Shown piece after piece: positions 1 through 64,000 of a stretch of 64,000 nt of DNA. Where the stretch lies: assembly GCF_900113445.1 (NCBI RefSeq), contig NZ_FOPJ01000015.1, forward strand, positions 1 to 64,000. The letters run 5' to 3'. Made by a program: the position numbers and the translations under genes. The notes beneath the pieces were generated by a model. That model saw nothing but the letters and a program-made list of their open reading frames with translations, made no database searches and was not told the DNA's origin. Source of the stretch: Corynebacterium spheniscorum. GTDB taxonomy: Bacteria; Actinomycetota; Actinomycetes; Mycobacteriales; Mycobacteriaceae. Within the stretch, counting starts at the first letter, position 1. Every line of letters starts with the position of its first letter.

Positions 1-85
1 AGATTATGGGGTTGATAGGCCGGATCTGGAAGCACAGTAATGTGTGGAGGTGACCGGTACTAATTTACCAACACAACAAACACAC
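1..85 (+). rRNA. 23S ribosomal RNA, 3' end (partial)
   Basis: The window opens inside a 23S rRNA gene. The stretch around 50-65 (GGTGACCGGTACTAAT) is the conserved 3'-terminal part of bacterial 23S rRNA, and it lies 130-160 bases before a recognisable 5S gene, as in a normal rrn operon. The exact 3' end cannot be fixed by eye; about 70-90 is likely. The rest of the operon lies to the left, outside the window. Confidence 0.85.
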
Positions 86-213
86 CTTCCGCCTAGGCGA
101 AACAAAACATTGGATCATCACCTTGTGGTGTGGTTACTCGCGTTCACTGTGCAGTATCTCTTACAGCACACCACCTACTGTTGGTGGTGGTTGTTAGGGA
201 CAACAATGATGTG

Positions 214-328
214 TCGGTGGTTATTGCGGCAGGGGTACGCCCGGTCCCTTTCCGAACCCGGAAGCTAAGCCTGTTTGCGCTGATGGTACTGCACCTGTGA
301 GGGTGTGGGAGAGTAAGTTGCTGCCGAC
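214..328 (+). rRNA. rrf: 5S ribosomal RNA
   Basis: The conserved 5S core is present: CGCCCGGTCCC, CCGAACCCGGAAGCTAAG, a GATGGTACTGC block and GTGGGAGAGTA. The ends pair as the 5S helix I (GUCGGUGG at the start with UUGCUGCCGAC at the end), which sets the limits used here. The length of about 115 nt is normal. It closes the rrn operon and is followed directly by a strong terminator. Confidence 0.92.
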
Positions 329-342
329 CTAAAACTTGATAC

Positions 343-399
343 GGCGGTGTGTGGCACATAATAACCCTAGGGTTGTTGTGTACCACACACCGCCTTTTT
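343..399 (+). terminator. Rho-independent terminator of the rrn operon
   Basis: A perfect 12-bp inverted repeat (GGCGGTGTGTGG with CCACACACCGCC, 343-354 and 383-394) closes a loop that can fold further on a CCCTAGGG core, and a run of five T follows. It sits 15 bases after 5S rRNA. Confidence 0.9.
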
Positions 400-503
400 C
401 TATGACTACCTAAAAATTTCAAAACATACTGTATATATATAGGGCCTAGCGAGGGCAGCCTTCCAAAGCGCCGCCAGCCACCGGCCAGGCTTGACTGGCC
501 ACC

Positions 504-1541
504 TCACCAACGGCGAGGAGCCTCAAAGAAGCGTTCCTCACCACTGATCGGGTCAATAAAGCTGATACTGCGCGACATTAAATGCAGTGTCGTGTCATCT
601 TCTGCCTCCGGCAGCACCACCGGATACAGCGGATCCCCCAGAATCGGAACCCCAGCATCATTCATATGGCGGCGAAGCTGATGGGTTTTCCCGGTATACG
701 GACGCAAAGAATAACGCGCCATACCCGGCTTCCCAGGCAGCGGTTCCACCGCTAATACTTCAGTCAACGCATTGTGAGGCTGAGTATCCGTTGAACGGGC
801 CTGTAAATCGCCCACTTTCTTTTCCATAAAGGAACTCCACCGCGTACCCGCGCTAATCCGCGGATCATGAGCGGCGAGTGCCTCATAAGTTTTGCGCACC
901 AACCCGGGCTTAGAAAACAAAGACTGATAGGCCCCACGTACTGCTGGGTTCGCAATGAAGACCAAGATCCCAGAGGTCAAGCGATCCAAGCGATGCGCCG
1001 GCACCAGATCTGGGTTCGAGGTTTTCATCCGCAACTGCACCAACGCTGTTTGGGTTTGGTGCCGCCCTCGCGGCATGGTTGCCATCCCGGCTGGCTTATC
1101 CACCACCAACAGGTGCTCATCGCTAAATAACACGCAGCACTCTTCTCCCAGTGGCGTTTCTGGTGCGGGCATGCGATAAAACCACAGGTCCTGACCGGGG
1201 AAGAGAAGATCATCCGGTTCACAGGGGCCATCGACTGTGGCCACCAACCCCTCGTGGAAGCGCTGCATGATTGCTTGCTCACCATCGTCGGGGTGGCGGT
1301 GACGCTGAGTACTAATCATGTGGGTGAGGACATCAAAGGCACGCATCCCATCAACCGCGGATTCGGGGATACGCACCCGAGTGGGATTTAAACCATTGCG
1401 CACCCCCAAAGGCGAACGCTGTAAGCGTCGCGAACGCCGCGATCGCATACCGCGTGTTGAGTCTCCGCCGGGCACCGATTCCCCCTGGGATTCTACTTTC
1501 TCGCGATCCTGATCACCATCCCGCGCTATCCTATGAGCCAT
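504..1541 (-). CDS. RluA-family RNA pseudouridine synthase
   Basis: Predicted 345-residue pseudouridylate synthase that isomerises uridines in rRNA or tRNA. The RluA signature is clear: VVDKPAGM at residues 147-153, and HRLDRLTSGILVF from residue 183, where Asp186 would be the catalytic aspartate. The C-terminal part has the usual TGKTHQLRRHM (substrate arginine region) and ILGDPLYP. The first 45 residues are rich in Arg and Ser and may be a disordered tail; a start at the Met near residue 32 is possible. The gene stands alone on the minus strand after the rrn operon. Its RNA target cannot be told from sequence. Confidence 0.9.
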   Translation of the reverse strand: MAHRIARDGDQDREKVESQGESVPGGDSTRGMRSRRSRRLQRSPLGVRNGLNPTRVRIPESAVDGMRAFDVLTHMISTQRHRHPDDGEQAIMQRFHEGLVATVDGPCEPDDLLFPGQDLWFYRMPAPETPLGEECCVLFSDEHLLVVDKPAGMATMPRGRHQTQTALVQLRMKTSNPDLVPAHRLDRLTSGILVFIANPAVRGAYQSLFSKPGLVRKTYEALAAHDPRISAGTRWSSFMEKKVGDLQARSTDTQPHNALTEVLAVEPLPGKPGMARYSLRPYTGKTHQLRRHMNDAGVPILGDPLYPVVLPEAEDDTTLHLMSRSISFIDPISGEERFFEAPRRW

Positions 1542-1665
1542 GGATATCCTCGCATTTCTTCAACCAGTGATCGACTTCTTCAATAACGATATTGGGCGGG
1601 TAGTACTTCAGGTGCTCCGCGCAATCTATGCCATTATCTCGCCATCTAATACCGATGCCGCGCAC
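1531..1665 (-). CDS. Possible 44-residue ORF overlapping the rluA-like start
   Basis: Reading from a GTG at 1665 gives 44 codons whose stop overlaps the first codons of the pseudouridine synthase gene by 11 bases, an arrangement that would allow translational coupling. The peptide has the composition of real protein (for example RWRDNGIDCAEHLKYYPP and VDHWLKKCEDIHG) and does not look like an antisense shadow. The frame stays open upstream to 1842, but that part looks random, so this may be the 3' remnant of a longer lost gene. I do not recognise the family. Confidence 0.35.
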   Translation of the reverse strand: MRGIGIRWRDNGIDCAEHLKYYPPNIVIEEVDHWLKKCEDIHGS

Positions 1666-1921
1666 CCCGTGCCTATCCCGGCCTAAGTTTATTGGCGAGG
1701 AAAATTTTCTTCGCCCGCACCCCTGCCTAGCCGCACCGCTGCTAGGTACACTTGAATTAGTGGTGAGGTGTTCACAACCACAGAGCCGAACAACTGTTGC
1801 CTGTGCCGCTACTTCGGCGCCCGCAACCCAGGCTTGAGGCATGAAGGCACCTACGAACTAACACACAATCACCGCGCGGAGTACCTGTGCGCGGGCGAAA
1901 GCAGATCCTGAAGAAAGGTCG
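1666..1921. other. Intergenic region before the universal stress protein gene
   Basis: No convincing gene is seen here. It should hold the promoter of the rightward stress-protein gene and that of the leftward ORFs. No clear -10/-35 pair or operator could be assigned by eye. Confidence 0.4.
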
Positions 1922-2827
1922 ATGCACACCATGACCAGGGAAGACATTGTCGTAGCCGCAGTTGACGGCTCCGAAGCCTCCAAGACCGCTGTCCGCTGGG
2001 CCGCCAACACCGCAGCCAAGCGCGACATCCCATTGCGACTTGCCGCCAGCTACACCATGCCCCAATTCCTCTACGCCGAAGGCATGGTTCCCCCGCAGGA
2101 ACTTTTCGATGACCTCCAGTCCGAGACTTTGGAGAAAATCGACGAAGCTCGCGCCATTGCCCACGAAATCGCCCCGGATATCAAGATCGGGCACACCATC
2201 GCCGAAGGTTCGCCAATCGACATGCTGCTGGATATGTCCCGCGATGTCACCATGATCGTCATGGGTTCCCGCGGTCTCGGCGGGCTTTCTGGCATGGTCA
2301 TGGGCTCGGTGTCCGCAGCTGTTGTCTCGCACGCTGACTGCCCGGTCGTGGTGGTCCGCGAGGATAACCACGTCGATGAATCTACCAAGTACGGCCCCGT
2401 CGTCATCGGTGTGGATGGTTCCGAGATTTCCCAGAAGGCCACCGAATATGCTTTCGCCGAGGCTGATGCCCGCAACTCCGAGCTAGTTGCCGTGCACACC
2501 TGGATGGATATGCAGGTCCAAGCTTCGCTCGCCGGCCTGGCGTCTGCGCAGCAGCAATGGGATGAAGTTGAGCGTGAACAAATGGGGCTGCTCACCGAGC
2601 GCCTCCAGCCGCTCATTGATGAATATCCGGATGTTCCGGTCAAGAAATTGATTACCCGCGACCGTCCGATCCGTGCGCTCTGCGATGCCGCGGAAGGTGC
2701 GCAGTTGTTGGTCGTCGGCTCCCATGGTCGCGGCGGATTCAAGGGTATGCTGCTCGGCTCCACCTCCCGTGCACTCCTGCAATCCGCGCCCTGCCCCATG
2801 ATGGTTGTGCGCCCGGATTCGGAGTAA
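1922..2827 (+). CDS. uspA: Universal stress protein, tandem UspA domains
   Basis: 301 residues holding two UspA domains. Each opens with a VDGSE motif (residues about 12 and 164) and closes with the nucleotide-binding pattern G-x2-G-x9-G-S: GSRGLGGLSGMVMGSVS and GSHGRGGFKGMLLGSTS. Both domains therefore look able to bind ATP. Such proteins modulate survival under stress or slow growth, with no single known reaction. An AAGG motif lies only 3 bases before ATG 1922, so the in-frame ATG at 1931 (MTREDI) may be the true start. In C. glutamicum the same gene order (uspA3, small membrane protein, mcbR) is recalled from cg3255 to cg3253. Confidence 0.92.
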   Translation: MHTMTREDIVVAAVDGSEASKTAVRWAANTAAKRDIPLRLAASYTMPQFLYAEGMVPPQELFDDLQSETLEKIDEARAIAHEIAPDIKIGHTIAEGSPIDMLLDMSRDVTMIVMGSRGLGGLSGMVMGSVSAAVVSHADCPVVVVREDNHVDESTKYGPVVIGVDGSEISQKATEYAFAEADARNSELVAVHTWMDMQVQASLAGLASAQQQWDEVEREQMGLLTERLQPLIDEYPDVPVKKLITRDRPIRALCDAAEGAQLLVVGSHGRGGFKGMLLGSTSRALLQSAPCPMMVVRPDSE

Positions 2828-3342
2828 AACTTCGCTCTCTAGCCCTCGACGACCTGATGGTTGCCGGGGGTTTTGGGCTTTACCCGAGATCGGGACTTTC
2901 CGCGGCCAGGTTACGCCCGCGAAGGTTCGTGCCCGGGGCAGACAATGGTGATTGCTGCTTAAGAAGGGAGTGTGAACTTGCTACGCGTTGGGGGTAAAAC
3001 GCGCCTAGTTTTGGGGGTGATTCTCAGCATTGGCGGGTAACAACAGGGTCGAGCTGACCTAACATTTTGGCAACAAACACGGTGCGTAAATTGTGCACAA
3101 GTGAGAATCGGGGGTAATACAAACTACTATTAGCGCTTGCTCGAAAACCAAACTACCTGCAGAAATTGGCCTGAACTAGTCTCCCCCCGCGGCTCCATTG
3201 AACCCTGTATTCCCTCGCAAGGTGGGGTTAGGGTGGTGTGGAAATCCCCCGGGACATATGCAAAAATTGCGATTGCACAAATTAGTCCAACATGAAGAAG
3301 TCCGGTTCGATATCCTGAACCGGAACGTTTGAGGAGGAAAAC
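2828..3342. other. 515-bp intergenic region, no gene seen
   Basis: No open frame with protein-like composition is visible on either strand. It holds a 10-bp palindrome TTGTGCACAA at 3091-3100, a GATTCTCA/TGAGAATC pair about 80 bases apart (near 3020 and 3102), and the leader of the next gene. It is long for this genome, so a regulatory RNA or a complex promoter is possible, but nothing recognisable as a known riboswitch was found. Confidence 0.5.
3301..3324 (+). promoter_or_regulatory. 5' leader hairpin before the GlsB-like gene
   Basis: A perfect 8-bp inverted repeat, TCCGGTTC with GAACCGGA, with an 8-base loop. It ends 7 bases before the strong GAGGAGG ribosome binding site of the following gene. 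It could be an operator, an mRNA-stabilising hairpin, or a structure affecting access to the binding site. Confidence 0.5.
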
Positions 3343-3609
3343 ATGGGACTAGGACTTGGAATCTTTGGCTGGATCATCATTGGCGGTCTGGCCGGCTGGA
3401 TTGCTTCCAAGATTAAGGGCACCGATGCCGAACAGGGCCTCGGTCTCAACATCATCGTTGGTATCGTCGGCGGTCTGCTTGGTGGCTGGCTGCTCGGCCT
3501 CTTCGGTGTTGACGTCCAAGGTGGCGGGCTGATCTTCAGCTTCCTGACCTGCCTGCTTGGTGCAGTCATCCTGCTGACCATCGTGAATATGGTTCGCGGC
3601 CGGAAGTAA
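3343..3609 (+). CDS. GlsB/YeaQ/YmgE-family stress-response membrane protein
   Basis: 88 residues with three predicted membrane helices (about 5-21, 32-53 and 60-83), rich in Gly (GIVGGLLGGWLLGLFG). The opening GWIIIGGLAGWIASKIKG and the overall pattern match the transglycosylase-associated / YeaQ family of small inner-membrane proteins, often induced by stress; their molecular function is not settled. The GAGGAGG ribosome binding site is among the best in the window, which suggests strong expression. It lies between a universal stress protein gene and mcbR. Confidence 0.9.
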   Translation: MGLGLGIFGWIIIGGLAGWIASKIKGTDAEQGLGLNIIVGIVGGLLGGWLLGLFGVDVQGGGLIFSFLTCLLGAVILLTIVNMVRGRK

Positions 3610-3630
3610 ACACTTTCAACTTTAGACTTA

Positions 3631-3678
3631 CCGTCGCCATCGTCCCTATGTGGGTGGACATGGCGGCGGTATTTTTTT
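3631..3678 (+). terminator. Rho-independent terminator
   Basis: A 10-bp stem (CCGTCGCCAT with ATGGCGGCGG, one G-U pair) is followed within two bases by seven T residues. It ends the transcript of the GlsB-like gene. Confidence 0.88.
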
Positions 3679-3705
3679 ATGCCTACCTGCAAAAAGCCAC
3701 AAAAG

Positions 3706-3721
3706 TGGACCGGGTTGTCTA
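3706..3721 (+). promoter_or_regulatory. Probable McbR operator (autoregulation)
   Basis: TGGAC-N6-GTCTA matches the published corynebacterial McbR consensus TAGAC-N6-GTCTA (recalled) in 9 of 10 fixed positions. It lies 64 bases before the mcbR start codon, where a promoter would be expected, and so suggests that McbR represses its own gene. Confidence 0.6.
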
Positions 3722-3784
3722 TATTGGGTGAGACGAGGTTCAGCAAGGAATCACCGCACGAGTTAAGGGAAGGATACTTTAACG

Positions 3785-4456
3785 TTGGCCACCACGCGAC
3801 GCCCGGCTAAGACCCAGGGCACTGGCGCTGCAACGAATGAAAGCAGCAGCACCAAGGGACGCCGCCGCCGCGACCGCCCCAGCCCCCGCCAACGCCTTCT
3901 CGCTAGCGCCACGCAGCTTTTTAGCACCGAAGGTATCCGCGTTATCGGTATTGACCGCATCCTGCGCGAAGCAGATGTAGCCAAAGCATCGCTATATTCC
4001 CTTTATGGTTCCAAAGACAACCTGGTGATCGCCTACCTGAAGAACCTCGACGATATTTGGCGTGCCGAGTACGCCGCCCGCACCGAAGCGCTGAAAGACC
4101 CGGGCGATAAGATCCTCGCCTTCTTTGACCAATGCATTGCCGAAGAACCCGGCAAGAACTATCGCGGCTCGCATTTCCAAAATGCCGCCAGTGAGTTCCC
4201 ACTCCCGGAGACCGAAGCAGAATATGGGATCTTAGAAGCCGTGATGGATCACCGCCGCTGGTGCCGGGAAACCCTGTCTGAATTATTGACCTTGCGCAAT
4301 GGCTACCCAGGCTCCAGCCAAGCAGATCAGCTGATGTTATTGCTTGATGGAGGGCTAGCGGGCACCAAGCTGGCGCATTCGGTGGAACCGCTTCTTACCG
4401 CCCGCGATATGGCGCGCCAATTGATTAGCGCACCACCAGCGGATTATTCGATCTAA
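3785..4456 (+). CDS. mcbR: TetR-type regulator McbR (methionine/cysteine repressor)
   Basis: 223 residues. The N-terminal TetR helix-turn-helix runs from about residue 37 to 85 (RQRLLASATQLF, GIDRILREADVAKASLYSLYG). The body and especially the end, ARQLISAPPADYSI, match my recollection of C. glutamicum McbR (Cg3253), the repressor of methionine, cysteine and sulfur-assimilation genes that responds to S-adenosylhomocysteine. The start is TTG at 3785, supported by GGGAAGGA 11 bases upstream. A likely McbR operator lies in the promoter. The stop codon overlaps the stop of the convergent yidC-like gene by 4 bases, so there is no room for a terminator between them. Confidence 0.9.
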   Translation: MATTRRPAKTQGTGAATNESSSTKGRRRRDRPSPRQRLLASATQLFSTEGIRVIGIDRILREADVAKASLYSLYGSKDNLVIAYLKNLDDIWRAEYAARTEALKDPGDKILAFFDQCIAEEPGKNYRGSHFQNAASEFPLPETEAEYGILEAVMDHRRWCRETLSELLTLRNGYPGSSQADQLMLLLDGGLAGTKLAHSVEPLLTARDMARQLISAPPADYSI

Positions 4457-5688
4457 GGTTTATCCGAGGGCGTATCCGCCGAAGCATCAGGTTGATCTGG
4501 CAGAGCTTCGGGAGCCTGCGGGTCCGCAGATTCCACCTCAGCGGCAGTGTCGTTCTCGGAGGAAGCTTCTTGCTCAGCCTTCTTTTGCGCAGCCTTCTCG
4601 CGATTGGCTTGTTGTAGGGACTCGAGCTTTGCCTTGCGCAGTCGTTTCTTTTCTTCCTTCGCGCGTTGTTTCTCAGCCTTGATTTCGGCTTTGTGCTCGC
4701 GCAGCTGTGTGCGGGCCTCTTGGCCGCCTTGGGTGGGCAGGATCCCCTTGACGCGGGTGCGGCGGCGCCACCACTTGGTGGAGCGCTTGGTGCGCATGCG
4801 CTCGCGGTGTTCGCGTAGGTGAGCCTTGCGGGCGGCGCGATACTCCTGGGAGTAAGGCATTTCTTTTTCGAGCTTGTAGTCAATCACCGCGGATTGGATG
4901 AGGGTCCACAGGTTATTGGCGACCCAGTAGACGATAATCGCCATGGGGATGGGGCCAGTTAGGCCGGCGCTAAAGAGCATCAGCGGGATGAAGATCAGCA
5001 TGAAGTAGGTGAGCTTCAAAGAGAAGCGAGCTACCTTGGAATCCCAATCCAGGGAGGGACGGGTGCGGCGCACGGAGAGCAAGAGGTTCACCATGGTGGC
5101 CACCACGGCGATAATCAGCAGCGGCCACAGGAAACCGAGGACGGCTTCTTTGGTGGTGCCGAGTTCCGCGAATTGTTGGGGGGTCATGCTGGCGTAGGCC
5201 GGCAGTGGCACATCCGCGATGCGGGAATCAAGGAATTCGCTGACATCCTGCGGGGTGAGGAAACCGATGGCGCGATGCTGGTTAGACTCTAAGCCCTCAG
5301 ACGGGCGCGCCATGCGGATAAGTACCTGGTAGAGACCAATGAACGCGGGGAACTGGATAAGTGCAGGTAGGCAACCAGCAGAGGCTTTGAAGTTATAGCG
5401 CTGTTGGATTTCCTTGCGGCGCTGCTCGAACTCCTTCATGGAGTCTTTATCGGTGCGGGTTTTGTACTCTTTGGCCAGCGCCGATAATTCCGGGCGCATG
5501 AGGCTCATAATGCGGGAGCTGCGCATTTGGATCAGGAAGAGCGGCGCAATGAGGCTGCGGATAATAATCACCAGGCCGAGCACCGAGAGCGTCCAGGCGA
5601 GGGACTTCTCTAGCCCGATAACATCGGCGAGCAGGAGGTGCCATAATTTCATCACCGCGGACACGGGGTAGACGAATATCTCTAACAC
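4453..5688 (-). CDS. yidC: YidC/Oxa1-family membrane protein insertase (paralogue)
   Basis: 411 residues. The Oxa1/YidC core spans about residues 1-285, with predicted helices near 8-24, 32-55, 102-120, 180-200 and 215-260. The conserved hydrophilic-groove arginine is probably in the second helix (VIIIRSLIAPLFLIQMR). The tail from about 300 to 411 is extremely rich in Lys, Arg, Glu and Ala and likely forms a cytoplasmic coil that can contact ribosomes. The gene is not next to rnpA/rpmH, where the main yidC sits, so it is probably a second copy. It inserts and helps fold inner-membrane proteins with or without SecYEG. It is divergent from the sortase gene. Confidence 0.9.
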   Translation of the reverse strand: MLEIFVYPVSAVMKLWHLLLADVIGLEKSLAWTLSVLGLVIIIRSLIAPLFLIQMRSSRIMSLMRPELSALAKEYKTRTDKDSMKEFEQRRKEIQQRYNFKASAGCLPALIQFPAFIGLYQVLIRMARPSEGLESNQHRAIGFLTPQDVSEFLDSRIADVPLPAYASMTPQQFAELGTTKEAVLGFLWPLLIIAVVATMVNLLLSVRRTRPSLDWDSKVARFSLKLTYFMLIFIPLMLFSAGLTGPIPMAIIVYWVANNLWTLIQSAVIDYKLEKEMPYSQEYRAARKAHLREHRERMRTKRSTKWWRRRTRVKGILPTQGGQEARTQLREHKAEIKAEKQRAKEEKKRLRKAKLESLQQANREKAAQKKAEQEASSENDTAAEVESADPQAPEALPDQPDASADTPSDKP

Positions 5689-5852
5689 TGTGTGCTCGAA
5701 CCGTCCTTTACTTAGCTACTTAAGATGCCTATTGCGTACACTGGTCGTGTTGATCGTACGTGCTGAAGTGAAAAGATGAGAACACGTGCAGCACTGATAT
5801 GACCCCTGCGTGGGGCGACATAACTACAGAAGTCACCCACCCGAGGAGCGCA

Positions 5853-7346
5853 ATGACAGACTTTGAGCAGCAGCGGCACCTGCGGGATGTCGAAAGAAGG
5901 CGACCGGATTTAGCTTATGACCCGGATCGGCCTACCCCGCGGCGCTTACCGCGACGTGATATTGATGATCCTTCCACACGCAGGGTAGGAAGCCACCGTG
6001 AGGAATATCTCCGCCGGCGCGCCGAAAGAGAACGTGCGCGTGCCGCTGGTGGTGGGCGACACCATCGCCGCGCCAAAGAAGAGACCCCGCCGAATAATGC
6101 GGCGCAGGCAGCTGGAGCGACTGGTGTCGCGGAAGCTGCGGGTGCGGTAGGTGCCGCTGGTGCAGCTGGCGCTGGTGTACCTAAAGCTGCAGCTTCGCCC
6201 AAAGCGCCGGCAACGCCTAAAGCGAGCACCCCACGAAACCCGGTGGATCCGCCAACAGAGAAGATCCCCTCTTTAGCCGATAAGGTTCAGGTTCCCCCAC
6301 GCCAGCCACTTAAGGCTGAGAGCAAGGCCCGTGGCGTACACCCTGGGGAAGCTGCCTATTCCGCCGACAGTACTGCTGAGTCCCCGCGGGTTAGTGCGCG
6401 TTCGGCATCCCAGCGCCCTGCTTCGCAACGCCCTGCTTCGCAACGCCCTGCGCCACAGCGTGCGGCTTCTGCGACGGTGCCGGCGAGCAAGCGGCGTCAA
6501 GGTGCGCGGCCTACCGGCGCTCGTCCTGCTGCCCGTCCGGTGGCGAAGCGGAAGCGTCGACCGCGGATCTCCGTCACCCAGGTGATTGGTGAAATCCTTT
6601 TGACCGTAGGCGTTCTCTTCTTCCTCTTTGCCTTCTATGAGGCTTATTGGACGAATCTGAACTCTGGTCGTCTCCAAGCGCAGGCCGCGGAGAAACTCGA
6701 CGATAAATGGTCGGACACTTCTTCCTCTAATAACCCGCGCAAGAAACTCACCCCGGATCTAGGTGAGGCTTTTGCGCGCATGTATATTCCCTCCTTCGGC
6801 TCAGACTTCCACTTCGCGGTGGTAGAGGGCACCTCTGATGAGGACCTACAAGCCGGCCCGGGACGCTATGTGGATACGCAGTTGCCTGGTCAGCCCGGTA
6901 ACTTCGCGGTGGCTGGTCACCGTGTGGGGAAGGGCGCGCCCTTTAATGACCTGGGGAACCTGCAGGTATGTAATGCGATTGTGGTGGAAACCCAAAACTC
7001 TTGGGATGTCTACCGCGTGATGCCGATTGATTCCCAGGGCGAGCAGCGCCACCAAGAAGCGTTGAATTGCTTTAGCCCGGAACAAGCTGATCGCATGACC
7101 TCCGGGGATTATGCCAATGTGTTGGGCCGTTCCATCACCATCCCTGGTGATGTGGGAGTGATTTACCCGATCCCTGGGCAAGGCGATATTGGCCAAACCG
7201 ATGAGCACATGGAAAAGCTCATTACGTTGACCACCTGCCACCCGCAATTCTCTAATGCTGAGCGCATGATTGTGCACGGGATGATGACGGAATCTATCCC
7301 CAAGGCTGCTGATGGTTCGCGCCCGGCCGTATTAGATGAGGACTAA
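5853..7346 (+). CDS. Class E-type sortase
   Basis: 497 residues from ATG 5853, which has CGAGGAG 6 bases upstream; an upstream in-frame ATG at 5799 has no such site. The first 235 residues are disordered, basic, and Ala/Pro-rich, with imperfect repeats (QRPAS three times). One membrane helix follows at about 243-266. The sortase domain holds the catalytic His in AVAGHRVGKGAPF (about 354), Cys in TLTTCHPQFS (about 462) and the Arg in NAERMIVHG. TLTTC with a following Pro and the actinobacterial context fit class E sortases, which anchor proteins with LAxTG-like signals. No substrate gene is seen in the window. Confidence 0.9.
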   Translation: MTDFEQQRHLRDVERRRPDLAYDPDRPTPRRLPRRDIDDPSTRRVGSHREEYLRRRAERERARAAGGGRHHRRAKEETPPNNAAQAAGATGVAEAAGAVGAAGAAGAGVPKAAASPKAPATPKASTPRNPVDPPTEKIPSLADKVQVPPRQPLKAESKARGVHPGEAAYSADSTAESPRVSARSASQRPASQRPASQRPAPQRAASATVPASKRRQGARPTGARPAARPVAKRKRRPRISVTQVIGEILLTVGVLFFLFAFYEAYWTNLNSGRLQAQAAEKLDDKWSDTSSSNNPRKKLTPDLGEAFARMYIPSFGSDFHFAVVEGTSDEDLQAGPGRYVDTQLPGQPGNFAVAGHRVGKGAPFNDLGNLQVCNAIVVETQNSWDVYRVMPIDSQGEQRHQEALNCFSPEQADRMTSGDYANVLGRSITIPGDVGVIYPIPGQGDIGQTDEHMEKLITLTTCHPQFSNAERMIVHGMMTESIPKAADGSRPAVLDED

Positions 7347-7352
7347 ATAAGC

Positions 7353-7505
7353 ATGTACACACTTTTATGGCACGCTTTACCCGGCCGCTGGCCGGTGAAG
7401 GTGCTGCTGCTGATCATCATGGCGGTGGCAGTGTTCTTCCTGCTGATGGAAGTAGTTTTCCCCTGGGTATCAGCACTTATGCCCTATAACGACGTCGCTG
7501 TTTAG
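7353..7505 (+). CDS. 50-residue single-TM protein linked to the sortase
   Basis: A short ORF 6 bases after the sortase stop: 50 residues beginning MYTLLWHALPG, with one membrane helix (VKVLLLIIMAVAVFFLLMEVVF) and ending in FPWVSALMPYNDVAV. Short proteins with the pattern M-Y-x-L-W-x-L-P-G, one helix and a terminal P-[YF]-N-D-V-x-V are recalled next to class E sortases in other actinobacteria, so this is a conserved partner and not a chance frame. It has no clear ribosome binding site and is probably translationally coupled. Its role is unknown; helping sortase placement or signal recognition is a guess. Confidence 0.8.
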   Translation: MYTLLWHALPGRWPVKVLLLIIMAVAVFFLLMEVVFPWVSALMPYNDVAV

Positions 7506-7575
7506 CCGCTGCGCTTATTACTCCGGCTACTCGCGCCCTTTAAAAAGTGCGTGCGGCATAGCCGGGGCCATCTGG

Positions 7576-7611
7576 GGTGCCCGCGCCGGAACTGCCTCAG
7601 CTGCGGGCACC
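7576..7611. terminator. Hairpin between convergent genes
   Basis: A perfect 9-bp stem, GGTGCCCGC with GCGGGCACC, closes an 18-base loop between the convergent 50-residue protein and lipoprotein genes. No T run follows on either strand, so it is at best a weak or Rho-assisted terminator. Confidence 0.4.
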
Positions 7612-7654
7612 TGATCTCGAGGGACGCAAAAACCCCGCTCGAGGAAGCTGTGGG

Positions 7655-8368
7655 CTAGAGGTTGAGGTTTTGGATGACCTCTTTAGCCACCAACTCCGCC
7701 TTGAGGGATTGCTCCTGGTTGGTGAAGACCACGACGGCGACGGTGCCCTTAGCCACCGCGTAGAGAGCCGTTTCATGCCCGGCGATCCCACCGCCGACGC
7801 GACCGCCGCTCCAGCCCTCGGGCTCCTCGGCGGGCTCGGTGGTGTCGATGGGAGCAGCCCAGTCGACCACCGCGGTGGCTTCTTCGGGGGTGTGCATGTG
7901 GCGCACGATGACGGTGAGCTGCGGCTCATCGGGGTAGGACCAAAAGACGCAGGCGGGGGTGTCGAAGCGCTCGTCTATGCCGAGGCCGGTCACGCGCTGA
8001 CCATTGGTGTCGGCAACCCACTGGGTTTCGAGGTAGGGGCATTCCACCCACCCGGCTTTGCCCTCCGGGGTTTCCGGGAGTGCGTCGATGGGGAGGTTGG
8101 AGTCGAGGACCTGGTCGGCGGGGGGAAGCTCGACGGTGGTGTCTGGCTCCTGTGCGGGGGCGCCTTCGCCTGCAGGGGCAGCTTCGCTGCTTAGCTGCGA
8201 GGTGGGGGATTGCGGGGATTCAGTTTTATCACCGCAGGCGCTTAAGGTGAGCAAGCTGAGGCTGACGCCGAGAACGGCGATGCTGCGGCCTAAGCGGTTG
8301 TGGCCGAGCTTGCTCTGGGGGGTGAGCCTTCGAGATGAACCGGCGGCGATAGGTAATGTACGACGCAT
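7655..8368 (-). CDS. Secreted lipoprotein, DUF2020-like
   Basis: 237 residues from ATG 8368, just after GGAGG. A signal peptide with a lipobox (VSLSLLTLSAC) ends at about residue 41, so the mature protein would be anchored to the outer face of the membrane by its N-terminal Cys. A Pro/Glu/Ala-rich linker (45-85) leads to a globular domain with WVECPYLETQW, FDTPACVFWSYP and LTVIVRHM. This resembles my memory of DUF2020, a domain of corynebacterial secreted proteins with no known function. The frame runs further upstream to 8653, but that part is antisense to hrrS. The start codon overlaps that of a possible longer hrrS. Confidence 0.8.
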   Translation of the reverse strand: MRRTLPIAAGSSRRLTPQSKLGHNRLGRSIAVLGVSLSLLTLSACGDKTESPQSPTSQLSSEAAPAGEGAPAQEPDTTVELPPADQVLDSNLPIDALPETPEGKAGWVECPYLETQWVADTNGQRVTGLGIDERFDTPACVFWSYPDEPQLTVIVRHMHTPEEATAVVDWAAPIDTTEPAEEPEGWSGGRVGGGIAGHETALYAVAKGTVAVVVFTNQEQSLKAELVAKEVIQNLNL

Positions 8369-8504
8369 GACCTCCAGCGTAGAGCCCGAGCGGCAGCCAC
8401 GGGGACAAGACTCACCTAAGTCGGCCTCTAACAGGGCCGCGGTGGGTGGTGTTTCTGCGGACCATGCGTTCCCGAATAGTCCTATTGCTGCCTTGAATCC
8501 GCGC

Positions 8505-9782
8505 GTGAAAGTGCCCTTTATCAAGAAACTGCGGTGGCGTCGCGGTGATGAGTCGCAGGCAACAAGCGATGCGGCGGAGAAGAAGAAACCGAGCCGCCAT
8601 GATCCGGGGGCGGATGCCTTAAGAAATGGCATCCACATTTTGACCTCCGTCATTTTGATTGTGGCGGTGGGTGCCTCGGTGCAATTACCGCTGTGGGTGG
8701 CGGTGACGAACCTGGGGTTATCGGCAGGGTTCGCTTTCCTCTATTTCTTTGGGGCCTCGCTCTATGAGATTTGGGGGGATCGCCAACGCCTGGTGTGGGT
8801 GGCGGGGTTGACCATCGTGTGGATTGCGCTGACCCCGATTGCCCCGGTGGGTATTTATTTGGTGTTCCCGCTCTTCTTCCTTTATTTGCGGGTCATGCCC
8901 GATAATCGCGGCGTGGTGGCAGTTATTGCGGCCACCATTGCCTCGGTATTGGTGCAGGTACCCAAGGGCATCACCTTTGGTGGTGTGATGGGGCCTGCGG
9001 TTTCTGCAGTGGTGGTGGTTGCCATTGACTATGCCTTCCGCACCTTATCGAAGGTGAATAAGGAACGTGAGGAGCTCATTGAGCAGCTCATGGCCACCCG
9101 CGAGGAACTAGCGGAAACCCAACATAATGCGGGCATGGTGGCTGAACGCCAACGCATTGCCCACGAAATTCATGACACCTTGGCCCAAGGACTTTCGAGC
9201 ATTCAGATGCTTTTGCATGTGGCCGAAGCGGAGATCCAAGGCACCGGCTTAAGCGAAGAGGAGAAGGAACGACCACTGGATCGGATCCGTTTGGCGCGTA
9301 GTACCGCCGCCGATAATTTAGCGGAAGCGCGCGCCATGATTGCGGCTTTGCAACCGGCAAGCCTAAAAGAAACCTCTTTAGGTGCGGCATTGCAGCGCAT
9401 TGCCGAAAGCTTTAGTGCCACCGGTGGGTTCCCTGTGACCGTGGAAGTGCATGGCGATGGGGAGCGACTACCGATGGGTGTGGAGGCGGCGTTGCTGCGG
9501 ATTGCCCAAGGTGCGGTAAGCAATGTGGTCAAACATGCGGATGCTTCGCATTGCGAGATTGTGCTGAATTATGCCGGTGATGAGGTGCTCTTGGATGTGG
9601 CTGATGATGGGAAGGGCTTTGATCCCGAAGAGCTAGAGGAAAGACCAGCCGGATTGGGGCATATTGGGTTGGATGCGATGCGCCGGCGAGCAGCGGAACA
9701 TGATGGTCAGGTGACGGTGGAATCCGCGCCGGGTGAAGGTACTTGCGTGAGCGTGATCATGCCAGCGCATCCTAACGAGTAG
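8505..9782 (+). CDS. hrrS: Haem-responsive sensor histidine kinase HrrS
   Basis: About 425 residues. Five or six N-terminal membrane helices (about 45-185) form the sensor. A HisKA_3 domain follows with the phospho-acceptor in RIAHEIHDTLAQGLSSIQML (His223 in this numbering), then an ATPase domain with VSNVVKHA (N box), DDGKGFD (G1) and GLGHIGLDAMRRR (G2). It pairs with the response regulator downstream. Synteny with mcbR and similarity of the partner to HrrA point to HrrSA, which controls haem oxygenase and respiratory genes. The start is uncertain: GTG 8505 leaves a promoter region facing the lipoprotein gene, while ATG 8367 would add 46 poor-looking residues. Confidence 0.87.
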   Translation: MKVPFIKKLRWRRGDESQATSDAAEKKKPSRHDPGADALRNGIHILTSVILIVAVGASVQLPLWVAVTNLGLSAGFAFLYFFGASLYEIWGDRQRLVWVAGLTIVWIALTPIAPVGIYLVFPLFFLYLRVMPDNRGVVAVIAATIASVLVQVPKGITFGGVMGPAVSAVVVVAIDYAFRTLSKVNKEREELIEQLMATREELAETQHNAGMVAERQRIAHEIHDTLAQGLSSIQMLLHVAEAEIQGTGLSEEEKERPLDRIRLARSTAADNLAEARAMIAALQPASLKETSLGAALQRIAESFSATGGFPVTVEVHGDGERLPMGVEAALLRIAQGAVSNVVKHADASHCEIVLNYAGDEVLLDVADDGKGFDPEELEERPAGLGHIGLDAMRRRAAEHDGQVTVESAPGEGTCVSVIMPAHPNE

Positions 9783-10048
9783 GGTAGAAGGGACGTCCTA
9801 GGCAGCGGTGTGTTTGCGATTATGATGCTGAGCGCATTGCAGCCCAGGTGGACTGCGGTGAACTGTGCGTTGCGCAGCCAGAAGGTTTCCAGCCCGAACC
9901 TTGCTGCGCTGTGGCCTTGAAAGACTCACCCTCTTGAAGCGACGCATGGTGATGCACTGCATGTGTGTGCTGGTGAGGTAGCCAGCAGAGTTATCTTCAT
10001 CCCCCGTATCAGGGAGACCATGAATGACAAGCGTAGGAACGAGGAGAA
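9783..10048 (+). promoter_or_regulatory. hrrS-hrrA intergenic region, probable hrrA promoter
   Basis: The 266-bp gap between kinase and regulator genes is unusually long for one operon and suggests that hrrA has its own promoter, as recalled for C. glutamicum hrrA. A 10-codon reading frame (10020-10052, MNDKRRNEEK) has GGGAG in front and ends in a TGA that overlaps the hrrA start codon (ATGA), so it may couple translation into hrrA. No -10/-35 pair could be assigned with confidence. Confidence 0.45.
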
Positions 10049-10687
10049 ATGATCCGCGTACTCTTGGCAGATGACCATGAGATTGTCCGTTTAGGTTTAA
10101 GGGCTGTCTTAGATACCGCCGAGGACATTGAAGTGGTTGGGGAAGTCGCTACGGCTGATGCCGCGATCTCTGCCGCCCAAGCTGGTGGCATTGATGTGCT
10201 GTTGATGGACCTGCGCTTCGGCCCCGGCGTGGAAGGCACCCGCGTGACCACCGGCGCTGAAGCGACCGCCATTATTCGTTCTTCTATGGCTAAACCACCG
10301 AATGTTCTGGTGGTAACCAACTATGACACCGACGCCGATATTTTGGGGGCCATTGAAGCTGGCGCGGTGGGTTATTTGCTGAAAGATGCTCCCCCGGAAG
10401 AACTCTTAGCGGCGGTGCGTTCTGCGGCGGAAGGTGATTCGGCCTTATCCCCGGTGGTGGCGGATCGTCTGATGGACCGCGTGCGTGCCCCGCGTACCTC
10501 TTTGACCCCACGTGAGCTTGAGGTGTTGAAGCTAGTGGCGGCAGGGTGCTCGAACCGTGAGATTGGGCAGACCTTGTCGCTTTCGGAAGCGACAGTGAAA
10601 TCCCACTTGGTGCATATTTATGACAAGTTAGGTGTGCGTTCGCGGACCAGTGCTTTGGCTGCGGCGCGAAGCCAAGGGGTGCTCTAG
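10049..10687 (+). CDS. hrrA: Response regulator HrrA (NarL/FixJ family)
   Basis: 212 residues. The receiver domain (1-125) has the acidic pocket ADDHE (residues 8-12), phospho-acceptor Asp54 in LLMDLRFGPG, and Lys in YLLKDAPP. The LuxR-type helix-turn-helix is at about 148-205 (LTPRELEVLKLVAAGCSNREIGQTL, SEATVKSHLVHIYDKLGVRSRT). The sequence MIRVLLADDHEIVRLGLRAVL matches my memory of HrrA. The ribosome binding site GAGGAG is 3 bases before the start. HrrA represses haem oxygenase and activates haem-dependent respiratory genes in C. glutamicum; the same role here is inferred. Confidence 0.9.
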   Translation: MIRVLLADDHEIVRLGLRAVLDTAEDIEVVGEVATADAAISAAQAGGIDVLLMDLRFGPGVEGTRVTTGAEATAIIRSSMAKPPNVLVVTNYDTDADILGAIEAGAVGYLLKDAPPEELLAAVRSAAEGDSALSPVVADRLMDRVRAPRTSLTPRELEVLKLVAAGCSNREIGQTLSLSEATVKSHLVHIYDKLGVRSRTSALAAARSQGVL

Positions 10688-10709
10688 GCCTGCTCGGGGA
10701 GCGCGGAAG

Positions 10710-10750
10710 AAGGCCTCGATGTTGGATCTATAACATCGAGGCCTTTAGTT
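10710..10750 (+). terminator. Terminator after hrrA
   Basis: A perfect 14-bp stem (AAGGCCTCGATGTT with AACATCGAGGCCTT) and an 8-base loop, followed by a weak T-rich tail (TTTAGTTATTG). It is a strong hairpin 22 bases after the hrrA stop. Confidence 0.75.
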
Positions 10751-11099
10751 ATTGTCTGATAACGCCACGTGTAACTGCGGGGCCTGAAGCGCTGCGTACC
10801 TCAAGGCTGTTCTATTGCAGCTGCGTGAGGCGTTGAGACGCTCAGGGGCGCGGCTCAAGGTAGGTATGCGGGCTATCGTCAACGCATAAGCGCCCACATG
10901 TTGAGCCAACCCCTATTGCCGCAGTGCAATAGCAGGAACCAACGTCCCCCTGGTTATTCCGCATAGCTGCGCTAGATAGAGCTCCTAGGGCGCTAGAGTC
11001 TTTGGGGCTTTTGGCCTTGGGGGCCTTTGCCCTCGGTGCTGTACTAGCTAAGAGCTGCGGAGATAGGGAGGGGATGAAGAGGAAAGCGAGGTCGGGGGG
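10751..11099. other. Intergenic region between hrrA and lsr2 3' ends
   Basis: About 350 bp between convergent genes with no protein-like frame. It contains a small hairpin, CTATTGC with GCAATAG (10913-10932). Near 10990-11035 are several runs of G and C (GGGGCTTTTGGCCTTGGGGGCC) that could form the lsr2 terminator when read leftward. A small RNA is possible but not supported by any recognised motif. Confidence 0.4.
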
Positions 11100-11438
11100 T
11101 TAGAGGTTATTGGCTTCGCGGTACTTCTCGATAATCTCAGCGGGAATCTTGCCGCGCTTTGCTACCGAGAGACCATTTTCATTGGCCCACTGGCGGATGC
11201 GGCGGGCATAGCCATGATCAGAACCAGCGCCCGGCTTGTTCAGGCGGCGACCATATTGCTCACGGCCCTTGGTGATATAGGGGTCCATGACCTCACGAAA
11301 CTTGTTGGCGTTCTCTTCTGAGAGGTCGATCACATAGTCTTTGCCGTCAAAGCCGAAGCGAACAATTCGGAGCTCGCTCTCGGAGAGCTCGGTGTCATCG
11401 AGGTCGTCGTAATATTTGGTGATCTCGCGGCGTGCCAT
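11100..11438 (-). CDS. lsr2: Lsr2-family nucleoid-associated protein
   Basis: 112 residues with the two-part Lsr2 layout. The N-terminal dimerisation domain (VRFGFDGKDYVIDLSEENANKFREVMDPYI, about 27-55) is joined by a Gly/Arg-rich linker to a DNA-binding domain (about 75-112, YARRIRQWANENGLSV). The AT-hook-like core normally reads RGR; here it is RGK (AKRGKIPAEI). Lsr2 proteins, including CgpS of C. glutamicum, coat AT-rich, often foreign, DNA and silence it. The ribosome binding site AGGAAAGGA lies 14 bases before the ATG. The upstream region is AT-rich, which fits autoregulation. Confidence 0.95.
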   Translation of the reverse strand: MARREITKYYDDLDDTELSESELRIVRFGFDGKDYVIDLSEENANKFREVMDPYITKGREQYGRRLNKPGAGSDHGYARRIRQWANENGLSVAKRGKIPAEIIEKYREANNL

Positions 11439-11963
11439 GTTCTAAGCAGATCCTTTCCTACAGGTGTGGTTGCCTTTAGTGACGATATTTAGGCAATTCA
11501 ACTAACACTCGTTAGTTCATATGCGAGTGTAAAACATATTCCTGGGAATGCACCACTTTTTTACCGAATTTTCCCTTAAGGGGGTAGAGGGTGCTACGTG
11601 AGGTGACGCTAAAGTCGGATACGCATACTAGTTGTGCCGGTACATTATTACTGGTCAAAGGCATTGGTTGAGTTTCAATCTATAAAGCTTCGTGCCTAGG
11701 TATGTTCCTCCACATTGACCGAATCAGCATAGGCATAATGACGCTCATTATTAGCTGGGCAAACGCTGGAGACTCTTTGGGTAACATCTGATGACCTACC
11801 GATCTGTCGTATTTGGTCATCAAATGAATGCGATTCATTTTGCACATTGAATGCTGCATGTGAGCAATCATCACTCCAGCACGAATGCTTTATTAATCGT
11901 TACCGTTTCTGATAGAAAGTACCATTCGCTAGTGCGCTGTGACTTTGGGGTTGGGGTCACTCT

Positions 11964-12074
11964 TTAAGTGTTGCGGCGGCCTTCAATAATTTTTCCGACA
12001 GCGCGGTCAGGGATCTTTGCTTTGTGCAGGTGAGCGGGGTTATCGCCCTGCTTGGGGCTAGCGTTGGGGGAGTT
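11964..12074 (-). pseudogene. Possible 3' remnant of a lost protein gene
   Basis: An open frame of 36 codons between two stops with no ATG, GTG or TTG start. Its translation has strongly protein-like composition: SPKQGDNPAHLHKAKIPDR followed by AVGKIIEGRRNT. It reads like the C-terminus of a soluble protein. I do not recognise the parent family. The call rests only on composition. Confidence 0.25.
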
Positions 12075-12236
12075 TTATAAACCGAGACCACAGCCCCTCC
12101 TGCGATATAAACTCACCCCGGGGGTGAGACTTCGGGGGTAAAAGCAATCATTTTTGTTAGGTTTATCGACTTATTATGTGTGGCAAGCTACCGTATATGG
12201 CACATCATTTTCCTTGGGGAAAGCTCGCCAGCGGTT

Positions 12237-12261
12237 CGGGGTTCCCCATAGGGGAACCCCG
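12237..12261. repeat. Perfect 11-bp inverted repeat with 3-base loop
   Basis: CGGGGTTCCCC and CGGGGTTCCCC on opposite strands, separated by ATA, about 75 bases before the next gene. As RNA it would make a very stable hairpin; as DNA it is a dyad fit for a dimeric repressor. No T run follows, so it is not a standard terminator. Confidence 0.7.
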
Positions 12262-12335
12262 GCGCGAAATGCGGGAGCGCGAGCAGTGCCTTTTCCGCCA
12301 GCGGCACGCGTCAGTTAGGATCAAGAGAATCGGCG

Positions 12336-12893
12336 ATGAAGCAGCACACCACCACTCCGGAGAAACAAGTTGAGGACCACCCTCAGATCCGCTCTTTAGC
12401 TTTCGGCATTACCCGCGAACGCATCATCATTCTGATCGGCTTCGCAGTGCTGATCGGTTATGTTTATGTCGTTACCCAGCATGCCGGTGAGGTCACCTGG
12501 CTTCCGTGGGTGCTGGTTGGCTTCCTCGTGCATTTGGCGGTGTTCAACATTGGACTGACGGTGACGGACAAGCAGGTCATCATTCGATGCTGCGGGGTGC
12601 GGGTGAAGCGGGTTGATCTTGAGCAGATTCAGCGCGTCGTCAAGGTTAAAGAAGGATCCGGTATTGAAAGGTGGAGCTTCGGCCTGCACTACCTAGGTGG
12701 CGGCTGGGCCTACCACGTCGGCGCCCTGAATCTGGCATTCCAACTGAAGAACAAGAAAATCTTCTTGGTCACGGTGGAGGACCCCGAAGCGGTTATGGAG
12801 AACATTAAATCCAAGCAACCTGCAGTGGAGCTGGGTACTCGCGATAACTCCGCACAGGCCATGATCATGGGGATGAGCTTCGCCCGGCGCTAA
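12336..12893 (+). CDS. Two-TM membrane protein with PH-like domain
   Basis: 185 residues of unknown function. A hydrophilic start (1-28) is followed by two membrane helices (about 30-47 and 53-73). A cytoplasmic domain begins with the beta-rich LTVTDKQVIIRCCGVRVKRVDLEQIQRV, which looks like the bacterial PH domain of YdbS-like membrane proteins (a guess from pattern). The start ATG has only a weak purine-rich site (CAAGAGAATCGGCG). It follows the strong inverted repeat at 12237. Its substrate or partner is unknown. Confidence 0.75.
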   Translation: MKQHTTTPEKQVEDHPQIRSLAFGITRERIIILIGFAVLIGYVYVVTQHAGEVTWLPWVLVGFLVHLAVFNIGLTVTDKQVIIRCCGVRVKRVDLEQIQRVVKVKEGSGIERWSFGLHYLGGGWAYHVGALNLAFQLKNKKIFLVTVEDPEAVMENIKSKQPAVELGTRDNSAQAMIMGMSFARR

Positions 12894-13216
12894 GCAAACG
12901 TCTAAGGGCCACGCCTCCCATAGCCACGCCTCCCATAGCCACGCGCCGCCGACGGCTATGCCACTCATGGCGCGCCTCCAAACACGCAAAAACCACGCCT
13001 CTACGCTCCTCTAGCTTCGCCACCGAAGTGAAGTACTAGAAGCGCAGATACGCGGCTGTGTATCCCCCAAAGCCCTGCAGGCCTAAAGCCCCGCAGGCCT
13101 AAAGCCCCGCAGGTTCTAAACCCGCACACGCTAAAGCCCCGCGCTCAGACAGCACCACAGGCACTCGACGAGCACCACAGGCGCTACCACCAACGCGGGG
13201 CACAAAGCTTAAAGAT
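12894..13216. other. Repeat-rich intergenic region between convergent genes
   Basis: No gene. It contains two direct copies of CCACGCCTCCCATAG (about 12910-12940), a 16-bp tandem repeat block (13069-13125) and two copies of AGCACCACAGGC (13151 and 13171). ATAGCC and GGCTAT near 12935-12960 can pair as a weak hairpin. There is no clear T-run terminator for either flanking gene. Confidence 0.6.
13069..13145. repeat. Short tandem repeat, 16-bp unit
   Basis: The unit AAAGCCCCGCAGGCCT occurs at 13069 (one change), 13085 and 13101 (degenerating), with a further AAAGCCCCGC near 13134. It is non-coding and may vary in copy number between strains. Confidence 0.7.
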
Positions 13217-13852
13217 TTAGCCCTTCAGCAGGCGCTCATTAATCTGCCCGGTCAGCTCATCCAGGTCACGATTAATCCCCGCCAATGCGCGACGACGCTG
13301 CTCCGGAACCATCAGCTCCGCATTATCGGCAGCTTCCTTCAGCTCATCCAGACGCTCCTCAGCATCCTTCTTAAACCCGGTTGCTAGGGAAGAATCCTTC
13401 AGGTTCTCCCGCACCGACTGAATCCGCGCCTTCACCTCAGCAACAGGCCCTGCGAAACGCGAAAGCTTCTCCGCATCCACCCCCAATTGCCGGGCACGGG
13501 TCTGTGTTGCCTGATCACGCACACTGGTCAGCGCGCGATACACCAGCGGCAAAGCCAAAGGAATAATCACCCGCAAAGCACCAGTCCACCGCATCACCTT
13601 GTCCTTATTCAGGGATCCGGCACGCTTTTGCTCCAGCAGGTTCTCCGCCAGGCTGCGCTCATGCTTACGCTTCGCCTTCAGCCCCTTCTTTTCGGCCTTA
13701 AGCAGGTTCTTCTCCTGCTTAGCCAACAACTTCTCACGGCGGTAATCCAGCTTTGCGGCTTCCTTAGCCTCCTTCTTCGCCCGCGCAGTCGCGGCCTTAA
13801 TCTCGGCCTTAGTCCTCGCCCGGCTCTTTCGGATGCTCTCTAGGATGCCCAT
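13217..13852 (-). CDS. Lys/Ala-rich coiled-coil protein, DUF6474-like
   Basis: 211 residues. The first 85 are packed with Lys, Ala, Arg and Glu and probably form a long helix or coiled coil (KAEIKAATARAKKEAKEAAK, LLKAEKKGLKAKRKHERSLAENLL). A hydrophobic stretch follows (LRVIIPLALPLVYRAL, about 93-108) and then a second helical region to the end. This matches my memory of the actinobacterial DUF6474 family, whose function is unknown. A role at the membrane face is a guess from the short hydrophobic segment. Confidence 0.75.
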   Translation of the reverse strand: MGILESIRKSRARTKAEIKAATARAKKEAKEAAKLDYRREKLLAKQEKNLLKAEKKGLKAKRKHERSLAENLLEQKRAGSLNKDKVMRWTGALRVIIPLALPLVYRALTSVRDQATQTRARQLGVDAEKLSRFAGPVAEVKARIQSVRENLKDSSLATGFKKDAEERLDELKEAADNAELMVPEQRRRALAGINRDLDELTGQINERLLKG

Positions 13853-13900
13853 AGTCTTCGTGTCCTCCCTGAGTAGGTGCTTCGTTAGTTATGCGCTTTT

Positions 13901-13906
13901 TAGAAT
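13901..13906 (+). promoter_or_regulatory. Candidate -10 element for the nuclease gene
   Basis: TAGAAT sits 58 bases before GTG 13964. If it is used, transcription starts near 13913, which excludes the ATG at 13907 and supports the downstream GTG start. No good -35 is seen, which is common in corynebacteria. Confidence 0.3.
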
Positions 13907-13963
13907 ATGGTAGACGCCTTCGTTTCAACACTACCCGCCCCCTGCCTTAAGCTGGGGTGCATT

Positions 13964-15553
13964 GTGGCTGAACAACCTCCCCTTAACCCCGCAGATTTGG
14001 TGGGGTGTCGCTATCGCCAGGTGCAAAAGCGCCGCTACCCAGAACTCCCACCCACCCCCGCACAACAACACCGCCACCAACGCAGCGAAGCCGCCCGCCA
14101 CGAGGTTTATTCCCTCATCCCCTATCGCCGCGCACTGGGCGACCCACGCCGCGACTTCCGCCGCCTCGACCTAGAAGGCAACCTCGAAGAACGCGAATTC
14201 GCTACCCTCGAAGCCCTCGCCGCCGGGGTGGACATCATCACCTCCGCGGTCTTAAGCTCCGATATCTGCGATAGCGCCCTTGGCCAACCCCTTAAGTCTT
14301 CCCCACGCTGGCTCACCGAAGTCGACGTGCTGCTTAGAATCAGCCCCACCCTTCAACCCCTCGACGCCCACGCCACCACCTGGTCCTATCTGCCCATAAG
14401 CATCAGCAACCACCGCGTGGCCCGCCCCAATGCACACACCGAAGCCACCATCATCCCCACCGCCCGCCTAGGGCTTGGCAAACCACTTCAAGTCCGCCAA
14501 AAAATCCGGCACCACACCAGCGATAGCTACCGCCTCTACCTCGCCCAAGAAGCACTCAAAGCCCTCGGCTTACACTGCGGGCAGGTCGGCATGATCGGCC
14601 AAGACCGCAGCCTCGCCTTTATCACCGGCACCCCCAACGTCGCCCGCAGCGTCCACTCCGCCCTCCAGGCCCCCGCACCCACCCGCGCCCGCCGCGTTCG
14701 CGAGTGCGCCGATTGCCGCTTCTGGCCGATCTGCGAATCCGAACTTCGCGCCCGCGATGATATTTCGCTCTTCCTCCCGGGCGATAAATCCCAAGCTTTA
14801 CTCGAGATCGGCATATCCACGGTTGAAGGTTTGATTCAGGCTGGGCAAGGGGAACTCTCAACGTTCGCACTCGCCTGGCGTACGGGGGTTAGCGTGCTTA
14901 AACGTAGTGCCCCGAAACTCCCCGAAGATAATGCCCTAGAACTCGATATCGATGTGGAAGCCTACCTTGATCAAGGCGCCTATCTTTGGGGCACCTGGGA
15001 TGGCCACACCTACCGTCCCTTCGTCACCTGGGAAGGCTTAGGCCGCACCCCAGAAGCCCGCGCTTTCGCCGCCTTTTGGCAGTGGCTTAATACCCAACGC
15101 ACCCACGCACATGCCCAAGGCCGCCGCATCCGCGTCTATTGCTGGTCCAACCACGGCGAAAACCACTGGCTGCGCTTTAGCGCCCGCCGCTTCGGTGGGA
15201 AAATTTTTGATGACGGAAGCTATTGCCCCACACCTGAAGAAGTAGAAGAGTTCATCGCCTCGGAAGAGTGGGTGGATCTTTTCGCCATTGCTCGCACCCA
15301 TCTTGCCGGGCCCACCGGGCTGGGGCTGAAAACCGTTGCCCCTGCAGCCGGGTTCCACTGGGCAGAAGAAGATTTCAGCGGCGAAGATGCCGTGCACGCC
15401 TACCGTATTGCCGCCGGGGTGGACCCCGGCAATAGCGCTGCGGTTAAGGCACAACTATTGCGCTATAACGCCGATGATTGCCGCGCCACCGCAGAGGTCA
15501 GGGCATGGCTGCGACGCGGCGCGCCGGGTATCCCGGAACTCTGCTCGGTTTAA
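13964..15553 (+). CDS. TM0106-family RecB-like nuclease with Fe-S cysteines
   Basis: 529 residues from GTG 13964. The N-terminal half looks like the RecB/Cas4-like nuclease fold of TM0106-type proteins: LTEVDVLLR (about 127) may hold a catalytic acid, and RECADCRFWPICE (about 247) gives the C-x2-C-x5-C pattern of an iron-sulfur cluster. The C-terminal part (about 325-525, LELDIDVEAYL, VDLFAIAR and YNADDCRATAEV) resembles an RNase H/3'-5' exonuclease fold. It is probably a DNA-processing enzyme. No Cas genes or recombination partners are nearby, so it stands alone. Codons favour C, as in its neighbours. Confidence 0.8.
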   Translation: MAEQPPLNPADLVGCRYRQVQKRRYPELPPTPAQQHRHQRSEAARHEVYSLIPYRRALGDPRRDFRRLDLEGNLEEREFATLEALAAGVDIITSAVLSSDICDSALGQPLKSSPRWLTEVDVLLRISPTLQPLDAHATTWSYLPISISNHRVARPNAHTEATIIPTARLGLGKPLQVRQKIRHHTSDSYRLYLAQEALKALGLHCGQVGMIGQDRSLAFITGTPNVARSVHSALQAPAPTRARRVRECADCRFWPICESELRARDDISLFLPGDKSQALLEIGISTVEGLIQAGQGELSTFALAWRTGVSVLKRSAPKLPEDNALELDIDVEAYLDQGAYLWGTWDGHTYRPFVTWEGLGRTPEARAFAAFWQWLNTQRTHAHAQGRRIRVYCWSNHGENHWLRFSARRFGGKIFDDGSYCPTPEEVEEFIASEEWVDLFAIARTHLAGPTGLGLKTVAPAAGFHWAEEDFSGEDAVHAYRIAAGVDPGNSAAVKAQLLRYNADDCRATAEVRAWLRRGAPGIPELCSV

Positions 15554-16830
15554 TGCACCCGGGCCTTGAGCTTTTCCGCCTCAGGCATGCTGACCTGCTG
15601 GTGCGCCACACTGCGCTCCCGCTTCGCTAGGTACATAGCGATCCCCAAAATCAGCAGCACAATCAACGCCAAGCAGCCAATAAACCCAGCCCAGCTAAGG
15701 GAAGCAAAAACCAAGCCGGCGGCCGCGCCAACTACTGAAGAGCCAACGTAATAACAGAACAAATACATCGAGGAACCTTCAGCGCGGTTCTCTGTGGCAA
15801 TTAAGCCCACCCAACTAGAGGCAGTGGAGTGAATCCCAAAGAATGCCGCGGTGAAAGCAAAAAGCCCGATGAGCACCATCGCTAAATTCGGGATGCACAT
15901 AATCCCCAAACCCACCAGCATGGTGAGCGCGAAAATAATCATTCCCAGACCATTACCCGTGCGGCTGGTCAACACCCCGGCTTGGGCAGAAGACCAGGTT
16001 CCAGCCAGGTACATCAAAAAGACCAAACCCACCAGGGCCTCGCTTAACCCAAAGGTGTGCACCATGCGGAACCCTAAGAAGTTATAGAGCGACACAAAAC
16101 AGCCCATGGATAAAAACGCGGTGATAAATAGCGTGGCCAAACGCGGATTACGCCAGTGGTTCACCATCGCCGATAATTCCCCGCGCACGTGAATCTGCTT
16201 GGGCTTAAAACGGCGTTGAGCAGGCAGGAGGAAGGCCATCGCAATACCCACGAGCACCGCAAAACCACCAGTAGCCCACAAGGCCACTCGCCAATCCGCG
16301 ATCTCTAAGGCAGCAGCCGGAATCAAACGCCCTGTTAAACCACCTACCGAAGTGCCAGCCACATAAATGCCCATGGCTTTGGGCAAAGCCTCTGGGTCTA
16401 GCTCTTCACTGAGCCAGGTCATAGCCACAGCCGGCACACCAGCAATTAATGCGCCTTGGAGTGCCCGCAAAGCAATCAACCATCCAATCGAGGGCGCAAG
16501 CGGCAGGATGAGGCTAACCACCGTGGCTGATAGCGCAGAGATCACCAGGATCCTGCCGCGCCCAAAGCGCTCCGAAAGGATGCTAAAAGGCACAATGAAC
16601 AAAGCCAGGGTGCCCGTTGCCGCAGATACCGTCAGGGCCGCTTCGGTGGGGTTTACACCCAGGTCACTGACCAAGGTGGGCAGCATGGCCTGCGTGCAAT
16701 ACAGCGCATTGAAGGTGGCCAACCCAGCGGCCAGCACAGCAAGTACCGCACGGCGATACGCGGGTTCGCCGCGGCGGATACCTGGGGGAGTTGTTGGACC
16801 CACAACTGTGCTTGGAGTGCTCATGAACAT
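15550..16830 (-). CDS. MFS transporter, YnfM-like exporter
   Basis: 426 residues with twelve predicted membrane helices. The loop between helices 2 and 3 carries SERFGRGRILVISAL, the MFS signature, and helix 4 has LRALQGALIAGVPAVAMTWLSEEL. The pattern is that of YnfM-like drug-efflux permeases in the proton-driven DHA group. The start may be ATG 16830 or the ATG two codons later. It is divergent from a LysR-type gene that most likely controls it. The 3' end overlaps the convergent nuclease stop by 4 bases. Confidence 0.88.
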   Translation of the reverse strand: MFMSTPSTVVGPTTPPGIRRGEPAYRRAVLAVLAAGLATFNALYCTQAMLPTLVSDLGVNPTEAALTVSAATGTLALFIVPFSILSERFGRGRILVISALSATVVSLILPLAPSIGWLIALRALQGALIAGVPAVAMTWLSEELDPEALPKAMGIYVAGTSVGGLTGRLIPAAALEIADWRVALWATGGFAVLVGIAMAFLLPAQRRFKPKQIHVRGELSAMVNHWRNPRLATLFITAFLSMGCFVSLYNFLGFRMVHTFGLSEALVGLVFLMYLAGTWSSAQAGVLTSRTGNGLGMIIFALTMLVGLGIMCIPNLAMVLIGLFAFTAAFFGIHSTASSWVGLIATENRAEGSSMYLFCYYVGSSVVGAAAGLVFASLSWAGFIGCLALIVLLILGIAMYLAKRERSVAHQQVSMPEAEKLKARVH

Positions 16831-16870
16831 AGATCATGGCTTAGCAGGAATAATGAGTAAAATATAAAAA

Positions 16871-16899
16871 ATGAAGCGATTTCATTCCATTTTGGAATG
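16871..16899. promoter_or_regulatory. Two LysR-type (T-N11-A) dyads between MFS and lysR genes
   Basis: Two inverted repeats lie side by side between the divergent genes: ATGAA-N5-TTCAT at 16871-16885 and CATTCCA-TTT-TGGAATG at 16883-16899. Each contains a T-N11-A core, the usual binding box of LysR-type regulators. Confidence 0.55.
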
Positions 16900-16923
16900 A
16901 TCCCTGCTAGGAGTAGATCTTTT

Positions 16924-17838
16924 ATGGAAGAAACCCGCGCTCTTATCCGCCGAATCCGCCGCATGCCCGCCATTAGTCTGCGTGATCTTGGCTACTTCTT
17001 AGCTGTTGCCCATAGCGGGCACCTAAGCGATAGTGCTGCCACCTTAGGCATCCCGCAGCCCACCCTTAGCCGGCGAATAGCGCGCCTAGAAGAAGTACTC
17101 GGCGCCCAACTTTTTGAACGCGGCGGCCACCAACTACGCCTTAATACCCGCGGCGAAGCACTTATCCCGGCAGCCACCGCCATCATCCAACAAGCCAACC
17201 TGGGCTTCGGCCAGGTGCACCGCCTCATGGATCCGGAACGCGGCACCGTGCGCTTAGACTTCATGCACTCCCTAGGCACCTGGCTGGTACCGGAATTAAT
17301 CCGCAGCTACCGCAGCTTGCACCCCCAGGTAGAAATCCAATTACACCAAGGAGCTGCCGCGCATCTGATAGAGCGCGTGCGCGCCGGGCTAACAGACCTG
17401 GCCTTGGTGGGGCCTAAACCAGATACCGAATTAGGCTGGCAACAACTCCGCCGCCAACGCTTAGCCCTAGCGCTTCCCGAAGATCACCACCTAGCCCACA
17501 GTACCGACCCCATCTCTTTAAAAGAAGCCGCTGAAGAGCCCTTCATTGGGATGTTGCCTGGCTATGGCACGCGGCTTCTGCTTGACCGGCTAAGCGCCGA
17601 AGCTGGGTTTAGCCCACAGCTGGTGTTTGAGTCCATGGAGTTAACCACCGTGACGGGGTTGGTTTCTGCGGGGCTAGGAGTAGCACTTCTGCCACTCGAT
17701 GATCCCTACTTGGCTCCCACCGGGATTGTGCTGCGTCCCATTGACCCACCGTGTTATCGCGAATTGGGATTGGTGTGGCGGCGCAGCGAGCAAGAAGCCC
17801 CGCCGGTAGATATGTTCCGGCGGTTTATCTGCGCTTAA
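16924..17838 (+). CDS. LysR-family transcriptional regulator
   Basis: 304 residues from ATG 16924, which has TAGGAG 11 bases upstream; a start at ATG 16963 (MPAISLRDLGYFLAV) would fit the family length better and cannot be excluded. The helix-turn-helix covers LSDSAATLGIPQPTLSRRIARLEEVLGAQLFER near the start of the domain. The rest is the two-lobed effector domain (FMHSLGTWLVPELIRSYRS, DLALVGPK, GLGVALLPLDD). Its divergence from the MFS gene and the dyads between them suggest local control of the exporter. Its stop overlaps msrA by 4 bases. Confidence 0.9.
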   Translation: MEETRALIRRIRRMPAISLRDLGYFLAVAHSGHLSDSAATLGIPQPTLSRRIARLEEVLGAQLFERGGHQLRLNTRGEALIPAATAIIQQANLGFGQVHRLMDPERGTVRLDFMHSLGTWLVPELIRSYRSLHPQVEIQLHQGAAAHLIERVRAGLTDLALVGPKPDTELGWQQLRRQRLALALPEDHHLAHSTDPISLKEAAEEPFIGMLPGYGTRLLLDRLSAEAGFSPQLVFESMELTTVTGLVSAGLGVALLPLDDPYLAPTGIVLRPIDPPCYRELGLVWRRSEQEAPPVDMFRRFICA

Positions 17839-18494
17839 ATCCCGCAGGCCACCCCGGTGGAGTGATGCGGGCAATAGCCGCCAGGGTTCTTGTGGAGGTA
17901 CTGCTGGTGTTCTTCCTCTGCGCGATAATAAGAACCGGAAGGAGTTTCCGATAAGGGCATCACTTCGGTGGTAATAGCACCGAATCCATGCTCCGCTAAT
18001 TTCTTTTCATAGCCTTTAATAATCGCTCTGATTTCTTCAGCCTCAGCCTCAGTTTCGGTATAAAACGCCGAACGATACTGAGTACCCACATCATTGCCCT
18101 GGCGATAGCCTTGCGTTGGATCATGCGCCTCCAGGGCAGTGGCAACCAGCTTCGCCAAGCTCACTTTTTCTGGGTCATAGACCACCTCCACTACCTCGGT
18201 GTGGTTAGTGCGCCCCGTGCACACCTCGCGATAGGTGGGGTTGGGTGTGATCCCGCCGGCGAAACCCACACTGGTGGATTCCACCCCGGGGATCTGCCAG
18301 AGGAGCTTCTCGGCACCCCAATAACAGCCAATTGCTACATAAAGGGTGCGTTGGTTTTCCTTCCACGCCCCGGTTATGGGGGTGTTCAAAACAGCATGCG
18401 GGGCTGGGTCCACCAGCACTGGATGCGGGCTACCATGAAGGGCCTCCTCGGGTTTAACCAGACCGACCGGGCCGCGGTTGAAGAGCCATCCCAT
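17835..18494 (-). CDS. msrA: Peptide methionine sulfoxide reductase A
   Basis: 219 residues. MsrA reduces the S-epimer of methionine sulfoxide in proteins. The active-site motif is GCYWGAEKLLWQIPGV (about 56-71); most family members read GCFWG, so Phe is replaced by Tyr, a mild change, and the catalytic Cys is kept. The recycling cysteine is likely in the tail (GGYCPHH or GVACGI). FAGGITPNPTYREVCTGRTNHTEVVEV is typical. The ribosome binding site GGAGAA is in place. It diverges from sodA, so both oxidative-stress genes share one intergenic region. Confidence 0.95.
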   Translation of the reverse strand: MGWLFNRGPVGLVKPEEALHGSPHPVLVDPAPHAVLNTPITGAWKENQRTLYVAIGCYWGAEKLLWQIPGVESTSVGFAGGITPNPTYREVCTGRTNHTEVVEVVYDPEKVSLAKLVATALEAHDPTQGYRQGNDVGTQYRSAFYTETEAEAEEIRAIIKGYEKKLAEHGFGAITTEVMPLSETPSGSYYRAEEEHQQYLHKNPGGYCPHHSTGVACGI

Positions 18495-18598
18495 CTGTAT
18501 CTTCTCCTTAAAGTTTGCTGTGACGTAGTTCTAAAGATCGGGTGCGCGGAACCGCTAAATAAGGCTTAACAGTAAAGGATAGTTTCGTAAGGGGAACG

Positions 18599-18626
18599 TT
18601 GCGAAAAGCGTTTATCGCGTTACCAT
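18599..18626 (+). promoter_or_regulatory. Candidate sodA promoter
   Basis: TTGCGA and TACCAT are separated by 16 bases, a fair sigma-70-type match, ending about 70 bases before the sodA ATG. A 5' leader of about 60 bases would result. Confidence 0.4.
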
Positions 18627-18694
18627 AGGCACCATCGCGTCTTGCAAGTATGCAGCGCAAATCACGACACCCCATAGTCGAAAGGCAATACAAA

Positions 18695-19297
18695 ATGGCA
18701 GTCTACGAACTTCCCGAACTTGATTACGCATATGACGCGCTGGAGCCCCATATCTCCGCTGAGATCATGGAGCTGCACCACTCCAAGCACCACGCCACCT
18801 ATGTTGCTGGCGCTAATGCTGCCCTAGAGGCCATGGAGAAGGCACGCGAAGAGGGTACCAACCCCGACCAGATCCGCGCACTGTCGAAGAATCTGGCCTT
18901 TAACCTGGGTGGTCACACCAACCACAGCATCTTCTGGAAGAACCTGTCCCCCAATGGTGGCGGCGAGCCCGAGGGTGACCTGGCCAAGGCCATTGAGCGC
19001 GACTTCGGTTCCTTCGAAAAGTTCAAGGATCAGTTCTCCTCTGCAGCTCTTGGCCTGCAGGGCTCCGGCTGGGCTGTCCTGGGCTATGACCACATGGCAG
19101 ACCGTCTGGTTATCGAGCAGATGACTGACCAGCAGGGACAGATCTCCATTAACCTCACTCCATTGCTCATGCTGGATATGTGGGAGCACGCCTTCTACCT
19201 GCAGTACAAGAACGTCAAGGCCGACTATGTTAAGGCCGTTTGGAACGTCTTCAACTGGGATGACGTTGCTGAGCGCTTCGCCGCTGCCAGCAAATAA
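18695..19297 (+). CDS. sodA: Superoxide dismutase (Mn/Fe type)
   Basis: 200 residues from ATG 18695, with AAAGG 12 bases upstream. It converts superoxide to peroxide and oxygen. The metal ligands can be placed: His in [12 protein letters not shown] (about 27), His near 76 in [10 protein letters not shown], and Asp and His in [14 protein letters not shown] (about 161 and 165). [10 protein letters not shown] is the usual family block. Corynebacterial enzymes of this type usually use manganese, but the metal cannot be proved from sequence. There is no signal peptide. Codon use suggests a highly expressed gene. Confidence 0.97.
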
Positions 19298-19313
19298 TCT
19301 CTAGCGTTCCGCA

Positions 19314-19356
19314 CACCCCCAAGGCTCATCTTTTTGAGATGGCCTTCGGGGGTTTT
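19314..19356 (+). terminator. Terminator after sodA
   Basis: ACCCCCAAGGCTCATC can pair with GAGATGGCCTTCGGGGGT, a long stem with small bulges, followed by TTTT. It lies about 17 bases after the stop. Confidence 0.85.
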
Positions 19357-19806
19357 GTGCTGCGTGGGGTTAAAATACTTTTCTACTCGCGCCGCAGTTG
19401 CTATCAAGGCGTGGCAGAGCCTCGGGAGGCTGCGGATGTTTATGGAGTGTGCGGAGTGGGTGTTCGGGGCTCGGGGGAAGCGTTGCTGGAGATAGTGATG
19501 AAAAAGGTTATCGCTAGGCCAGTGTGATTTGTGTCCGAATATGTGTGTACGTTTGTGCAGGTCATTGGCGCGAGGAGTCTATGGGCCATGGAAGAGCTTG
19601 GAGAATGCGGGCAAGGGGGCGGGCCCGATCGGGCACGAAGAAAGAAAATCGGGCATAATTGGGGGCAGTGCGGAACGTGAAGCTTCGCGCCTGGGAATGC
19701 GCACACGCGCACGCCCTGGAACTCAATCAGACGCCGACGAAGAATCTCACCCCAAGCTTGAAGGCATGACGCAACCGGGATTCTGTCGGCAGGGAGAAGG
19801 CAGAAG
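19357..19806. other. 450-bp region upstream of ldh
   Basis: No convincing gene. It should hold the ldh promoter and operators for sugar- and lactate-responsive regulators (SugR, LldR and GlxR act on ldhA in C. glutamicum, from recollection), but I could not place a consensus site. The motif ATCGGGC occurs three times between 19625 and 19657 (one followed by ACGAAG, one by ATAATT) and may be a binding repeat. Confidence 0.4.
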
Positions 19807-20763
19807 ATGAAGGATATCGTCGGCAATAAGATCGTCCTGATTGGCGCAGGTGACGTGGGAGTTGCCTATGCGTATGCGCTGGTGAACCAAGGTATTTGTG
19901 ATCACCTGGCGATCATTGACATTGATGAAAAGAAGCTTGAAGGCAATGTCATGGACCTGAACCACGGTGTGGTGTGGGCAGGTTCGCGTACTCGCGTGAC
20001 CAAGGGGACCTACGCCGACTGCGAAGATGCCGCCATTGTGGTGCTGTGCGCTGGTGCCGCGCAGAAGCCCGGGGAAACTCGCCTGCAGCTGGTGGAAAAG
20101 AATGTGAAGATCACCAAGAACATTGTTGATCAAGTGATGGGCAACGGTTTTGATGGCATCTTCCTTGTGGCCTCCAACCCGGTGGATATTTTGACCTATG
20201 CGGTGTGGAAGTACTCCGGGCTGCCACACTCGCAGGTGATCGGTTCTGGTACCGTGCTGGATTCCGCGCGCTTCCGCTATATGCTCGGCGAACTCTATGA
20301 GGTGGCGCCGACCTCCGTGCACGCCTACATCATCGGCGAACACGGCGATACCGAATTACCGGTGCTTTCTTCTGCCACCGTTGCGGGTGTGAGCATGCGG
20401 ATGTCTTTGCAAAAGGATCCGGAGCTAGAGGGGCGCCTGGAGAAAATTTTTGAAGACACCCGCGATGCGGCCTACCACATTATTGATGCCAAGGGCTCGA
20501 CCTCTTATGGCATTGGTATGGGCTTGGCGCGCATTACCCGTGCCATTTTGAAGAATAATGATGTGGCTTTGCCGTGCTCGGCGTATTTGCAGGGCGAATA
20601 TGGGCAGAATGACATTTATATTGGCACCCCGGCGATCATTAACCGCAAGGGTATCCGTCGCGTCGTAGAGTTGGAGATTAACGACCACGAAATGGAGCGC
20701 TTCACGCACTCCGCTAATACGCTACGCGAGGTTCAGGAACGTTTCTTCCCGCCAGAGGGCTAA
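19807..20763 (+). CDS. ldh: L-lactate dehydrogenase
   Basis: 318 residues. It reduces pyruvate to L-lactate with NADH. The Rossmann motif [13 protein letters not shown] starts at about residue 13. The substrate arginine is in [11 protein letters not shown], the LDH/MDH signature is NPVDILTY, and the catalytic His is in [14 protein letters not shown]. The ribosome binding site GGGAGAAGG is a little upstream. Its synteny with sodA fits ldhA of C. glutamicum. The stop codon is the first unit of an 18-bp tandem repeat that repeats in-frame stops. Confidence 0.97.
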
Positions 20764-20814
20764 GGCCCTGTGGAGGGCTAAGGCCCTGTGGAGGGCTAAG
20801 GCCCTGTGGAGGGC
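20761..20814 (+). repeat. 18-bp tandem repeat x3 carrying in-frame stop codons
   Basis: The unit TAAGGCCCTGTGGAGGGC occurs three times without change, followed by a fourth TAAG. As 18 is a multiple of three, every unit puts a TAA in the ldh frame. Each unit can also fold as a small hairpin (GCCCT-GTGG-AGGGC). Confidence 0.9.
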
Positions 20815-20842
20815 TAAGCGAGCCTCGCAGAAAGAGACCGCG

Positions 20843-21577
20843 ATGAGCCACACCCATGCCACCACCCCAGGCATTGTGGCGCACCGCGGTCTTTCGCATG
20901 CGCACCAAGAACTCTCGCTCGCCGCCTATGAAGCAGCCTTCGCCTTACCCATTGACGGCGTGGAATGCGATGTGCGTCTAAGCGCTGATGGGGTGCCGAT
21001 TTTGGTCCATGATGCGGATTTCAGCAGGCTAAGTGGGGGTGCAGATAAGCGCCTGATCCGTGAACTTAGTGCCCAAGAAGCTGCCCGTGAGCACGGGATT
21101 TTAACCTTAGATGAGTTCTTATCCCTTGCGCTGCGCTACCCAGAACACCGCATCTACATCGAATTCAAACAAGCTGGGCGCAATGAGGATCTCGCACTAG
21201 AACCAGCGGTGGTGAAAACACTCATCCGCCACGGTTTGCGCAATAAAGCGGCGGAAAGAATCTGCTTCATTTCCTTTTCGCCCTTCTCTTTGCACCGCGC
21301 GAAGCAATTAGCGCCGACGATCCCCCGGATTTATTTACGCCCGGAGTGGTTCCGTTGGGCGAACCCCATGGATTTTTTGCCCCGAGACTATGCCGGATTA
21401 GGGGTCTCCATTGAGCGGGCGAAGCGCCGCCCGCAGCTGCTTTATCGTCAGTACCTGCCCAGTTATGTGTGGACGGTGGATGAGGCAGACGACCTTTTAT
21501 GGGCTGCAGAAAATGGCGCTGATTTTATTGCCACGAATCGCGCTGATCTGGCATGCGAGGTATTTGACTTGAAGTAG
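20843..21577 (+). CDS. glpQ: Glycerophosphodiester phosphodiesterase
   Basis: 244 residues, cytoplasmic (no signal peptide). It hydrolyses glycerophosphodiesters to glycerol-3-phosphate and an alcohol. GDPD motifs: IVAHRGLS near the start (catalytic His and Arg), GVECDVRLSADGVPILVHDADFSRLS (metal-binding Glu and Asp, second catalytic His), YIEFKQ, and WTVDEADD-LLWAAENGADFIATNRADL at the end. The ribosome binding site is GAGACCGCG or the AAAGAGA before it. It lies 79 bases after ldh, just past the tandem repeat, and could be partly cotranscribed. glpD and glpK lie about 12 kb away. Confidence 0.92.
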   Translation: MSHTHATTPGIVAHRGLSHAHQELSLAAYEAAFALPIDGVECDVRLSADGVPILVHDADFSRLSGGADKRLIRELSAQEAAREHGILTLDEFLSLALRYPEHRIYIEFKQAGRNEDLALEPAVVKTLIRHGLRNKAAERICFISFSPFSLHRAKQLAPTIPRIYLRPEWFRWANPMDFLPRDYAGLGVSIERAKRRPQLLYRQYLPSYVWTVDEADDLLWAAENGADFIATNRADLACEVFDLK

Positions 21578-21591
21578 TTATCCTTTAAGCC

Positions 21592-22518
21592 ATGGCCAAG
21601 AAAAATAAGAAGAATGCTGATCTGCCGGAGGGTATGAGCCGGCGCCAGGCGAAGCTTGCTGCGCGTGCTGCCGAACGTGCCGCACTTGAGAAGGACCCGC
21701 GCCCCTATGAGGGCTTGGATTGTGAAGCTGATTTGGTGGCTTTGCAGGAGTTCGTTCCCTCTGCGGTTGCTGACCTGAAGATCAAGGGCGCTGAGGATCG
21801 CACGGTGCGGATTGTGACTGTGCTGCCCGGCGCGGGTGCCGCGGTGGTACGTGAGCTACCGGATGGCACCGTGGAGGCGCTGGTGGCTTTGCAGGTGCAA
21901 ACGCACTCCCAGAACCCCGGCCGTGACTTGGCCTATGCCATTTCTTGGGCGCTGAAGGCCGCCCCCGGTGAGCAGCTGGTGTCCACCATTGCTGATGGTT
22001 CCCAGCCGAAGATCCAGGAACTTATTGCCGCGGATGAGCAGCTGGAGATCAGCGAGCACGATAACTTCGATTGGTGGGTGGCCGAAGGCACCCAATTGGA
22101 TCCGATGTACCAGCGCTCCATGCAGGCCGCTAATGATGCGGTGGTGGAATCGCACCGCGTGAGCGCGGATGTTCCGGGTTCACTGTGGTGGGTCAACCCC
22201 GGTGGCGCGAAGGCGCATCTGCGTTGGGTGCGTACCGAAGCGGAAAACCCCATGCTCAATGCCTTGGCGCGGGTGGCGGCACGCGGGGAGCTGAACCTGG
22301 GCGAGGCTTCGCGTTTTGCTGGGGTCTTCCGTACCCACGGCATTGTGGTTCCAGTGTTTGACCTGGACCCGGAGCGTGCTTATGACTCCTATGAGGAGGA
22401 AATCAAGCGCGTGAATGATGCTCTGGTCAAGGAGCTGGATAATGATGCGCCGCTGAGCTCGGATGAACGCCGCCAGCTGCAAAATATTAAGTCCCGCCAG
22501 GTGACCTTGCGCGATTAG
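21592..22518 (+). CDS. DUF5926-family protein
   Basis: 308 residues, soluble. The N-terminus is Lys-rich (MAKKNKKNADLPEGMSRRQ) followed by AKLAARAAERAALEKDPRPYEGL. The body contains DLVALQEFVPSA, TVLPGAGAAVVRELPDGT, WWVAEGTQLDP and LWWVNPGGAKAHLRWVRTEAENPMLNALARVAA. It matches my memory of the actinobacterial DUF5926 family, of unknown function. It follows the glycerophosphodiesterase by 14 bases and probably shares its transcript. Confidence 0.8.
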   Translation: MAKKNKKNADLPEGMSRRQAKLAARAAERAALEKDPRPYEGLDCEADLVALQEFVPSAVADLKIKGAEDRTVRIVTVLPGAGAAVVRELPDGTVEALVALQVQTHSQNPGRDLAYAISWALKAAPGEQLVSTIADGSQPKIQELIAADEQLEISEHDNFDWWVAEGTQLDPMYQRSMQAANDAVVESHRVSADVPGSLWWVNPGGAKAHLRWVRTEAENPMLNALARVAARGELNLGEASRFAGVFRTHGIVVPVFDLDPERAYDSYEEEIKRVNDALVKELDNDAPLSSDERRQLQNIKSRQVTLRD

Positions 22519-22552
22519 CGCTTAACTACTGCGCACCGTTAGAGCAGCAACA

Positions 22553-22594
22553 AACCCCGCGTTAACAGCCTTAGAGGGCTACGAACGCGGGGTT
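22553..22594. terminator. Bidirectional terminator between DUF5926 and lcpB genes
   Basis: A perfect 11-bp stem (AACCCCGCGTT with AACGCGGGGTT) closes a 20-base loop that holds a second small hairpin (AGCCTTAGAGGGCT). It lies between convergent genes and may serve both; T runs are short. Confidence 0.75.
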
Positions 22595-22625
22595 CATGCG
22601 CTGTCCGCGCTGCCTGCCGCAGCAG

Positions 22626-23975
22626 TTAGCGCATGGAATCCCATAGCGCGGGGGCTTGAACCTCATCCCAGAGCACCACCGAACCCACGTCATAGTTGGC
22701 AAAACCACCCACCGGCACGGTCTCGGTTTCCACCCCAGATTTCATGGCCAGAGCCAGGCGCGCGAGATGCCACACATGGTCGCCCTCACCCACGGTGAAA
22801 GAACCCACCGCACCATTAATCAGCGGGAAGAAACGGAAGGGATTGAGCAACGTCGAGGGTTGAGTAGCGGTAGCCACAATCGCAGAAAAGAACTCGCGTT
22901 GGCGTTGCACACGGTCTAAATCACCCTGCGCGGTAGCGCGGGTACGCACATAACCCAAGGCCGTCGGCCCATCCATTTTTTGGCACCCGGCCTGCACATT
23001 CAGGTTCGCCAGTGGATCATCAATCGGCTGATCAGGGCACAGCTCCACCCCACCAACCGCATCAACCACATGCGCTAACCCGCCCATACCGATCTCGGCA
23101 TAGTGATCAATATGGATGCCGGTGGCTTGCTCCACAGTTGCCGCAAGCAACTTCGGCCCACCATAAGCAAAGGAGGCATTGATTTTATCCATGCCATAAC
23201 CAGGGATAGCCACATAGGAATCACGCGGAATAGACACCAACTTTGCCTTCCCCACAGTGGGGATATGCAACAACATGATGGTGTCGGTACGACCAGTCCC
23301 AATATCCCCGCCGGTGCCTAAGCGGGCAATATCTTCCTCAGTCAACCCCTGCCGGGAATCCGACCCAACCAGCAACCAATTCGAGCCCGAGGTCGACGCA
23401 ATCGGGGTATCCGGGAAAGCATCCACGCGGGTGAGCTTCGAATCAGCCCAAATCCCAGTTCCTAAAACCACCACCAGCAGCAGGATGAGCACATTACGTA
23501 CCGGCCGGAAACACCCACCGCGCCGGGCCCGCCGCCGACGCCGCGGCGCAGGTGGCGGTGGGGGTGCCACCTGTGGCGACACTGGGGGCGCCGCTTGGGG
23601 AGGCGGTGCAGCTGGGGCTTGATAGCGCGGTTGATAGCCCTGCGCTGGGGCGGCAGGATACTGCTGGGTGTACAAGGGCGGCGCCGCGGCCGCCGGCTGC
23701 TCCGGGAATACCTGGCGGGGTCTCTCCCGGGGTGGTTGTACACGTGGGCGTTCTTCTGCGCGGGGCCTTGCGCTTTTCGAGATCGGGGGTAAAGGATTCC
23801 CGTCTGGATCGGCGGTGCGTGGCCGGCGTGTGCCAGGCCGTGCAGTAGAAGGCCGGCGTCGAACCGGACGACCATAACGGTCGAGGATCGGGCGACCATG
23901 GCGATCCCGGGCGATGTCATCGCCATAAGAATCGCGGTAACGCCCGCCTTGGCCTTCATCTCCACGCATATTCAT
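22626..23975 (-). CDS. lcpB: LytR-CpsA-Psr (LCP) cell-wall ligase
   Basis: 449 residues. A long cytoplasmic part (1-160) is rich in Pro, Arg, Gln and Ala. One membrane helix (VLILLLVVVLGTGIWA, about 163-178) leads to an outside LCP domain with LLVGSDSRQGL, GRTDTIMLLHIP, LVSIPRDSYVAIPG, KINASFAYGGP and ALGYVRTR..DLDRVQRQREF. The Asp and Arg residues that bind the lipid pyrophosphate are kept. LCP proteins join arabinogalactan to peptidoglycan; by synteny this is probably LcpB, with LcpA elsewhere. ATG 23969 is an alternative start. Confidence 0.9.
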   Translation of the reverse strand: MNMRGDEGQGGRYRDSYGDDIARDRHGRPILDRYGRPVRRRPSTARPGTRRPRTADPDGNPLPPISKSARPRAEERPRVQPPRERPRQVFPEQPAAAAPPLYTQQYPAAPAQGYQPRYQAPAAPPPQAAPPVSPQVAPPPPPAPRRRRRARRGGCFRPVRNVLILLLVVVLGTGIWADSKLTRVDAFPDTPIASTSGSNWLLVGSDSRQGLTEEDIARLGTGGDIGTGRTDTIMLLHIPTVGKAKLVSIPRDSYVAIPGYGMDKINASFAYGGPKLLAATVEQATGIHIDHYAEIGMGGLAHVVDAVGGVELCPDQPIDDPLANLNVQAGCQKMDGPTALGYVRTRATAQGDLDRVQRQREFFSAIVATATQPSTLLNPFRFFPLINGAVGSFTVGEGDHVWHLARLALAMKSGVETETVPVGGFANYDVGSVVLWDEVQAPALWDSMR

Positions 23976-24015
23976 GCCTTAGACAGTAGTGCGCCTAGCT
24001 GTGAAAAATATAGTG

Positions 24016-25236
24016 TCAGCTAAGTAGCGGCTGAGTGGAACCTGGGAATATCACCTGCGCGCATGCCAGGATTTCCGCTGGTAGAGCGCGTAGTGCCCCA
24101 AGTTGCACCCCAACTGCCGGACCATCATCAACGGTGATGGGGACACTTACCGCCCCGAGCCCGGAAATATTGAAAAGGCTTCCCCAGGGAGTCCACCGGG
24201 TTTGTTCATCAAAATCCTCTTGGGGTGAAAGCCCAGAAAAACTACCCACCGCTGGGGGATCATAAGCCAGCATGGGGCTAAGCAACACATCTACTTCCGG
24301 CCAAGAAGAGCGCACCTTCTCTGCTGCTTCAGACATGGTCCAAACGGCTGCTAGATAATCCTCATGAGCAATATTGCGGCCTTCTTCCCTTAACCACTCC
24401 ACCATCCGGCTAGCAGGCCCTTTAACCCTGGCAGCGGAAGCCAAAAGCACAGTTTGGAAGGCATAGAACAACTCCCCGGCATCTATTGCCGCTGCTGGGA
24501 ACACCTGGTGGCCATGGGCTTTTAAGATATCTGCGGCTTGTTGAGCACCACGAAGCCAACGCTCAGCCACCTGCACGTGGGCGAAGAGTGGTTCAAGGAG
24601 CACCCCGACGCGTAGCGGGCGTTCGCATTCTGGGGTGATCCCATGAAGATCTGCATTCAGTTGCACCGAGCGCGTTAAAAACCCCTGGGCCCCTAGCCGA
24701 CCACCGCGGGAATCATGAGGTGGTTTATAGCCCACCACCCCACAAGCCGCCGCCGGAACCCGGATTGATCCACCACCATCAGTGCCATGGGCAGCATCAA
24801 CAAGCCCCAAAGCAACGGCCGCAGCCGCCCCGCCACTAGAACCACCTGGGGTGGCACCGGGGTAGAGCGGATTCATAATCGCCGGGGAACCCACCGGCTC
24901 GGTGTAGGCCGTTAAACCCAATTCACTGGTTGCTGTTTTACCCGGGATCAGCGCCCCACCTTCGATGTAGGGGGTTAAGAAAGGGTCCGTACTATCAGCC
25001 ATCACCGTGCGCGATACCGAGCCAAAACCAGTGGGCATGCCCGCCACATGAACCAAGTCTTTAGCTGGGAGCAATAAGCCATGGAAAATGCCGCGTTGGG
25101 GAAGTTGATCAATCAAAGCAGCGCGGTGGCGTAACCCAGGGGCGTCCACGAAACTAAAACCATGGTCGCTGGGATCCACATCCGCTAGTGCCGCTAAGAA
25201 CGCTTCGACACGATCAACTGCTGAGAGCATGCTCAT
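24016..25236 (-). CDS. Amidase signature family hydrolase
   Basis: 406 residues from ATG 25236. The Ser-cisSer-Lys triad can be placed: Lys in LLLPAKDLVHVAG, cis-Ser in PGATPGGSSGGAAAAVALG, and the nucleophile Ser in GTDGGGSIRVPAAACGVVGYKP. Amidases of this family hydrolyse amide bonds of many small molecules; substrate and pathway cannot be told. The sequence is shorter than GatA, and no gatC/gatB lies beside it. The frame runs further upstream to 25302, overlapping pheA on the other strand, and is not needed. Confidence 0.9.
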   Translation of the reverse strand: MSMLSAVDRVEAFLAALADVDPSDHGFSFVDAPGLRHRAALIDQLPQRGIFHGLLLPAKDLVHVAGMPTGFGSVSRTVMADSTDPFLTPYIEGGALIPGKTATSELGLTAYTEPVGSPAIMNPLYPGATPGGSSGGAAAAVALGLVDAAHGTDGGGSIRVPAAACGVVGYKPPHDSRGGRLGAQGFLTRSVQLNADLHGITPECERPLRVGVLLEPLFAHVQVAERWLRGAQQAADILKAHGHQVFPAAAIDAGELFYAFQTVLLASAARVKGPASRMVEWLREEGRNIAHEDYLAAVWTMSEAAEKVRSSWPEVDVLLSPMLAYDPPAVGSFSGLSPQEDFDEQTRWTPWGSLFNISGLGAVSVPITVDDGPAVGVQLGALRALPAEILACAQVIFPGSTQPLLS

Positions 25237-25276
25237 GGTGGTCACTGTACGTGGGAGATGTCTACGCTGAATAGCT

Positions 25277-26155
25277 ATGAACCCCCAACCTGACACCTGC
25301 ACCAGTGAATCCGATTATCGCGTTGCCTACCTTGGGCCGGCCGGTACGTTCACCGAAGCAGCCGTGCGCCAATTTGAAGACGCCGGTGCTTTCCCGCGGG
25401 CAGTGCACTTGGATTCCTGCTCTAGCCCAGGCGAAGCTTTGGATAAAGTGCGCGCCGGGCACGCCGATGCCGCGGTGGTGGCTATTGAAAACTCTGTTGA
25501 TGGTCCGGTAACCCCCACCCTTGATGCTTTAGCCAAAGGTGAGGTGCAGATCTTTGGGGAAACAGAACTAGATATTGCCTTTGCCATTATGGTTCGCCCA
25601 GGCACACAAGCCGCGGAGGTGGAGTCTTTCTCCACGCACCCCGTAGCGCACCAGCAGGTACAGGGGTGGATGAAAGAGCATATGCCGCGTGCGCGTTTTA
25701 TCGCGGCCAGCTCTAATGCTGCTGCCGCACAAGCTGTTGCTGAAGGGGAAGCGGATGCCGCTGCAGCGCCGCTGCGCGCCGCGGAGCTTTTTGGGTTGGA
25801 AGTATTGGCGGAAAAAGTCGCTGATGTGGGTAATGCCCGCACCCGCTTCGTGTTGGTTCGCTTAGCTGGCGACCCGGCCCCGCGCAGCGGACATGATCGC
25901 ACCGCCTTGGTGTTCCGACTGCCGAATGAACCAGGCAGCCTGGTGGGGGCTTTAAATGAGTTTGCTGTTCGCGGGGTAGATATGTCGCGTATTGGTTCCC
26001 GACCCACCCGCCGCGAACGCTATACCTATGACTTCCATGTGGATTTGGTTGGGCACATTGAGGACCAGGATGTGGCGGAAGCCGTCGAAGCCGTGGCAAC
26101 GCGTGCACAACAGTTAATTTATTTAGGATCTTGGCCGATCGGAGACCCACAATGA
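25277..26155 (+). CDS. pheA: Prephenate dehydratase
   Basis: 292 residues. It converts prephenate to phenylpyruvate for phenylalanine synthesis. The catalytic domain (13-195) has YLGPAGTFTEAA, IENSVDGPV and the signature TRF in GNARTRFVLV. A C-terminal ACT domain (about 205-285, ALVFRLPNEPGSLVGALNEFAVRGVDMSRIGSRP) should bind Phe for feedback control; the usual ESRP reads GSRP. The stop overlaps the start of the next gene in ATGA. The block from pheA to serS has the same genes as mycobacterial Rv3838c-Rv3834c. Confidence 0.95.
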   Translation: MNPQPDTCTSESDYRVAYLGPAGTFTEAAVRQFEDAGAFPRAVHLDSCSSPGEALDKVRAGHADAAVVAIENSVDGPVTPTLDALAKGEVQIFGETELDIAFAIMVRPGTQAAEVESFSTHPVAHQQVQGWMKEHMPRARFIAASSNAAAAQAVAEGEADAAAAPLRAAELFGLEVLAEKVADVGNARTRFVLVRLAGDPAPRSGHDRTALVFRLPNEPGSLVGALNEFAVRGVDMSRIGSRPTRRERYTYDFHVDLVGHIEDQDVAEAVEAVATRAQQLIYLGSWPIGDPQ

Positions 26156-26757
26156 GCATTATTTTATTAAGGCACGGTCAAACCACCGCGAATGTTGGGC
26201 GCATCCTAGACACCGTTGTTCCTGGTCATCCGCTCACCGAATTAGGCGAAGAACAAGCCCGCAAGGTTGGTGCTGAATTAGCGCAGGAATACCCCGGGAT
26301 GACCCAGGTGTGGCACTCCCCGGCCCTAAGAGCCCGACAAACAGCGCATCTTGCTGCCAGCACCTATGGGGAACTGGTACCAGAGGAAAGAGAAGGTATC
26401 CAGGAGATTTCCGCAGGGAACTTGGAAGGCGATAACTCACCAGAGAGCCTGGATATGTACTTCCAGGCTGTTGGTGCCATGATGCGCCAAGAACTTGGGG
26501 CGAGTGTGCCCGGTGGGGAAGATTTTCAAACGCTCTTAAACCGCTATCAACCAGTATTAGAAGAAGCCAGCGATACTAATACCGTGCTGGTTAGCCATGG
26601 TGCGGCGATTAGGACAATGGCCTGTTTAGCAACCGGTGTGGATCCGCGTTATGCACTCCGCGCTTATGTGCCGAATTGTCGCTATGTGGTCTTAGAGCCT
26701 TCCGGCAGGTTCGGGCAATGGGGTATTCACCGTTGGGCAGATGGGCCTTTGCCCTAA
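26152..26757 (+). CDS. Histidine phosphatase (phosphoglycerate mutase-like)
   Basis: 201 residues from ATG 26152, overlapping the pheA stop (ATGA), so translation is probably coupled. The phospho-His motif LLRHGQTTANVG is at the N-terminus, Arg and Glu are in SPALRARQTA and GIQEISAGNLEG, and the second His is in VLVSHGAAIRTMA. It belongs to the branch-1 histidine phosphatase superfamily. The substrate is unknown; it is not the glycolytic mutase, whose gene is longer and more conserved. Confidence 0.9.
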   Translation: MSIILLRHGQTTANVGRILDTVVPGHPLTELGEEQARKVGAELAQEYPGMTQVWHSPALRARQTAHLAASTYGELVPEEREGIQEISAGNLEGDNSPESLDMYFQAVGAMMRQELGASVPGGEDFQTLLNRYQPVLEEASDTNTVLVSHGAAIRTMACLATGVDPRYALRAYVPNCRYVVLEPSGRFGQWGIHRWADGPLP

Positions 26758-26766
26758 GCACTGCAC

Positions 26767-27114
26767 TTAACCCCACCCCAGGCGGTGTAGGTCCTCTTCC
26801 TCTAAACCGAAATAATGGCCTACCTCGTGGTGCACGGTGACGATTATTTCCTGCACGAGCTCTTCATAGCTTTGGCAGTATTCCTTGAGAGACTCCCGAT
26901 AAATGGTGATGGTATCGGGTAGTACGCCGGTGTGGTCGAAGGTTCTTTCCGGCAAGGCAACGCCGGAATATAACCCCAAGATCCCTGGGTTGGTGGGGTT
27001 GCGATCCTCAATGAGGAAAGCAAGGTTCACCATCTGCTGGGCGAACTCCTCGGGGATCATATCCAAGGCGTCGCAGACTAACTCTTCGAAATCTTCGTCG
27101 CTAATCTCGATCAT
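26767..27114 (-). CDS. Minimal zincin metallopeptidase family protein
   Basis: 115 residues. A single zinc motif HHEVGHYFGLEEEDLHRLGWG near the C-terminus gives HExxHxxG with a downstream acidic residue, the pattern of the mini-zincin family (Zincin_1). The N-terminus ISDEDFEELVCDALDMIPEEF is typical. The peptide substrate is unknown. Its first codon overlaps the stop of the septum-formation gene, so the two are probably coupled. The mycobacterial counterpart is Rv3836, in the same neighbourhood. Confidence 0.9.
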   Translation of the reverse strand: MIEISDEDFEELVCDALDMIPEEFAQQMVNLAFLIEDRNPTNPGILGLYSGVALPERTFDHTGVLPDTITIYRESLKEYCQSYEELVQEIIVTVHHEVGHYFGLEEEDLHRLGWG

Positions 27115-28160
27115 GCTGGTGGGGGCTGTTGGTCAGGCCTTAAAGGATTGCGTTCTGGGCGTGGCGGCGGGGGAGCACCATTGATAAGGAAGGGTGCAGT
27201 GGCGGTGCCGGTTAAAGTAGCGAAACCATTAGCATCCGGATTTGCCGCAACCAGGGCACAGTTGACGCTACGGGAACCACCTTCCCAACCGGTGCGCGGC
27301 TGGGTGGTCCAATAAGGCTGCAAGGTGGAGTAATAGAGTTGCTCCTCGCCGCCGAGATAATCCATAGCGGCTTGGGTACAGGCGTGGCGAAGATGTTCGT
27401 CCTGCTGCTCAACACTTGGGGTGCCCTCAGGGAAAACCGGGGCCAGGTTCACAATCGCGGTGGCTTCTAACTGGTGGTCTTCAGCACAGTCAACGGTTCG
27501 CAGGGCACCGGCTTCATCAACTTTGGCGCATTGGCCGGGCTGCATGACCCGCGCCTGGTCTTGATCCTTGGCATACCCAATGGTGGTCATGGGGGTGCCA
27601 TGAGGATCGGTGGATTGGATACCGCACAGCATGGTGCGATCACCTTGCGCCCAGGCTTCTGGCGGGGGCAGGATCGGCGCGATGGAATAGCGGCCGACTG
27701 GGTCAAAAACCCCATCGAGATAGCGCAGCGTGGGAGTGCGGCATAGCTCTTCGCGTAATTGGGCTTGGCGCGTGAGATCAGGCATGGCAGCCTCTGGCCC
27801 GAACTCACTGGCCGGGTAGGTGGCTAGGTTCTCGCGGGCAGATACCTCGAAGCGGTGCTCACTATTGCAATCTGTTTTGTCGAAATTGCTGATCTTGCCG
27901 GCTTCGTCGATATCCCAGGTTAAACAATCACCCACATCGGCGGTACTAAATGGCGCGGGTGCGCCGGGCAAGGTGGAGGTAGTGCTGCTGCTGGGATCAG
28001 TTGGGGCAACCGCACTGATGGTGGTTGGCTCAGTATCCTCGCTTACATTTTGGTGCTGCACCACATAGGAATAGCCCATCATGCAGGCACTAGCGGCCAT
28101 TGCCGCCACCAATCCGGTGCGCACGGCAAGGGCGCTGCGAAAACCTGATACTGAACTCAT
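27111..28160 (-). CDS. Septum-formation domain membrane protein
   Basis: 349 residues from ATG 28160. An N-terminal membrane anchor (about 15-33) is followed by a Ser/Thr/Pro linker and an extracellular part with several Cys (VGDCLTWDIDEAG, KTDCNSEHRFEV, GQCAKVDEAGALRTVDCAEDHQLEA). The paired C...DC..xH motifs are those of the actinobacterial Septum_form domain, which occurs twice here. The last 25 residues are Pro/Arg-rich. A role at the division septum is a family label, not proven. The mycobacterial counterpart is Rv3835. Translation is coupled to the metallopeptidase gene. Confidence 0.85.
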   Translation of the reverse strand: MSSVSGFRSALAVRTGLVAAMAASACMMGYSYVVQHQNVSEDTEPTTISAVAPTDPSSSTTSTLPGAPAPFSTADVGDCLTWDIDEAGKISNFDKTDCNSEHRFEVSARENLATYPASEFGPEAAMPDLTRQAQLREELCRTPTLRYLDGVFDPVGRYSIAPILPPPEAWAQGDRTMLCGIQSTDPHGTPMTTIGYAKDQDQARVMQPGQCAKVDEAGALRTVDCAEDHQLEATAIVNLAPVFPEGTPSVEQQDEHLRHACTQAAMDYLGGEEQLYYSTLQPYWTTQPRTGWEGGSRSVNCALVAANPDANGFATLTGTATAPFLINGAPPPPRPERNPLRPDQQPPPA

Positions 28161-28236
28161 ATGCGTCTTATTGTGCCACGCGGGTAGCCTTCTTAGGCGA
28201 CCCCCATGGTCAATTACCCCTCTAGGGGCACACCCC

Positions 28237-29514
28237 ATGCTGCATCAACTTCTCAAAAGCAAAGAGGCCTGCCGAAGCATCGTGACTACTCAGAAGCAGA
28301 AACCCTGCATTATCTCGTGGCCGGCACACCTACTAGGCCTTCTGCCTGGGGTCATCACCGTGCTGCTTAACCGCGGCCACCAACAACCCGATGATTGGGC
28401 CTCGCTGTGGATCGGGGGACGGATCCTCCGCGAGGGCCTTAATGAGCATCTCTACGACCACAACCCGGAAGATTTTGCGGCCTGGTCTGGCCCAGTATGG
28501 GGCAGCTTCGTAGCGGAAACTTCACCCTGGCCGCACCCTTTTGTGCAAGCCCCGGTGGTGGCGCAGGTAGTTGGTTACCTCAGTGAAGTGATCAGCTTTG
28601 ATACCTCCGTCATGCTGTTGACGCTGGCGAATTGTTGGGCGCTTGTGGTGCTATGCGCCAGCGCCTATTACCTGTGGTTCCACCGCGTTGCGCCCATTGG
28701 GTGGTTGGCCTTAGGGGTGCTTGCGCTTTATTGCACTGCGGCTTTCCAAGGCTCGGTTTTCCTCGGGCAAACTAGCCCCCTGATCTATGCCGGCGCGGCA
28801 TACGCGGTGAGTGCAGCCCGCACGAGACCGCTGAGCTCAGGGCTCGTTCTCGGATGTGTAGCTCTGGTAAAACTCACCCCGTTTGCGCTGATCATAGTGA
28901 TGTTTGCCTTCCGGGATCGCGTGCGTGCTGCCGTGATTGCGGGGCTGAGCAGCGTCATGTTATTGGCTGTGTCTGCGGTGACTTTGGGCACGGAGATTTA
29001 TGGGACTTGGCGGGAGACCTTGTCTTATTGGGCGGGAACTTTTATTTCCGTGCCGGTGGCGCAATCTTTGCCTTCGGTGCTGCTGCGGAACCATTATGTG
29101 GAATCCGAGGCGCTGGTGCCGGTGATTCATGAAGCCCCCAGCTATGTGGTGTGGGCGCCGCAGGTGCTGGCAGCGGTGTTATTGCTGGGGTTGGTGGCAG
29201 CGATGATGAAGCAGCGGCGGATTCGCTATGAGCTGGCGGTGAGCGTGGTGCTGTGTACCGCCACCGCGACGACCGGGCTGGTGTGGTTGCACTACATCAT
29301 TGTGATTGCGCTGCCCATTGCGGGGTTGTTGTGGCTGCGGCAGCGTTGGGTGATTGCCGTGATTTTTGTGTTTCTCTTGCCGCCGCTAGCGCCGCTGGAC
29401 CTGCCGGGGACGCACCTTCCGGCGCTGATGCCGGGTAGTGGATTGTTGGCTTTGGTGTTGGCGACGGCGGCGCTGCTGGGAGTAGCGCTGATGAAGAAGG
29501 AGGTCACACGCTAG
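28237..29514 (+). CDS. GT-C glycosyltransferase (DUF2029/GT87-like)
   Basis: About 425 residues with ten or more membrane helices. The first outside loop contains the likely catalytic acids and the family motif ([20 protein letters not shown]), as in polyprenyl-phosphate-sugar-dependent GT-C enzymes such as PimE and Aft[16 protein letters not shown] after the middle helices fits DUF2029. It is probably a mannosyl- or arabinosyltransferase for envelope glycolipids. GTG 28282 is another possible start; neither start has a strong ribosome binding site. It lies 10 bases before serS and is divergent from the septum-formation gene. Confidence 0.8.
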
Positions 29515-29524
29515 GCTTAGAGGC

Positions 29525-30784
29525 GTGATTGACCTTAAACTGCTCCGTGAAAACCCAGACCTTGTCCGCGAATCCCAGAAGAACCGTGGGGCGGACCCCG
29601 GTTTAGTTGATGAGTTGCTGCAGGCGGATGAAGCCCGCCGCGAAGCCATTCAGCGTGCCGATGAGCTGCGAAGTGAACAAAAAGCCTTTGGGCGCAAGAT
29701 TGGGCAGGCAGAGCCGGAGGATCGCCCGAAGTTGCTGGAAGGCTCCAATGAGCTCAAGGCGAAGGTCAAGGAAGCCGAAGAAGCCCAAAAGGCAGCTGAG
29801 GAAGCTGTGCATGGGATTCAGATGCGGCTGGATAATATCGTCGAAGGTGCGCCCGCCGGCGGCGAAGAAGACTTTGTGGTGTTGGAGCATGTGGGCGAAC
29901 CCCGCACCTTCGATTTCGAGCCGAAGGACCACCTGGACCTGGGTGAATCCCTAGGTCTGATTGATATGAAGCGCGGCACGAAGGTGTCTGGGGCGCGCTT
30001 TTATTACCTCACCGGTGATGGGGCGTTGCTGCAGCTGGGCATGATGAACCTGGCGGCACGCAAGGCTGTGGAAGCTGGATTCCAGCTGATGATCCCGCCG
30101 GTATTGGTGAACCCCGAAATTATGGCTGGCACCGGTTTCTTGGGGGAGCACTCCGATGAGATCTACTACCTGGAACGCGATGATATGTACCTGGTGGGGA
30201 CCTCTGAGGTGGCGCTGGCTGGCTACCACAAGGATGAGATTATCGAACTAGATAATGGGCCGATCCGTTATGCCGGCTGGTCGAGCTGCTTCCGCCGGGA
30301 AGCGGGCTCCTATGGCAAGGACACCCGCGGGATTTTGCGCGTGCACCAATTCGACAAGCTGGAAATGTTTGTTTATTGCAAGCCCGAAGAAGCCACGCAG
30401 CGCCACCAAGAATTGCTGAAGATGGAACGCGACATGCTGGCAGCCGTGGAGGTGCCCTACCGCATTATTGATGTGGCCGGTGGGGACCTGGGCTCTTCAG
30501 CGGCCCGCAAGTTCGATACCGAGGCGTGGGTGCCGACCCAGAACACCTACCGCGAGCTGACCTCTACCTCGAATTGCACGACCTTCCAGGCGCGCCGACT
30601 GTCGACGCGTTATCGCGATGAAAATGGCAAACCGCGGATCGCCGCAACCCTCAATGGCACGCTGGCAACCACCCGCTGGTTGGTGGCCATTTTGGAAAAT
30701 AACCAACAGGCCGATGGTTCGGTTGTGGTGCCGGAAGCATTGCGCCCCTATGTGGGCAAAGAGGTGCTTGAGCCAAAGGGCTGA
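29525..30784 (+). CDS. serS: Seryl-tRNA synthetase
   Basis: 419 residues from GTG 29525. It charges tRNA-Ser and tRNA-Sec with serine. The N-terminal coiled-coil arm (about 25-110) precedes the class II catalytic core with motif 2 ([21 protein letters not shown], given here in parts: FRREAGSYG and [14 protein letters not shown]) and motif 3 ([19 protein letters not shown]). The dimer arm and length are normal. The GTG start and the lack of a long leader suggest that it is partly cotranscribed with the glycosyltransferase gene. Confidence 0.97.
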
Positions 30785-30819
30785 CCATTTTGTAAAGCTA
30801 AGTTGCTATAGTTACCCGC

Positions 30820-32754
30820 ATGCGCGTTGATTCGGTGTACCGCGGGATTATCCAAGTCGGCCGGGTGCTGATGGGCTTTCAAGGCCTACAAGTAACCGTG
30901 GCGGGCACCGAAAGGATCCCCGCCGAGGGCGGCGCAATCTTAGCTTTTAACCACACCGGATATATGGACTTTGTCTACGGTGGCTACGCCCCCTGGCGTG
31001 CCCACCGCCGACTGGTCCGCTACATGGCTAAAGCCAGCACCTTCAAGACCCCCGGTGTGGGCTGGCTGATGAATGTGATGGGGCATATCCCCGTGGATCG
31101 CATTGATGGCTCAGAGTCTTTTAATAAAGCCGTGGCATTGGCGCGCGCCGGGGATTTCATTGGGATCTTCCCCGAAGCCACCATTTCGCGCAGCTTTGAG
31201 ATTAAAACGCTGCGCACCGGGGCAGTAAGAATCGCCCATGAAGCTGGGGTGCCGGTGGTGCCGGTGCTGATGTTCGGCTCTCAACGCATTTGGACTAAAG
31301 GTGGGCGACGTAACCTAGGCCGCACCAAGGTTCCGCTTTATGTGCAGGTAATGGAACCTTTCACACCCACTGGGGATCCGGTAGAAGATACCGCTACCTT
31401 GCGCAGCCTCATGCAGGAAGGTTTGAGCCTGACGTGGGATGCCTACCGCCGTGACCATGGCGAATTCCCCAAAGGGGCGTCGTGGGTGCCGGCACGTTTT
31501 GGTGGTGGTGCGCCTACCTTAGAAGAAGCGCAGCGTGAAGATGATGCCATTGAGCAGGAACGCCATCGCGTGCGCCAACTCAATGAGGATCTCACCAGAC
31601 TGAATGAGCGGATTAAGGAAGTCACCCATAATGCGGTGGATGGTGCCTATCAGGCCTATGAAAAACTCACTGGCGATGAAGAGGCTCGTAATTTAGCTTC
31701 CTTGGCGCATTGGGTGAAGACCACCGCTGACCAGCTTGCCGCCGAAGGTGTGGCTGGGGTGAAAGAAGGCGCGGGGCGAGTAAGCCAGGCATCAGAGCAA
31801 TTGCGCTCTAACACCACCGCGCTATATAACCAGCTGACTGCAACTGGGTGGGAGGCCTATGACGGCTCGAAGCTTGAAGAAGTGCTGACCACCTTGGCTT
31901 CTCAAACCCGCCAAATTATGGACCGTCTGCCAGAACGCATGCGTGGGCGAGTAGCGGGTATCCCGGATGCTGTGGTGTTGGATGTGGAAGGCACCCTTGC
32001 TCATGAAGGCATGGTGGGGGAGCGCTCAATTAGCGCACTGCAGGAGTTACATTCCCGCGGCGTAGAGATCATTTTGACCAGCGAGAATGGCTATGAGGCA
32101 GTGGATGCTACGGCCGGGCAGATAGGTATTCCGGTGATTGGGCTTTCCGATAATGGGGCGCTGAGCTACCGCTTTGATAATGGGCAGCGCAGTGATGTGG
32201 AGTTACGCGGACATTTCACGCCCGGAGAGCAAGGCACCGTAGCTGGGATTCTTAAAGATGTCAGTGAAGACCTGCAGGTGAGCTGGGGATGTTCCCCAGA
32301 AGGCGAAGTGGTGCGCGGGGAAGTGCGCAGCACGGACCCCACGGTGGATAAGAAGACATTGCTGAATCTGCTGGCTGAGCCCTTGGGCCAAGAAGCTTTC
32401 CTAAGTATTGGTACGGCTGCGGATACCGTGTACCTGGCACCGCGTGGGATCTCTAAAGCTGGGGAAGTGGAATCTTTCTTGGAAGGCCAAGAAGATGTTT
32501 TAGCCATTGGTGATTCCCCCGCTGATATGGCGCTGTTGGCTCGGGTGCATACCGGCATTGCGATGGGTAATGCCGATGGGGAGGTGTTGCGGGCCTGCCG
32601 TTGGGCTACCGCGGATGCTGCTGATGATGGTGTGGGGATGGCGTTGTGGGATGTGTTGGATGAATTCCATGAACGCGAGGCCAGGGAAAAGGAAGCTGCG
32701 GCGGCGAAGGAGACTCGGGATAATCCTGAGCCACCGGTGGGGGAGTCCCGCTAG
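30820..32754 (+). CDS. Fusion of PlsC-type acyltransferase and HAD domain
   Basis: 644 residues. Residues 1-215 are a 1-acylglycerol-3-phosphate acyltransferase with the H-x4-D motif NHTGYMD (His45, Asp50) and the second motif FPEATISRS. Residues 230-370 are a helical linker. Residues 380-610 form a Cof-type (IIB) HAD domain: VVLDVEGTLAHEG, then LTSENG, GISKAGEVESFL and GDSPADMALL. In HAD phosphatases the first motif is DxD; here it is D388-V-E390, so the acid/base Asp has become Glu and activity may be altered. The tail is Lys/Glu/Ala-rich. Acylation and dephosphorylation in one protein suggest phosphatidate-to-diacylglycerol chemistry. Confidence 0.85.
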   Translation: MRVDSVYRGIIQVGRVLMGFQGLQVTVAGTERIPAEGGAILAFNHTGYMDFVYGGYAPWRAHRRLVRYMAKASTFKTPGVGWLMNVMGHIPVDRIDGSESFNKAVALARAGDFIGIFPEATISRSFEIKTLRTGAVRIAHEAGVPVVPVLMFGSQRIWTKGGRRNLGRTKVPLYVQVMEPFTPTGDPVEDTATLRSLMQEGLSLTWDAYRRDHGEFPKGASWVPARFGGGAPTLEEAQREDDAIEQERHRVRQLNEDLTRLNERIKEVTHNAVDGAYQAYEKLTGDEEARNLASLAHWVKTTADQLAAEGVAGVKEGAGRVSQASEQLRSNTTALYNQLTATGWEAYDGSKLEEVLTTLASQTRQIMDRLPERMRGRVAGIPDAVVLDVEGTLAHEGMVGERSISALQELHSRGVEIILTSENGYEAVDATAGQIGIPVIGLSDNGALSYRFDNGQRSDVELRGHFTPGEQGTVAGILKDVSEDLQVSWGCSPEGEVVRGEVRSTDPTVDKKTLLNLLAEPLGQEAFLSIGTAADTVYLAPRGISKAGEVESFLEGQEDVLAIGDSPADMALLARVHTGIAMGNADGEVLRACRWATADAADDGVGMALWDVLDEFHEREAREKEAAAAKETRDNPEPPVGESR

Positions 32755-32945
32755 TAGGGGAGCTTGCCTGGGGCCTCTTGCAAGGGGCCTCTGGGCATGC
32801 GGGCCGAGGGTAGCGCGGAGTAGTTTCGATTGACGCTGCTCAGTGCTGCTAAGGTGAGCAAAACTAAATAGCGGCTACACCATAGCTGGGTCTATTTTTG
32901 AATTAACTGTTTAAAGAAATACTGCCCAATGTGGAGGTACCCTTC

Positions 32946-34673
32946 ATGCGCACCCAACAGGTCTTCAACCCACAGGCCTATGAGCGTGCCTGGACCGAGT
33001 TTGGCCAGGAGCATTATGACGTCGTGATTATTGGCGGCGGTTCAGTTGGCGCCGGCGCGGCACTTGATGCCGCCACCCGCGGACTGAAGGTGGCACTGGT
33101 TGAATCCCGTGATTTTGCTGCCGGAACCTCGAGCCGCTCCTCCAAGATGTTCCATGGTGGGCTGCGTTATCTAGCGATGCTGGATTTCCGGTTGGTGGCT
33201 GAATCCCTCCACGAGCGGGAACTGAATATGTCCACCCTCGCCCCACACCTGGTGACCCCGCTGCGCTTCATCTTCCCGCTGACTCACCGAATTTGGGAAA
33301 GAGTGATGATGTTCGGCGGCTTCACCCTCTATGACCTTATGGGTGGGGCGAAGTCAGTGCCGCGCCAAAAACATATGACGCGATCCTCGGTGCTGCGGCT
33401 TAACCCCGGGCTAAAAGAAGATGCCGTGGTTGGTGGGGTGCGCTACTTCGACACCCTGGTGGATGATGCCCGGCACACCATGACGGTGCTGCGCACCGCC
33501 GGATACTATGGCGCCACTATTCGACCTTCCACCGAGGTGATTGGGTTTGAAAAAGAAAATGGTCGGGTAAGTGCGGCGATTCTTAAGGACACTGATACCG
33601 GGGCAGAGACCACGATTCGTGGCTCGGTGTTCATTAATGCCACCGGTGTGTGGAATGACTCCATTGAAAAACTTGCCGGCACCAAAGGCCCATTTAGCGT
33701 GCATGCCTCTAAGGGCGTGCATATTGTGGTGCCCAAAGATTGCCTGGATGCGGATGCCGCATTGTGCTTTGTGACTGAGAAGTCTGTGCTCTTTGTGATC
33801 CCGTGGGGTGAGTATTGGATTATTGGAACCACCGACACGGATTATGAAGGCAACCTCGCCGACCCCGCCCCGAATGCCAGCGATATCAACTACATCCTGG
33901 ATGAGGTCAACCAACGAGTACGCCGCCGCATCACCCACGAGGACATTGTGGGCGTGTACTCCGGGCTACGCCCACTGCTGGCAGGCAGTAGTGAATCCAC
34001 CACGAATCTTTCCCGCAACCATGCCGTGGCACGGGCCTGCCCCGGCTTAGTCTCAGTAGCGGGCGGCAAGTACACCACCTACCGCGTTATCGGGAAAGAC
34101 GCGGTGGATCTAGCAGCTGAAGAAATGCTTGCCTCCCCGCACGCCTGCCACCATGACAAAGGCAAAGTGCCGGACTCAGTCAGTGAGCACACCCCGATCC
34201 TGGGGGCGAATGGCTATCACGCCCTGAAGAACTCCGTACCGGCATTAGCTGTCCGCTTTGGGGTGAGCGAAGAGATTATTGAGCACCTGTTGGGCCGCTA
34301 TGGGGCCCTCCTGGATGAAGTCCTGGATGTAGTGCCTGAACTGCTTGATCCCATCCCAGATGCGGAAGGTTATCTCAAAGCCGAAGCTCTTTACGCGGTT
34401 ACTCACGAAGGTGCCCTGCATCTTGAAGATGTGCTTAGCCGACGCCTCCGCATCACCATGGAATACCCGGATCGTGGCGTGAAGTGCGCGGCGGCGGTCG
34501 CCGATATTATTGCCCCGCACCTAGGCTGGGATGAACACCGCAAGGCCGCGGAAATTGAGCTTTTCCAGCGCCGAGTGGAATCTGAACTTGCTGCCGAACA
34601 GGCCCTCACCGATGAAGCAGCGAACCAGATTATGAACCGCGTCGGCGAAACCCGCAGCCATATGAACACTTAA
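32946..34673 (+). CDS. glpD: Glycerol-3-phosphate dehydrogenase, FAD-dependent
   Basis: 575 residues from ATG 32946, which has GTGGAGG 9 bases upstream. It oxidises glycerol-3-phosphate to dihydroxyacetone phosphate and passes electrons to quinone. The FAD Rossmann motif is VVIIGGGSVGAGAALDAATR (about 26-45). SSKMFHGGLRYL and the C-terminal GLRPLL..GGKYTTYR are GlpD signatures, and the DAO_C domain closes the protein. It is followed 50 bases later by glpK, giving a compact glycerol-use unit inside the envelope locus. Confidence 0.95.
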   Translation: MRTQQVFNPQAYERAWTEFGQEHYDVVIIGGGSVGAGAALDAATRGLKVALVESRDFAAGTSSRSSKMFHGGLRYLAMLDFRLVAESLHERELNMSTLAPHLVTPLRFIFPLTHRIWERVMMFGGFTLYDLMGGAKSVPRQKHMTRSSVLRLNPGLKEDAVVGGVRYFDTLVDDARHTMTVLRTAGYYGATIRPSTEVIGFEKENGRVSAAILKDTDTGAETTIRGSVFINATGVWNDSIEKLAGTKGPFSVHASKGVHIVVPKDCLDADAALCFVTEKSVLFVIPWGEYWIIGTTDTDYEGNLADPAPNASDINYILDEVNQRVRRRITHEDIVGVYSGLRPLLAGSSESTTNLSRNHAVARACPGLVSVAGGKYTTYRVIGKDAVDLAAEEMLASPHACHHDKGKVPDSVSEHTPILGANGYHALKNSVPALAVRFGVSEEIIEHLLGRYGALLDEVLDVVPELLDPIPDAEGYLKAEALYAVTHEGALHLEDVLSRRLRITMEYPDRGVKCAAAVADIIAPHLGWDEHRKAAEIELFQRRVESELAAEQALTDEAANQIMNRVGETRSHMNT

Positions 34674-34723
34674 ACACGCCAAGCGTTAAGCGCGCGCTTT
34701 GAGGGAAGGAAACCCCCAGCACC

Positions 34724-36220
34724 ATGGGATATATTGCCGCCATCGACCAAGGCACCACCTCCACCCGCTGCATCATTTATGACCAAGAAGGCAAGCAACT
34801 AGCCCTTGGCCAATATGAGCACCAGCAGATCATGCCGCACCAAGGCTGGGTGGAGCATGACCCCATAGAGATCTGGGACAATGTGCGCCGCGCGGTGGGT
34901 ACCGCCTTGGCTGATAGCGATATCCCCCGCGATCAGATCCACGCGCTGGGATTAACCAACCAACGCGAAACCACAGTGGTGTGGGACCGCAGCACCGGCA
35001 AACCCGTCTATAACGCCATCGTGTGGCAAGATACCCGCACCAATGAGATCTGCCGCGAACTCGCTGGTGAAGAAGGACCGGACCGCTGGCGGGAGAAAAC
35101 CGGGTTAAGGATTAACTCTTATCCTTCCGGACCGAAATTGAAGTGGATCCTGGACAACGTGGCTGGGGTGCGGGAGAAAGCCGAACGCGGGGAGGTGCTC
35201 TTCGGCACCATTGATACCTGGCTGTTGTGGAACCTCACCGGTGGTGCTGCTGGTGATCAGCATCAGGAGGCCGTGCATGCCACGGATCCCACTAATGCCT
35301 CTCGCACCTTATTGATGGATCTGCATACCCTGAAATGGGATGAAGAATTATGTGAGGCTATGGGGATCCCTATGGCGATGCTGCCGGAGATTCGGCCTTC
35401 GCTGGGGAAGTTCGGGACGGTACGCCAACGCGGCAGCCTAGCTGGGGTGCCGATAACCGCGATTTTGGGTGACCAACAATCCGCCATGTTTGGGCAGTGC
35501 TGCTTTAAAGAAGGCGAAGCCAAGAACACCTATGGCACCGGGCTTTTTATGCTGCTCAATACCGGCACCACCCCAAAGTGGAGCGAGCATGGGTTGATCA
35601 CCACAGTGTGTTATCAGATCGAAGGCGAAGAACCTGTGTATGCGCTGGAAGGTTCCGTGAGCATGGGTGGGGCGCTGGTGCAATGGCTGCGCGATAATTT
35701 AGGGCTTATTCCAGATGCCCCGAGTATTGAAGAAATCGCAGCCGATAATAACGGCGGGGTGTATATCGTGCCCGCATTTTCAGGACTTTTTGCCCCACGT
35801 TGGCAACCTGATGCGCGCGGCGTGATTGTGGGGTTAACGCGTTTCGCCGATAAAACCCATATTTGCCGGGCAGCGTTAGAAGCCACGGCCTTACAAACCC
35901 GCGAAGTAGTTGAAGCGATGGCTAAGGACGCTGGTCGGGTGATTACTGAGCTGCGTGTTGATGGCGGCATGACGAATAACAACACCCTCATGCAGATCCA
36001 GGCCGATGTGTTGGGCACCGAAGTGGTGCGGCCGAAGAATATTGAGACCACGGCCTCCGGGGCTGCTTATGCGGCTGGTTTAGCAAGTGGGTTATGGGAT
36101 TCGATGGCAGAATTGCGCCGCCATACTGACATTGATCAACGTTGGTCACCTCAAATGGATAATTCCGAGGTCACGCGCCTATGGCAGGAATGGAATAAAG
36201 CGGTCGAACGCACCCTATGA
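34724..36220 (+). CDS. glpK: Glycerol kinase
   Basis: 498 residues, full length. It phosphorylates glycerol with ATP. FGGY-family motifs are clear: [17 protein letters not shown] at the N-terminus, [46 protein letters not shown], and the C-terminal [19 protein letters not shown] and [14 protein letters not shown]. The ribosome binding site GGAAGGAAA is upstream. It follows glpD and together they feed glycerol into glycolysis or phospholipid synthesis. No glycerol facilitator gene (glpF) is seen in the window. Confidence 0.97.
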
Positions 36221-36273
36221 GTACGCCGGGCGGGCTATACTCGGGTGGCGAACAGTAAAGGTGGTTCGCGAAA

Positions 36274-38272
<1,999 letters not shown>

Positions 38273-38406
38273 ACGCGAAAGCCGACGCTGCGGGAGGCGG
38301 GTCTCGGAAATCCGCTCCCCGCTAGCGCCCCAGCAAACTCACAGCTATTTTTGGGTCCCCATATTGGGTCCCCCAGTAGTGCAGCTATTACTCTGGGAGA
38401 ACAGTA

Positions 38407-38437
38407 TGTGCGCAGCGCTTAAAATGCGTTGCGCACA
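38407..38437 (+). repeat. 12-bp inverted repeat between glf and glfT2
   Basis: TGTGCGCAGCGC pairs with GCGTTGCGCACA (one G-U as RNA) around the loop TTAAAAT. It lies 49 bases before the glfT2 GTG. There is no T run after it, so it may be an mRNA leader hairpin, a processing site or an operator. Two GGGTCCC copies lie at 38355 and 38368. Confidence 0.7.
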
Positions 38438-38485
38438 GTGAACACCCCACACCAGCATCCTTTGAAAGGCCCGGAACACACCATC

Positions 38486-40543
38486 GTGAGTGAGCATCAA
38501 AGCACTCGAGCCGTGGAACAAATCCAGCGTCTCCTCCTGCCAGCCCAAGGTGAACCGCATGATGTGCGCAGCCTGTACCTGATTGAATCCAAGCGCAACC
38601 TGGAGCGCGTCACCTGGGAAGATCGCCATAGTGTGCGGCTACCAGGAGGCAGTGAAGTAAGTTTTGAGACCTATTTCAATGCGCTGCCGGCCAGCTATTG
38701 GAAGCGTTGGTCGCAGCTGGACAGCGTGGTGCTGGCCATGGATATTGCTGGTAGCGCACGGATTGATGTGTACCGCTCCAAGATTGATGGCACCCGCGTG
38801 GCCGTGACGGGGGCGCTGGTGAGTGATCGCCGCGCTGAGTTTGAGGTACCGCTGAGCCACTTCGAAGATGGCGGCTGGCTATGGTTCGATGTCACCGCTG
38901 ATAATGATGTGCTGATCTCCAATGCCGGCTGGTATGCCCCGCAGGCACCGAAGGCGCAGCTCATGCCAGATGGCACCGAGGTGGGGCCCTTTGAAAAGCA
39001 AATCACCGTGGGTATTCCCACTTTTAACCGGCCGAAAGACGTGATTAATGCGCTGCAGGCCTTGGCTAGTGATCCGGATGTAGATGCGGTGATTGATGCG
39101 GTGCTGGTGCCGGATCAAGGAACGGATCATCCATCTGATCATGAGGGATATGCCGAGCTAGTTGAGCATTTTGGGGATCGCTTCCGGGAATTCCGGCAAG
39201 GCAATTTGGGTGGCTCCGGTGGCTATTCGCGCATTATGTTTGAAGCCCAAGGTGGGTTTGACACCCTCGGCCAAGCCAGCGAGGGTGCTCCCTATATTTT
39301 GTTCATGGATGATGACATTGTCATCGAACCTGATTCGGTGCTGCGCAGCGTGCAGGCGGCCCGCTATGCCGCTAGCCCCATCATTGTGGGCGGGCAGATG
39401 CTGAACCTGCAGGACCGTGCGAAGTTGCGCTCCATGGGTGAGATTGTGGACCGTGATGTGTTCATGTGGGCGGGTGCGAAATATGTGCACTATGACCATG
39501 ACTTTGAACGCCACCCGCTTTCGGATCGCGGTAACCCGGCGGCACCGGTGAATGCTGATGTGATTGAGCGCCGGGACCCGGAGGTATATGGCTCGCGGGA
39601 TCTTCACCGCCGCATTGATGTGGACTTCAATGGCTGGTGGATGTGTATGTTCCCGCGGGTGGTGGCCGAGAAGATGGGGCAGCCGCTGCCGCTCTTTATT
39701 AAATGGGATGACACCGAATATTCCTTGCGTGCCGCGGCCGCGGGATTCCCCACCGCAACCTGGCCGGGGGTGGCTATTTGGCATATGGCCTGGGCGGATA
39801 AGGATGATGCCATTGACTGGCAGGCGTATTTCCATGTGCGCAACCGCCTGATTGTGGCGGCTTTGCACCATGATGGTTCGCCGGCTGGAATGTTGCGCAC
39901 CATGAAGAAAGCCACCTTTAAGCACGCCATGTGCTTGGAGTATTCGACCCTGGCGATCCAAATTGAAGCCATGAAGGATTTCTTGGCCGGCCCGGAGCGA
40001 CTCTTTGACATTTTGGACACCGCGCTGCCGACCGTGAATGGGATTCGGAAGGCCTACCCGGATGCGCAGGTGATTCCTTCGGCCACCGACTTGCCGGAAG
40101 CTTCGAATACCCCGGAGGTGCCGACCATTGATATTGATGGTGGGTTGACCACCCCGGGTGGTACCCCGCGGATGCCGGTGCATGGTGTGCGTGGCTTGGT
40201 AGGTAAAGCCCGGAAGGTGGGCTGGTTGCTGAAGGTGATCAAGCACAATGTCACCCCGGTGGATCCGGTTAACCATGAGGTTCCGCAGGCGAATCTTTCG
40301 CCCGCGGAGGCGCGCTGGTTCTCGCTGGGCCAATTGGATGGTGCGACGGTGACGACGGCTGGAAATAATGGGGTGTGCTTCCGTAAACGCGACCGCGAAG
40401 AGGTGAAACGCCTGGTGAAGGAAACTTTGCAATTGCAAAAAGAAATTGGGCAGCGTTTCGATGAGATGCGTGAGCGTTATCGTGCGGCGCAGCCGGATTT
40501 GGTGAGCCGGGAATCTTGGGCGGAGGTCTTCCGTGGTCAGTAA
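38486..40543 (+). CDS. glfT2: Galactofuranosyltransferase GlfT2
   Basis: 685 residues from GTG 38486 (MSEHQSTRAVEQIQRLLLP); the frame is open upstream, but no family member starts there. It is the processive transferase that polymerises galactan with alternating beta-(1-5) and beta-(1-6) galactofuranose links. An N-terminal beta-sandwich (1-165) precedes the GT-A domain (VGIPTFNRPKDVINAL, about 172), with the metal motif FMDDDIVIEPD (about 273), WWMCMFPR and the acceptor acids WDDTEYSLR. The C-terminal helical domain is present. The 3' end overlaps the PAP2 gene by 11 bases. Confidence 0.95.
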   Translation: MSEHQSTRAVEQIQRLLLPAQGEPHDVRSLYLIESKRNLERVTWEDRHSVRLPGGSEVSFETYFNALPASYWKRWSQLDSVVLAMDIAGSARIDVYRSKIDGTRVAVTGALVSDRRAEFEVPLSHFEDGGWLWFDVTADNDVLISNAGWYAPQAPKAQLMPDGTEVGPFEKQITVGIPTFNRPKDVINALQALASDPDVDAVIDAVLVPDQGTDHPSDHEGYAELVEHFGDRFREFRQGNLGGSGGYSRIMFEAQGGFDTLGQASEGAPYILFMDDDIVIEPDSVLRSVQAARYAASPIIVGGQMLNLQDRAKLRSMGEIVDRDVFMWAGAKYVHYDHDFERHPLSDRGNPAAPVNADVIERRDPEVYGSRDLHRRIDVDFNGWWMCMFPRVVAEKMGQPLPLFIKWDDTEYSLRAAAAGFPTATWPGVAIWHMAWADKDDAIDWQAYFHVRNRLIVAALHHDGSPAGMLRTMKKATFKHAMCLEYSTLAIQIEAMKDFLAGPERLFDILDTALPTVNGIRKAYPDAQVIPSATDLPEASNTPEVPTIDIDGGLTTPGGTPRMPVHGVRGLVGKARKVGWLLKVIKHNVTPVDPVNHEVPQANLSPAEARWFSLGQLDGATVTTAGNNGVCFRKRDREEVKRLVKETLQLQKEIGQRFDEMRERYRAAQPDLVSRESWAEVFRGQ

Positions 40544-41135
40544 AGAAGAGGTTGTTGAAGGCGGCCGTGGTGTTGGGGCTGGTGGCTCTGCTGGCTCTGG
40601 CGCCTTCGGCCCTGGGAAGGGTTTTCCCACTGATGCCGGTGAAGCTGAAATCCTGCTGAGCATCCAAGGTGCCCTCAACCACGTCCCCGGGGTGTTGCCC
40701 GTGGCCCGCGGCATGTCTTTTGTGGGCGAGCACGCAGCCGGCTGGTTGTTGATGTCTGCTGCAGGGGCGGCGCTGGATAAACCGCGGCGGCGCCAATGGT
40801 TGGGCTTAGGTGCGGCAGCGTTTTGCACCCACGCAGCCTCGGTGGTGATCAAACGCATTGTGCGGCGCCCCCGTCCGCATGATCCGCGCATCGCCATTGG
40901 GGTGGGAACCCCCTCTAAGCTGAGCTTTCCTTCCTCGCATGCGACCAGCACCACGGCTGCGATGGTGGCATTATCGCGCACCATTGCACACCCAGCACCG
41001 CTGGCAGTTATTCCACTGATGATGATCTCGCGTATGGTGCTGGGGGTTCATTATCCCACTGACGTGACCGTCGGCGCGCTGCTTGGCGCTGCCGGCGCCC
41101 AGGTCGTCGACACATTGGAGAGGCGCCTTGACTGA
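40533..41135 (+). CDS. PAP2 phosphatase of the DPA pathway
   Basis: 200 residues from GTG 40533, overlapping glfT2. The PAP2 phosphatase motifs are in order: KRIVRRPRPHD (about 108-118), SFPSSHATST (about 131-140) and SRMVLGVHYPTDV (about 163-175). It corresponds to mycobacterial Rv3807c, thought to remove the 5-phosphate from decaprenyl-phosphoryl-5-phosphoribose after UbiA acts. A Gly/Ala-rich N-terminus (EGGRGVGAGGSAGSGAFGPG) precedes the domain. The next gene starts within its last codons. Confidence 0.9.
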   Translation: MVSKEEVVEGGRGVGAGGSAGSGAFGPGKGFPTDAGEAEILLSIQGALNHVPGVLPVARGMSFVGEHAAGWLLMSAAGAALDKPRRRQWLGLGAAAFCTHAASVVIKRIVRRPRPHDPRIAIGVGTPSKLSFPSSHATSTTAAMVALSRTIAHPAPLAVIPLMMISRMVLGVHYPTDVTVGALLGAAGAQVVDTLERRLD

Positions 41136-42105
41136 AGAGCAGGTACTCATCGGCTCCGAACCGCACACCGAGGGCATCGATAATAATAAGAAGCGGCAGC
41201 CGCCGAAGAACCTCATCGACGGCATGATCAAAGCCCTTCGCCCCAAACAATGGGTGAAGAATGTGCTGGTGGTGGCAGCACCCGTTGCTGCCGGCTCCGA
41301 AGCACTCCTCGATGGCCGTACCCTCCAAGACGTCGCCTTAGCCTTCGTGGTGTTCTGCCTCGCAGCCTCCTCCATCTACCTGGTCAATGACGCCCGCGAT
41401 GTGGAAGCTGACCGCGCGCACCCCACCAAGCGCTTCCGGCCGATCGCCTCCGGTGTGCTGCCGGAATCCCTGGCCTATGTGATGGCGGTAGTGCTGATCC
41501 TCGCCGCTGTGGGCTTGAGCTTCTTGGCTAGCTCTGGACATGGCTTGGCCATGGTGGTGGGCATCTATATTGTGCTGCAGCTGGGTTATTGCTTTGGGTG
41601 GAAACATCAACCCGTGGTGGATATCGCCCTGGTGAGCTCCGGTTTTATGCTGCGTGCCATGGCCGGTGGTGTGGCCGCGGGAATTGTGCTTTCCCAATGG
41701 TTCCTGCTGGTAGCGGCCTTCGGGTCGCTGTTTATGGCCTCCGGTAAGCGCTACTCGGAGCTACTTTTAGCGGAACGAACGGGCGCGAAAATCCGGCGCT
41801 CACTACGCGGCTATACCGCAACCTACCTGCGCTTCGTCTGGACCTTGGCAGCCACCGCGGTGGTGATGTCCTATGCGCTCTGGGGCTTTGAGCTGGCGCA
41901 CCAATCCAGTGGCCATGCGGCTGTGTGGTACCAGATTTCGATGGTGCCCTTTACCGTGGCGATTCTGCGCTACGCGCTGGATGTAGACCGCGGTGATGGT
42001 GGCGCCCCGGATGAACTGGCATTAACTGACCATGTGTTGCAGGGCCTAGCGGTGCTGTGGATGCTGTGCATCGGCATGGCGGTTTATGTGATCCCGCTGA
42101 TTTAA
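41128..42105 (+). CDS. ubiA: Decaprenyl-phosphate phosphoribosyltransferase UbiA
   Basis: 325 residues from TTG 41128, supported by GGAGAGG 4-8 bases upstream; it overlaps the PAP2 gene by 8 bases. It moves phosphoribose from PRPP to decaprenyl phosphate, the first committed step to the arabinose donor DPA. Nine or so membrane helices, the metal motif VNDARDVEADRAHPTKRFRP (about 79-98) and LRPKQWVKNVLVVAAP at the start of the family domain match Rv3806c. The second acidic motif is likely in YALDVDRGDGGAPDE. It is the target of some drug-resistance mutations in mycobacteria (family knowledge). Confidence 0.95.
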   Translation: MTEEQVLIGSEPHTEGIDNNKKRQPPKNLIDGMIKALRPKQWVKNVLVVAAPVAAGSEALLDGRTLQDVALAFVVFCLAASSIYLVNDARDVEADRAHPTKRFRPIASGVLPESLAYVMAVVLILAAVGLSFLASSGHGLAMVVGIYIVLQLGYCFGWKHQPVVDIALVSSGFMLRAMAGGVAAGIVLSQWFLLVAAFGSLFMASGKRYSELLLAERTGAKIRRSLRGYTATYLRFVWTLAATAVVMSYALWGFELAHQSSGHAAVWYQISMVPFTVAILRYALDVDRGDGGAPDELALTDHVLQGLAVLWMLCIGMAVYVIPLI

Positions 42106-42156
42106 GCGACACGCCTTTCTGGGGTCTACAAGATTCATGAACTAACATCGTCAGCC

Positions 42157-43983
42157 ATGACGAAACAACGGGCAACGACATCGATTTCACTTCTCATCGT
42201 TGCCCTTTTGGCTACCTGGGGTGGGTGGTCACGACGCTGGATCTCCGATGATGGACTGATCGTTTTACGCACCGTCCGTAACCTCCTAGCGGGAAACGGA
42301 CCGGTGTTTAATGCTGGTGAGCGGGTAGAAACCAACACCTCAACCCTCTGGCAATATCTCATCGCCGCGGTGGGTGCGGTGAGCAATGCGCGCCTGGAAA
42401 GCATCGCAATCTATGGTGGCTTAGCCCTCGCGGTCATCGGCTGCGTATGGGCCACCTGGGGTGGTGTCCGGCTCTGGGCTGGAGCGGGGCGTGAGGGCCT
42501 CCGGCATCGAGGGGCTGCTGCGGATAACGCCCCAGCGGTCCGCAGCCGAGCGCTAGTGGAAAACGGCACACTCGTAGCACCGTTTGGCATTCTCATTTAT
42601 CTCGCGCTGCCCACTGCCCGCGACTTTATGACCTCCGGGTTGGAATGGGGCCTAGCCGTCTTCTGGCTCGGCGGATTGTGGTGGGCCTTGGTGACCTGGT
42701 CCCAGGGGCGCGCAGTGTATTTCCTTGCCTTCTGGGCGGGGCTCAGTTGGCTGATCCGCCCAGAACTCGCTCTTCATGGCGGCATCATTGGGCTTGTCAT
42801 GCTGTGGTGTGCCCATAGTTGGCGGGAACGCGCCGGGATCCTCGCCGCCGCTATCCCCGTGCCATTGGCCTATGAAATTTTCCGGATGGGCTATTACGGG
42901 TTGTTGGTTCCACACACCGCGGTAGCTAAGTCCGCGGCCGGCTCCGAATGGCGCTCCGGGATTTCCTATGTGGCTGACTTCGTGCGCCCCTACTATCTGT
43001 GGATCCCGGTGATCCTGGTGATCGCAGTACTACTGCTTAGCGTGCTGCGGGAAAAGCGTACTTGGTTGGTAAGCGTACTGATGCTGCTATGCGGGGGTTT
43101 GCATCTTCTCTACGTCATTCGAGTCGGCGGTGACTTCATGCATGGCCGCATGCTGCTTTTGCCGATCTTCGTTCTGCTGCTCCCAGTGGCGGTAGTGCCA
43201 CTGAATAAGCTCACCGGGGCAGTAGTACTTGCTGGGCTGCTGTGGGCTGGGATCACCGCGGCACGCGATTACCAACCGCATGTCCCTGATAAAGCTGTGG
43301 ATCTGCGGATCGTCGATGAACGCTTCTTCTGGAGCGGGGCTACTCATACCCGTGCCGCCGATAACCCATCGGCAAATTCGCCCGGCCCGATGCACGCCGA
43401 AGATTTCCTCAACTTCGTGGGACTCAATGACTTCCCGGAAACCCTCGCTCAAGCGCGGGAAAATAATGACGCCCAGATTGCCCAGATTCTGGTGAGGGAA
43501 GATCCACTGGAGTTTTCCTGGATCACCTTCCCTCGTGATGGTGGCCAGCAGATGCCTTCCTTAACCTTCATCAACTTGGGAATGGTTGGCATGAACGCAC
43601 CCCTGGATGTGCGGGTCTTGGACTCGGTTGGTTTGAGTAATCCACTGGCCGCCCGCCAACCACGAATCGAGGGTGCCCGGATTGGGCACGATAAGTTATT
43701 GCCTCTGGAATGGCAGGCGGCCGACACCGATGCAGCTATTGATCAGCTGCCACCGTGGATTAACCAAGAAGCTACCGCTCAAGCCCGTAAAGCCCTGCAC
43801 AGCCCAGAGTTTGAGGAATTCTTTAAGAGCTATCGCGAACCCATGAGCGTCAAGCGCTTCCTGGCGAACCTCAAGTTTGCGTTAGGGCCGGGCCGCACCC
43901 TGGAATTCAGCAAGGATCCGTGGGCTTATCCGGGTGGGGATGCTCAGATTGTTTGGCCGACTAAGCCAAACCTTGATCAATAG
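42157..43983 (+). CDS. aftB: Terminal beta-arabinofuranosyltransferase AftB
   Basis: 608 residues. AftB adds the terminal beta-(1-2)-linked arabinofuranose to arabinan, using decaprenyl-phosphoryl-arabinose. About ten membrane helices fill the N-terminal 380 residues. The first outside loop has the GT-C acidic motif WISDDGLIVLRTVRNLLAGNG (in short: SDDGLI), typical of AftB. The C-terminal 200 residues lie outside. The order glfT2, PAP2, ubiA, aftB is that of Rv3808c-Rv3805c. The caps it makes are the sites where mycolic acids are attached. Confidence 0.92.
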   Translation: MTKQRATTSISLLIVALLATWGGWSRRWISDDGLIVLRTVRNLLAGNGPVFNAGERVETNTSTLWQYLIAAVGAVSNARLESIAIYGGLALAVIGCVWATWGGVRLWAGAGREGLRHRGAAADNAPAVRSRALVENGTLVAPFGILIYLALPTARDFMTSGLEWGLAVFWLGGLWWALVTWSQGRAVYFLAFWAGLSWLIRPELALHGGIIGLVMLWCAHSWRERAGILAAAIPVPLAYEIFRMGYYGLLVPHTAVAKSAAGSEWRSGISYVADFVRPYYLWIPVILVIAVLLLSVLREKRTWLVSVLMLLCGGLHLLYVIRVGGDFMHGRMLLLPIFVLLLPVAVVPLNKLTGAVVLAGLLWAGITAARDYQPHVPDKAVDLRIVDERFFWSGATHTRAADNPSANSPGPMHAEDFLNFVGLNDFPETLAQARENNDAQIAQILVREDPLEFSWITFPRDGGQQMPSLTFINLGMVGMNAPLDVRVLDSVGLSNPLAARQPRIEGARIGHDKLLPLEWQAADTDAAIDQLPPWINQEATAQARKALHSPEFEEFFKSYREPMSVKRFLANLKFALGPGRTLEFSKDPWAYPGGDAQIVWPTKPNLDQ

Positions 43984-44019
43984 TCACGAGCTGGTCACAA
44001 ATCATTGCCTATTCGTGAC
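43983..44019 (+). promoter_or_regulatory. Inverted repeat in the mytB leader
   Basis: GTCACGA and TCGTGAC, 23 bases apart, lie directly after the aftB stop and about 55 bases before the mytB start. A second GTCAC lies between them. It could be an aftB transcript end or an operator. A plausible mytB -10, TAAAGT, follows at about 44030. Confidence 0.4.
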
Positions 44020-44072
44020 CTTCGTGGTGTAAAGTACATCCAGATTAAAAAACGTATACCTCGAGGAGTGTT

Positions 44073-45101
44073 ATGTCCGCCCTTACTGGACTTCGCCGCG
44101 TAGGCAAGAAGGCCGCAACCTCCGTTGCAGCTCTTGCTGTCGCAGGCGGTCTCATGGCTGGTGTTGGTGCAGGTACCGCCGCCGCCGATAACCGCGACTG
44201 GCTTCGCCCCGACTCCACCGGTTCCTGTGACTGGGACCAGGCCGGCTACTGGGTTCAGCGCTGCGATGTGTGGTCTGAAGCCATGGGTCGCAATATCCCG
44301 GTGCAAATCCAACCCGCCGGCCGTGGCGGCAACGCTGCTCTCTACCTCCTCGATGGCCTGCGCGCCACGAACTGGGCTAACGCCTGGACCGTGGATGCCA
44401 ATGCTCCGGCCCAATACGTGGATAACAACATCACCCTGGTGATGCCGGTTGGCGGCGCAGCTTCCTTCTACGCCGACTGGGAATCCCCGGCCACGTATGA
44501 CCTGAACAACCCGGTCAACTACCAGTGGGAAACCTTCCTCACCGCAGAGCTTCCCACCTACTTGGAGCAGAACTTCGGCGTTGCTCGCTGGAATAACTCC
44601 ATTGCTGGTCTGTCCATGGGCGGCACCGCTGCCATGAACCTGGCTGCCAAGCACCCTGACCAATTCCGTCAGGTGCTCAGCTGGTCCGGTTACCTGACCA
44701 CCAGCCTCCCCGGCTGGCAGACCCTGCTGCGTCTCGCTCTTTGGGATGCCGGCGGATTCAACGTCAACGCCATGTACGGCTCGGTTATCTCCCCGAAGCG
44801 TCAGGAAAATGACCCCTACTTCAACATGGGCGGCCTGGCTAATACTGACGTTTATATCTCCGCTGCCTCCGGCGTGTGGGGTCCGGAAGATGCCGAAACC
44901 CCGCTGAACCAGAAGCTCAACGGCACCCCGCTGGAATGGCTCGCACGCATCTCCACCATGATGTGGGCCAATAAGGCTTCGAGCCAGGGCATTGGCTTCA
45001 CCGCCGATTACCCGGTCACCGGCATGCACAACTGGAACCAGTTCGGTTCCCAGATGGTGAAGACCCATGACCGTGTGCTCGATGTCATGAACGCCTGGTA
45101 A
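44073..45101 (+). CDS. mytB: Mycolyltransferase, antigen 85-like (MytB type)
   Basis: 342 residues. It moves mycolates between trehalose mycolates and arabinogalactan or trehalose outside the membrane. A Sec signal peptide ends near residue 46 (GVGAGTAAADN). The alpha/beta-hydrolase catalytic Ser is in AGLSMGGTAAMNLAA (about 182). The His is in VTGMHNWNQFG near the C-terminus. It has no C-terminal LGFP repeats and so corresponds to the short corynebacterial mycolyltransferases. The ribosome binding site CGAGGAGTG is strong. Confidence 0.93.
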   Translation: MSALTGLRRVGKKAATSVAALAVAGGLMAGVGAGTAAADNRDWLRPDSTGSCDWDQAGYWVQRCDVWSEAMGRNIPVQIQPAGRGGNAALYLLDGLRATNWANAWTVDANAPAQYVDNNITLVMPVGGAASFYADWESPATYDLNNPVNYQWETFLTAELPTYLEQNFGVARWNNSIAGLSMGGTAAMNLAAKHPDQFRQVLSWSGYLTTSLPGWQTLLRLALWDAGGFNVNAMYGSVISPKRQENDPYFNMGGLANTDVYISAASGVWGPEDAETPLNQKLNGTPLEWLARISTMMWANKASSQGIGFTADYPVTGMHNWNQFGSQMVKTHDRVLDVMNAW

Positions 45102-45293
45102 TCAGCCTCAGCTATAGCCCCTCATAGCTACTCAACGTCAGCCCAGCTTCTCACCCCGCGGCCTGCGTAGGTGAGAGAAGCGCTCACCTTGAGCGTGGAG
45201 CTTTCCTCGCTGCGAACTAAAGGCTTAGCCAGCACTCCCTCAAGCTCGAGGGAACGCGGCTAGGGTGGACTAGAACTCGCAGTTGTATACGTA
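45102..45293. other. mytB downstream region
   Basis: No gene seen. GGTGAGAGAAGCGCTCACC (45170-45188) is a near-perfect dyad (GGTGAG with CTCACC, core AGCGCT) and may be part of the mytB 3' end. The strong hairpin at 45294 follows. Confidence 0.4.
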
Positions 45294-45334
45294 AAAGCGC
45301 CTCTCCTTGAAAAAGGAGAGGCGCTTTGTGTTTG
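45294..45334 (+). terminator. Terminator with GAAA tetraloop
   Basis: A perfect 15-bp stem (AAAGCGCCTCTCCTT with AAGGAGAGGCGCTTT) is capped by a GAAA loop. The T run is short (TTTGTGTTTG). It lies between mytB and mytA and should insulate the two. Confidence 0.85.
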
Positions 45335-45517
45335 CCGTTATTCTTTATCACGCGTGTTATCGGTGTGTCGCACCCTAAACCTTCAAGTTGTACTTAAGAT
45401 TGAGGCATTCCCGCGCAGAGGGTCGAGCTATGCCGCAGGAGGGGAACCTGCGGACGTGCATACCCTCGCTGCGGCATGCCCAAAGAACAAACATCGACAT
45501 GCAAGGACATTTGCCCC

Positions 45518-47410
45518 ATGCGCGCACACCCTAACCGGCGTTTCCTCCTTTTGGCCACTGCTTTGAGCACCGCTTTAGGCACCACGATGGTGCCGGCCAT
45601 CGCTCAAGCTCAAAACAATGAGCTCAGCAGCCAGCTCAGCGGCAATCTAACTCCCCAAGGCAAGCGCACCGCACCAACTGAAGGTGTGGCGGACAAGGCG
45701 CCCGAAGGTGTGAGCATCGAAAAGTGGGATTGGCTGAATTCCCACCGCGTCGCACTCTATATCCGCTCCAAAGCGATGCCCGAAGAACTCGTCCAGGTGC
45801 AGGTCCTCCTTGCCCGCGACTGGTACTCGCATCCGGATAAGACCTACCCGGAGCTCTGGGCATTGGATGGTTTGCGCGCCCGCAATGACCACAACGGTTG
45901 GACCCTCGAAACCAATATCGAGAAATTCTTCGCCGATAAGAACGTCAACGTCATCCTTCCCGTCGGCGGCGAATCTTCCTTCTACTCCGACTGGCAAGCC
46001 CCGGATAATGGCAAGCACTACATGTGGGAAACCTTCCTCACCCAAGAATTAGTGCCGCTGCTTAAAGACAACCTGCGCTCCAACGGCAAGCGTGCCGTTG
46101 CCGGTATCTCCATGGGCGGTACCGCCGCAGTGAACCTAGCTGAACGCCACCCAGACCTCTTCAACTTCGTCGGCTCCTTCTCCGGGTACCTCGACACCAC
46201 CACCGGAGGCATGCCTGAAGCTATTGGTGCCGCCACCCGCGACGCCGGTGGCTACAATGCCGAAGCCATGTGGGGCCCCTACGGTTCCCAAGGGTGGATC
46301 GACCATGACCCGAAGGGCGGCTTGGAATACCTCAAGGGCAAGACCGTCTATGTGTCTGCCGGCTCCGGCCGCTCTGACTTCAATGAGCCGAACTCCGTGG
46401 CCAAGGGCCCGGCACAGCCGGCCGGTATTGGTCTGGAGATCCTGTCCCGACTGACCACCCAAACCTTCTTGAGCCGCGCTGAAGAAGCCGGGCTGAACGT
46501 CATCTCCAAGTTCCGTCCCTCCGGCGTGCACTCCTGGGAATACTGGCAATTCGAAATGACCCAGGCATGGCCCTATATCGCCAATGCTCTGGCCATCCCC
46601 GAAGAAGACCGCGGCGCACTGTGCAACCCGGTTGGTGCCATCGCTGAAGCCACCAAGGATGGGGCACTCGGTACCTGCATCAACGATGAATACGATGTGC
46701 CCGGCGGCAAGGCAGAAGACTTCCGCAACGGCAGCGCCTATTGGTCCCCCGAAACCGGTGCGCAGCTACTCATCGGTGCCATTAATGGCCGCTATAACGC
46801 CCTTGGTGGCCCCGCCAGCTGGCTCGGTTTCCCGACCACCGGCGAATTGAGCACCCCTGATGGAGAAGGCCGCTATGTGCACTTCCAACACGGCTCCATC
46901 TACTGGACTCCGCAACTCGGGGCAGTGGAAGTGCCACGCGACATGTTCGACCTATGGGGCACCAGGGACTATGAGCGTGGCGACCTTGGCTACCCGGTCG
47001 CCGCACCCCAAGCTGTAGATAAGGGCTGGGTGCAGCAATTCCAGGGCGGCTATATTGTCCGCACCCCGGATAATAAGAACTTCTGGCTCCGCGGAGCTAT
47101 TGCCGCGAAGTACGCCGAGATGAAGTTCGCTGATTCCGAACTAGGCTGGCCCAAGAGCAATGAAATGCTCATCAAGGGCGGTGCCTTCCAGGAATTCACC
47201 AACGGTAATATCTACTGGTCCCAGGACACTGGGGCGAAGTTCATCCGCTACGGCGCCATCTTCGACGCCTGGGGCAAGAAGCGCTATGAACAGGGCGCCT
47301 ACGGCTACCCCAAAGCTGACTTCGCACCCATCCCCGCCGGTGGCGAAATCATGGAATTCCAGCACGGCACCATCCGTCAGGTCAACGGCCGAATTGAGGA
47401 GAGCCGCTAA
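45518..47410 (+). CDS. mytA: Mycolyltransferase MytA (PS1/Cop1 type) with LGFP repeats
   Basis: 630 residues from ATG 45518, with AAGGAC 9 bases upstream. A signal peptide ends at MVPAIAQAQ. The antigen 85-like domain (about 60-370) has the catalytic Ser in AGISMGGTAAVNLAE (about 198) and His in SGVHSWEYWQ. The C-terminal 250 residues hold four or so LGFP repeats (SWLGFPTTGE, GDLGYPVAAPQ, SELGWPKSNE, GAYGYPKADF), which are thought to bind the protein to arabinogalactan or peptidoglycan. This is the layout of C. glutamicum PS1/Cop1, the main mycolyltransferase. The next gene starts directly after its stop. Confidence 0.95.
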   Translation: MRAHPNRRFLLLATALSTALGTTMVPAIAQAQNNELSSQLSGNLTPQGKRTAPTEGVADKAPEGVSIEKWDWLNSHRVALYIRSKAMPEELVQVQVLLARDWYSHPDKTYPELWALDGLRARNDHNGWTLETNIEKFFADKNVNVILPVGGESSFYSDWQAPDNGKHYMWETFLTQELVPLLKDNLRSNGKRAVAGISMGGTAAVNLAERHPDLFNFVGSFSGYLDTTTGGMPEAIGAATRDAGGYNAEAMWGPYGSQGWIDHDPKGGLEYLKGKTVYVSAGSGRSDFNEPNSVAKGPAQPAGIGLEILSRLTTQTFLSRAEEAGLNVISKFRPSGVHSWEYWQFEMTQAWPYIANALAIPEEDRGALCNPVGAIAEATKDGALGTCINDEYDVPGGKAEDFRNGSAYWSPETGAQLLIGAINGRYNALGGPASWLGFPTTGELSTPDGEGRYVHFQHGSIYWTPQLGAVEVPRDMFDLWGTRDYERGDLGYPVAAPQAVDKGWVQQFQGGYIVRTPDNKNFWLRGAIAAKYAEMKFADSELGWPKSNEMLIKGGAFQEFTNGNIYWSQDTGAKFIRYGAIFDAWGKKRYEQGAYGYPKADFAPIPAGGEIMEFQHGTIRQVNGRIEESR

Positions 47411-47917
47411 ATGAAAAAGCTCACCCTGGTTGCACTTTGCGCCGGAGCTTTAACCCTTAGCGCCTGTGGTGGTGGCGCCACTGTCGAAGACAGCACTGCC
47501 CCCACCACCGGCAGCACCATCACCTCGCTATCCAAGGACACCGCTGGCGCAAAAACCAGTACCACCGATAGCACCGAAACCACTGATCCTGGGAAGCACC
47601 AAAACGCTAATAACCGCCCAGCACCCGCCCCACGGGACCAAGGTGCCAGGGAAGTCAGCGAGGCCCCATCAGCCGCGCCGGTATATAGCGACACTGATCG
47701 TGCTCTCTTGGAACGCCTCCAAAAAGATGGTGTGAAAACCGACGGCGTAGAAGACCAAATCCTTGGAACTGCCAACACCGTCTGCCATGAAGAAGAGGAT
47801 TATCGCACCACCGTCAGAGCGGTTGCAGGCCAGCTCATTGAGCAAAACCGCACCGATTTACCGCTCGACCGTGCCGCCGCTGTAATTGAAACTGCGGCGC
47901 GCGAGGCGTACTGCTAG
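47411..47917 (+). CDS. Lipoprotein with DUF732 domain
   Basis: 168 residues starting on the base after the mytA stop. A lipobox (LTLSAC, Cys at about 19) predicts a lipid-anchored extracellular protein. A Thr/Ser/Pro/Asp-rich linker (20-95) leads to a small helical domain with two Cys (NTVCHEEED and the last residue in AREAYC) that probably form a disulfide, as in DUF732 proteins. Its place between mytA and the cutinase gene suggests a role in envelope assembly. The function of DUF732 is unknown. Confidence 0.82.
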   Translation: MKKLTLVALCAGALTLSACGGGATVEDSTAPTTGSTITSLSKDTAGAKTSTTDSTETTDPGKHQNANNRPAPAPRDQGAREVSEAPSAAPVYSDTDRALLERLQKDGVKTDGVEDQILGTANTVCHEEEDYRTTVRAVAGQLIEQNRTDLPLDRAAAVIETAAREAYC

Positions 47918-47921
47918 AGCA

Positions 47922-48848
47922 ATGAGAAAAGTCCTCACGGTTGTAGCCACCCTGATGGTCCTCGTACTCATCGTGGGTGGAGTGATGAACTGGCGTGCCA
48001 CCCACGACGGTGGGCTGCTACCCAGCGACCCACCCGGTGGCGGCCAAGCCGCGCCGGAGGAAGCACCACAGGAAGAACCCTGGTGCCCCGAAGTGCAATT
48101 CGTTTCCGCACCAGGCACCTGGGAATCCGCTGCGGATGATGATCCCTTCAATCCGCACGCCAACCCGCACTCCTTCATGCTCAGCATTTCTCAACCGCTG
48201 CAGCAACGCTATGACATCAACCATGTCCGCGTCTGGACTTTGCCCTATACCGCGCAATTCCGAAATATCAATTCCCAAGAGGAAATGACCTACGACGATT
48301 CGCGGAATGAAGGCACCTCGCGGCTGGAAAACGAACTGCGCTTCGTGCATGAAAAATGCCCGCGCACGGACTTCATCCTCGCTGGCTTCAGTCAAGGCGC
48401 TGTCATCGTAGGTGATGTCGCCAACCAAATCGGCCAAGGCCACGGTGCTATCCCCGCTGAAAAAGTCCGCGGGGTAGCTGTTATCGCGGATGGCCGCCGC
48501 GAACCCGGGGTGGGGCAGGTGCCTGGAAACCAGGTATCCGGCTTAGGCGCGGAGATCGTCTTGGAACCCCTTAACTTGCTCGTGCAGCCGATTGTGCCCG
48601 GAGCTAGTATGCGTGGCCCCCGCGTAGGCGGCTATGGCAGCTTAAATGACCGCACCTTCGATATCTGTGCCCCCGATGACGCCATCTGTGATGCCCCGCG
48701 CGACGTGGGCAACGCCTTAGGCCGGGCACAGGCATTGGTGGCAGCTAATGGCGTACACGCGCAATACGCCTCAAACCCGAACGTAATTCCTGGGACAACC
48801 GCAAACCAGTGGGTTCTTGATTGGGCGATTAGCTTAATCGACCGCTAG
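47922..48848 (+). CDS. Cutinase-like envelope hydrolase (Rv3802c type)
   Basis: 308 residues from ATG 47922, 4 bases after the DUF732 gene. One N-terminal membrane anchor (about 5-22) is followed by an extracellular alpha/beta hydrolase. The nucleophile Ser is in FILAGFSQGAVIVGDVANQIG (short form GFSQG, about 155), and the Asp and His are likely in DICAPDDAICDAP and NGVHAQYA. In mycobacteria the protein in this place, Rv3802c, is an essential phospholipase/thioesterase that links membrane lipid balance to mycolate synthesis. The same role is inferred from synteny. Confidence 0.88.
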   Translation: MRKVLTVVATLMVLVLIVGGVMNWRATHDGGLLPSDPPGGGQAAPEEAPQEEPWCPEVQFVSAPGTWESAADDDPFNPHANPHSFMLSISQPLQQRYDINHVRVWTLPYTAQFRNINSQEEMTYDDSRNEGTSRLENELRFVHEKCPRTDFILAGFSQGAVIVGDVANQIGQGHGAIPAEKVRGVAVIADGRREPGVGQVPGNQVSGLGAEIVLEPLNLLVQPIVPGASMRGPRVGGYGSLNDRTFDICAPDDAICDAPRDVGNALGRAQALVAANGVHAQYASNPNVIPGTTANQWVLDWAISLIDR

Positions 48849-48915
48849 TCGTGCTATGTTTGCCCAGAAAACAATTAAGGTGAGTACAACTGCTCGCCAC
48901 GACCTGAGGAGCGCA

Positions 48916-50763
48916 ATGGATATCACCGCCGCGATGGGCCGATTCTTCAATGAGAAAGGCGAGATCACACTCGCCCCACAGCTGACCTTGGCTGGACTAT
49001 CGGAGCTCATGTACCAGGGTGACTTAGCCAGCGGCGGCGGTGAGCGTGTCGCCCTGAAGGCTTGGGATTTCTCCACTTCCAAAGAAGGGGTGATGAAAAG
49101 CATCACCCGCACCGAAGTTAACCAGCGCATCAAAGCCGTTGCTGCGCGACTCCAACAAGTCGCCAAAATCGGCGATCGCGTAGCCATCCTGGCCGGTAAC
49201 TCCCCGGAATACCTCTATGGCTTCATGGGTGCGCTGTACGCCGGCCTGGTACCGGTACCGCTTTATGACCCACAAGAGCCCGGCCACGCAGAACACCTCA
49301 ATGCGGTGCTCGCCGATTGCGGCCCCACCGTGGTGCTCACCACCTCAGCTTCCGCACCCGCTGTGCGTGCTTATTTCAAGGAACGCCCCGGCCGCCAGCG
49401 TCCCCGCATCATCGCCCTCGATGCACTCCCGGATACCCTGGCCGCCAGCTGGGTTAATCCCATGGCCACCCCGGAAGGGCAGATGCTCATGGCATCTTCC
49501 CAAACCATGCCGATCGATCAGCTCGCCTTCCTGCAGTACACCTCAGGTTCCACCCGCACCCCAGCCGGTGTGGTGCTCACCAACCGCTCCATTTTGACCA
49601 ATGTGCTGCAAATTTTTGCCGCCGCGAAGCTGAAGACGCCCCTGCGCTTCGTCTCCTGGCTGCCGCTGCACCACGATATGGGCATCATCCTCGCCGCCTT
49701 CTGCCTCATCCTCGGCCTGGAACTGCAGATGATGACCCCGCGTGACTTCATCCAACAGCCCCGCCGCTGGACCCGCCAGCTGCACCGCTGCGATGACAAC
49801 TTCATCTACACCGTCATCCCCAACTTCGCCATGGAATTGGCCGTCCGTTACGGCCTGCCAGAAGAAGGCGAAGAACTCGACCTCTCCGGCCTGGCCGGTG
49901 TGATCATCGGATCCGAACCTGTAACCGAGAAGGCTGTCACCAACTTCATCGACACCTTCAAGGAATATGGGCTCCCGAATTCGGTCGTGCGCCCCTCCTA
50001 TGGTCTGGCAGAAGCCTCCCTGCTGCTCACCACCCCCCAAACCGAGGAACGCCCGCTGGTTTCGCACTTCGACCGCGAGAAGCTCGCCGAAGGCGAAGCG
50101 GTGATGGTTGACCCCAGCGATGAGAAGGCTGTGGCCTTCACCTCCAATGGCCAGGTTGTGCGCCCGCAATTCCTCACCATCGTTGATCCCGAAACCCGCC
50201 AAGAAATCGAAGACGGCAAGGTTGGCGAAATCTGGGCACAGGGCGAGAACATGGCTGTCGGTTACCTGGACCGCCCCGAAGACACCCAAGAAACCTTCCA
50301 CAACACCCTGGCTGGCCGCTTAGAAAATAGCAGGGTAGAAGGCTCCGAGGATTCCCCGTGGATGGCCACCGGTGATCTCGGCACCATCATCAATAACCAG
50401 ATCTACATCACCGGTCGCCTCAAAGACCTCATCGTCATTGCTGGTCGTAACCACTACCCGCAAGACATTGAGTACACCGTGGAAAAGGCCAGCGACCATA
50501 TCCGCCCAGCCTGCGTTGCCGCCTTCTCCATCGACGGCGATGATGTAGAAAAGCTCATCATCCTGGCAGAACGCGACCTGGACCGCCAGGCCAGCGATGA
50601 TGCCGAAGCTATCGAGAAGATTCGCTCCGCAGTCAGCGCCTCCCACGGTGTGGTTCCCGCGGATGTTCAGATCCTCGCCCCCGATGAGATTGCTCGTAGC
50701 TCTAGCGCAAAGATTGCGCGCCGGGTCTGCCGCAAGCAGTATCTTGCCGATCTCGAAGGCTAA
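48916..50763 (+). CDS. fadD32: Long-chain fatty acyl-AMP ligase FadD32
   Basis: 615 residues from ATG 48916, with CTGAGGAGCG just upstream. It activates the long meromycolic fatty acid as acyl-AMP and loads it on the N-terminal carrier domain of Pks13. The AMP-binding motif LQYTSGSTRTPAGVVLTN is at about 207-224. SWLPLHHDMGIILAAF, SYGLAEASLLLT, MATGDLGTIINNQIYITGRLKDLI and NHYPQDIEYTVEKA are FAAL/FadD32 hallmarks. It precedes pks13 by 356 bp, with a hairpin between, so the two may be separately promoted. Confidence 0.95.
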   Translation: MDITAAMGRFFNEKGEITLAPQLTLAGLSELMYQGDLASGGGERVALKAWDFSTSKEGVMKSITRTEVNQRIKAVAARLQQVAKIGDRVAILAGNSPEYLYGFMGALYAGLVPVPLYDPQEPGHAEHLNAVLADCGPTVVLTTSASAPAVRAYFKERPGRQRPRIIALDALPDTLAASWVNPMATPEGQMLMASSQTMPIDQLAFLQYTSGSTRTPAGVVLTNRSILTNVLQIFAAAKLKTPLRFVSWLPLHHDMGIILAAFCLILGLELQMMTPRDFIQQPRRWTRQLHRCDDNFIYTVIPNFAMELAVRYGLPEEGEELDLSGLAGVIIGSEPVTEKAVTNFIDTFKEYGLPNSVVRPSYGLAEASLLLTTPQTEERPLVSHFDREKLAEGEAVMVDPSDEKAVAFTSNGQVVRPQFLTIVDPETRQEIEDGKVGEIWAQGENMAVGYLDRPEDTQETFHNTLAGRLENSRVEGSEDSPWMATGDLGTIINNQIYITGRLKDLIVIAGRNHYPQDIEYTVEKASDHIRPACVAAFSIDGDDVEKLIILAERDLDRQASDDAEAIEKIRSAVSASHGVVPADVQILAPDEIARSSSAKIARRVCRKQYLADLEG

Positions 50764-51119
50764 GTTTTAGGTCACCGCCCTCTTCCCCCTAAGGCTATTT
50801 TGCTTGGGGAGGAGGGCGCTGCCTATGGTGAGCATTCCGCGCTGAGCGGACGTTGGCACTTAAGTACCAGGAATATTTGGTGTCATCTGGTGTGCGAAGA
50901 AACGTTTCTCATGTGGGAACATATATACCTGTGAGGTGTTCTGTGCCTAAGGTGCCCAGTGCCCGAAGCGTCCACCGCCGAAGGCATCACAGCACGCGCA
51001 CACCCCCAGCGCGGGCACAGTAACTCCATATTGGTAGCTGCACCAAGCACACCCTGCTTTTCCGGCAGCTACTGCGCTCCACATAATGACCATTGATTTT
51101 CAACGAGGTAAGAGGCAGC
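50764..51119. other. fadD32-pks13 intergenic region
   Basis: 356 bp with no gene seen. It begins with a 13-bp hairpin and must contain a pks13 promoter if the hairpin terminates transcription. TTGGTG and a TATATACC-like stretch near 50925 might be promoter parts. A weak site AAGAGG lies 4 bases before the pks13 ATG. Confidence 0.45.
50776..50818 (+). terminator. Hairpin after fadD32
   Basis: CGCCCTCTTCCCC pairs with GGGGAGGAGGGCG (13 bp, one G-U) around a 17-base loop, starting 12 bases after the stop. It has no T run, so termination may be partial. Confidence 0.55.
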
Positions 51120-54100
51120 ATGACCGACACCCAGGCGGCATCCATGACGGTTGAGCAGCTGCGCACGTGGCTCCACGACTGGGTAGCTCGCACCGCGGGA
51201 TTAGAGTCCTCGGAAGTTGGTGATGATCGGCCCTTAGAAAGCTTCGGCCTCTCCTCCCGAGACATGGTGCTGCTCTCCGGTGAGCTAGAAAACCTCCTTG
51301 GCGTGCATCTCGATGCCACCATCGCCTATGAGTACCCCACCATCGATGGCCTGGCCCAAAAACTCATCGAAAACGCCCAAACCGGAGCCCAAACCGGAGC
51401 CCAAGCCGGAGCCCAAGCCGGAGCCCAAACCGGAGCCAACGCCCACAGCTCCAGCCCCCACACGCCGCAGCAACGCACCCGCGCGGAGCACGATATCGCC
51501 ATCGTCGGCATGGCAGCCCGCTTCCCGGGCGCCGATAACCTCGAAGAAATGTGGTCCATGCTGGTGGAAGGCCGCGACGCCGTTGGCCCCCTACCGGCCG
51601 GGCGGTGGAGCGAATACGCCGATGACCAAGTCATGGTCGACAAAATGGCCAACGTCAACACCGACGGCGGCTACCTCCAAGACATCGCCGGTTTCGACGC
51701 CGAATTCTTCGGCCTCGCCCCAGTTGAAGCCGCCAATATGGATCCGCAGCAGCGCATCATGTTGGAGCTCAGCTGGAAATCCCTCGAGCATGCCGGCATC
51801 GCCCCCAACACCCTGCGCGGCAAACCCGTAGGCGTGTACTTCGGCTCCACCAATAATGACTACGGGATGCTCATCACCGCCGACCCGGCAGAAGCACACC
51901 CCTACGCACTTACCGGTACCGCCAGCTCAATTATCCCCAACCGCGTCTCCTACGCCTTTGACTTCCGCGGCCCCAGCGTCAGCGTCGATACCGCCTGCTC
52001 CTCCTCGCTGGTTGCCGTGCACCACGCGGTACGCGCCCTTCGCGATGGCGATGCCGACCTCGCCCTAAGCGGCGGCGTTAATATCCTCGCCTCCCCTTTC
52101 ATCTCCACCGCCTTCGGCGAACTCGGGGTCATCAGCCCCACCAGCGCCATCCACGCCTTCAGCGATGAAGCCGATGGCTTTGTCCGTGGCGATGGTGCCG
52201 GCGTGCTGGTCCTCAAGCGCGTTGCCGATGCACTACGCGACGGCGACACCATCCATGCCGTGATCCGCGGTTCCGCGGTGAACTCCGATGGCCACTCCAA
52301 TGGCCTCACCGCACCCAACCCCGAAGCGCAGGTGGATGTCCTTCACCGCGCCTACCGTGATGCCGGCATCCGCCCCCACGAGGTCGACTATGTCGAAGCC
52401 CACGGCACCGGCACCATCCTGGGGGATCCCATTGAGGCCACCGCCCTAGGCGAGGTCCTCGGCAAGGGCCGCGATATCACCGAACCCACCCTGCTCGGCT
52501 CCATTAAAACCAATATTGGGCACACCGAAGCCGCTGCCGGCACCGCCGGGCTCATCAAGGTTGTCCTGGGCCTCCAACACGACATCATCCCGCCCTCTTT
52601 GCACTTCGATGCCCCCAACCGCTTCATCGACTTCGATGCTGAGCGCCTCGAGGTAGTCGAAGATCCCCGCGAATGGCCCCAATACTCCGGCCGCCGCGTC
52701 GCCGGTGTCTCCGGCTTCGGCTTCGGCGGCACCAACGCGCATATCGTGCTCAGCGATTTCAACGCAGCCGATTATGAGGTCCAAGCCACCCAGATCGACG
52801 CCCAGCTGGCGAAAGATAACCTCGTCAGCCTGCCGGTCTCTGGCCTGCTTCCTTCCCGTCGCCGCCAACTCGCCGAAGTTTTGGCCAACGATCTCGAGCA
52901 GCGCCCGGAAGAAGAACTCATCCCCTTCGCCTGCGTGCTAAGCGGCCGGAACCATGGGCGTTCCCGCGCCATCATTCACGCCGATAGCATCGAGCAGGCC
53001 GTCAAACGCCTCCGCCAGGTCGCCGAAGGCAAAGTCTCAGTCGGCATTGATGCCGCGGATTCCCCCGCCTCCCTCGGCCCGGTATTCGTTTACTCCGGCT
53101 TCGGTTCCCAGCACCGCAAGATGGTCAAGGACCTCTGCGAACTCTCCCCGATCTTCCTTCAGCGCCTCGAAGAACTCGATGAGCTGGTGGAGTTCGAATC
53201 GGGCTGGTCCATCCTGGATATCGTCCGCGATGATGAACAAACCTATGACACCGAAACCGCACAGGTCGCCATCACCGCCATCCAAATTGCCCTGACCGAC
53301 CTGCTAGCCCACTTCGGTGCCCGCCCCGCGGCTGTGATGGGGATGTCCATGGGCGAGATCGCCGCCGCTTATGCCGCCGGTGGGCTCAGCGCCGAAGACG
53401 CCCTGCGCGTTGCCTGCCACCGCGCCCGCCTCATGGGTGAGGGCGAAAAGTCCCTGCCCGAAGATGAACTCGGCGCCATGGCCGTCATCGAGATTTCCGC
53501 TGATGACCTCGCTCAGCTGCGCGAGGAACGCCCCGAATATGCCGGCATTGAGCCCGCGGTTTATGCCGGCCCCGGCATGACCACCGTCGGTGGCCCCCGC
53601 GAAGCTGTGGTTGCGCTAGTAGAGGAGTGGGAAAAGGAATCCCGCTTCGCCCGCCTGCTCAACGTTAAGGGTGCGGGCCATACCAGCGCGGTGGACCCAC
53701 TACTGGGTGAACTGGCCGCCGAAACCGGCGATGTGCAGCCCAAACCTTTGCGCATCCCGCTATTTAGCTCCGTGGATTGCGGCATGGTCTACCAGCCCGG
53801 CAGCACCGTCCACGATTCGGATTATTGGATCCGCTGCACCCGCCAGGCCGTGCACTTCCAAGAAGCTACGGAAGCTGCTTTCGCCGCCGGCCACAGCACC
53901 TTGGTGGAGATTTCCCCCAACCCGGTGGCACTCATGGCGATGATGAACACTGCCTTTGCCGTTGGCCGCCCGGACGCGCAGCTGCTCTACGCCCTCAAGC
54001 GCAAGGTTGATACCGCCCACAGCATGCGCGAATTGCTGGGCAAGCTCTATGTGCAGGGCCAAGACATTGACTTCCGTTTCTTCAACGGCGATGCACAAAC

Positions 54101-56036
54101 CCCCATCACCCCCGTCCCCGGTGTGGCCTTCCGCCACCAGTCCTATTGGACGGACGCGCACCCCTCCAGCACCACCCGCGTGGGTCTACCAGGGGTTCGC
54201 ACCATCCTCCCGGATCGCTGCATTGCCTTCCGCACCACCGCTGATCTCGCGCCCAGTGTGCTGGCGGTGCTTGAAACCGCGGCGGAAAATATTGACCCCA
54301 CCGCCAACCTCAGTGCCTACCAGGAATATGGCACGCTCCCGCCATCCGGCGAGCTCACCACCATTGTGCGCCGCGTGCTGGGCGGACTGTCCTTAAGCGT
54401 GCACCACGTCACCGACAATGATGACACCGTGCTCATCGCCGAAGGTTTCGCCACTGCCGGCGACACTCCGCACACCCAGACGCCCGCGGAACTCGGCTAC
54501 ACCGCCCCCACCGAGCGCCCCAGTATGCCCACCGATGAAGTCCAGGTGGAGCAACGCCATTGGGACCCCACCTCCGGGGAATCCGTAGAAGACCGCATGC
54601 GCGCCATCGTCTCGGAATCCATGGGCTATGACGTCGACGATCTCCCCCGCGAGCTCCCACTGATCGACCTCGGCCTCGATTCACTGATGGGCATGCGCAT
54701 CAAAAACCGCATCGAAAACGACTTCCAAATCCCGCCGCTGCAGATCCAGGCACTGCGCGACGCCTCCGTCGCCGATGTTGTCAGCATGGTCGAAGATATG
54801 GTCGCTCAAGAATCTTCTGCTATCCCCGAGAACGATTCCCCCAACTCCGCAGCTCCCGCAGCTGCGCAGGCGGCCCCCGCGGACGCTGCGGCTTCCCCGC
54901 AACGCGAATCCGCGGATAATAAGCCCAGTACCCCAAGCACCGGCGTAGGTGTTGCGCCTCGCGATGCTTCGGAACGCCTCGTCTTTGCCACCTGGGCGGG
55001 TATCACCGGTGCTGCTGCCGCAGGGGTTACCTCGCAGCTTCCCAGCGTGGATGAAGACACCGCCCAAAAGATCGCTGAGCGCCTTAATGAGCGCGCCGGG
55101 GCTTCCTTAAGCGCGGCGGATGTTCTTGCTGCCAGCACGCTGGAACCGCTGGCAGATCAGGTGCGCGAAACCCTCGAAACAGATGTTGAAGGCAATATCC
55201 GGGTATTGCGTGCCCGCGCGGAGGGCAGCACGAAACCCAGTGTCTTCCTCTTCCACCCCGCCGGTGGTTCCTCTGTGGTGTACCAACCACTAATGCGCCG
55301 CCTGCCCGATGATGTGCCGGTTTATGGTGTGGAACGCCTAGAAGGTTCCCTGGCTGAACGTGCCGCCGCCTACCTGCCGGATATTCAGCGGCTTGCTGAT
55401 GGCAAGCCGGTGGTACTCGGTGGTTGGAGCTTCGGTGGTGCCTTGGCTTATGAGGTGGCCCACCAGCTTGAAGAATCTGATGTGGAAGTAGGCCTGATTG
55501 TGCTGCTCGATACCGTGCAGCCCAGCGAAACAGTGCCCGATACCATCGAAGAAACCAAGGCTCGCTGGGAACGCTATGCGGCTTTCGCGGAAAAGACCTA
55601 TGGCCTGGAGTTCCCGGTGCCCTATGAGCTTCTCGAAACCGCTGGTGAAGATGCCCTCTTAGGAATGTTGGTGGACTTCCTCGCTACCACCGACCCAGCC
55701 GAGCATGGCTTAGCCGCCGGGGTGCTGGAGCATCAGCGCGCCAGCTTTGTGGATAACCGCATCTTGGATCGCATGGACCTGCGCCGTTGGGCGGATGTGC
55801 ATGTACCGGTGATGCTCTTCCGTGCGGAGCGTATGCACGATGGTGCCATTGAGTTGGAGCCACGCTATGCCCAGATTGACCCCGATGGTGGCTGGTCCGC
55901 TATCGTTGATCAACTAGACATTATTCAGCTGCACGGTGACCACTTAGCCGTGGTGGATGAACCAGAGATCGCTACGGTTGGTGCACACCTAACTAAGCGC
56001 ATCGAGGAGATGGGCTCCACGGGCCCTCAGAGCTAG
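51120..56036 (+). CDS. pks13: Polyketide synthase Pks13 (mycolate condensation)
   Basis: 1638 residues. It performs the Claisen-type condensation joining the meromycolate and the carboxylated alpha-chain. Domains in order: N-terminal carrier (about 10-85; phosphopantetheine Ser46 in ESFGLSSRDMVLL); an Ala/Gln/Thr/Gly repeat linker (about 88-112); ketosynthase (124-545, Cys in VDTACSSSLVAVH near 290, His in EAHGTGT and NIGHTEAAAG); acyltransferase (about 640-950, Ser in GMSMGEIAAAYAAGG near 743); C-terminal carrier (Ser in LIDLGLDSLMGMR near 1189); thioesterase (about 1370-1638, Ser in LGGWSFGGALAYE near 1437, His in LHGDHLAVV). All active-site residues are kept. Confidence 0.96.
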   Translation: MTDTQAASMTVEQLRTWLHDWVARTAGLESSEVGDDRPLESFGLSSRDMVLLSGELENLLGVHLDATIAYEYPTIDGLAQKLIENAQTGAQTGAQAGAQAGAQTGANAHSSSPHTPQQRTRAEHDIAIVGMAARFPGADNLEEMWSMLVEGRDAVGPLPAGRWSEYADDQVMVDKMANVNTDGGYLQDIAGFDAEFFGLAPVEAANMDPQQRIMLELSWKSLEHAGIAPNTLRGKPVGVYFGSTNNDYGMLITADPAEAHPYALTGTASSIIPNRVSYAFDFRGPSVSVDTACSSSLVAVHHAVRALRDGDADLALSGGVNILASPFISTAFGELGVISPTSAIHAFSDEADGFVRGDGAGVLVLKRVADALRDGDTIHAVIRGSAVNSDGHSNGLTAPNPEAQVDVLHRAYRDAGIRPHEVDYVEAHGTGTILGDPIEATALGEVLGKGRDITEPTLLGSIKTNIGHTEAAAGTAGLIKVVLGLQHDIIPPSLHFDAPNRFIDFDAERLEVVEDPREWPQYSGRRVAGVSGFGFGGTNAHIVLSDFNAADYEVQATQIDAQLAKDNLVSLPVSGLLPSRRRQLAEVLANDLEQRPEEELIPFACVLSGRNHGRSRAIIHADSIEQAVKRLRQVAEGKVSVGIDAADSPASLGPVFVYSGFGSQHRKMVKDLCELSPIFLQRLEELDELVEFESGWSILDIVRDDEQTYDTETAQVAITAIQIALTDLLAHFGARPAAVMGMSMGEIAAAYAAGGLSAEDALRVACHRARLMGEGEKSLPEDELGAMAVIEISADDLAQLREERPEYAGIEPAVYAGPGMTTVGGPREAVVALVEEWEKESRFARLLNVKGAGHTSAVDPLLGELAAETGDVQPKPLRIPLFSSVDCGMVYQPGSTVHDSDYWIRCTRQAVHFQEATEAAFAAGHSTLVEISPNPVALMAMMNTAFAVGRPDAQLLYALKRKVDTAHSMRELLGKLYVQGQDIDFRFFNGDAQTPITPVPGVAFRHQSYWTDAHPSSTTRVGLPGVRTILPDRCIAFRTTADLAPSVLAVLETAAENIDPTANLSAYQEYGTLPPSGELTTIVRRVLGGLSLSVHHVTDNDDTVLIAEGFATAGDTPHTQTPAELGYTAPTERPSMPTDEVQVEQRHWDPTSGESVEDRMRAIVSESMGYDVDDLPRELPLIDLGLDSLMGMRIKNRIENDFQIPPLQIQALRDASVADVVSMVEDMVAQESSAIPENDSPNSAAPAAAQAAPADAAASPQRESADNKPSTPSTGVGVAPRDASERLVFATWAGITGAAAAGVTSQLPSVDEDTAQKIAERLNERAGASLSAADVLAASTLEPLADQVRETLETDVEGNIRVLRARAEGSTKPSVFLFHPAGGSSVVYQPLMRRLPDDVPVYGVERLEGSLAERAAAYLPDIQRLADGKPVVLGGWSFGGALAYEVAHQLEESDVEVGLIVLLDTVQPSETVPDTIEETKARWERYAAFAEKTYGLEFPVPYELLETAGEDALLGMLVDFLATTDPAEHGLAAGVLEHQRASFVDNRILDRMDLRRWADVHVPVMLFRAERMHDGAIELEPRYAQIDPDGGWSAIVDQLDIIQLHGDHLAVVDEPEIATVGAHLTKRIEEMGSTGPQS
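51373..51441 (+). repeat. 12-bp tandem repeat in the Pks13 linker
   Basis: A unit close to GCCCAAACCGGA is repeated about six times and encodes repeats of Ala-Gln-Thr/Ala-Gly in the linker between the first carrier and ketosynthase domains. Because the unit is a multiple of three, copy-number changes would keep the frame. Expect strain-to-strain length differences. Confidence 0.9.
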
Positions 56037-56053
56037 AAATTGGTGATACACAA

Positions 56054-57601
56054 GTGACGCACACGACCGCGGAGAAAATCGCTGACCTGCGGGAACGCCT
56101 GCAGCAAGCGCAGGATCCCGGCAGCGAACGTGCCCGCGCTAAACGCGATGCTGCTGGTAGATCCACTCCGCGTGAACGTATCGCCGAACTCCTTGATGAA
56201 GGCTCCTTCGTAGAGATCGGCGCGCTTGGCCGCACCCCCGGCGATCCGGATGCCCCCTACTCCGATGGTGTGGTGACCGGCTATGGCCGCATTGATGGCC
56301 GCCCGGTGGCTATTTATGCCCACGATAAAACCGTCTATGGCGGATCTGTCGGGGTTACCTTCGGCCGCAAGGTCTGCGAAGTGATGGACATGGCCATCAA
56401 AATTGGTTGCCCCGTTATTGGCATCCAAGATTCCGGTGGTGCCCGCATCCAAGATGCGGTGACCTCCCTGGCCATGTACTCGGAAATTGCGCGCCGCCAA
56501 ATGCCGCTGTCAGGCCGCAGCCCACAGATCTCGGTGATGTTGGGTAAGTGTGCTGGCGGTGCGGTGTATGCACCGGTGACCACCGACTTTGTGATCGCGG
56601 TGGAAGATGAAGCCGAAATGTATGTCACCGGCCCCGCGGTGATCAAAGAGGTCACCGGCGAGGAAATCACCTCCGCGGAATTAGGTGGCGCCCGCGAACA
56701 AGAACTCAATGGCAATATCTCCCTGGTGGTAGCCGATGAGGAAGAAGCCTTCGAGGCAGTGCGGGATCTTCTTGATCACCTACCGCTGACCTGTAATGAT
56801 GCTGCCCCAGTCTTTGGTGCCCCCAGTGATGAAGAAGTGGCGGAAACCCCGGAGCTAGATAGCTTCATGCCGGATGATACCAATGCTGGCTATGACATGG
56901 TGGATTTGCTGCGCCAGCTCGGTGATGATGATTCCCTGCTGGAGATCCAACCCAACTACGCCCCGAACCTCATTACCGCCTTCGGGCGGATTGATGGGCG
57001 CTCGGTGGGGTTTGTGGCGAACCAGCCCATGCACTTTGCTGGGTGTATTGACGCTGATGCTGCGGATAAGGGTGCGCGCTTTATTCGCATTTGCGATGCT
57101 TACAATATTCCGCTGGTGTTTGTGGTGGATACCCCCGGGTATTTGCCGGGTGTGCAACAAGAAAAAGCTGGTCTGATTCACCGCGGCGCGAAGCTGGCGT
57201 TTGCGGTGGTGGAAGCTAGTGTCCCGAAGGTGACGCTGATTGTGCGCAAAGCTTATGGCGGCGCCTATGCGGTGATGGGGTCGAAGAACCTCAGCGGTGA
57301 TATCAACCTGGCGTGGCCCACTGCCCAGATTGCGGTGATGGGTTCTGCTGCGGCAGTGGTGATGATCCAGGGCAAGCAGCTGGCAGCTGCGCCGCCGGAG
57401 CAGCGCGAGTACTTGAAGAAAGTCTTCATGGACTTCTATGACGAGAATATGACTAGCCCTTATGTGGCGGCAGAACGTGGATTCTTGGATGCCATGATTC
57501 AGCCGAAGGACACGCGGCTGGCGCTTCGTCGGGCCTTAAGGCAGATGACGGAGAAGCGCGAGATCGCGGTGGATAAGAAGCACAATATTATCCCCATGTA
57601 A
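56054..57601 (+). CDS. accD3: Acyl-CoA carboxylase beta subunit AccD3
   Basis: 515 residues from GTG 56054. It is the carboxyltransferase subunit that makes the carboxylated long-chain acyl-CoA used by Pks13. The N-terminal carboxyltransferase domain has ARERIAELLDEGSFVE-like residues (STPRERIAELLDEGSFVEIG), GVGVTFG-type tracts and QDSGGARIQDAVTSL. The C-terminal one has GYLPGVQQEKAGLIHRGAKL and the oxyanion tract KAYGGAYAVMGSKNL. The mycobacterial counterpart in this place is AccD4. The biotin-carrying alpha subunit lies elsewhere. It is 17 bases after pks13. Confidence 0.94.
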   Translation: MTHTTAEKIADLRERLQQAQDPGSERARAKRDAAGRSTPRERIAELLDEGSFVEIGALGRTPGDPDAPYSDGVVTGYGRIDGRPVAIYAHDKTVYGGSVGVTFGRKVCEVMDMAIKIGCPVIGIQDSGGARIQDAVTSLAMYSEIARRQMPLSGRSPQISVMLGKCAGGAVYAPVTTDFVIAVEDEAEMYVTGPAVIKEVTGEEITSAELGGAREQELNGNISLVVADEEEAFEAVRDLLDHLPLTCNDAAPVFGAPSDEEVAETPELDSFMPDDTNAGYDMVDLLRQLGDDDSLLEIQPNYAPNLITAFGRIDGRSVGFVANQPMHFAGCIDADAADKGARFIRICDAYNIPLVFVVDTPGYLPGVQQEKAGLIHRGAKLAFAVVEASVPKVTLIVRKAYGGAYAVMGSKNLSGDINLAWPTAQIAVMGSAAAVVMIQGKQLAAAPPEQREYLKKVFMDFYDENMTSPYVAAERGFLDAMIQPKDTRLALRRALRQMTEKREIAVDKKHNIIPM

Positions 57602-57606
57602 TTGTG

Positions 57607-57663
57607 GGGCTGTAACGGCTGGTGTATTAGTGTCGATGTAGCTCAATAGACTAAGTACAGCCC
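57607..57663 (+). promoter_or_regulatory. Inverted repeat flanking the promoter of the 31-residue ORF
   Basis: GGGCTGTA (57607-57614) and TACAGCCC (57656-57663) lie 41 bases apart, right after the accD3 stop and just before the ribosome binding site of the small ORF. TATTAG and TAGACT in between are candidate -10 elements. The pair may be an operator or a large leader hairpin. Confidence 0.45.
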
Positions 57664-57680
57664 TATTAGAAAGGCAGCAC

Positions 57681-57776
57681 ATGCTCAGCGTTACTCTTGA
57701 TCTCCTCGGCGATATGCTCAACTACATCTACATGATCATCAACGCCGTCACCAACGGCCAAGGCATTAAGCTCTAA
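57681..57776 (+). CDS. 31-residue amphipathic peptide, candidate mycomembrane porin
   Basis: A 31-codon ORF with AGAAAGG 7 bases before its ATG and a strong terminator 29 bases after its stop. The peptide starts MLSVTLDLLGDMLNYIY, continues MIINAVTNGQGIKL, and has no signal peptide. Polar residues Asp7, Asp11, Asn14, Asn21 and Asn25 follow a 4-3 spacing, so they line one face of an otherwise hydrophobic helix of about 24 residues. This is the style of corynebacterial PorA and PorH (45 and 57 residues, no signal peptide, O-mycoloylated on Ser). Ser3, Thr5 and Thr24 are possible acylation sites. Homology to a named porin is not shown. Confidence 0.7.
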   Translation: MLSVTLDLLGDMLNYIYMIINAVTNGQGIKL

Positions 57777-57804
57777 ACACCTTTTCCGCTTTAAAGAACA
57801 GGTT

Positions 57805-57839
57805 CGCCCTCGCACCTACTCAGGTACGAGGGCGTTTTT
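57805..57839 (+). terminator. Terminator of the small-peptide gene
   Basis: CGCCCTCGCACCT pairs with AGGTACGAGGGCG (12 of 13 positions) around ACTC, followed by five T residues. It is one of the best terminators in the window. Confidence 0.92.
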
Positions 57840-57910
57840 GTGTGGCATACCCCAGCCACCTGCCAGGGATCAGTAAGGCAGACCCCTAGCCAGCGGGTCT
57901 CGAGGAAAGC

Positions 57911-58282
57911 TTAAGCCTGGCGCTGCAGCACCTTGGTGGCGATGATTCGCCAGCCCAGCAGCAGAACCGCGGAGGTGATGGAGGCGACCATCATGAAGGA
58001 CCAGTGTGGGACGGTGTGATGGCGCAGCGCCCAGATACCGAGGCCCACGATAACGGTGAAGATCCAGACGAAGAGACCGGCGGGGGCGAGGCGGGTGGGC
58101 ACCATTTTGGTGAGGCTCATGATCAGCCAGGCACCGAGAATGCCGAGGAGGAAGGGCCAGTAGGTGGAGAGCCAGCCGCTGAAGTTGAGCGGCATGGTGT
58201 CGGATTGGTGCGCGACGCGGGCGAGCAGGGCGAATAGGGCCATGCAGATGATGTCGATAAGGAAGAATAGGGCGCGGGACAT
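57911..58282 (-). CDS. DUF3054-family membrane protein
   Basis: 123 residues with four predicted membrane helices (about 5-22, 40-60, 68-86, 93-113). MSRALFFLIDIICMALFALLARVAHQ and the following WLSTYWPFLLGILGAWLI fit the actinobacterial DUF3054 pattern. Its function is unknown. It is convergent with the 31-residue ORF and lies after the 52-residue membrane protein, with which it may share a transcript. Confidence 0.82.
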   Translation of the reverse strand: MSRALFFLIDIICMALFALLARVAHQSDTMPLNFSGWLSTYWPFLLGILGAWLIMSLTKMVPTRLAPAGLFVWIFTVIVGLGIWALRHHTVPHWSFMMVASITSAVLLLGWRIIATKVLQRQA

Positions 58283-58375
58283 GAGTCCTCAGACTTTCTT
58301 TAGCAGCTAGATTATGGGGTGCTCCAGGGGGAGAGTCTAGTTGCTGGGCCCGCTGGCGCTGTCATCGCGCCGGGG

Positions 58376-58534
58376 CTAGAGCCCGAGTTTGCGGTCGGTA
58401 GTGTCCTGGTCGAGTTTGCGCTCCATTTTCGTCAAGACTTTGCCGGTCTTGATGACGAACCACAGCACAGTGAGCGCGATGATGATGAAGATGAGAATGA
58501 TGAGGAGTTCTAAGGGGCCTATTGTCGCGATCAT
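58376..58534 (-). CDS. 52-residue single-TM protein
   Basis: A short ORF of 52 residues with AAAGGAG 7 bases before its ATG at 58534. It begins MIATIGPLELLIILIFIII and continues ALTVLWFVIKTGKVLTKMER, so one membrane helix (about 8-28) is followed by a basic and then acidic tail ending DQDTTDRKLGL. The good ribosome binding site and clean helix-plus-charged-tail structure support a real gene. It lies 93 bases upstream of the DUF3054 gene on the same strand. I do not recognise the family. Confidence 0.75.
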   Translation of the reverse strand: MIATIGPLELLIILIFIIIALTVLWFVIKTGKVLTKMERKLDQDTTDRKLGL

Positions 58535-58584
58535 GATGATGCTCCTTTGCGAGGTTGGTGTCGGGTATTGGACAACTATTGTGC

Positions 58585-58609
58585 GAATACTCAGATTGAG
58601 TGAGTATTC
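58585..58609. promoter_or_regulatory. 9-bp inverted repeat upstream of the 52-residue gene
   Basis: GAATACTCA and TGAGTATTC with a 7-base spacer, 51 bases upstream of the minus-strand ATG. Its place and symmetry suggest an operator. Confidence 0.5.
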
Positions 58610-58700
58610 CAGATCACGTTTGTGTCGCCACTGTAGTTGGGGGCGAGAAGAACACGGGACTAAAAAGAACTGTTATAGAATTCACCCCCAAAAAGGTTAT

Positions 58701-58722
58701 GGTTAATGCTGCAGCATTAACC
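58701..58722. repeat. Perfect 22-bp palindrome over a stop codon
   Basis: GGTTAATGCTG and its reverse complement CAGCATTAACC abut without a spacer, and the leftward YbhN-family stop codon (58717-58719) lies inside. On the minus strand a CCTTTTTGG tract follows, so it may act as the operon terminator; as DNA it is also a strong dyad. Confidence 0.75.
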
Positions 58723-59799
58723 TGCGGTGGGAACCGCACCCTCCCGCGGGTTCCGCGCTTCCCCGTCGGCCGTACCCTCCCGCGCACTCACCCCGCGACG
58801 CAGATAATGCAGCACATAAATCAGCCACCCCACCACGTTGACCAGCACCAAAGTGATCAAGCGATAAGCCACCGCGGTACCTGTTGCATGTACCACCGTC
58901 ATACCGGTAGCCACCAGGGTGGTCACCAGTGCCGCCTCCACGGGGCCTAAACCACCAGGGGTGGCCTGCACACTGCCGGCAATCTTCGTGGTCACGTAGG
59001 TCAGCAGCACGCCCGCAATGGTGGTGTGATCAGGAATGCGATCAATCCCCGGCATCGTGCCGGTAATCGCCCAGGCACACAGCCACAAACTTAAAATATC
59101 GATCCCGCGATTCAGCAGCGAAAAGATCGCGGCCTTCGCGAAACGCCCCGGGGTCAGTTGGATGGCCGCCAAACCATTGACAAACCCACCAATACTTTCG
59201 GCGGCTTTATCAGGGTCTTTGCGGAATAACTTGGCAATTGGGCGCACCAAGGGTCGGCATGCGTGGGCAATCGGGTGCGGATTACGGGAGGCCACATAAA
59301 GCCCAAAAGACACCGCCACCATCACCAATAAAGTGATAATCAGCGACGCCAAACTAATCCGCGCGCCTAAAAACACCACCGCACTAATGCCTAAAAGCAC
59401 CAGCCACATGGTGGAAATCAGGCCAGAGAACACAAAGAACCAGGCGCATAAAGCACGGCTCGCACCCCACCCGCGCTGCACTTTATAGGTCAAAATCGCG
59501 GAAAAGGCCGCGCCCCCGGGCAGCGTTGTTGCCCACGCATTGCTGGCGAAAGTAATCGCATTCGTTTCCCCCGGGCTCACCTTCGAGCCACCTGCAGCCA
59601 TTAGCTGCCGCATTACCTCCGCCATCGCAGCGAGCGATAAAAGCGCTGTGAGCAGGCATAGTGCTAGTGGCAGTGGTTCGGCGTTGCGCAGGTGCGCCAG
59701 CCCGCCGAGCAGCACATCATATTGCTGATAAGACAGCACCCCCACCACAATCAGCACGACGAGGGCAAGCAGCCACCGCCACCAGCGCGATTTCAGCAT
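58717..59799 (-). CDS. YbhN/UPF0104-family membrane protein
   Basis: 360 residues with eight or so membrane helices. The family (lysylphosphatidylglycerol synthase transmembrane-like) is indicated by LPGGAAFSAILTYKVQRGWGASRAL in the first half and TKIAGSVQATPGGLGPVEAALVTTL in the second; PGGLGxxEAAL is the hallmark. It lacks the catalytic LPG synthase domain, so it may be a lipid flippase or transporter part. It starts 3 bases after the MmpL stop, so the two are almost surely translated from one mRNA. It is near mmpL3 in mycobacteria too. Confidence 0.87.
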   Translation of the reverse strand: MLKSRWWRWLLALVVLIVVGVLSYQQYDVLLGGLAHLRNAEPLPLALCLLTALLSLAAMAEVMRQLMAAGGSKVSPGETNAITFASNAWATTLPGGAAFSAILTYKVQRGWGASRALCAWFFVFSGLISTMWLVLLGISAVVFLGARISLASLIITLLVMVAVSFGLYVASRNPHPIAHACRPLVRPIAKLFRKDPDKAAESIGGFVNGLAAIQLTPGRFAKAAIFSLLNRGIDILSLWLCAWAITGTMPGIDRIPDHTTIAGVLLTYVTTKIAGSVQATPGGLGPVEAALVTTLVATGMTVVHATGTAVAYRLITLVLVNVVGWLIYVLHYLRRGVSAREGTADGEARNPREGAVPTAG

Positions 59800-59802
59800 G
59801 TG

Positions 59803-62220
59803 CTATTCCAATTCCCGGCGCTTCTCGGCCTCCAGGCGGCGCATTAATTCTTGGAAGGGCACCAACTCGGCATCCTCCTGCACCGAACGCCCCGAACGCG
59901 TGGCATGCTTTTCCACCACCACTTCGTCAATGCTGAGCTCGCGGTTGGGGAGCTCTCGCCAGAATTCCGCATCCTCTTCGGTGGCCACAATATCGGCACC
60001 TGCTGGGGTGGTATCCTCCGGGATCTCGGCCTGCGCGGGCACACTGATGGCGGGCTCCTTCGGCCGCGGACGCTGCTTATCTAGCCGCGGGCTACCGGCC
60101 CCTTCATGGTGGCCCAACGCCAGGTAGGCGCGGCGCACGAAGCGCGGTGCCCACCAGTTATCCTCGCGCAGCAGATGCATGACGGCTGGAACCAACATCA
60201 TGCGAATAATGGTGGCGTCCAGGAATAGCGCGGCAATCATGCCAAAGGCAATGTATTTCATCATCACGATCTCGGAGAACCCGAAGGCCCCGCACACCAC
60301 AATCATGATCAACGCCGCAGCGGTAATAATCCCACCGGTATGCGCGGTGCCATAACGGATCGCATCATCGGTACTGCTGCCACGATCCCTCGCCTCCACC
60401 ATGCGGGATAATAAGAACACCTCATAGTCGGTGGAAAGCCCATAAATAATGGCCACGATCAGCACCAACACCGGGCTCATTAATGGCCCCGGGGTGAAGT
60501 TGAAGATTCCGGAACCTACGCCATCAACAAACATCAGCGTCAAAATGCCTAAGGTGGTGCCCATCCCCAGGATGGTCATAATCACGGCTTTAGCTGGCAA
60601 AACCATGGAGCCGAACACCAAAGACATGAGGATGAAGGTGGCGATCACAATATAGATCGCCATCCACGGCAGCCGCTCAAAGAGCGCCTCAATGGATTCC
60701 ACCTCCAGCGCTGGGGTGCCGCCGATGTACACCTTCACCCCATCGGGCACATCCAGGTTGCGTAGGTCCTGGATTACCCGCTCATTATCTTTTCGATCCG
60801 CAATGCCAGCGGAAAGCACCGTGGTGCCTTCCTTAGTAGCCTGCGAGGGGCTAAAACGTCCGGTCAGCCCCGCCACTTGGTTGGCCTGTTGATACACCTG
60901 CACCAGCTGCGCATTATCGGCGTTGGTGACCACCAACTTGATAGGTTCGGTACGGAACTCCGGGAAGTTCTCATCAAACTCCGCCTGGGTTTGACGCACC
61001 TGATTAGTGGGCGGCAAATAGGTTTCATTAATCCCGCCGAAGCTAATCTTCGCCAGCGGCAACGTCAGCCCCAAAAGCACAATACAAATACCCAAGGTCA
61101 CCGTCTTGGAATACTTCATCGCGAAGCTTGGGATCTTCCACCACAGGGTGTCCTGCATCCGCCGCGCGCGCCGCGAGGTTCGTCGCACCGCCCAGCGATC
61201 AATATTTTTACCCAAGATCCCAAAGAGCGAGGGCAGCACCGTCACCGAAAGCAAGGCCGCTAAGCCCACCGCACTAATCGCGCCATAGGACACTGACTTT
61301 AAGAAGGCCTGCGGGAATACCAAGAGCCCCGAGAGCGCCACCGCCACCATCCCGGCGGAAAACACCACGGTCTTCCCGGCAGTAGCGGTGGTGGTGGCCA
61401 CTGCTCTTTCGATGGGCTGCCCGCGGTCCATTTCTTCGCGGAAACGCGAAACCATAAAGAGCCCATAGTCAATGGCCAAACCTAGGCCCAAGAGCGTGAC
61501 CACGGATTGTGCAAACACATTTACCTGCACAAACCCCGCCAATACAGAGAGCACACCCAAAGAGCCCAAAATAGAGAGCACCCCAACCACCAGCGGCATG
61601 GCTGCGGCCACCACGGAACCAAAAACAATGAGCAGCAGTACCGCTACCGCCGGGAGGGCATAAATCTCGGCGCGGGAAATATCCCCAGCCATGCCCTTAT
61701 CTAGGGCATCGGCCACCGCAGTGGCACCGGCTACCTCGGTTTTCACCCCGCTGATTTCCGGGATGAGGTCTTCTTCTACCAGTCGGAAGTCTTTGAGGGT
61801 TTGCTCCCCATCCCCTTTGAGCCCAATGGCGGCAAACGCCAGGGTTTTATCCACGTTCGCTAATTTCGCATTGTGAGTATCAAAGTAGCTGGTCACATGG
61901 TCAATCTGATCCGGGTGCTGTTGCCTTAAGCTCTCTAGGTGCTTTAAGGCTGCGCTTTGGATTGCGGGGTCATCGAGGTGGTGGCCATCCTCGGCGCGAT
62001 AAAGCAGAATCACATCACCATTGGAGTCCCGCCCAAAGGTGTCTTGTTCAATGCTGGCCGCCAGGGTGGAATCCGAATGCGGATCATCCCATCCTTCTTG
62101 GCTTAGCCGCCCATCTAAGCGCAGCCCAAAGGCAGCATAAAGCCCCAGGATGCCCAACAACACAATGATGGGGACAACACGGCGATGTCGATAAGCGAAT
62201 AAACCCCAGCGTTCAAACAC
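59803..62220 (-). CDS. cmpL1: MmpL-family mycolate exporter CmpL1
   Basis: 805 residues. An RND transporter with two blocks of six helices and two outside loops. The proton-relay Asp-Tyr pairs are present in both halves: LGLGLAIDYGLFMVSRFREE and IYGLSTDYEVFLLSRMVEA. The C-terminal cytoplasmic tail (about 700-805) is charged and Pro-rich. It is the MmpL3 counterpart that moves trehalose monomycolate to the periplasm; the gene order with trmB and the NYN gene is the same as Rv0206c-Rv0208c. In C. glutamicum this place holds cmpL1. Confidence 0.93.
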   Translation of the reverse strand: MFERWGLFAYRHRRVVPIIVLLGILGLYAAFGLRLDGRLSQEGWDDPHSDSTLAASIEQDTFGRDSNGDVILLYRAEDGHHLDDPAIQSAALKHLESLRQQHPDQIDHVTSYFDTHNAKLANVDKTLAFAAIGLKGDGEQTLKDFRLVEEDLIPEISGVKTEVAGATAVADALDKGMAGDISRAEIYALPAVAVLLLIVFGSVVAAAMPLVVGVLSILGSLGVLSVLAGFVQVNVFAQSVVTLLGLGLAIDYGLFMVSRFREEMDRGQPIERAVATTTATAGKTVVFSAGMVAVALSGLLVFPQAFLKSVSYGAISAVGLAALLSVTVLPSLFGILGKNIDRWAVRRTSRRARRMQDTLWWKIPSFAMKYSKTVTLGICIVLLGLTLPLAKISFGGINETYLPPTNQVRQTQAEFDENFPEFRTEPIKLVVTNADNAQLVQVYQQANQVAGLTGRFSPSQATKEGTTVLSAGIADRKDNERVIQDLRNLDVPDGVKVYIGGTPALEVESIEALFERLPWMAIYIVIATFILMSLVFGSMVLPAKAVIMTILGMGTTLGILTLMFVDGVGSGIFNFTPGPLMSPVLVLIVAIIYGLSTDYEVFLLSRMVEARDRGSSTDDAIRYGTAHTGGIITAAALIMIVVCGAFGFSEIVMMKYIAFGMIAALFLDATIIRMMLVPAVMHLLREDNWWAPRFVRRAYLALGHHEGAGSPRLDKQRPRPKEPAISVPAQAEIPEDTTPAGADIVATEEDAEFWRELPNRELSIDEVVVEKHATRSGRSVQEDAELVPFQELMRRLEAEKRRELE

Positions 62221-62270
62221 GGGTTTCGAATCTCCTCTATCGGGCGGGGTGAAGCACAGGTGTAGGCGGG

Positions 62271-62936
62271 CTACTTGCTAAGCGCAGCAAGCGGCCGGAA
62301 AGGCTGGAGCCAAGCACCCATATCGGGCAGTTGATCCAGGTTAACGCGCGGCAAGGGTTCGCGGAAGACCCCAGGGATCTCCTCTAAATCCACAAACTCA
62401 AGTGACTCCGAGGCTACCGCCCAGGCGGCATGCTCGTGGAACCCCAGCACCGTCACCGGCAACCCGGCGGCCGCCAGTTCCTCTAAATCATCCTTAAAAT
62501 TCTGCCCATCAGCGCTGGCCACCACCACGCCGCGCAGCACACCTTCACCATGGCGGCGCCGAATATGCGCCAACATATCCGGATCCACATCGGTGTCTTC
62601 TTGGAGCTTCGGCTTCGCAAATACCGCGAAACCCACATTCCGCAGCGCCTCCACCCAGGGGCGAATCATGTCGGCAGATCCTGGAATCACATTGGTAAAT
62701 ACCGTGGCTTCTGGGACCAGCTCTTCGCCGAGTTCCTTCGATAGCGCTTCACCGCGGTCCAGGAGCCAACGCCCTACCGCATCAAAACGTGGGCGATAGT
62801 TGGAGGTCGGGCGCCCTCCTAAAATAGAGCCTAATCCCATATCCAGGTTCGGGGCATCCCACACCAGCAATAAGGTATCCGGCCCCGGCTGCGCGCCCGG
62901 CGCATAGGGGTGGACGTAGCTACTCACGTCGTTCAT
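62271..62936 (-). CDS. NYN-domain protein (Rv0207c-like)
   Basis: 221 residues. A PIN-like NYN fold is indicated by LLLVWDAPNLDMGLGSIL (acidic residue near the start), FAVFAKPKLQEDTDVDPDML and VVVASADGQNFKDDLEELAAAGLPV. Such proteins can be RNases, but no substrate is known for this branch. The start codon overlaps the trmB stop by one base (TAATG). The gene is kept between trmB and mmpL3 in mycobacteria, so a link to envelope export is possible. Confidence 0.88.
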   Translation of the reverse strand: MNDVSSYVHPYAPGAQPGPDTLLLVWDAPNLDMGLGSILGGRPTSNYRPRFDAVGRWLLDRGEALSKELGEELVPEATVFTNVIPGSADMIRPWVEALRNVGFAVFAKPKLQEDTDVDPDMLAHIRRRHGEGVLRGVVVASADGQNFKDDLEELAAAGLPVTVLGFHEHAAWAVASESLEFVDLEEIPGVFREPLPRVNLDQLPDMGAWLQPFRPLAALSK

Positions 62937-63751
62937 TATTGTCCTCTCCTCGAGGAAATTTCTTCAGCATCGGCACGCTTTTGCCATAAGAATTCGGTGA
63001 TCGTGTGCTCCAAGTTCAGCCCACGGCCCTCAAATTTCGTAATGACTTGGCGATCAACTAATTGTGGGCATTCCGGCCAAGGCCAGCCCTTATATTCCAA
63101 AAGTGGCTCAACCTCCGCTAATTCACGGATCCATTCCGCATAATCAGCATGGTCTGTGGCCACATGTAAAACCCCACCGGGTTTTAGCCGCGTGGCAATT
63201 AAATGCAGCGGCCCAGATTGAATAATACGGCGCTTATGGTGCCGCGCTTTCGGCCAGGGATCCGGGAAGAAAATCCGCACCCCATCCAAAGAATTCTCCG
63301 GGAACATGCGATTGAGCACTTCCACACCATCACCGCGCACCATCCGAATATTGTTCACGCCCCCGCGCACCGCGGCGCCCAAAAGCTTCGCCAGCCCGGG
63401 CTTATATAACTCCACGGCCACAATATTGGTATCGGATTCCAGCGGCGCCATCGCCACAGTTGAGGTACCCGTCCCAGAGCCGATCTCCACAATCGTGGGG
63501 TGCCCACTGCGCCCAAACCACTGATCCACATCAATGATCTCATCTTCCAAAACCCTGCCCATGCTGGGCCAATACTCATCCCAGAGGGCTTGTTGGTTAT
63601 CGGTCAACGTGCCGCGGCGGAAACTCACCGACCCCAGGCGCGGATAATCCAACCCATCATCAAAGGTGGATTGAGGCCGCCTGCCAGCCGGCAAATCTCC
63701 CAATCCACGCGCCTTATTCTCAGAACTATGGGGACTATTATTTTTAGACAT
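62936..63751 (-). CDS. trmB: tRNA (guanine-N7-)-methyltransferase
   Basis: 271 residues from ATG 63751 ([18 protein letters not shown]). It methylates G46 of tRNAs using S-adenosylmethionine. The SAM motif [19 protein letters not shown], the family tract [19 protein letters not shown], and [14 protein letters not shown] are all present. The N-terminal 40 residues are a disordered extension. It heads a four-gene leftward operon with the NYN, cmpL1 and YbhN-family genes. The frame is open further to 63787, but that has no good site. Confidence 0.94.
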
Positions 63752-63787
63752 CAGGGTTATTGTTCCCGCGTCGCCTCCACATTTCAA

Positions 63788-64000
63788 TTACCCCGCGTTC
63801 AGGGCTTCCTCAGCGGCGGGCTTTAGTCGAGATCGGCTTCCCTTAGCTCCGCGCTCCCCGGCAGGTTTCAGCGTCCGCGGGCAGAGCATCACCTCTTTAG
63901 TTCCTGGGGCCCGAGTAGCCCGGCACTAAGGTGCACCCGCGCTACGTAGTTGTACACCGCACGCCACAGTGCGTGCCACTATCGCCCAAAGCTCACGAAA
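63788..64000. other. Region upstream of trmB, end of window
   Basis: No gene is seen in the last 213 bases. It should hold the trmB operon promoter and perhaps that of a rightward gene beyond the window. ACGCCACAGTGCGTG near 63961 is a small dyad. Confidence 0.4.

Follow-up and report, generated by a model that had tools for sequence, protein, structure and literature searches.

A conserved accD3-linked micropeptide with a sigma-D-type promoter in Corynebacterium, a candidate small mycomembrane peptide

The micropeptide gene and its neighbours

The window, which is the whole 64,000-nucleotide stretch of Corynebacterium spheniscorum DNA that was analysed, carries a fadD2-pks-accD3 mycolate synthesis cluster, and the ORF encoding the micropeptide MLSVTLDLLGDMLNYIYMIINAVTNGQGIKL starts 79 bp past the accD3 stop at the end of this cluster (Table 1). 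The name accD3 was assigned from position and the literature. The DUF3054 gene downstream is convergent, so that the micropeptide is not a leader of the next gene, and the C. glutamicum counterpart of the DUF3054 gene was also found.

Table 1. Coordinates of the features at the micropeptide locus (positions within the window)
Feature	Position	Strand	Details
fadD2/fadD32-type fatty acyl-AMP ligase	48856..50763	+	Pfam AMP-binding
pks (Pks13-type mycolate condensase)	51093..56036	+	Pfam KS/AT/ACP/TE domains
accD3 (pccB), acyl-CoA carboxylase beta subunit, mycolate synthesis	56054..57601	+	Pfam Carboxyl_trans E 9e-152
Sigma-D-type ECF promoter (predicted), GTAACG-N16-CGAT	57612..57637	+	-35 57612-57617, -10 GAT 57635-57637
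Shine-Dalgarno AGAAAGG	57668..57674	+	purine-rich site in 121/127 loci
31-aa micropeptide gene (stop included)	57681..57776	+	ATG to TAA
Intrinsic terminator	57805..57839	+	hairpin 57805-57834, T-run 57835-57839 (T5)
DUF3054 membrane protein, convergent, cg3176 position	57911..58282	-	Pfam DUF3054 E 3.6e-26
LPG_synthase_TM family membrane protein, cg3175 position	58717..59799	-	between DUF3054 gene and MMPL transporter

An earlier sequence-only reading had credited the gene with a Shine-Dalgarno sequence and a terminator of its own, and both were located. Purine-rich sites were counted as AGG, GGA, GAAAG or AAAGA upstream of a start codon assigned by rule (107 ATG, 18 TTG and 2 GTG among 127 loci), and all six loci without such a site contained an earlier in-frame TTG. 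The 74 nt following the gene (57777-57850) had a folding energy of -26.9 kcal/mol (z -4.0), and equal stability was reached in none of 200 shuffles. A simple terminator scan found none, probably because of a mismatch in the stem, and a sigma-70 consensus scan of the forward strand gave no match.

Distribution of the family and linkage to accD3

Among the first 22 Corynebacterium AccD3 loci examined, the window included, the peptide was directly downstream in 13, and it scored above 25 bits in 58 of 80 named AccD3 loci, which were the top-scoring 80 out of 216; these 58 include C. striatum, C. minutissimum, C. aurimucosum, C. tuberculostearicum and C. macginleyi. A profile of the earlier 13 sequences matched 131 of 242 genomes of the genus at E<=0.1, while a 71-sequence profile at E<=0.05 recovered the family in 128 of the 242, with best matches all at or below 1.6e-4. 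One copy per genome was found in these 128 genomes, except for one weak second match. AccD3 was present in 226 of the 242 genomes (E<=1e-200). The micropeptide occurred in none of the 16 genomes without AccD3, a contrast inflated by shared ancestry, and a recognised copy was missing from 98 of the 226 with AccD3. An order-wide search of 298 genomes returned nothing convincing beyond the genus Corynebacterium; four genomes matched, two of them within the genus, and the two out-of-genus matches (E 0.0055 and 0.0083) lay inside long frames and were taken as chance.

The family was absent from the catalogues searched. Five members gave only sub-cut-off matches in Pfam (best PQ-loop, E 0.03), 71 members gave no match above cut-off in NCBIfam, a profile search of the PDB returned no matches and the locus matched no Rfam family. 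A search of open-access literature returned no paper with a listing that describes the peptide.

A total of 130 loci were extracted and three (L157, L159 and L160) were removed as false, leaving 127; L132, in which the frame reads to 69 aa, was also left out of the residue and codon statistics, leaving 126. In 118 of the 127 loci the peptide gene shared the strand of accD3 and began 12-657 bp beyond it, and in the remaining nine it was about 1.3 to 19 kb downstream, again on the strand of accD3. Five of these nine separated loci were examined in full and the gap was filled by other genes; a DUF3054 gene still came after the peptide, at most about 0.6 kb away, in three of them and was not found in the stretch examined for the other two. 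Since the peptide is retained when separated from accD3, its gene is more than a trailing part of the accD3 transcript. The ORF is real, and its occurrence in 128 of 242 genomes of the genus, together with a purine-rich site in 121 of 127 loci, is more than chance.

Several loci carried additional genes. Apparent polysaccharide-synthesis genes, judged by eye, occupied about 14-15 kb between accD3 and the peptide in two genomes (G104 and G134, loci L266 and L268), and the sigma-D motif described below was kept ahead of the peptide despite the insertion. In genome G111 (L269) the two genes were separated by an ORF of 1622 aa whose N-terminus, judged by eye, resembles a signal sequence. A 35-aa ORF, MFELSTSLDELSEMLNSIFAFGGSLQAIFDALFHR, of PorH-like composition was found about 770 bp after accD3 in C. 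uropygiale (L162) and in L247.

Coding selection and helical anatomy

Substitutions in 35 non-overlapping gene pairs fell 102/57/193 by codon position, and pN/pS was 0.29 in frame compared with 1.29 and 1.62 in the two alternative frames. Conservation is therefore at the codon level rather than at the nucleotide level alone, the pattern that the sequence-only reading had associated with an sRNA, and the micropeptide frame is under purifying selection.

The 126 members were 26-39 aa long. In non-redundant members Asp7 and Asp/Glu11 were present in 73 of 73 and Ser3 in 71 of 73, while Asn14 was found in 41 of 73, with mostly Gly or Ser otherwise, and Asn21 in 45 of 72. Across all 126, Ser3 was kept in 123; two members had no Ser or Thr at all and a third lacked Ser3. 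The polar stripe claimed for the window peptide was upheld, as residues 3, 7, 11, 14, 18, 21 and 25 fall inside an 80-degree arc of the helical wheel, and the hydrophobic moment was 1.50 compared with 0.58 for shuffled sequences (P=0.003). The family-mean moment peaked at 100 degrees (1.45 versus 0.50 shuffled, P=1e-4) and the polar face was more conserved than the remaining positions. AlphaFold2, with an alignment of 50 sequences, modelled the window peptide as a single helix over residues 2-25 (mean pLDDT 87.8). The common plan is an N-terminal LS(S) and, directly after it, a helix of about 22 residues that carries a single conserved polar face (D7, D/E11, N14, N21).

Lys and Arg were absent from the first eight residues of all 126 members and from the whole peptide in 67. 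Cys was likewise absent from all 126, the pI was below 5 in 114 and SS occurred among the last eight residues in 59. The absence of a signal peptide was judged by eye.

A sigma-D-type promoter

The predicted promoter in Table 1 ends with its -10 element 43 bp ahead of the peptide start codon. It was the sole strict match (N15-17) on both strands of the window and remained so when the -10 was relaxed to GAT. In the whole genome (2.46 Mb), five strict sites were present, fewer than the 16 of the reversed control; as the genome shows no enrichment of the strict motif, a lone match means little and conservation alone counts.

Conservation was assessed by searching the 150 nt upstream of each peptide for GTAAC[AG]-N15-19-CGAT. 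The motif was found in 67 of the 127 loci, with a spacer of 15-17 in all, and once on the antisense strand, whereas dinucleotide shuffles gave a mean of 0.07 motif-bearing loci and a maximum of one in 30 rounds. A spacing scan returned 3 sites at 15, 25 at 16 and 39 at 17, with nothing between 6 and 14 or between 18 and 26, and a further 6 at 27-31. The motif was absent from all 25 loci in which the peptide lies 36 bp or less from accD3, and was present in 61 of the 93 linked loci with a longer gap and six of the nine separated loci (67 of 102 in these two classes). After removal of similar upstream sequences, 47 of 73 in this promoter class retained it. The -35 starts before the accD3 stop ends in 24 of the 61 linked cases (22 at the ATG-TAA itself), so that those bases are partly fixed in these 24, and there is no overlap in the other 37.

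As a control, 54 accD3-downstream regions were searched with a spacer of 15-18 and [CA]GAT; these came from AccD3-bearing genomes without a credible match to the 13-sequence profile and cover roughly half of those AccD3-positive genomes in which no copy was recognised. Three of the 54 contained the motif, and each was ahead of a micropeptide: two before peptides of the C. glutamicum type described below and one before a main-family member found by the second profile.

The peptide gene accounts for one of the five genome-wide sites; a second precedes an rsdA-like gene, a third is antisense within the porHA region and two are unassigned. The second lies inside an ECF sigma gene (NCBIfam ShbA subfamily) and ahead of a gene whose sole Pfam match was RsdA_SigD_bd, just below cut-off; from these assignments the two are probably sigD-rsdA. 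The porHA-region site (C11:18598-18623 on the reverse strand of genome G000, locus L370) points towards groEL2. The published sigma-D consensus is GTAAC(A/G)...GAT, and rsdA is given there as a sigma-D target (PMC6338062). The C. glutamicum regulon, as reported, includes fadD2, pks, pccB/accD3, porA, porH, ProtX and cmt1 (PMC11175481, PMC5508688). A sense-strand scan for GTAAC-N16-18-CGA found none in 26 porHA regions and 5 ProtX loci, and a relaxed scan of the 250 nt upstream of fadD2, pks and two mycoloyltransferase-like genes in the window also found none, so that sigma-D control of these genes is taken from what is in print for C. glutamicum only. The micropeptide is apparently switched on by the envelope-stress sigma factor sigma-D, as the conserved motif suggests. 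On these comparisons the micropeptides form a real, conserved and uncatalogued family with a sigma-D-type promoter.

A candidate counterpart in C. glutamicum

A different 27-aa ORF, MATIFAVLSGIDFLSVSLSYLQGFLSY, with a Shine-Dalgarno sequence and GTAACG-N16-GAT upstream, was found behind accD3 in C. glutamicum (L246, assigned to this species by a primer match), about 80 bp into the stretch that follows accD3. Similar peptides of 25-27 aa occurred downstream of accD3 in nine genomes of the C. glutamicum clade (L246, L274, L278, L283, L349, L350, L352, L353 and L360), 51-699 bp into the extracted sequence, and GTAAC[AG]-N15/16-GAT was upstream in three of the nine. This spacing is 1-2 bases below the commonest in the main family, to which the sequence is only weakly related (hhalign Prob 8%). 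C. glutamicum appears to have an uncatalogued counterpart of the micropeptide. The 27-aa ORF had no listed cg number and apparently lacks one; its identity with cg3176 was rejected, as the convergent 121-aa ORF of C. glutamicum would fit cg3176 by gene order. In genome G061 (L283) the first peptide was followed by another small ORF, MLSTALLVAFILDFLGLIPPLESFIPAY, which has a Shine-Dalgarno sequence of its own.

Comparison with PorA, PorH and ProtX

For comparison, sets of PorA (21) and PorH (19) were chosen by eye from small ORFs at 30 groEL2 loci. ProtX was taken from the genome that a published primer, together with the six Ser positions and the mass, identifies as C. glutamicum; the ORF beside it we take to be purB. 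Alignment of the micropeptide family by hhalign gave a Prob of 0.3% with PorA and 0.4% with PorH, values of low power at such length, as PorA against PorH itself reached 4%. None of 71 micropeptide members matched the NCBIfam PorA/PorH models, while a PorA control scored 61.7 bits (cut-off 50), and direct membership of PorA/PorH was rejected on both tests. The alignment with ProtX was weak (Prob 15%, E 0.0017 for one pair) and covered 25 columns, with TSVFDII against SSalDi at the N-terminus. In C. glutamicum some 300 kb separate ProtX from accD3, and ProtX matched 5 of the 242 genomes at E<=1e-4.

The sequence-only reading had placed the peptide at a locus distinct from porA/porH, which agrees with the PorH-like (44 aa, pI 4.05) and PorA-like (45 aa) ORFs that sit between groEL2 and ppk2 in the same genome. 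Both were below cut-off in NCBIfam (E 2.7e-4 and 0.12 respectively), and the identity of the PorA-like ORF comes mainly from its position. Three small PorH/PorA-like ORFs, rather than two, followed groEL2 in genome G213 (L306).

Like PorA (NF033925; C. glutamicum PorA, C. jeikeium PorACj and C. urealyticum PorACur), the micropeptide is short, signal-less and helical, with L-S-S ahead of an amphipathic helix; Ser15 of PorA is described as an L-S site preceding its helix (PMC11927696). A sigma-D link is also common to both, for porA through the reported C. glutamicum regulon (PMC11175481) and for the micropeptide through its motif. Unlike PorA, the micropeptide is shorter, lies behind accD3 rather than between groEL2 and ppk2, has no profile match and lacks a conserved LIGL-type tail. 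With PorH (NF033938/NF033937) it shares its acidity, the absence of a signal and, in the members with SS near the C-terminus, a feature often seen in PorH, but it has neither a profile match nor an MDLS start. ProtX (cg2875; 38 aa, pI 4.05, GRAVY 0.97) is also signal-less and is reported in the sigma-D regulon, with a weak hint of similarity at its N-terminus, but is encoded at a different locus. PorH is reported as mycoloylated at Ser56 and ProtX at the penultimate Ser37 (PMC5310785), and no such C-terminal Ser is present in the window peptide. Of the PorA/PorH channel peptide pattern that had been read into the sequence, the short and acidic amphipathic helix with no evident signal holds up; a relation to PorA or PorH was not detected. 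The family does rank among the shortest of this type, at the lengths given above compared with 37 aa for the smallest channel subunit reported in PMC5944148.

Proposed role and alternative explanations

The reading that we lean towards, by a modest measure, is a sigma-D-controlled mycomembrane micropeptide that works like PorA, PorH and ProtX with no detected PorA/PorH homology. This porin-like reading is the best available and goes beyond regulation, conservation and anatomy, and the family probably represents small outer-membrane peptides of a new kind. The peptide would be expressed under sigma-D alongside the mycolate synthesis, protein mycoloyltransferase and small porins that are raised in C. 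glutamicum, would exit the cytoplasm by the route of the signal-less PorA, PorH and ProtX and would settle in the mycomembrane. In most species it may be O-mycoloylated by MytC/Cmt1 on Ser3 and/or a C-terminal Ser, with Ser3 as a plausible acceptor just ahead of the helix in an L-S site, as at PorA Ser15. Mycoloylation cannot be universal, as two members lack Ser and Thr. The peptides may then oligomerise with the acidic/amide stripe inward as a small pore or an accessory PorHA subunit. A more specific and tentative proposal, which we hold to be possible but doubtful, is that the 26-39 aa family, Corynebacterium-wide, not described before and activated directly by sigma-D, is a third mycoloylated helical component for pores or envelope repair beside PorHA and ProtX, and the smallest known channel subunit.

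The position of the gene, which closes the fadD2-pks-accD3 cluster and is separated from the MMPL transporter by two convergent genes, would also suit a plasma-membrane microprotein that tunes a neighbouring mycolate enzyme or transporter (the AccD3/Pks complex, CmpL1/MmpL3 or a mycoloyltransferase) or the sigma-D/RsdA pathway. Feedback of this kind would be sensible under sigma-D control, and there is a reported precedent in the small protein Cgl2215, which binds MytA and raises its activity (PMC10441969). We regard it as unlikely, as the peptide is kept at a distance from accD3 in the nine genomes with separated loci and its polar face is conserved above the rest. By the positive-inside rule, lack of Lys and Arg is unusual for a single-pass protein, and no member has either in its first eight residues. 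A relocated, divergent relative of PorA or ProtX, instead of a new family, would account for the weak N-terminal ProtX alignment and for the LSS motif common to PorA, and the profile test has little power to reject it. It was considered improbable, since the PorA and PorH profiles do not align, a PorH/PorA-like pair occupies the canonical locus in the same genome, and ProtX lies elsewhere in C. glutamicum and has few matches across the genus.

Size, hydrophobicity and possession of its own promoter and terminator would fit a hydrophobic peptide resembling a type I toxin or a holin, or an amphipathic lytic peptide that is secreted, but a single copy syntenic with a biosynthetic gene across 128 genomes, the invariant Asp7 and acidic residue 11, the restriction to AccD3-bearing genomes and an Rfam search that showed no antisense RNA make this very improbable. 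The short unit and strong terminator could likewise be those of a regulatory RNA or a leader peptide in which the ORF is incidental; this was ruled out as a working explanation, and has scarcely any probability left, on codon-level conservation confined to the peptide frame, a convergent neighbour that leaves nothing to attenuate and the lack of an Rfam family.

Significance

The preferred reading of a sigma-D-controlled mycomembrane peptide bears on the construction and repair of the corynebacterial mycomembrane and on how signal-less peptides reach it. An AccD3-restricted peptide with a sigma-D-type promoter would be an output so far missing from the envelope-stress response, and the family would tend to escape tryptic proteomics, as 67 of the 126 members have no Lys or Arg. 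The apparent counterpart in C. glutamicum makes the question testable in a laboratory strain. If mycoloylated, these peptides would be among the smallest acceptors and may be useful for defining MytC recognition.
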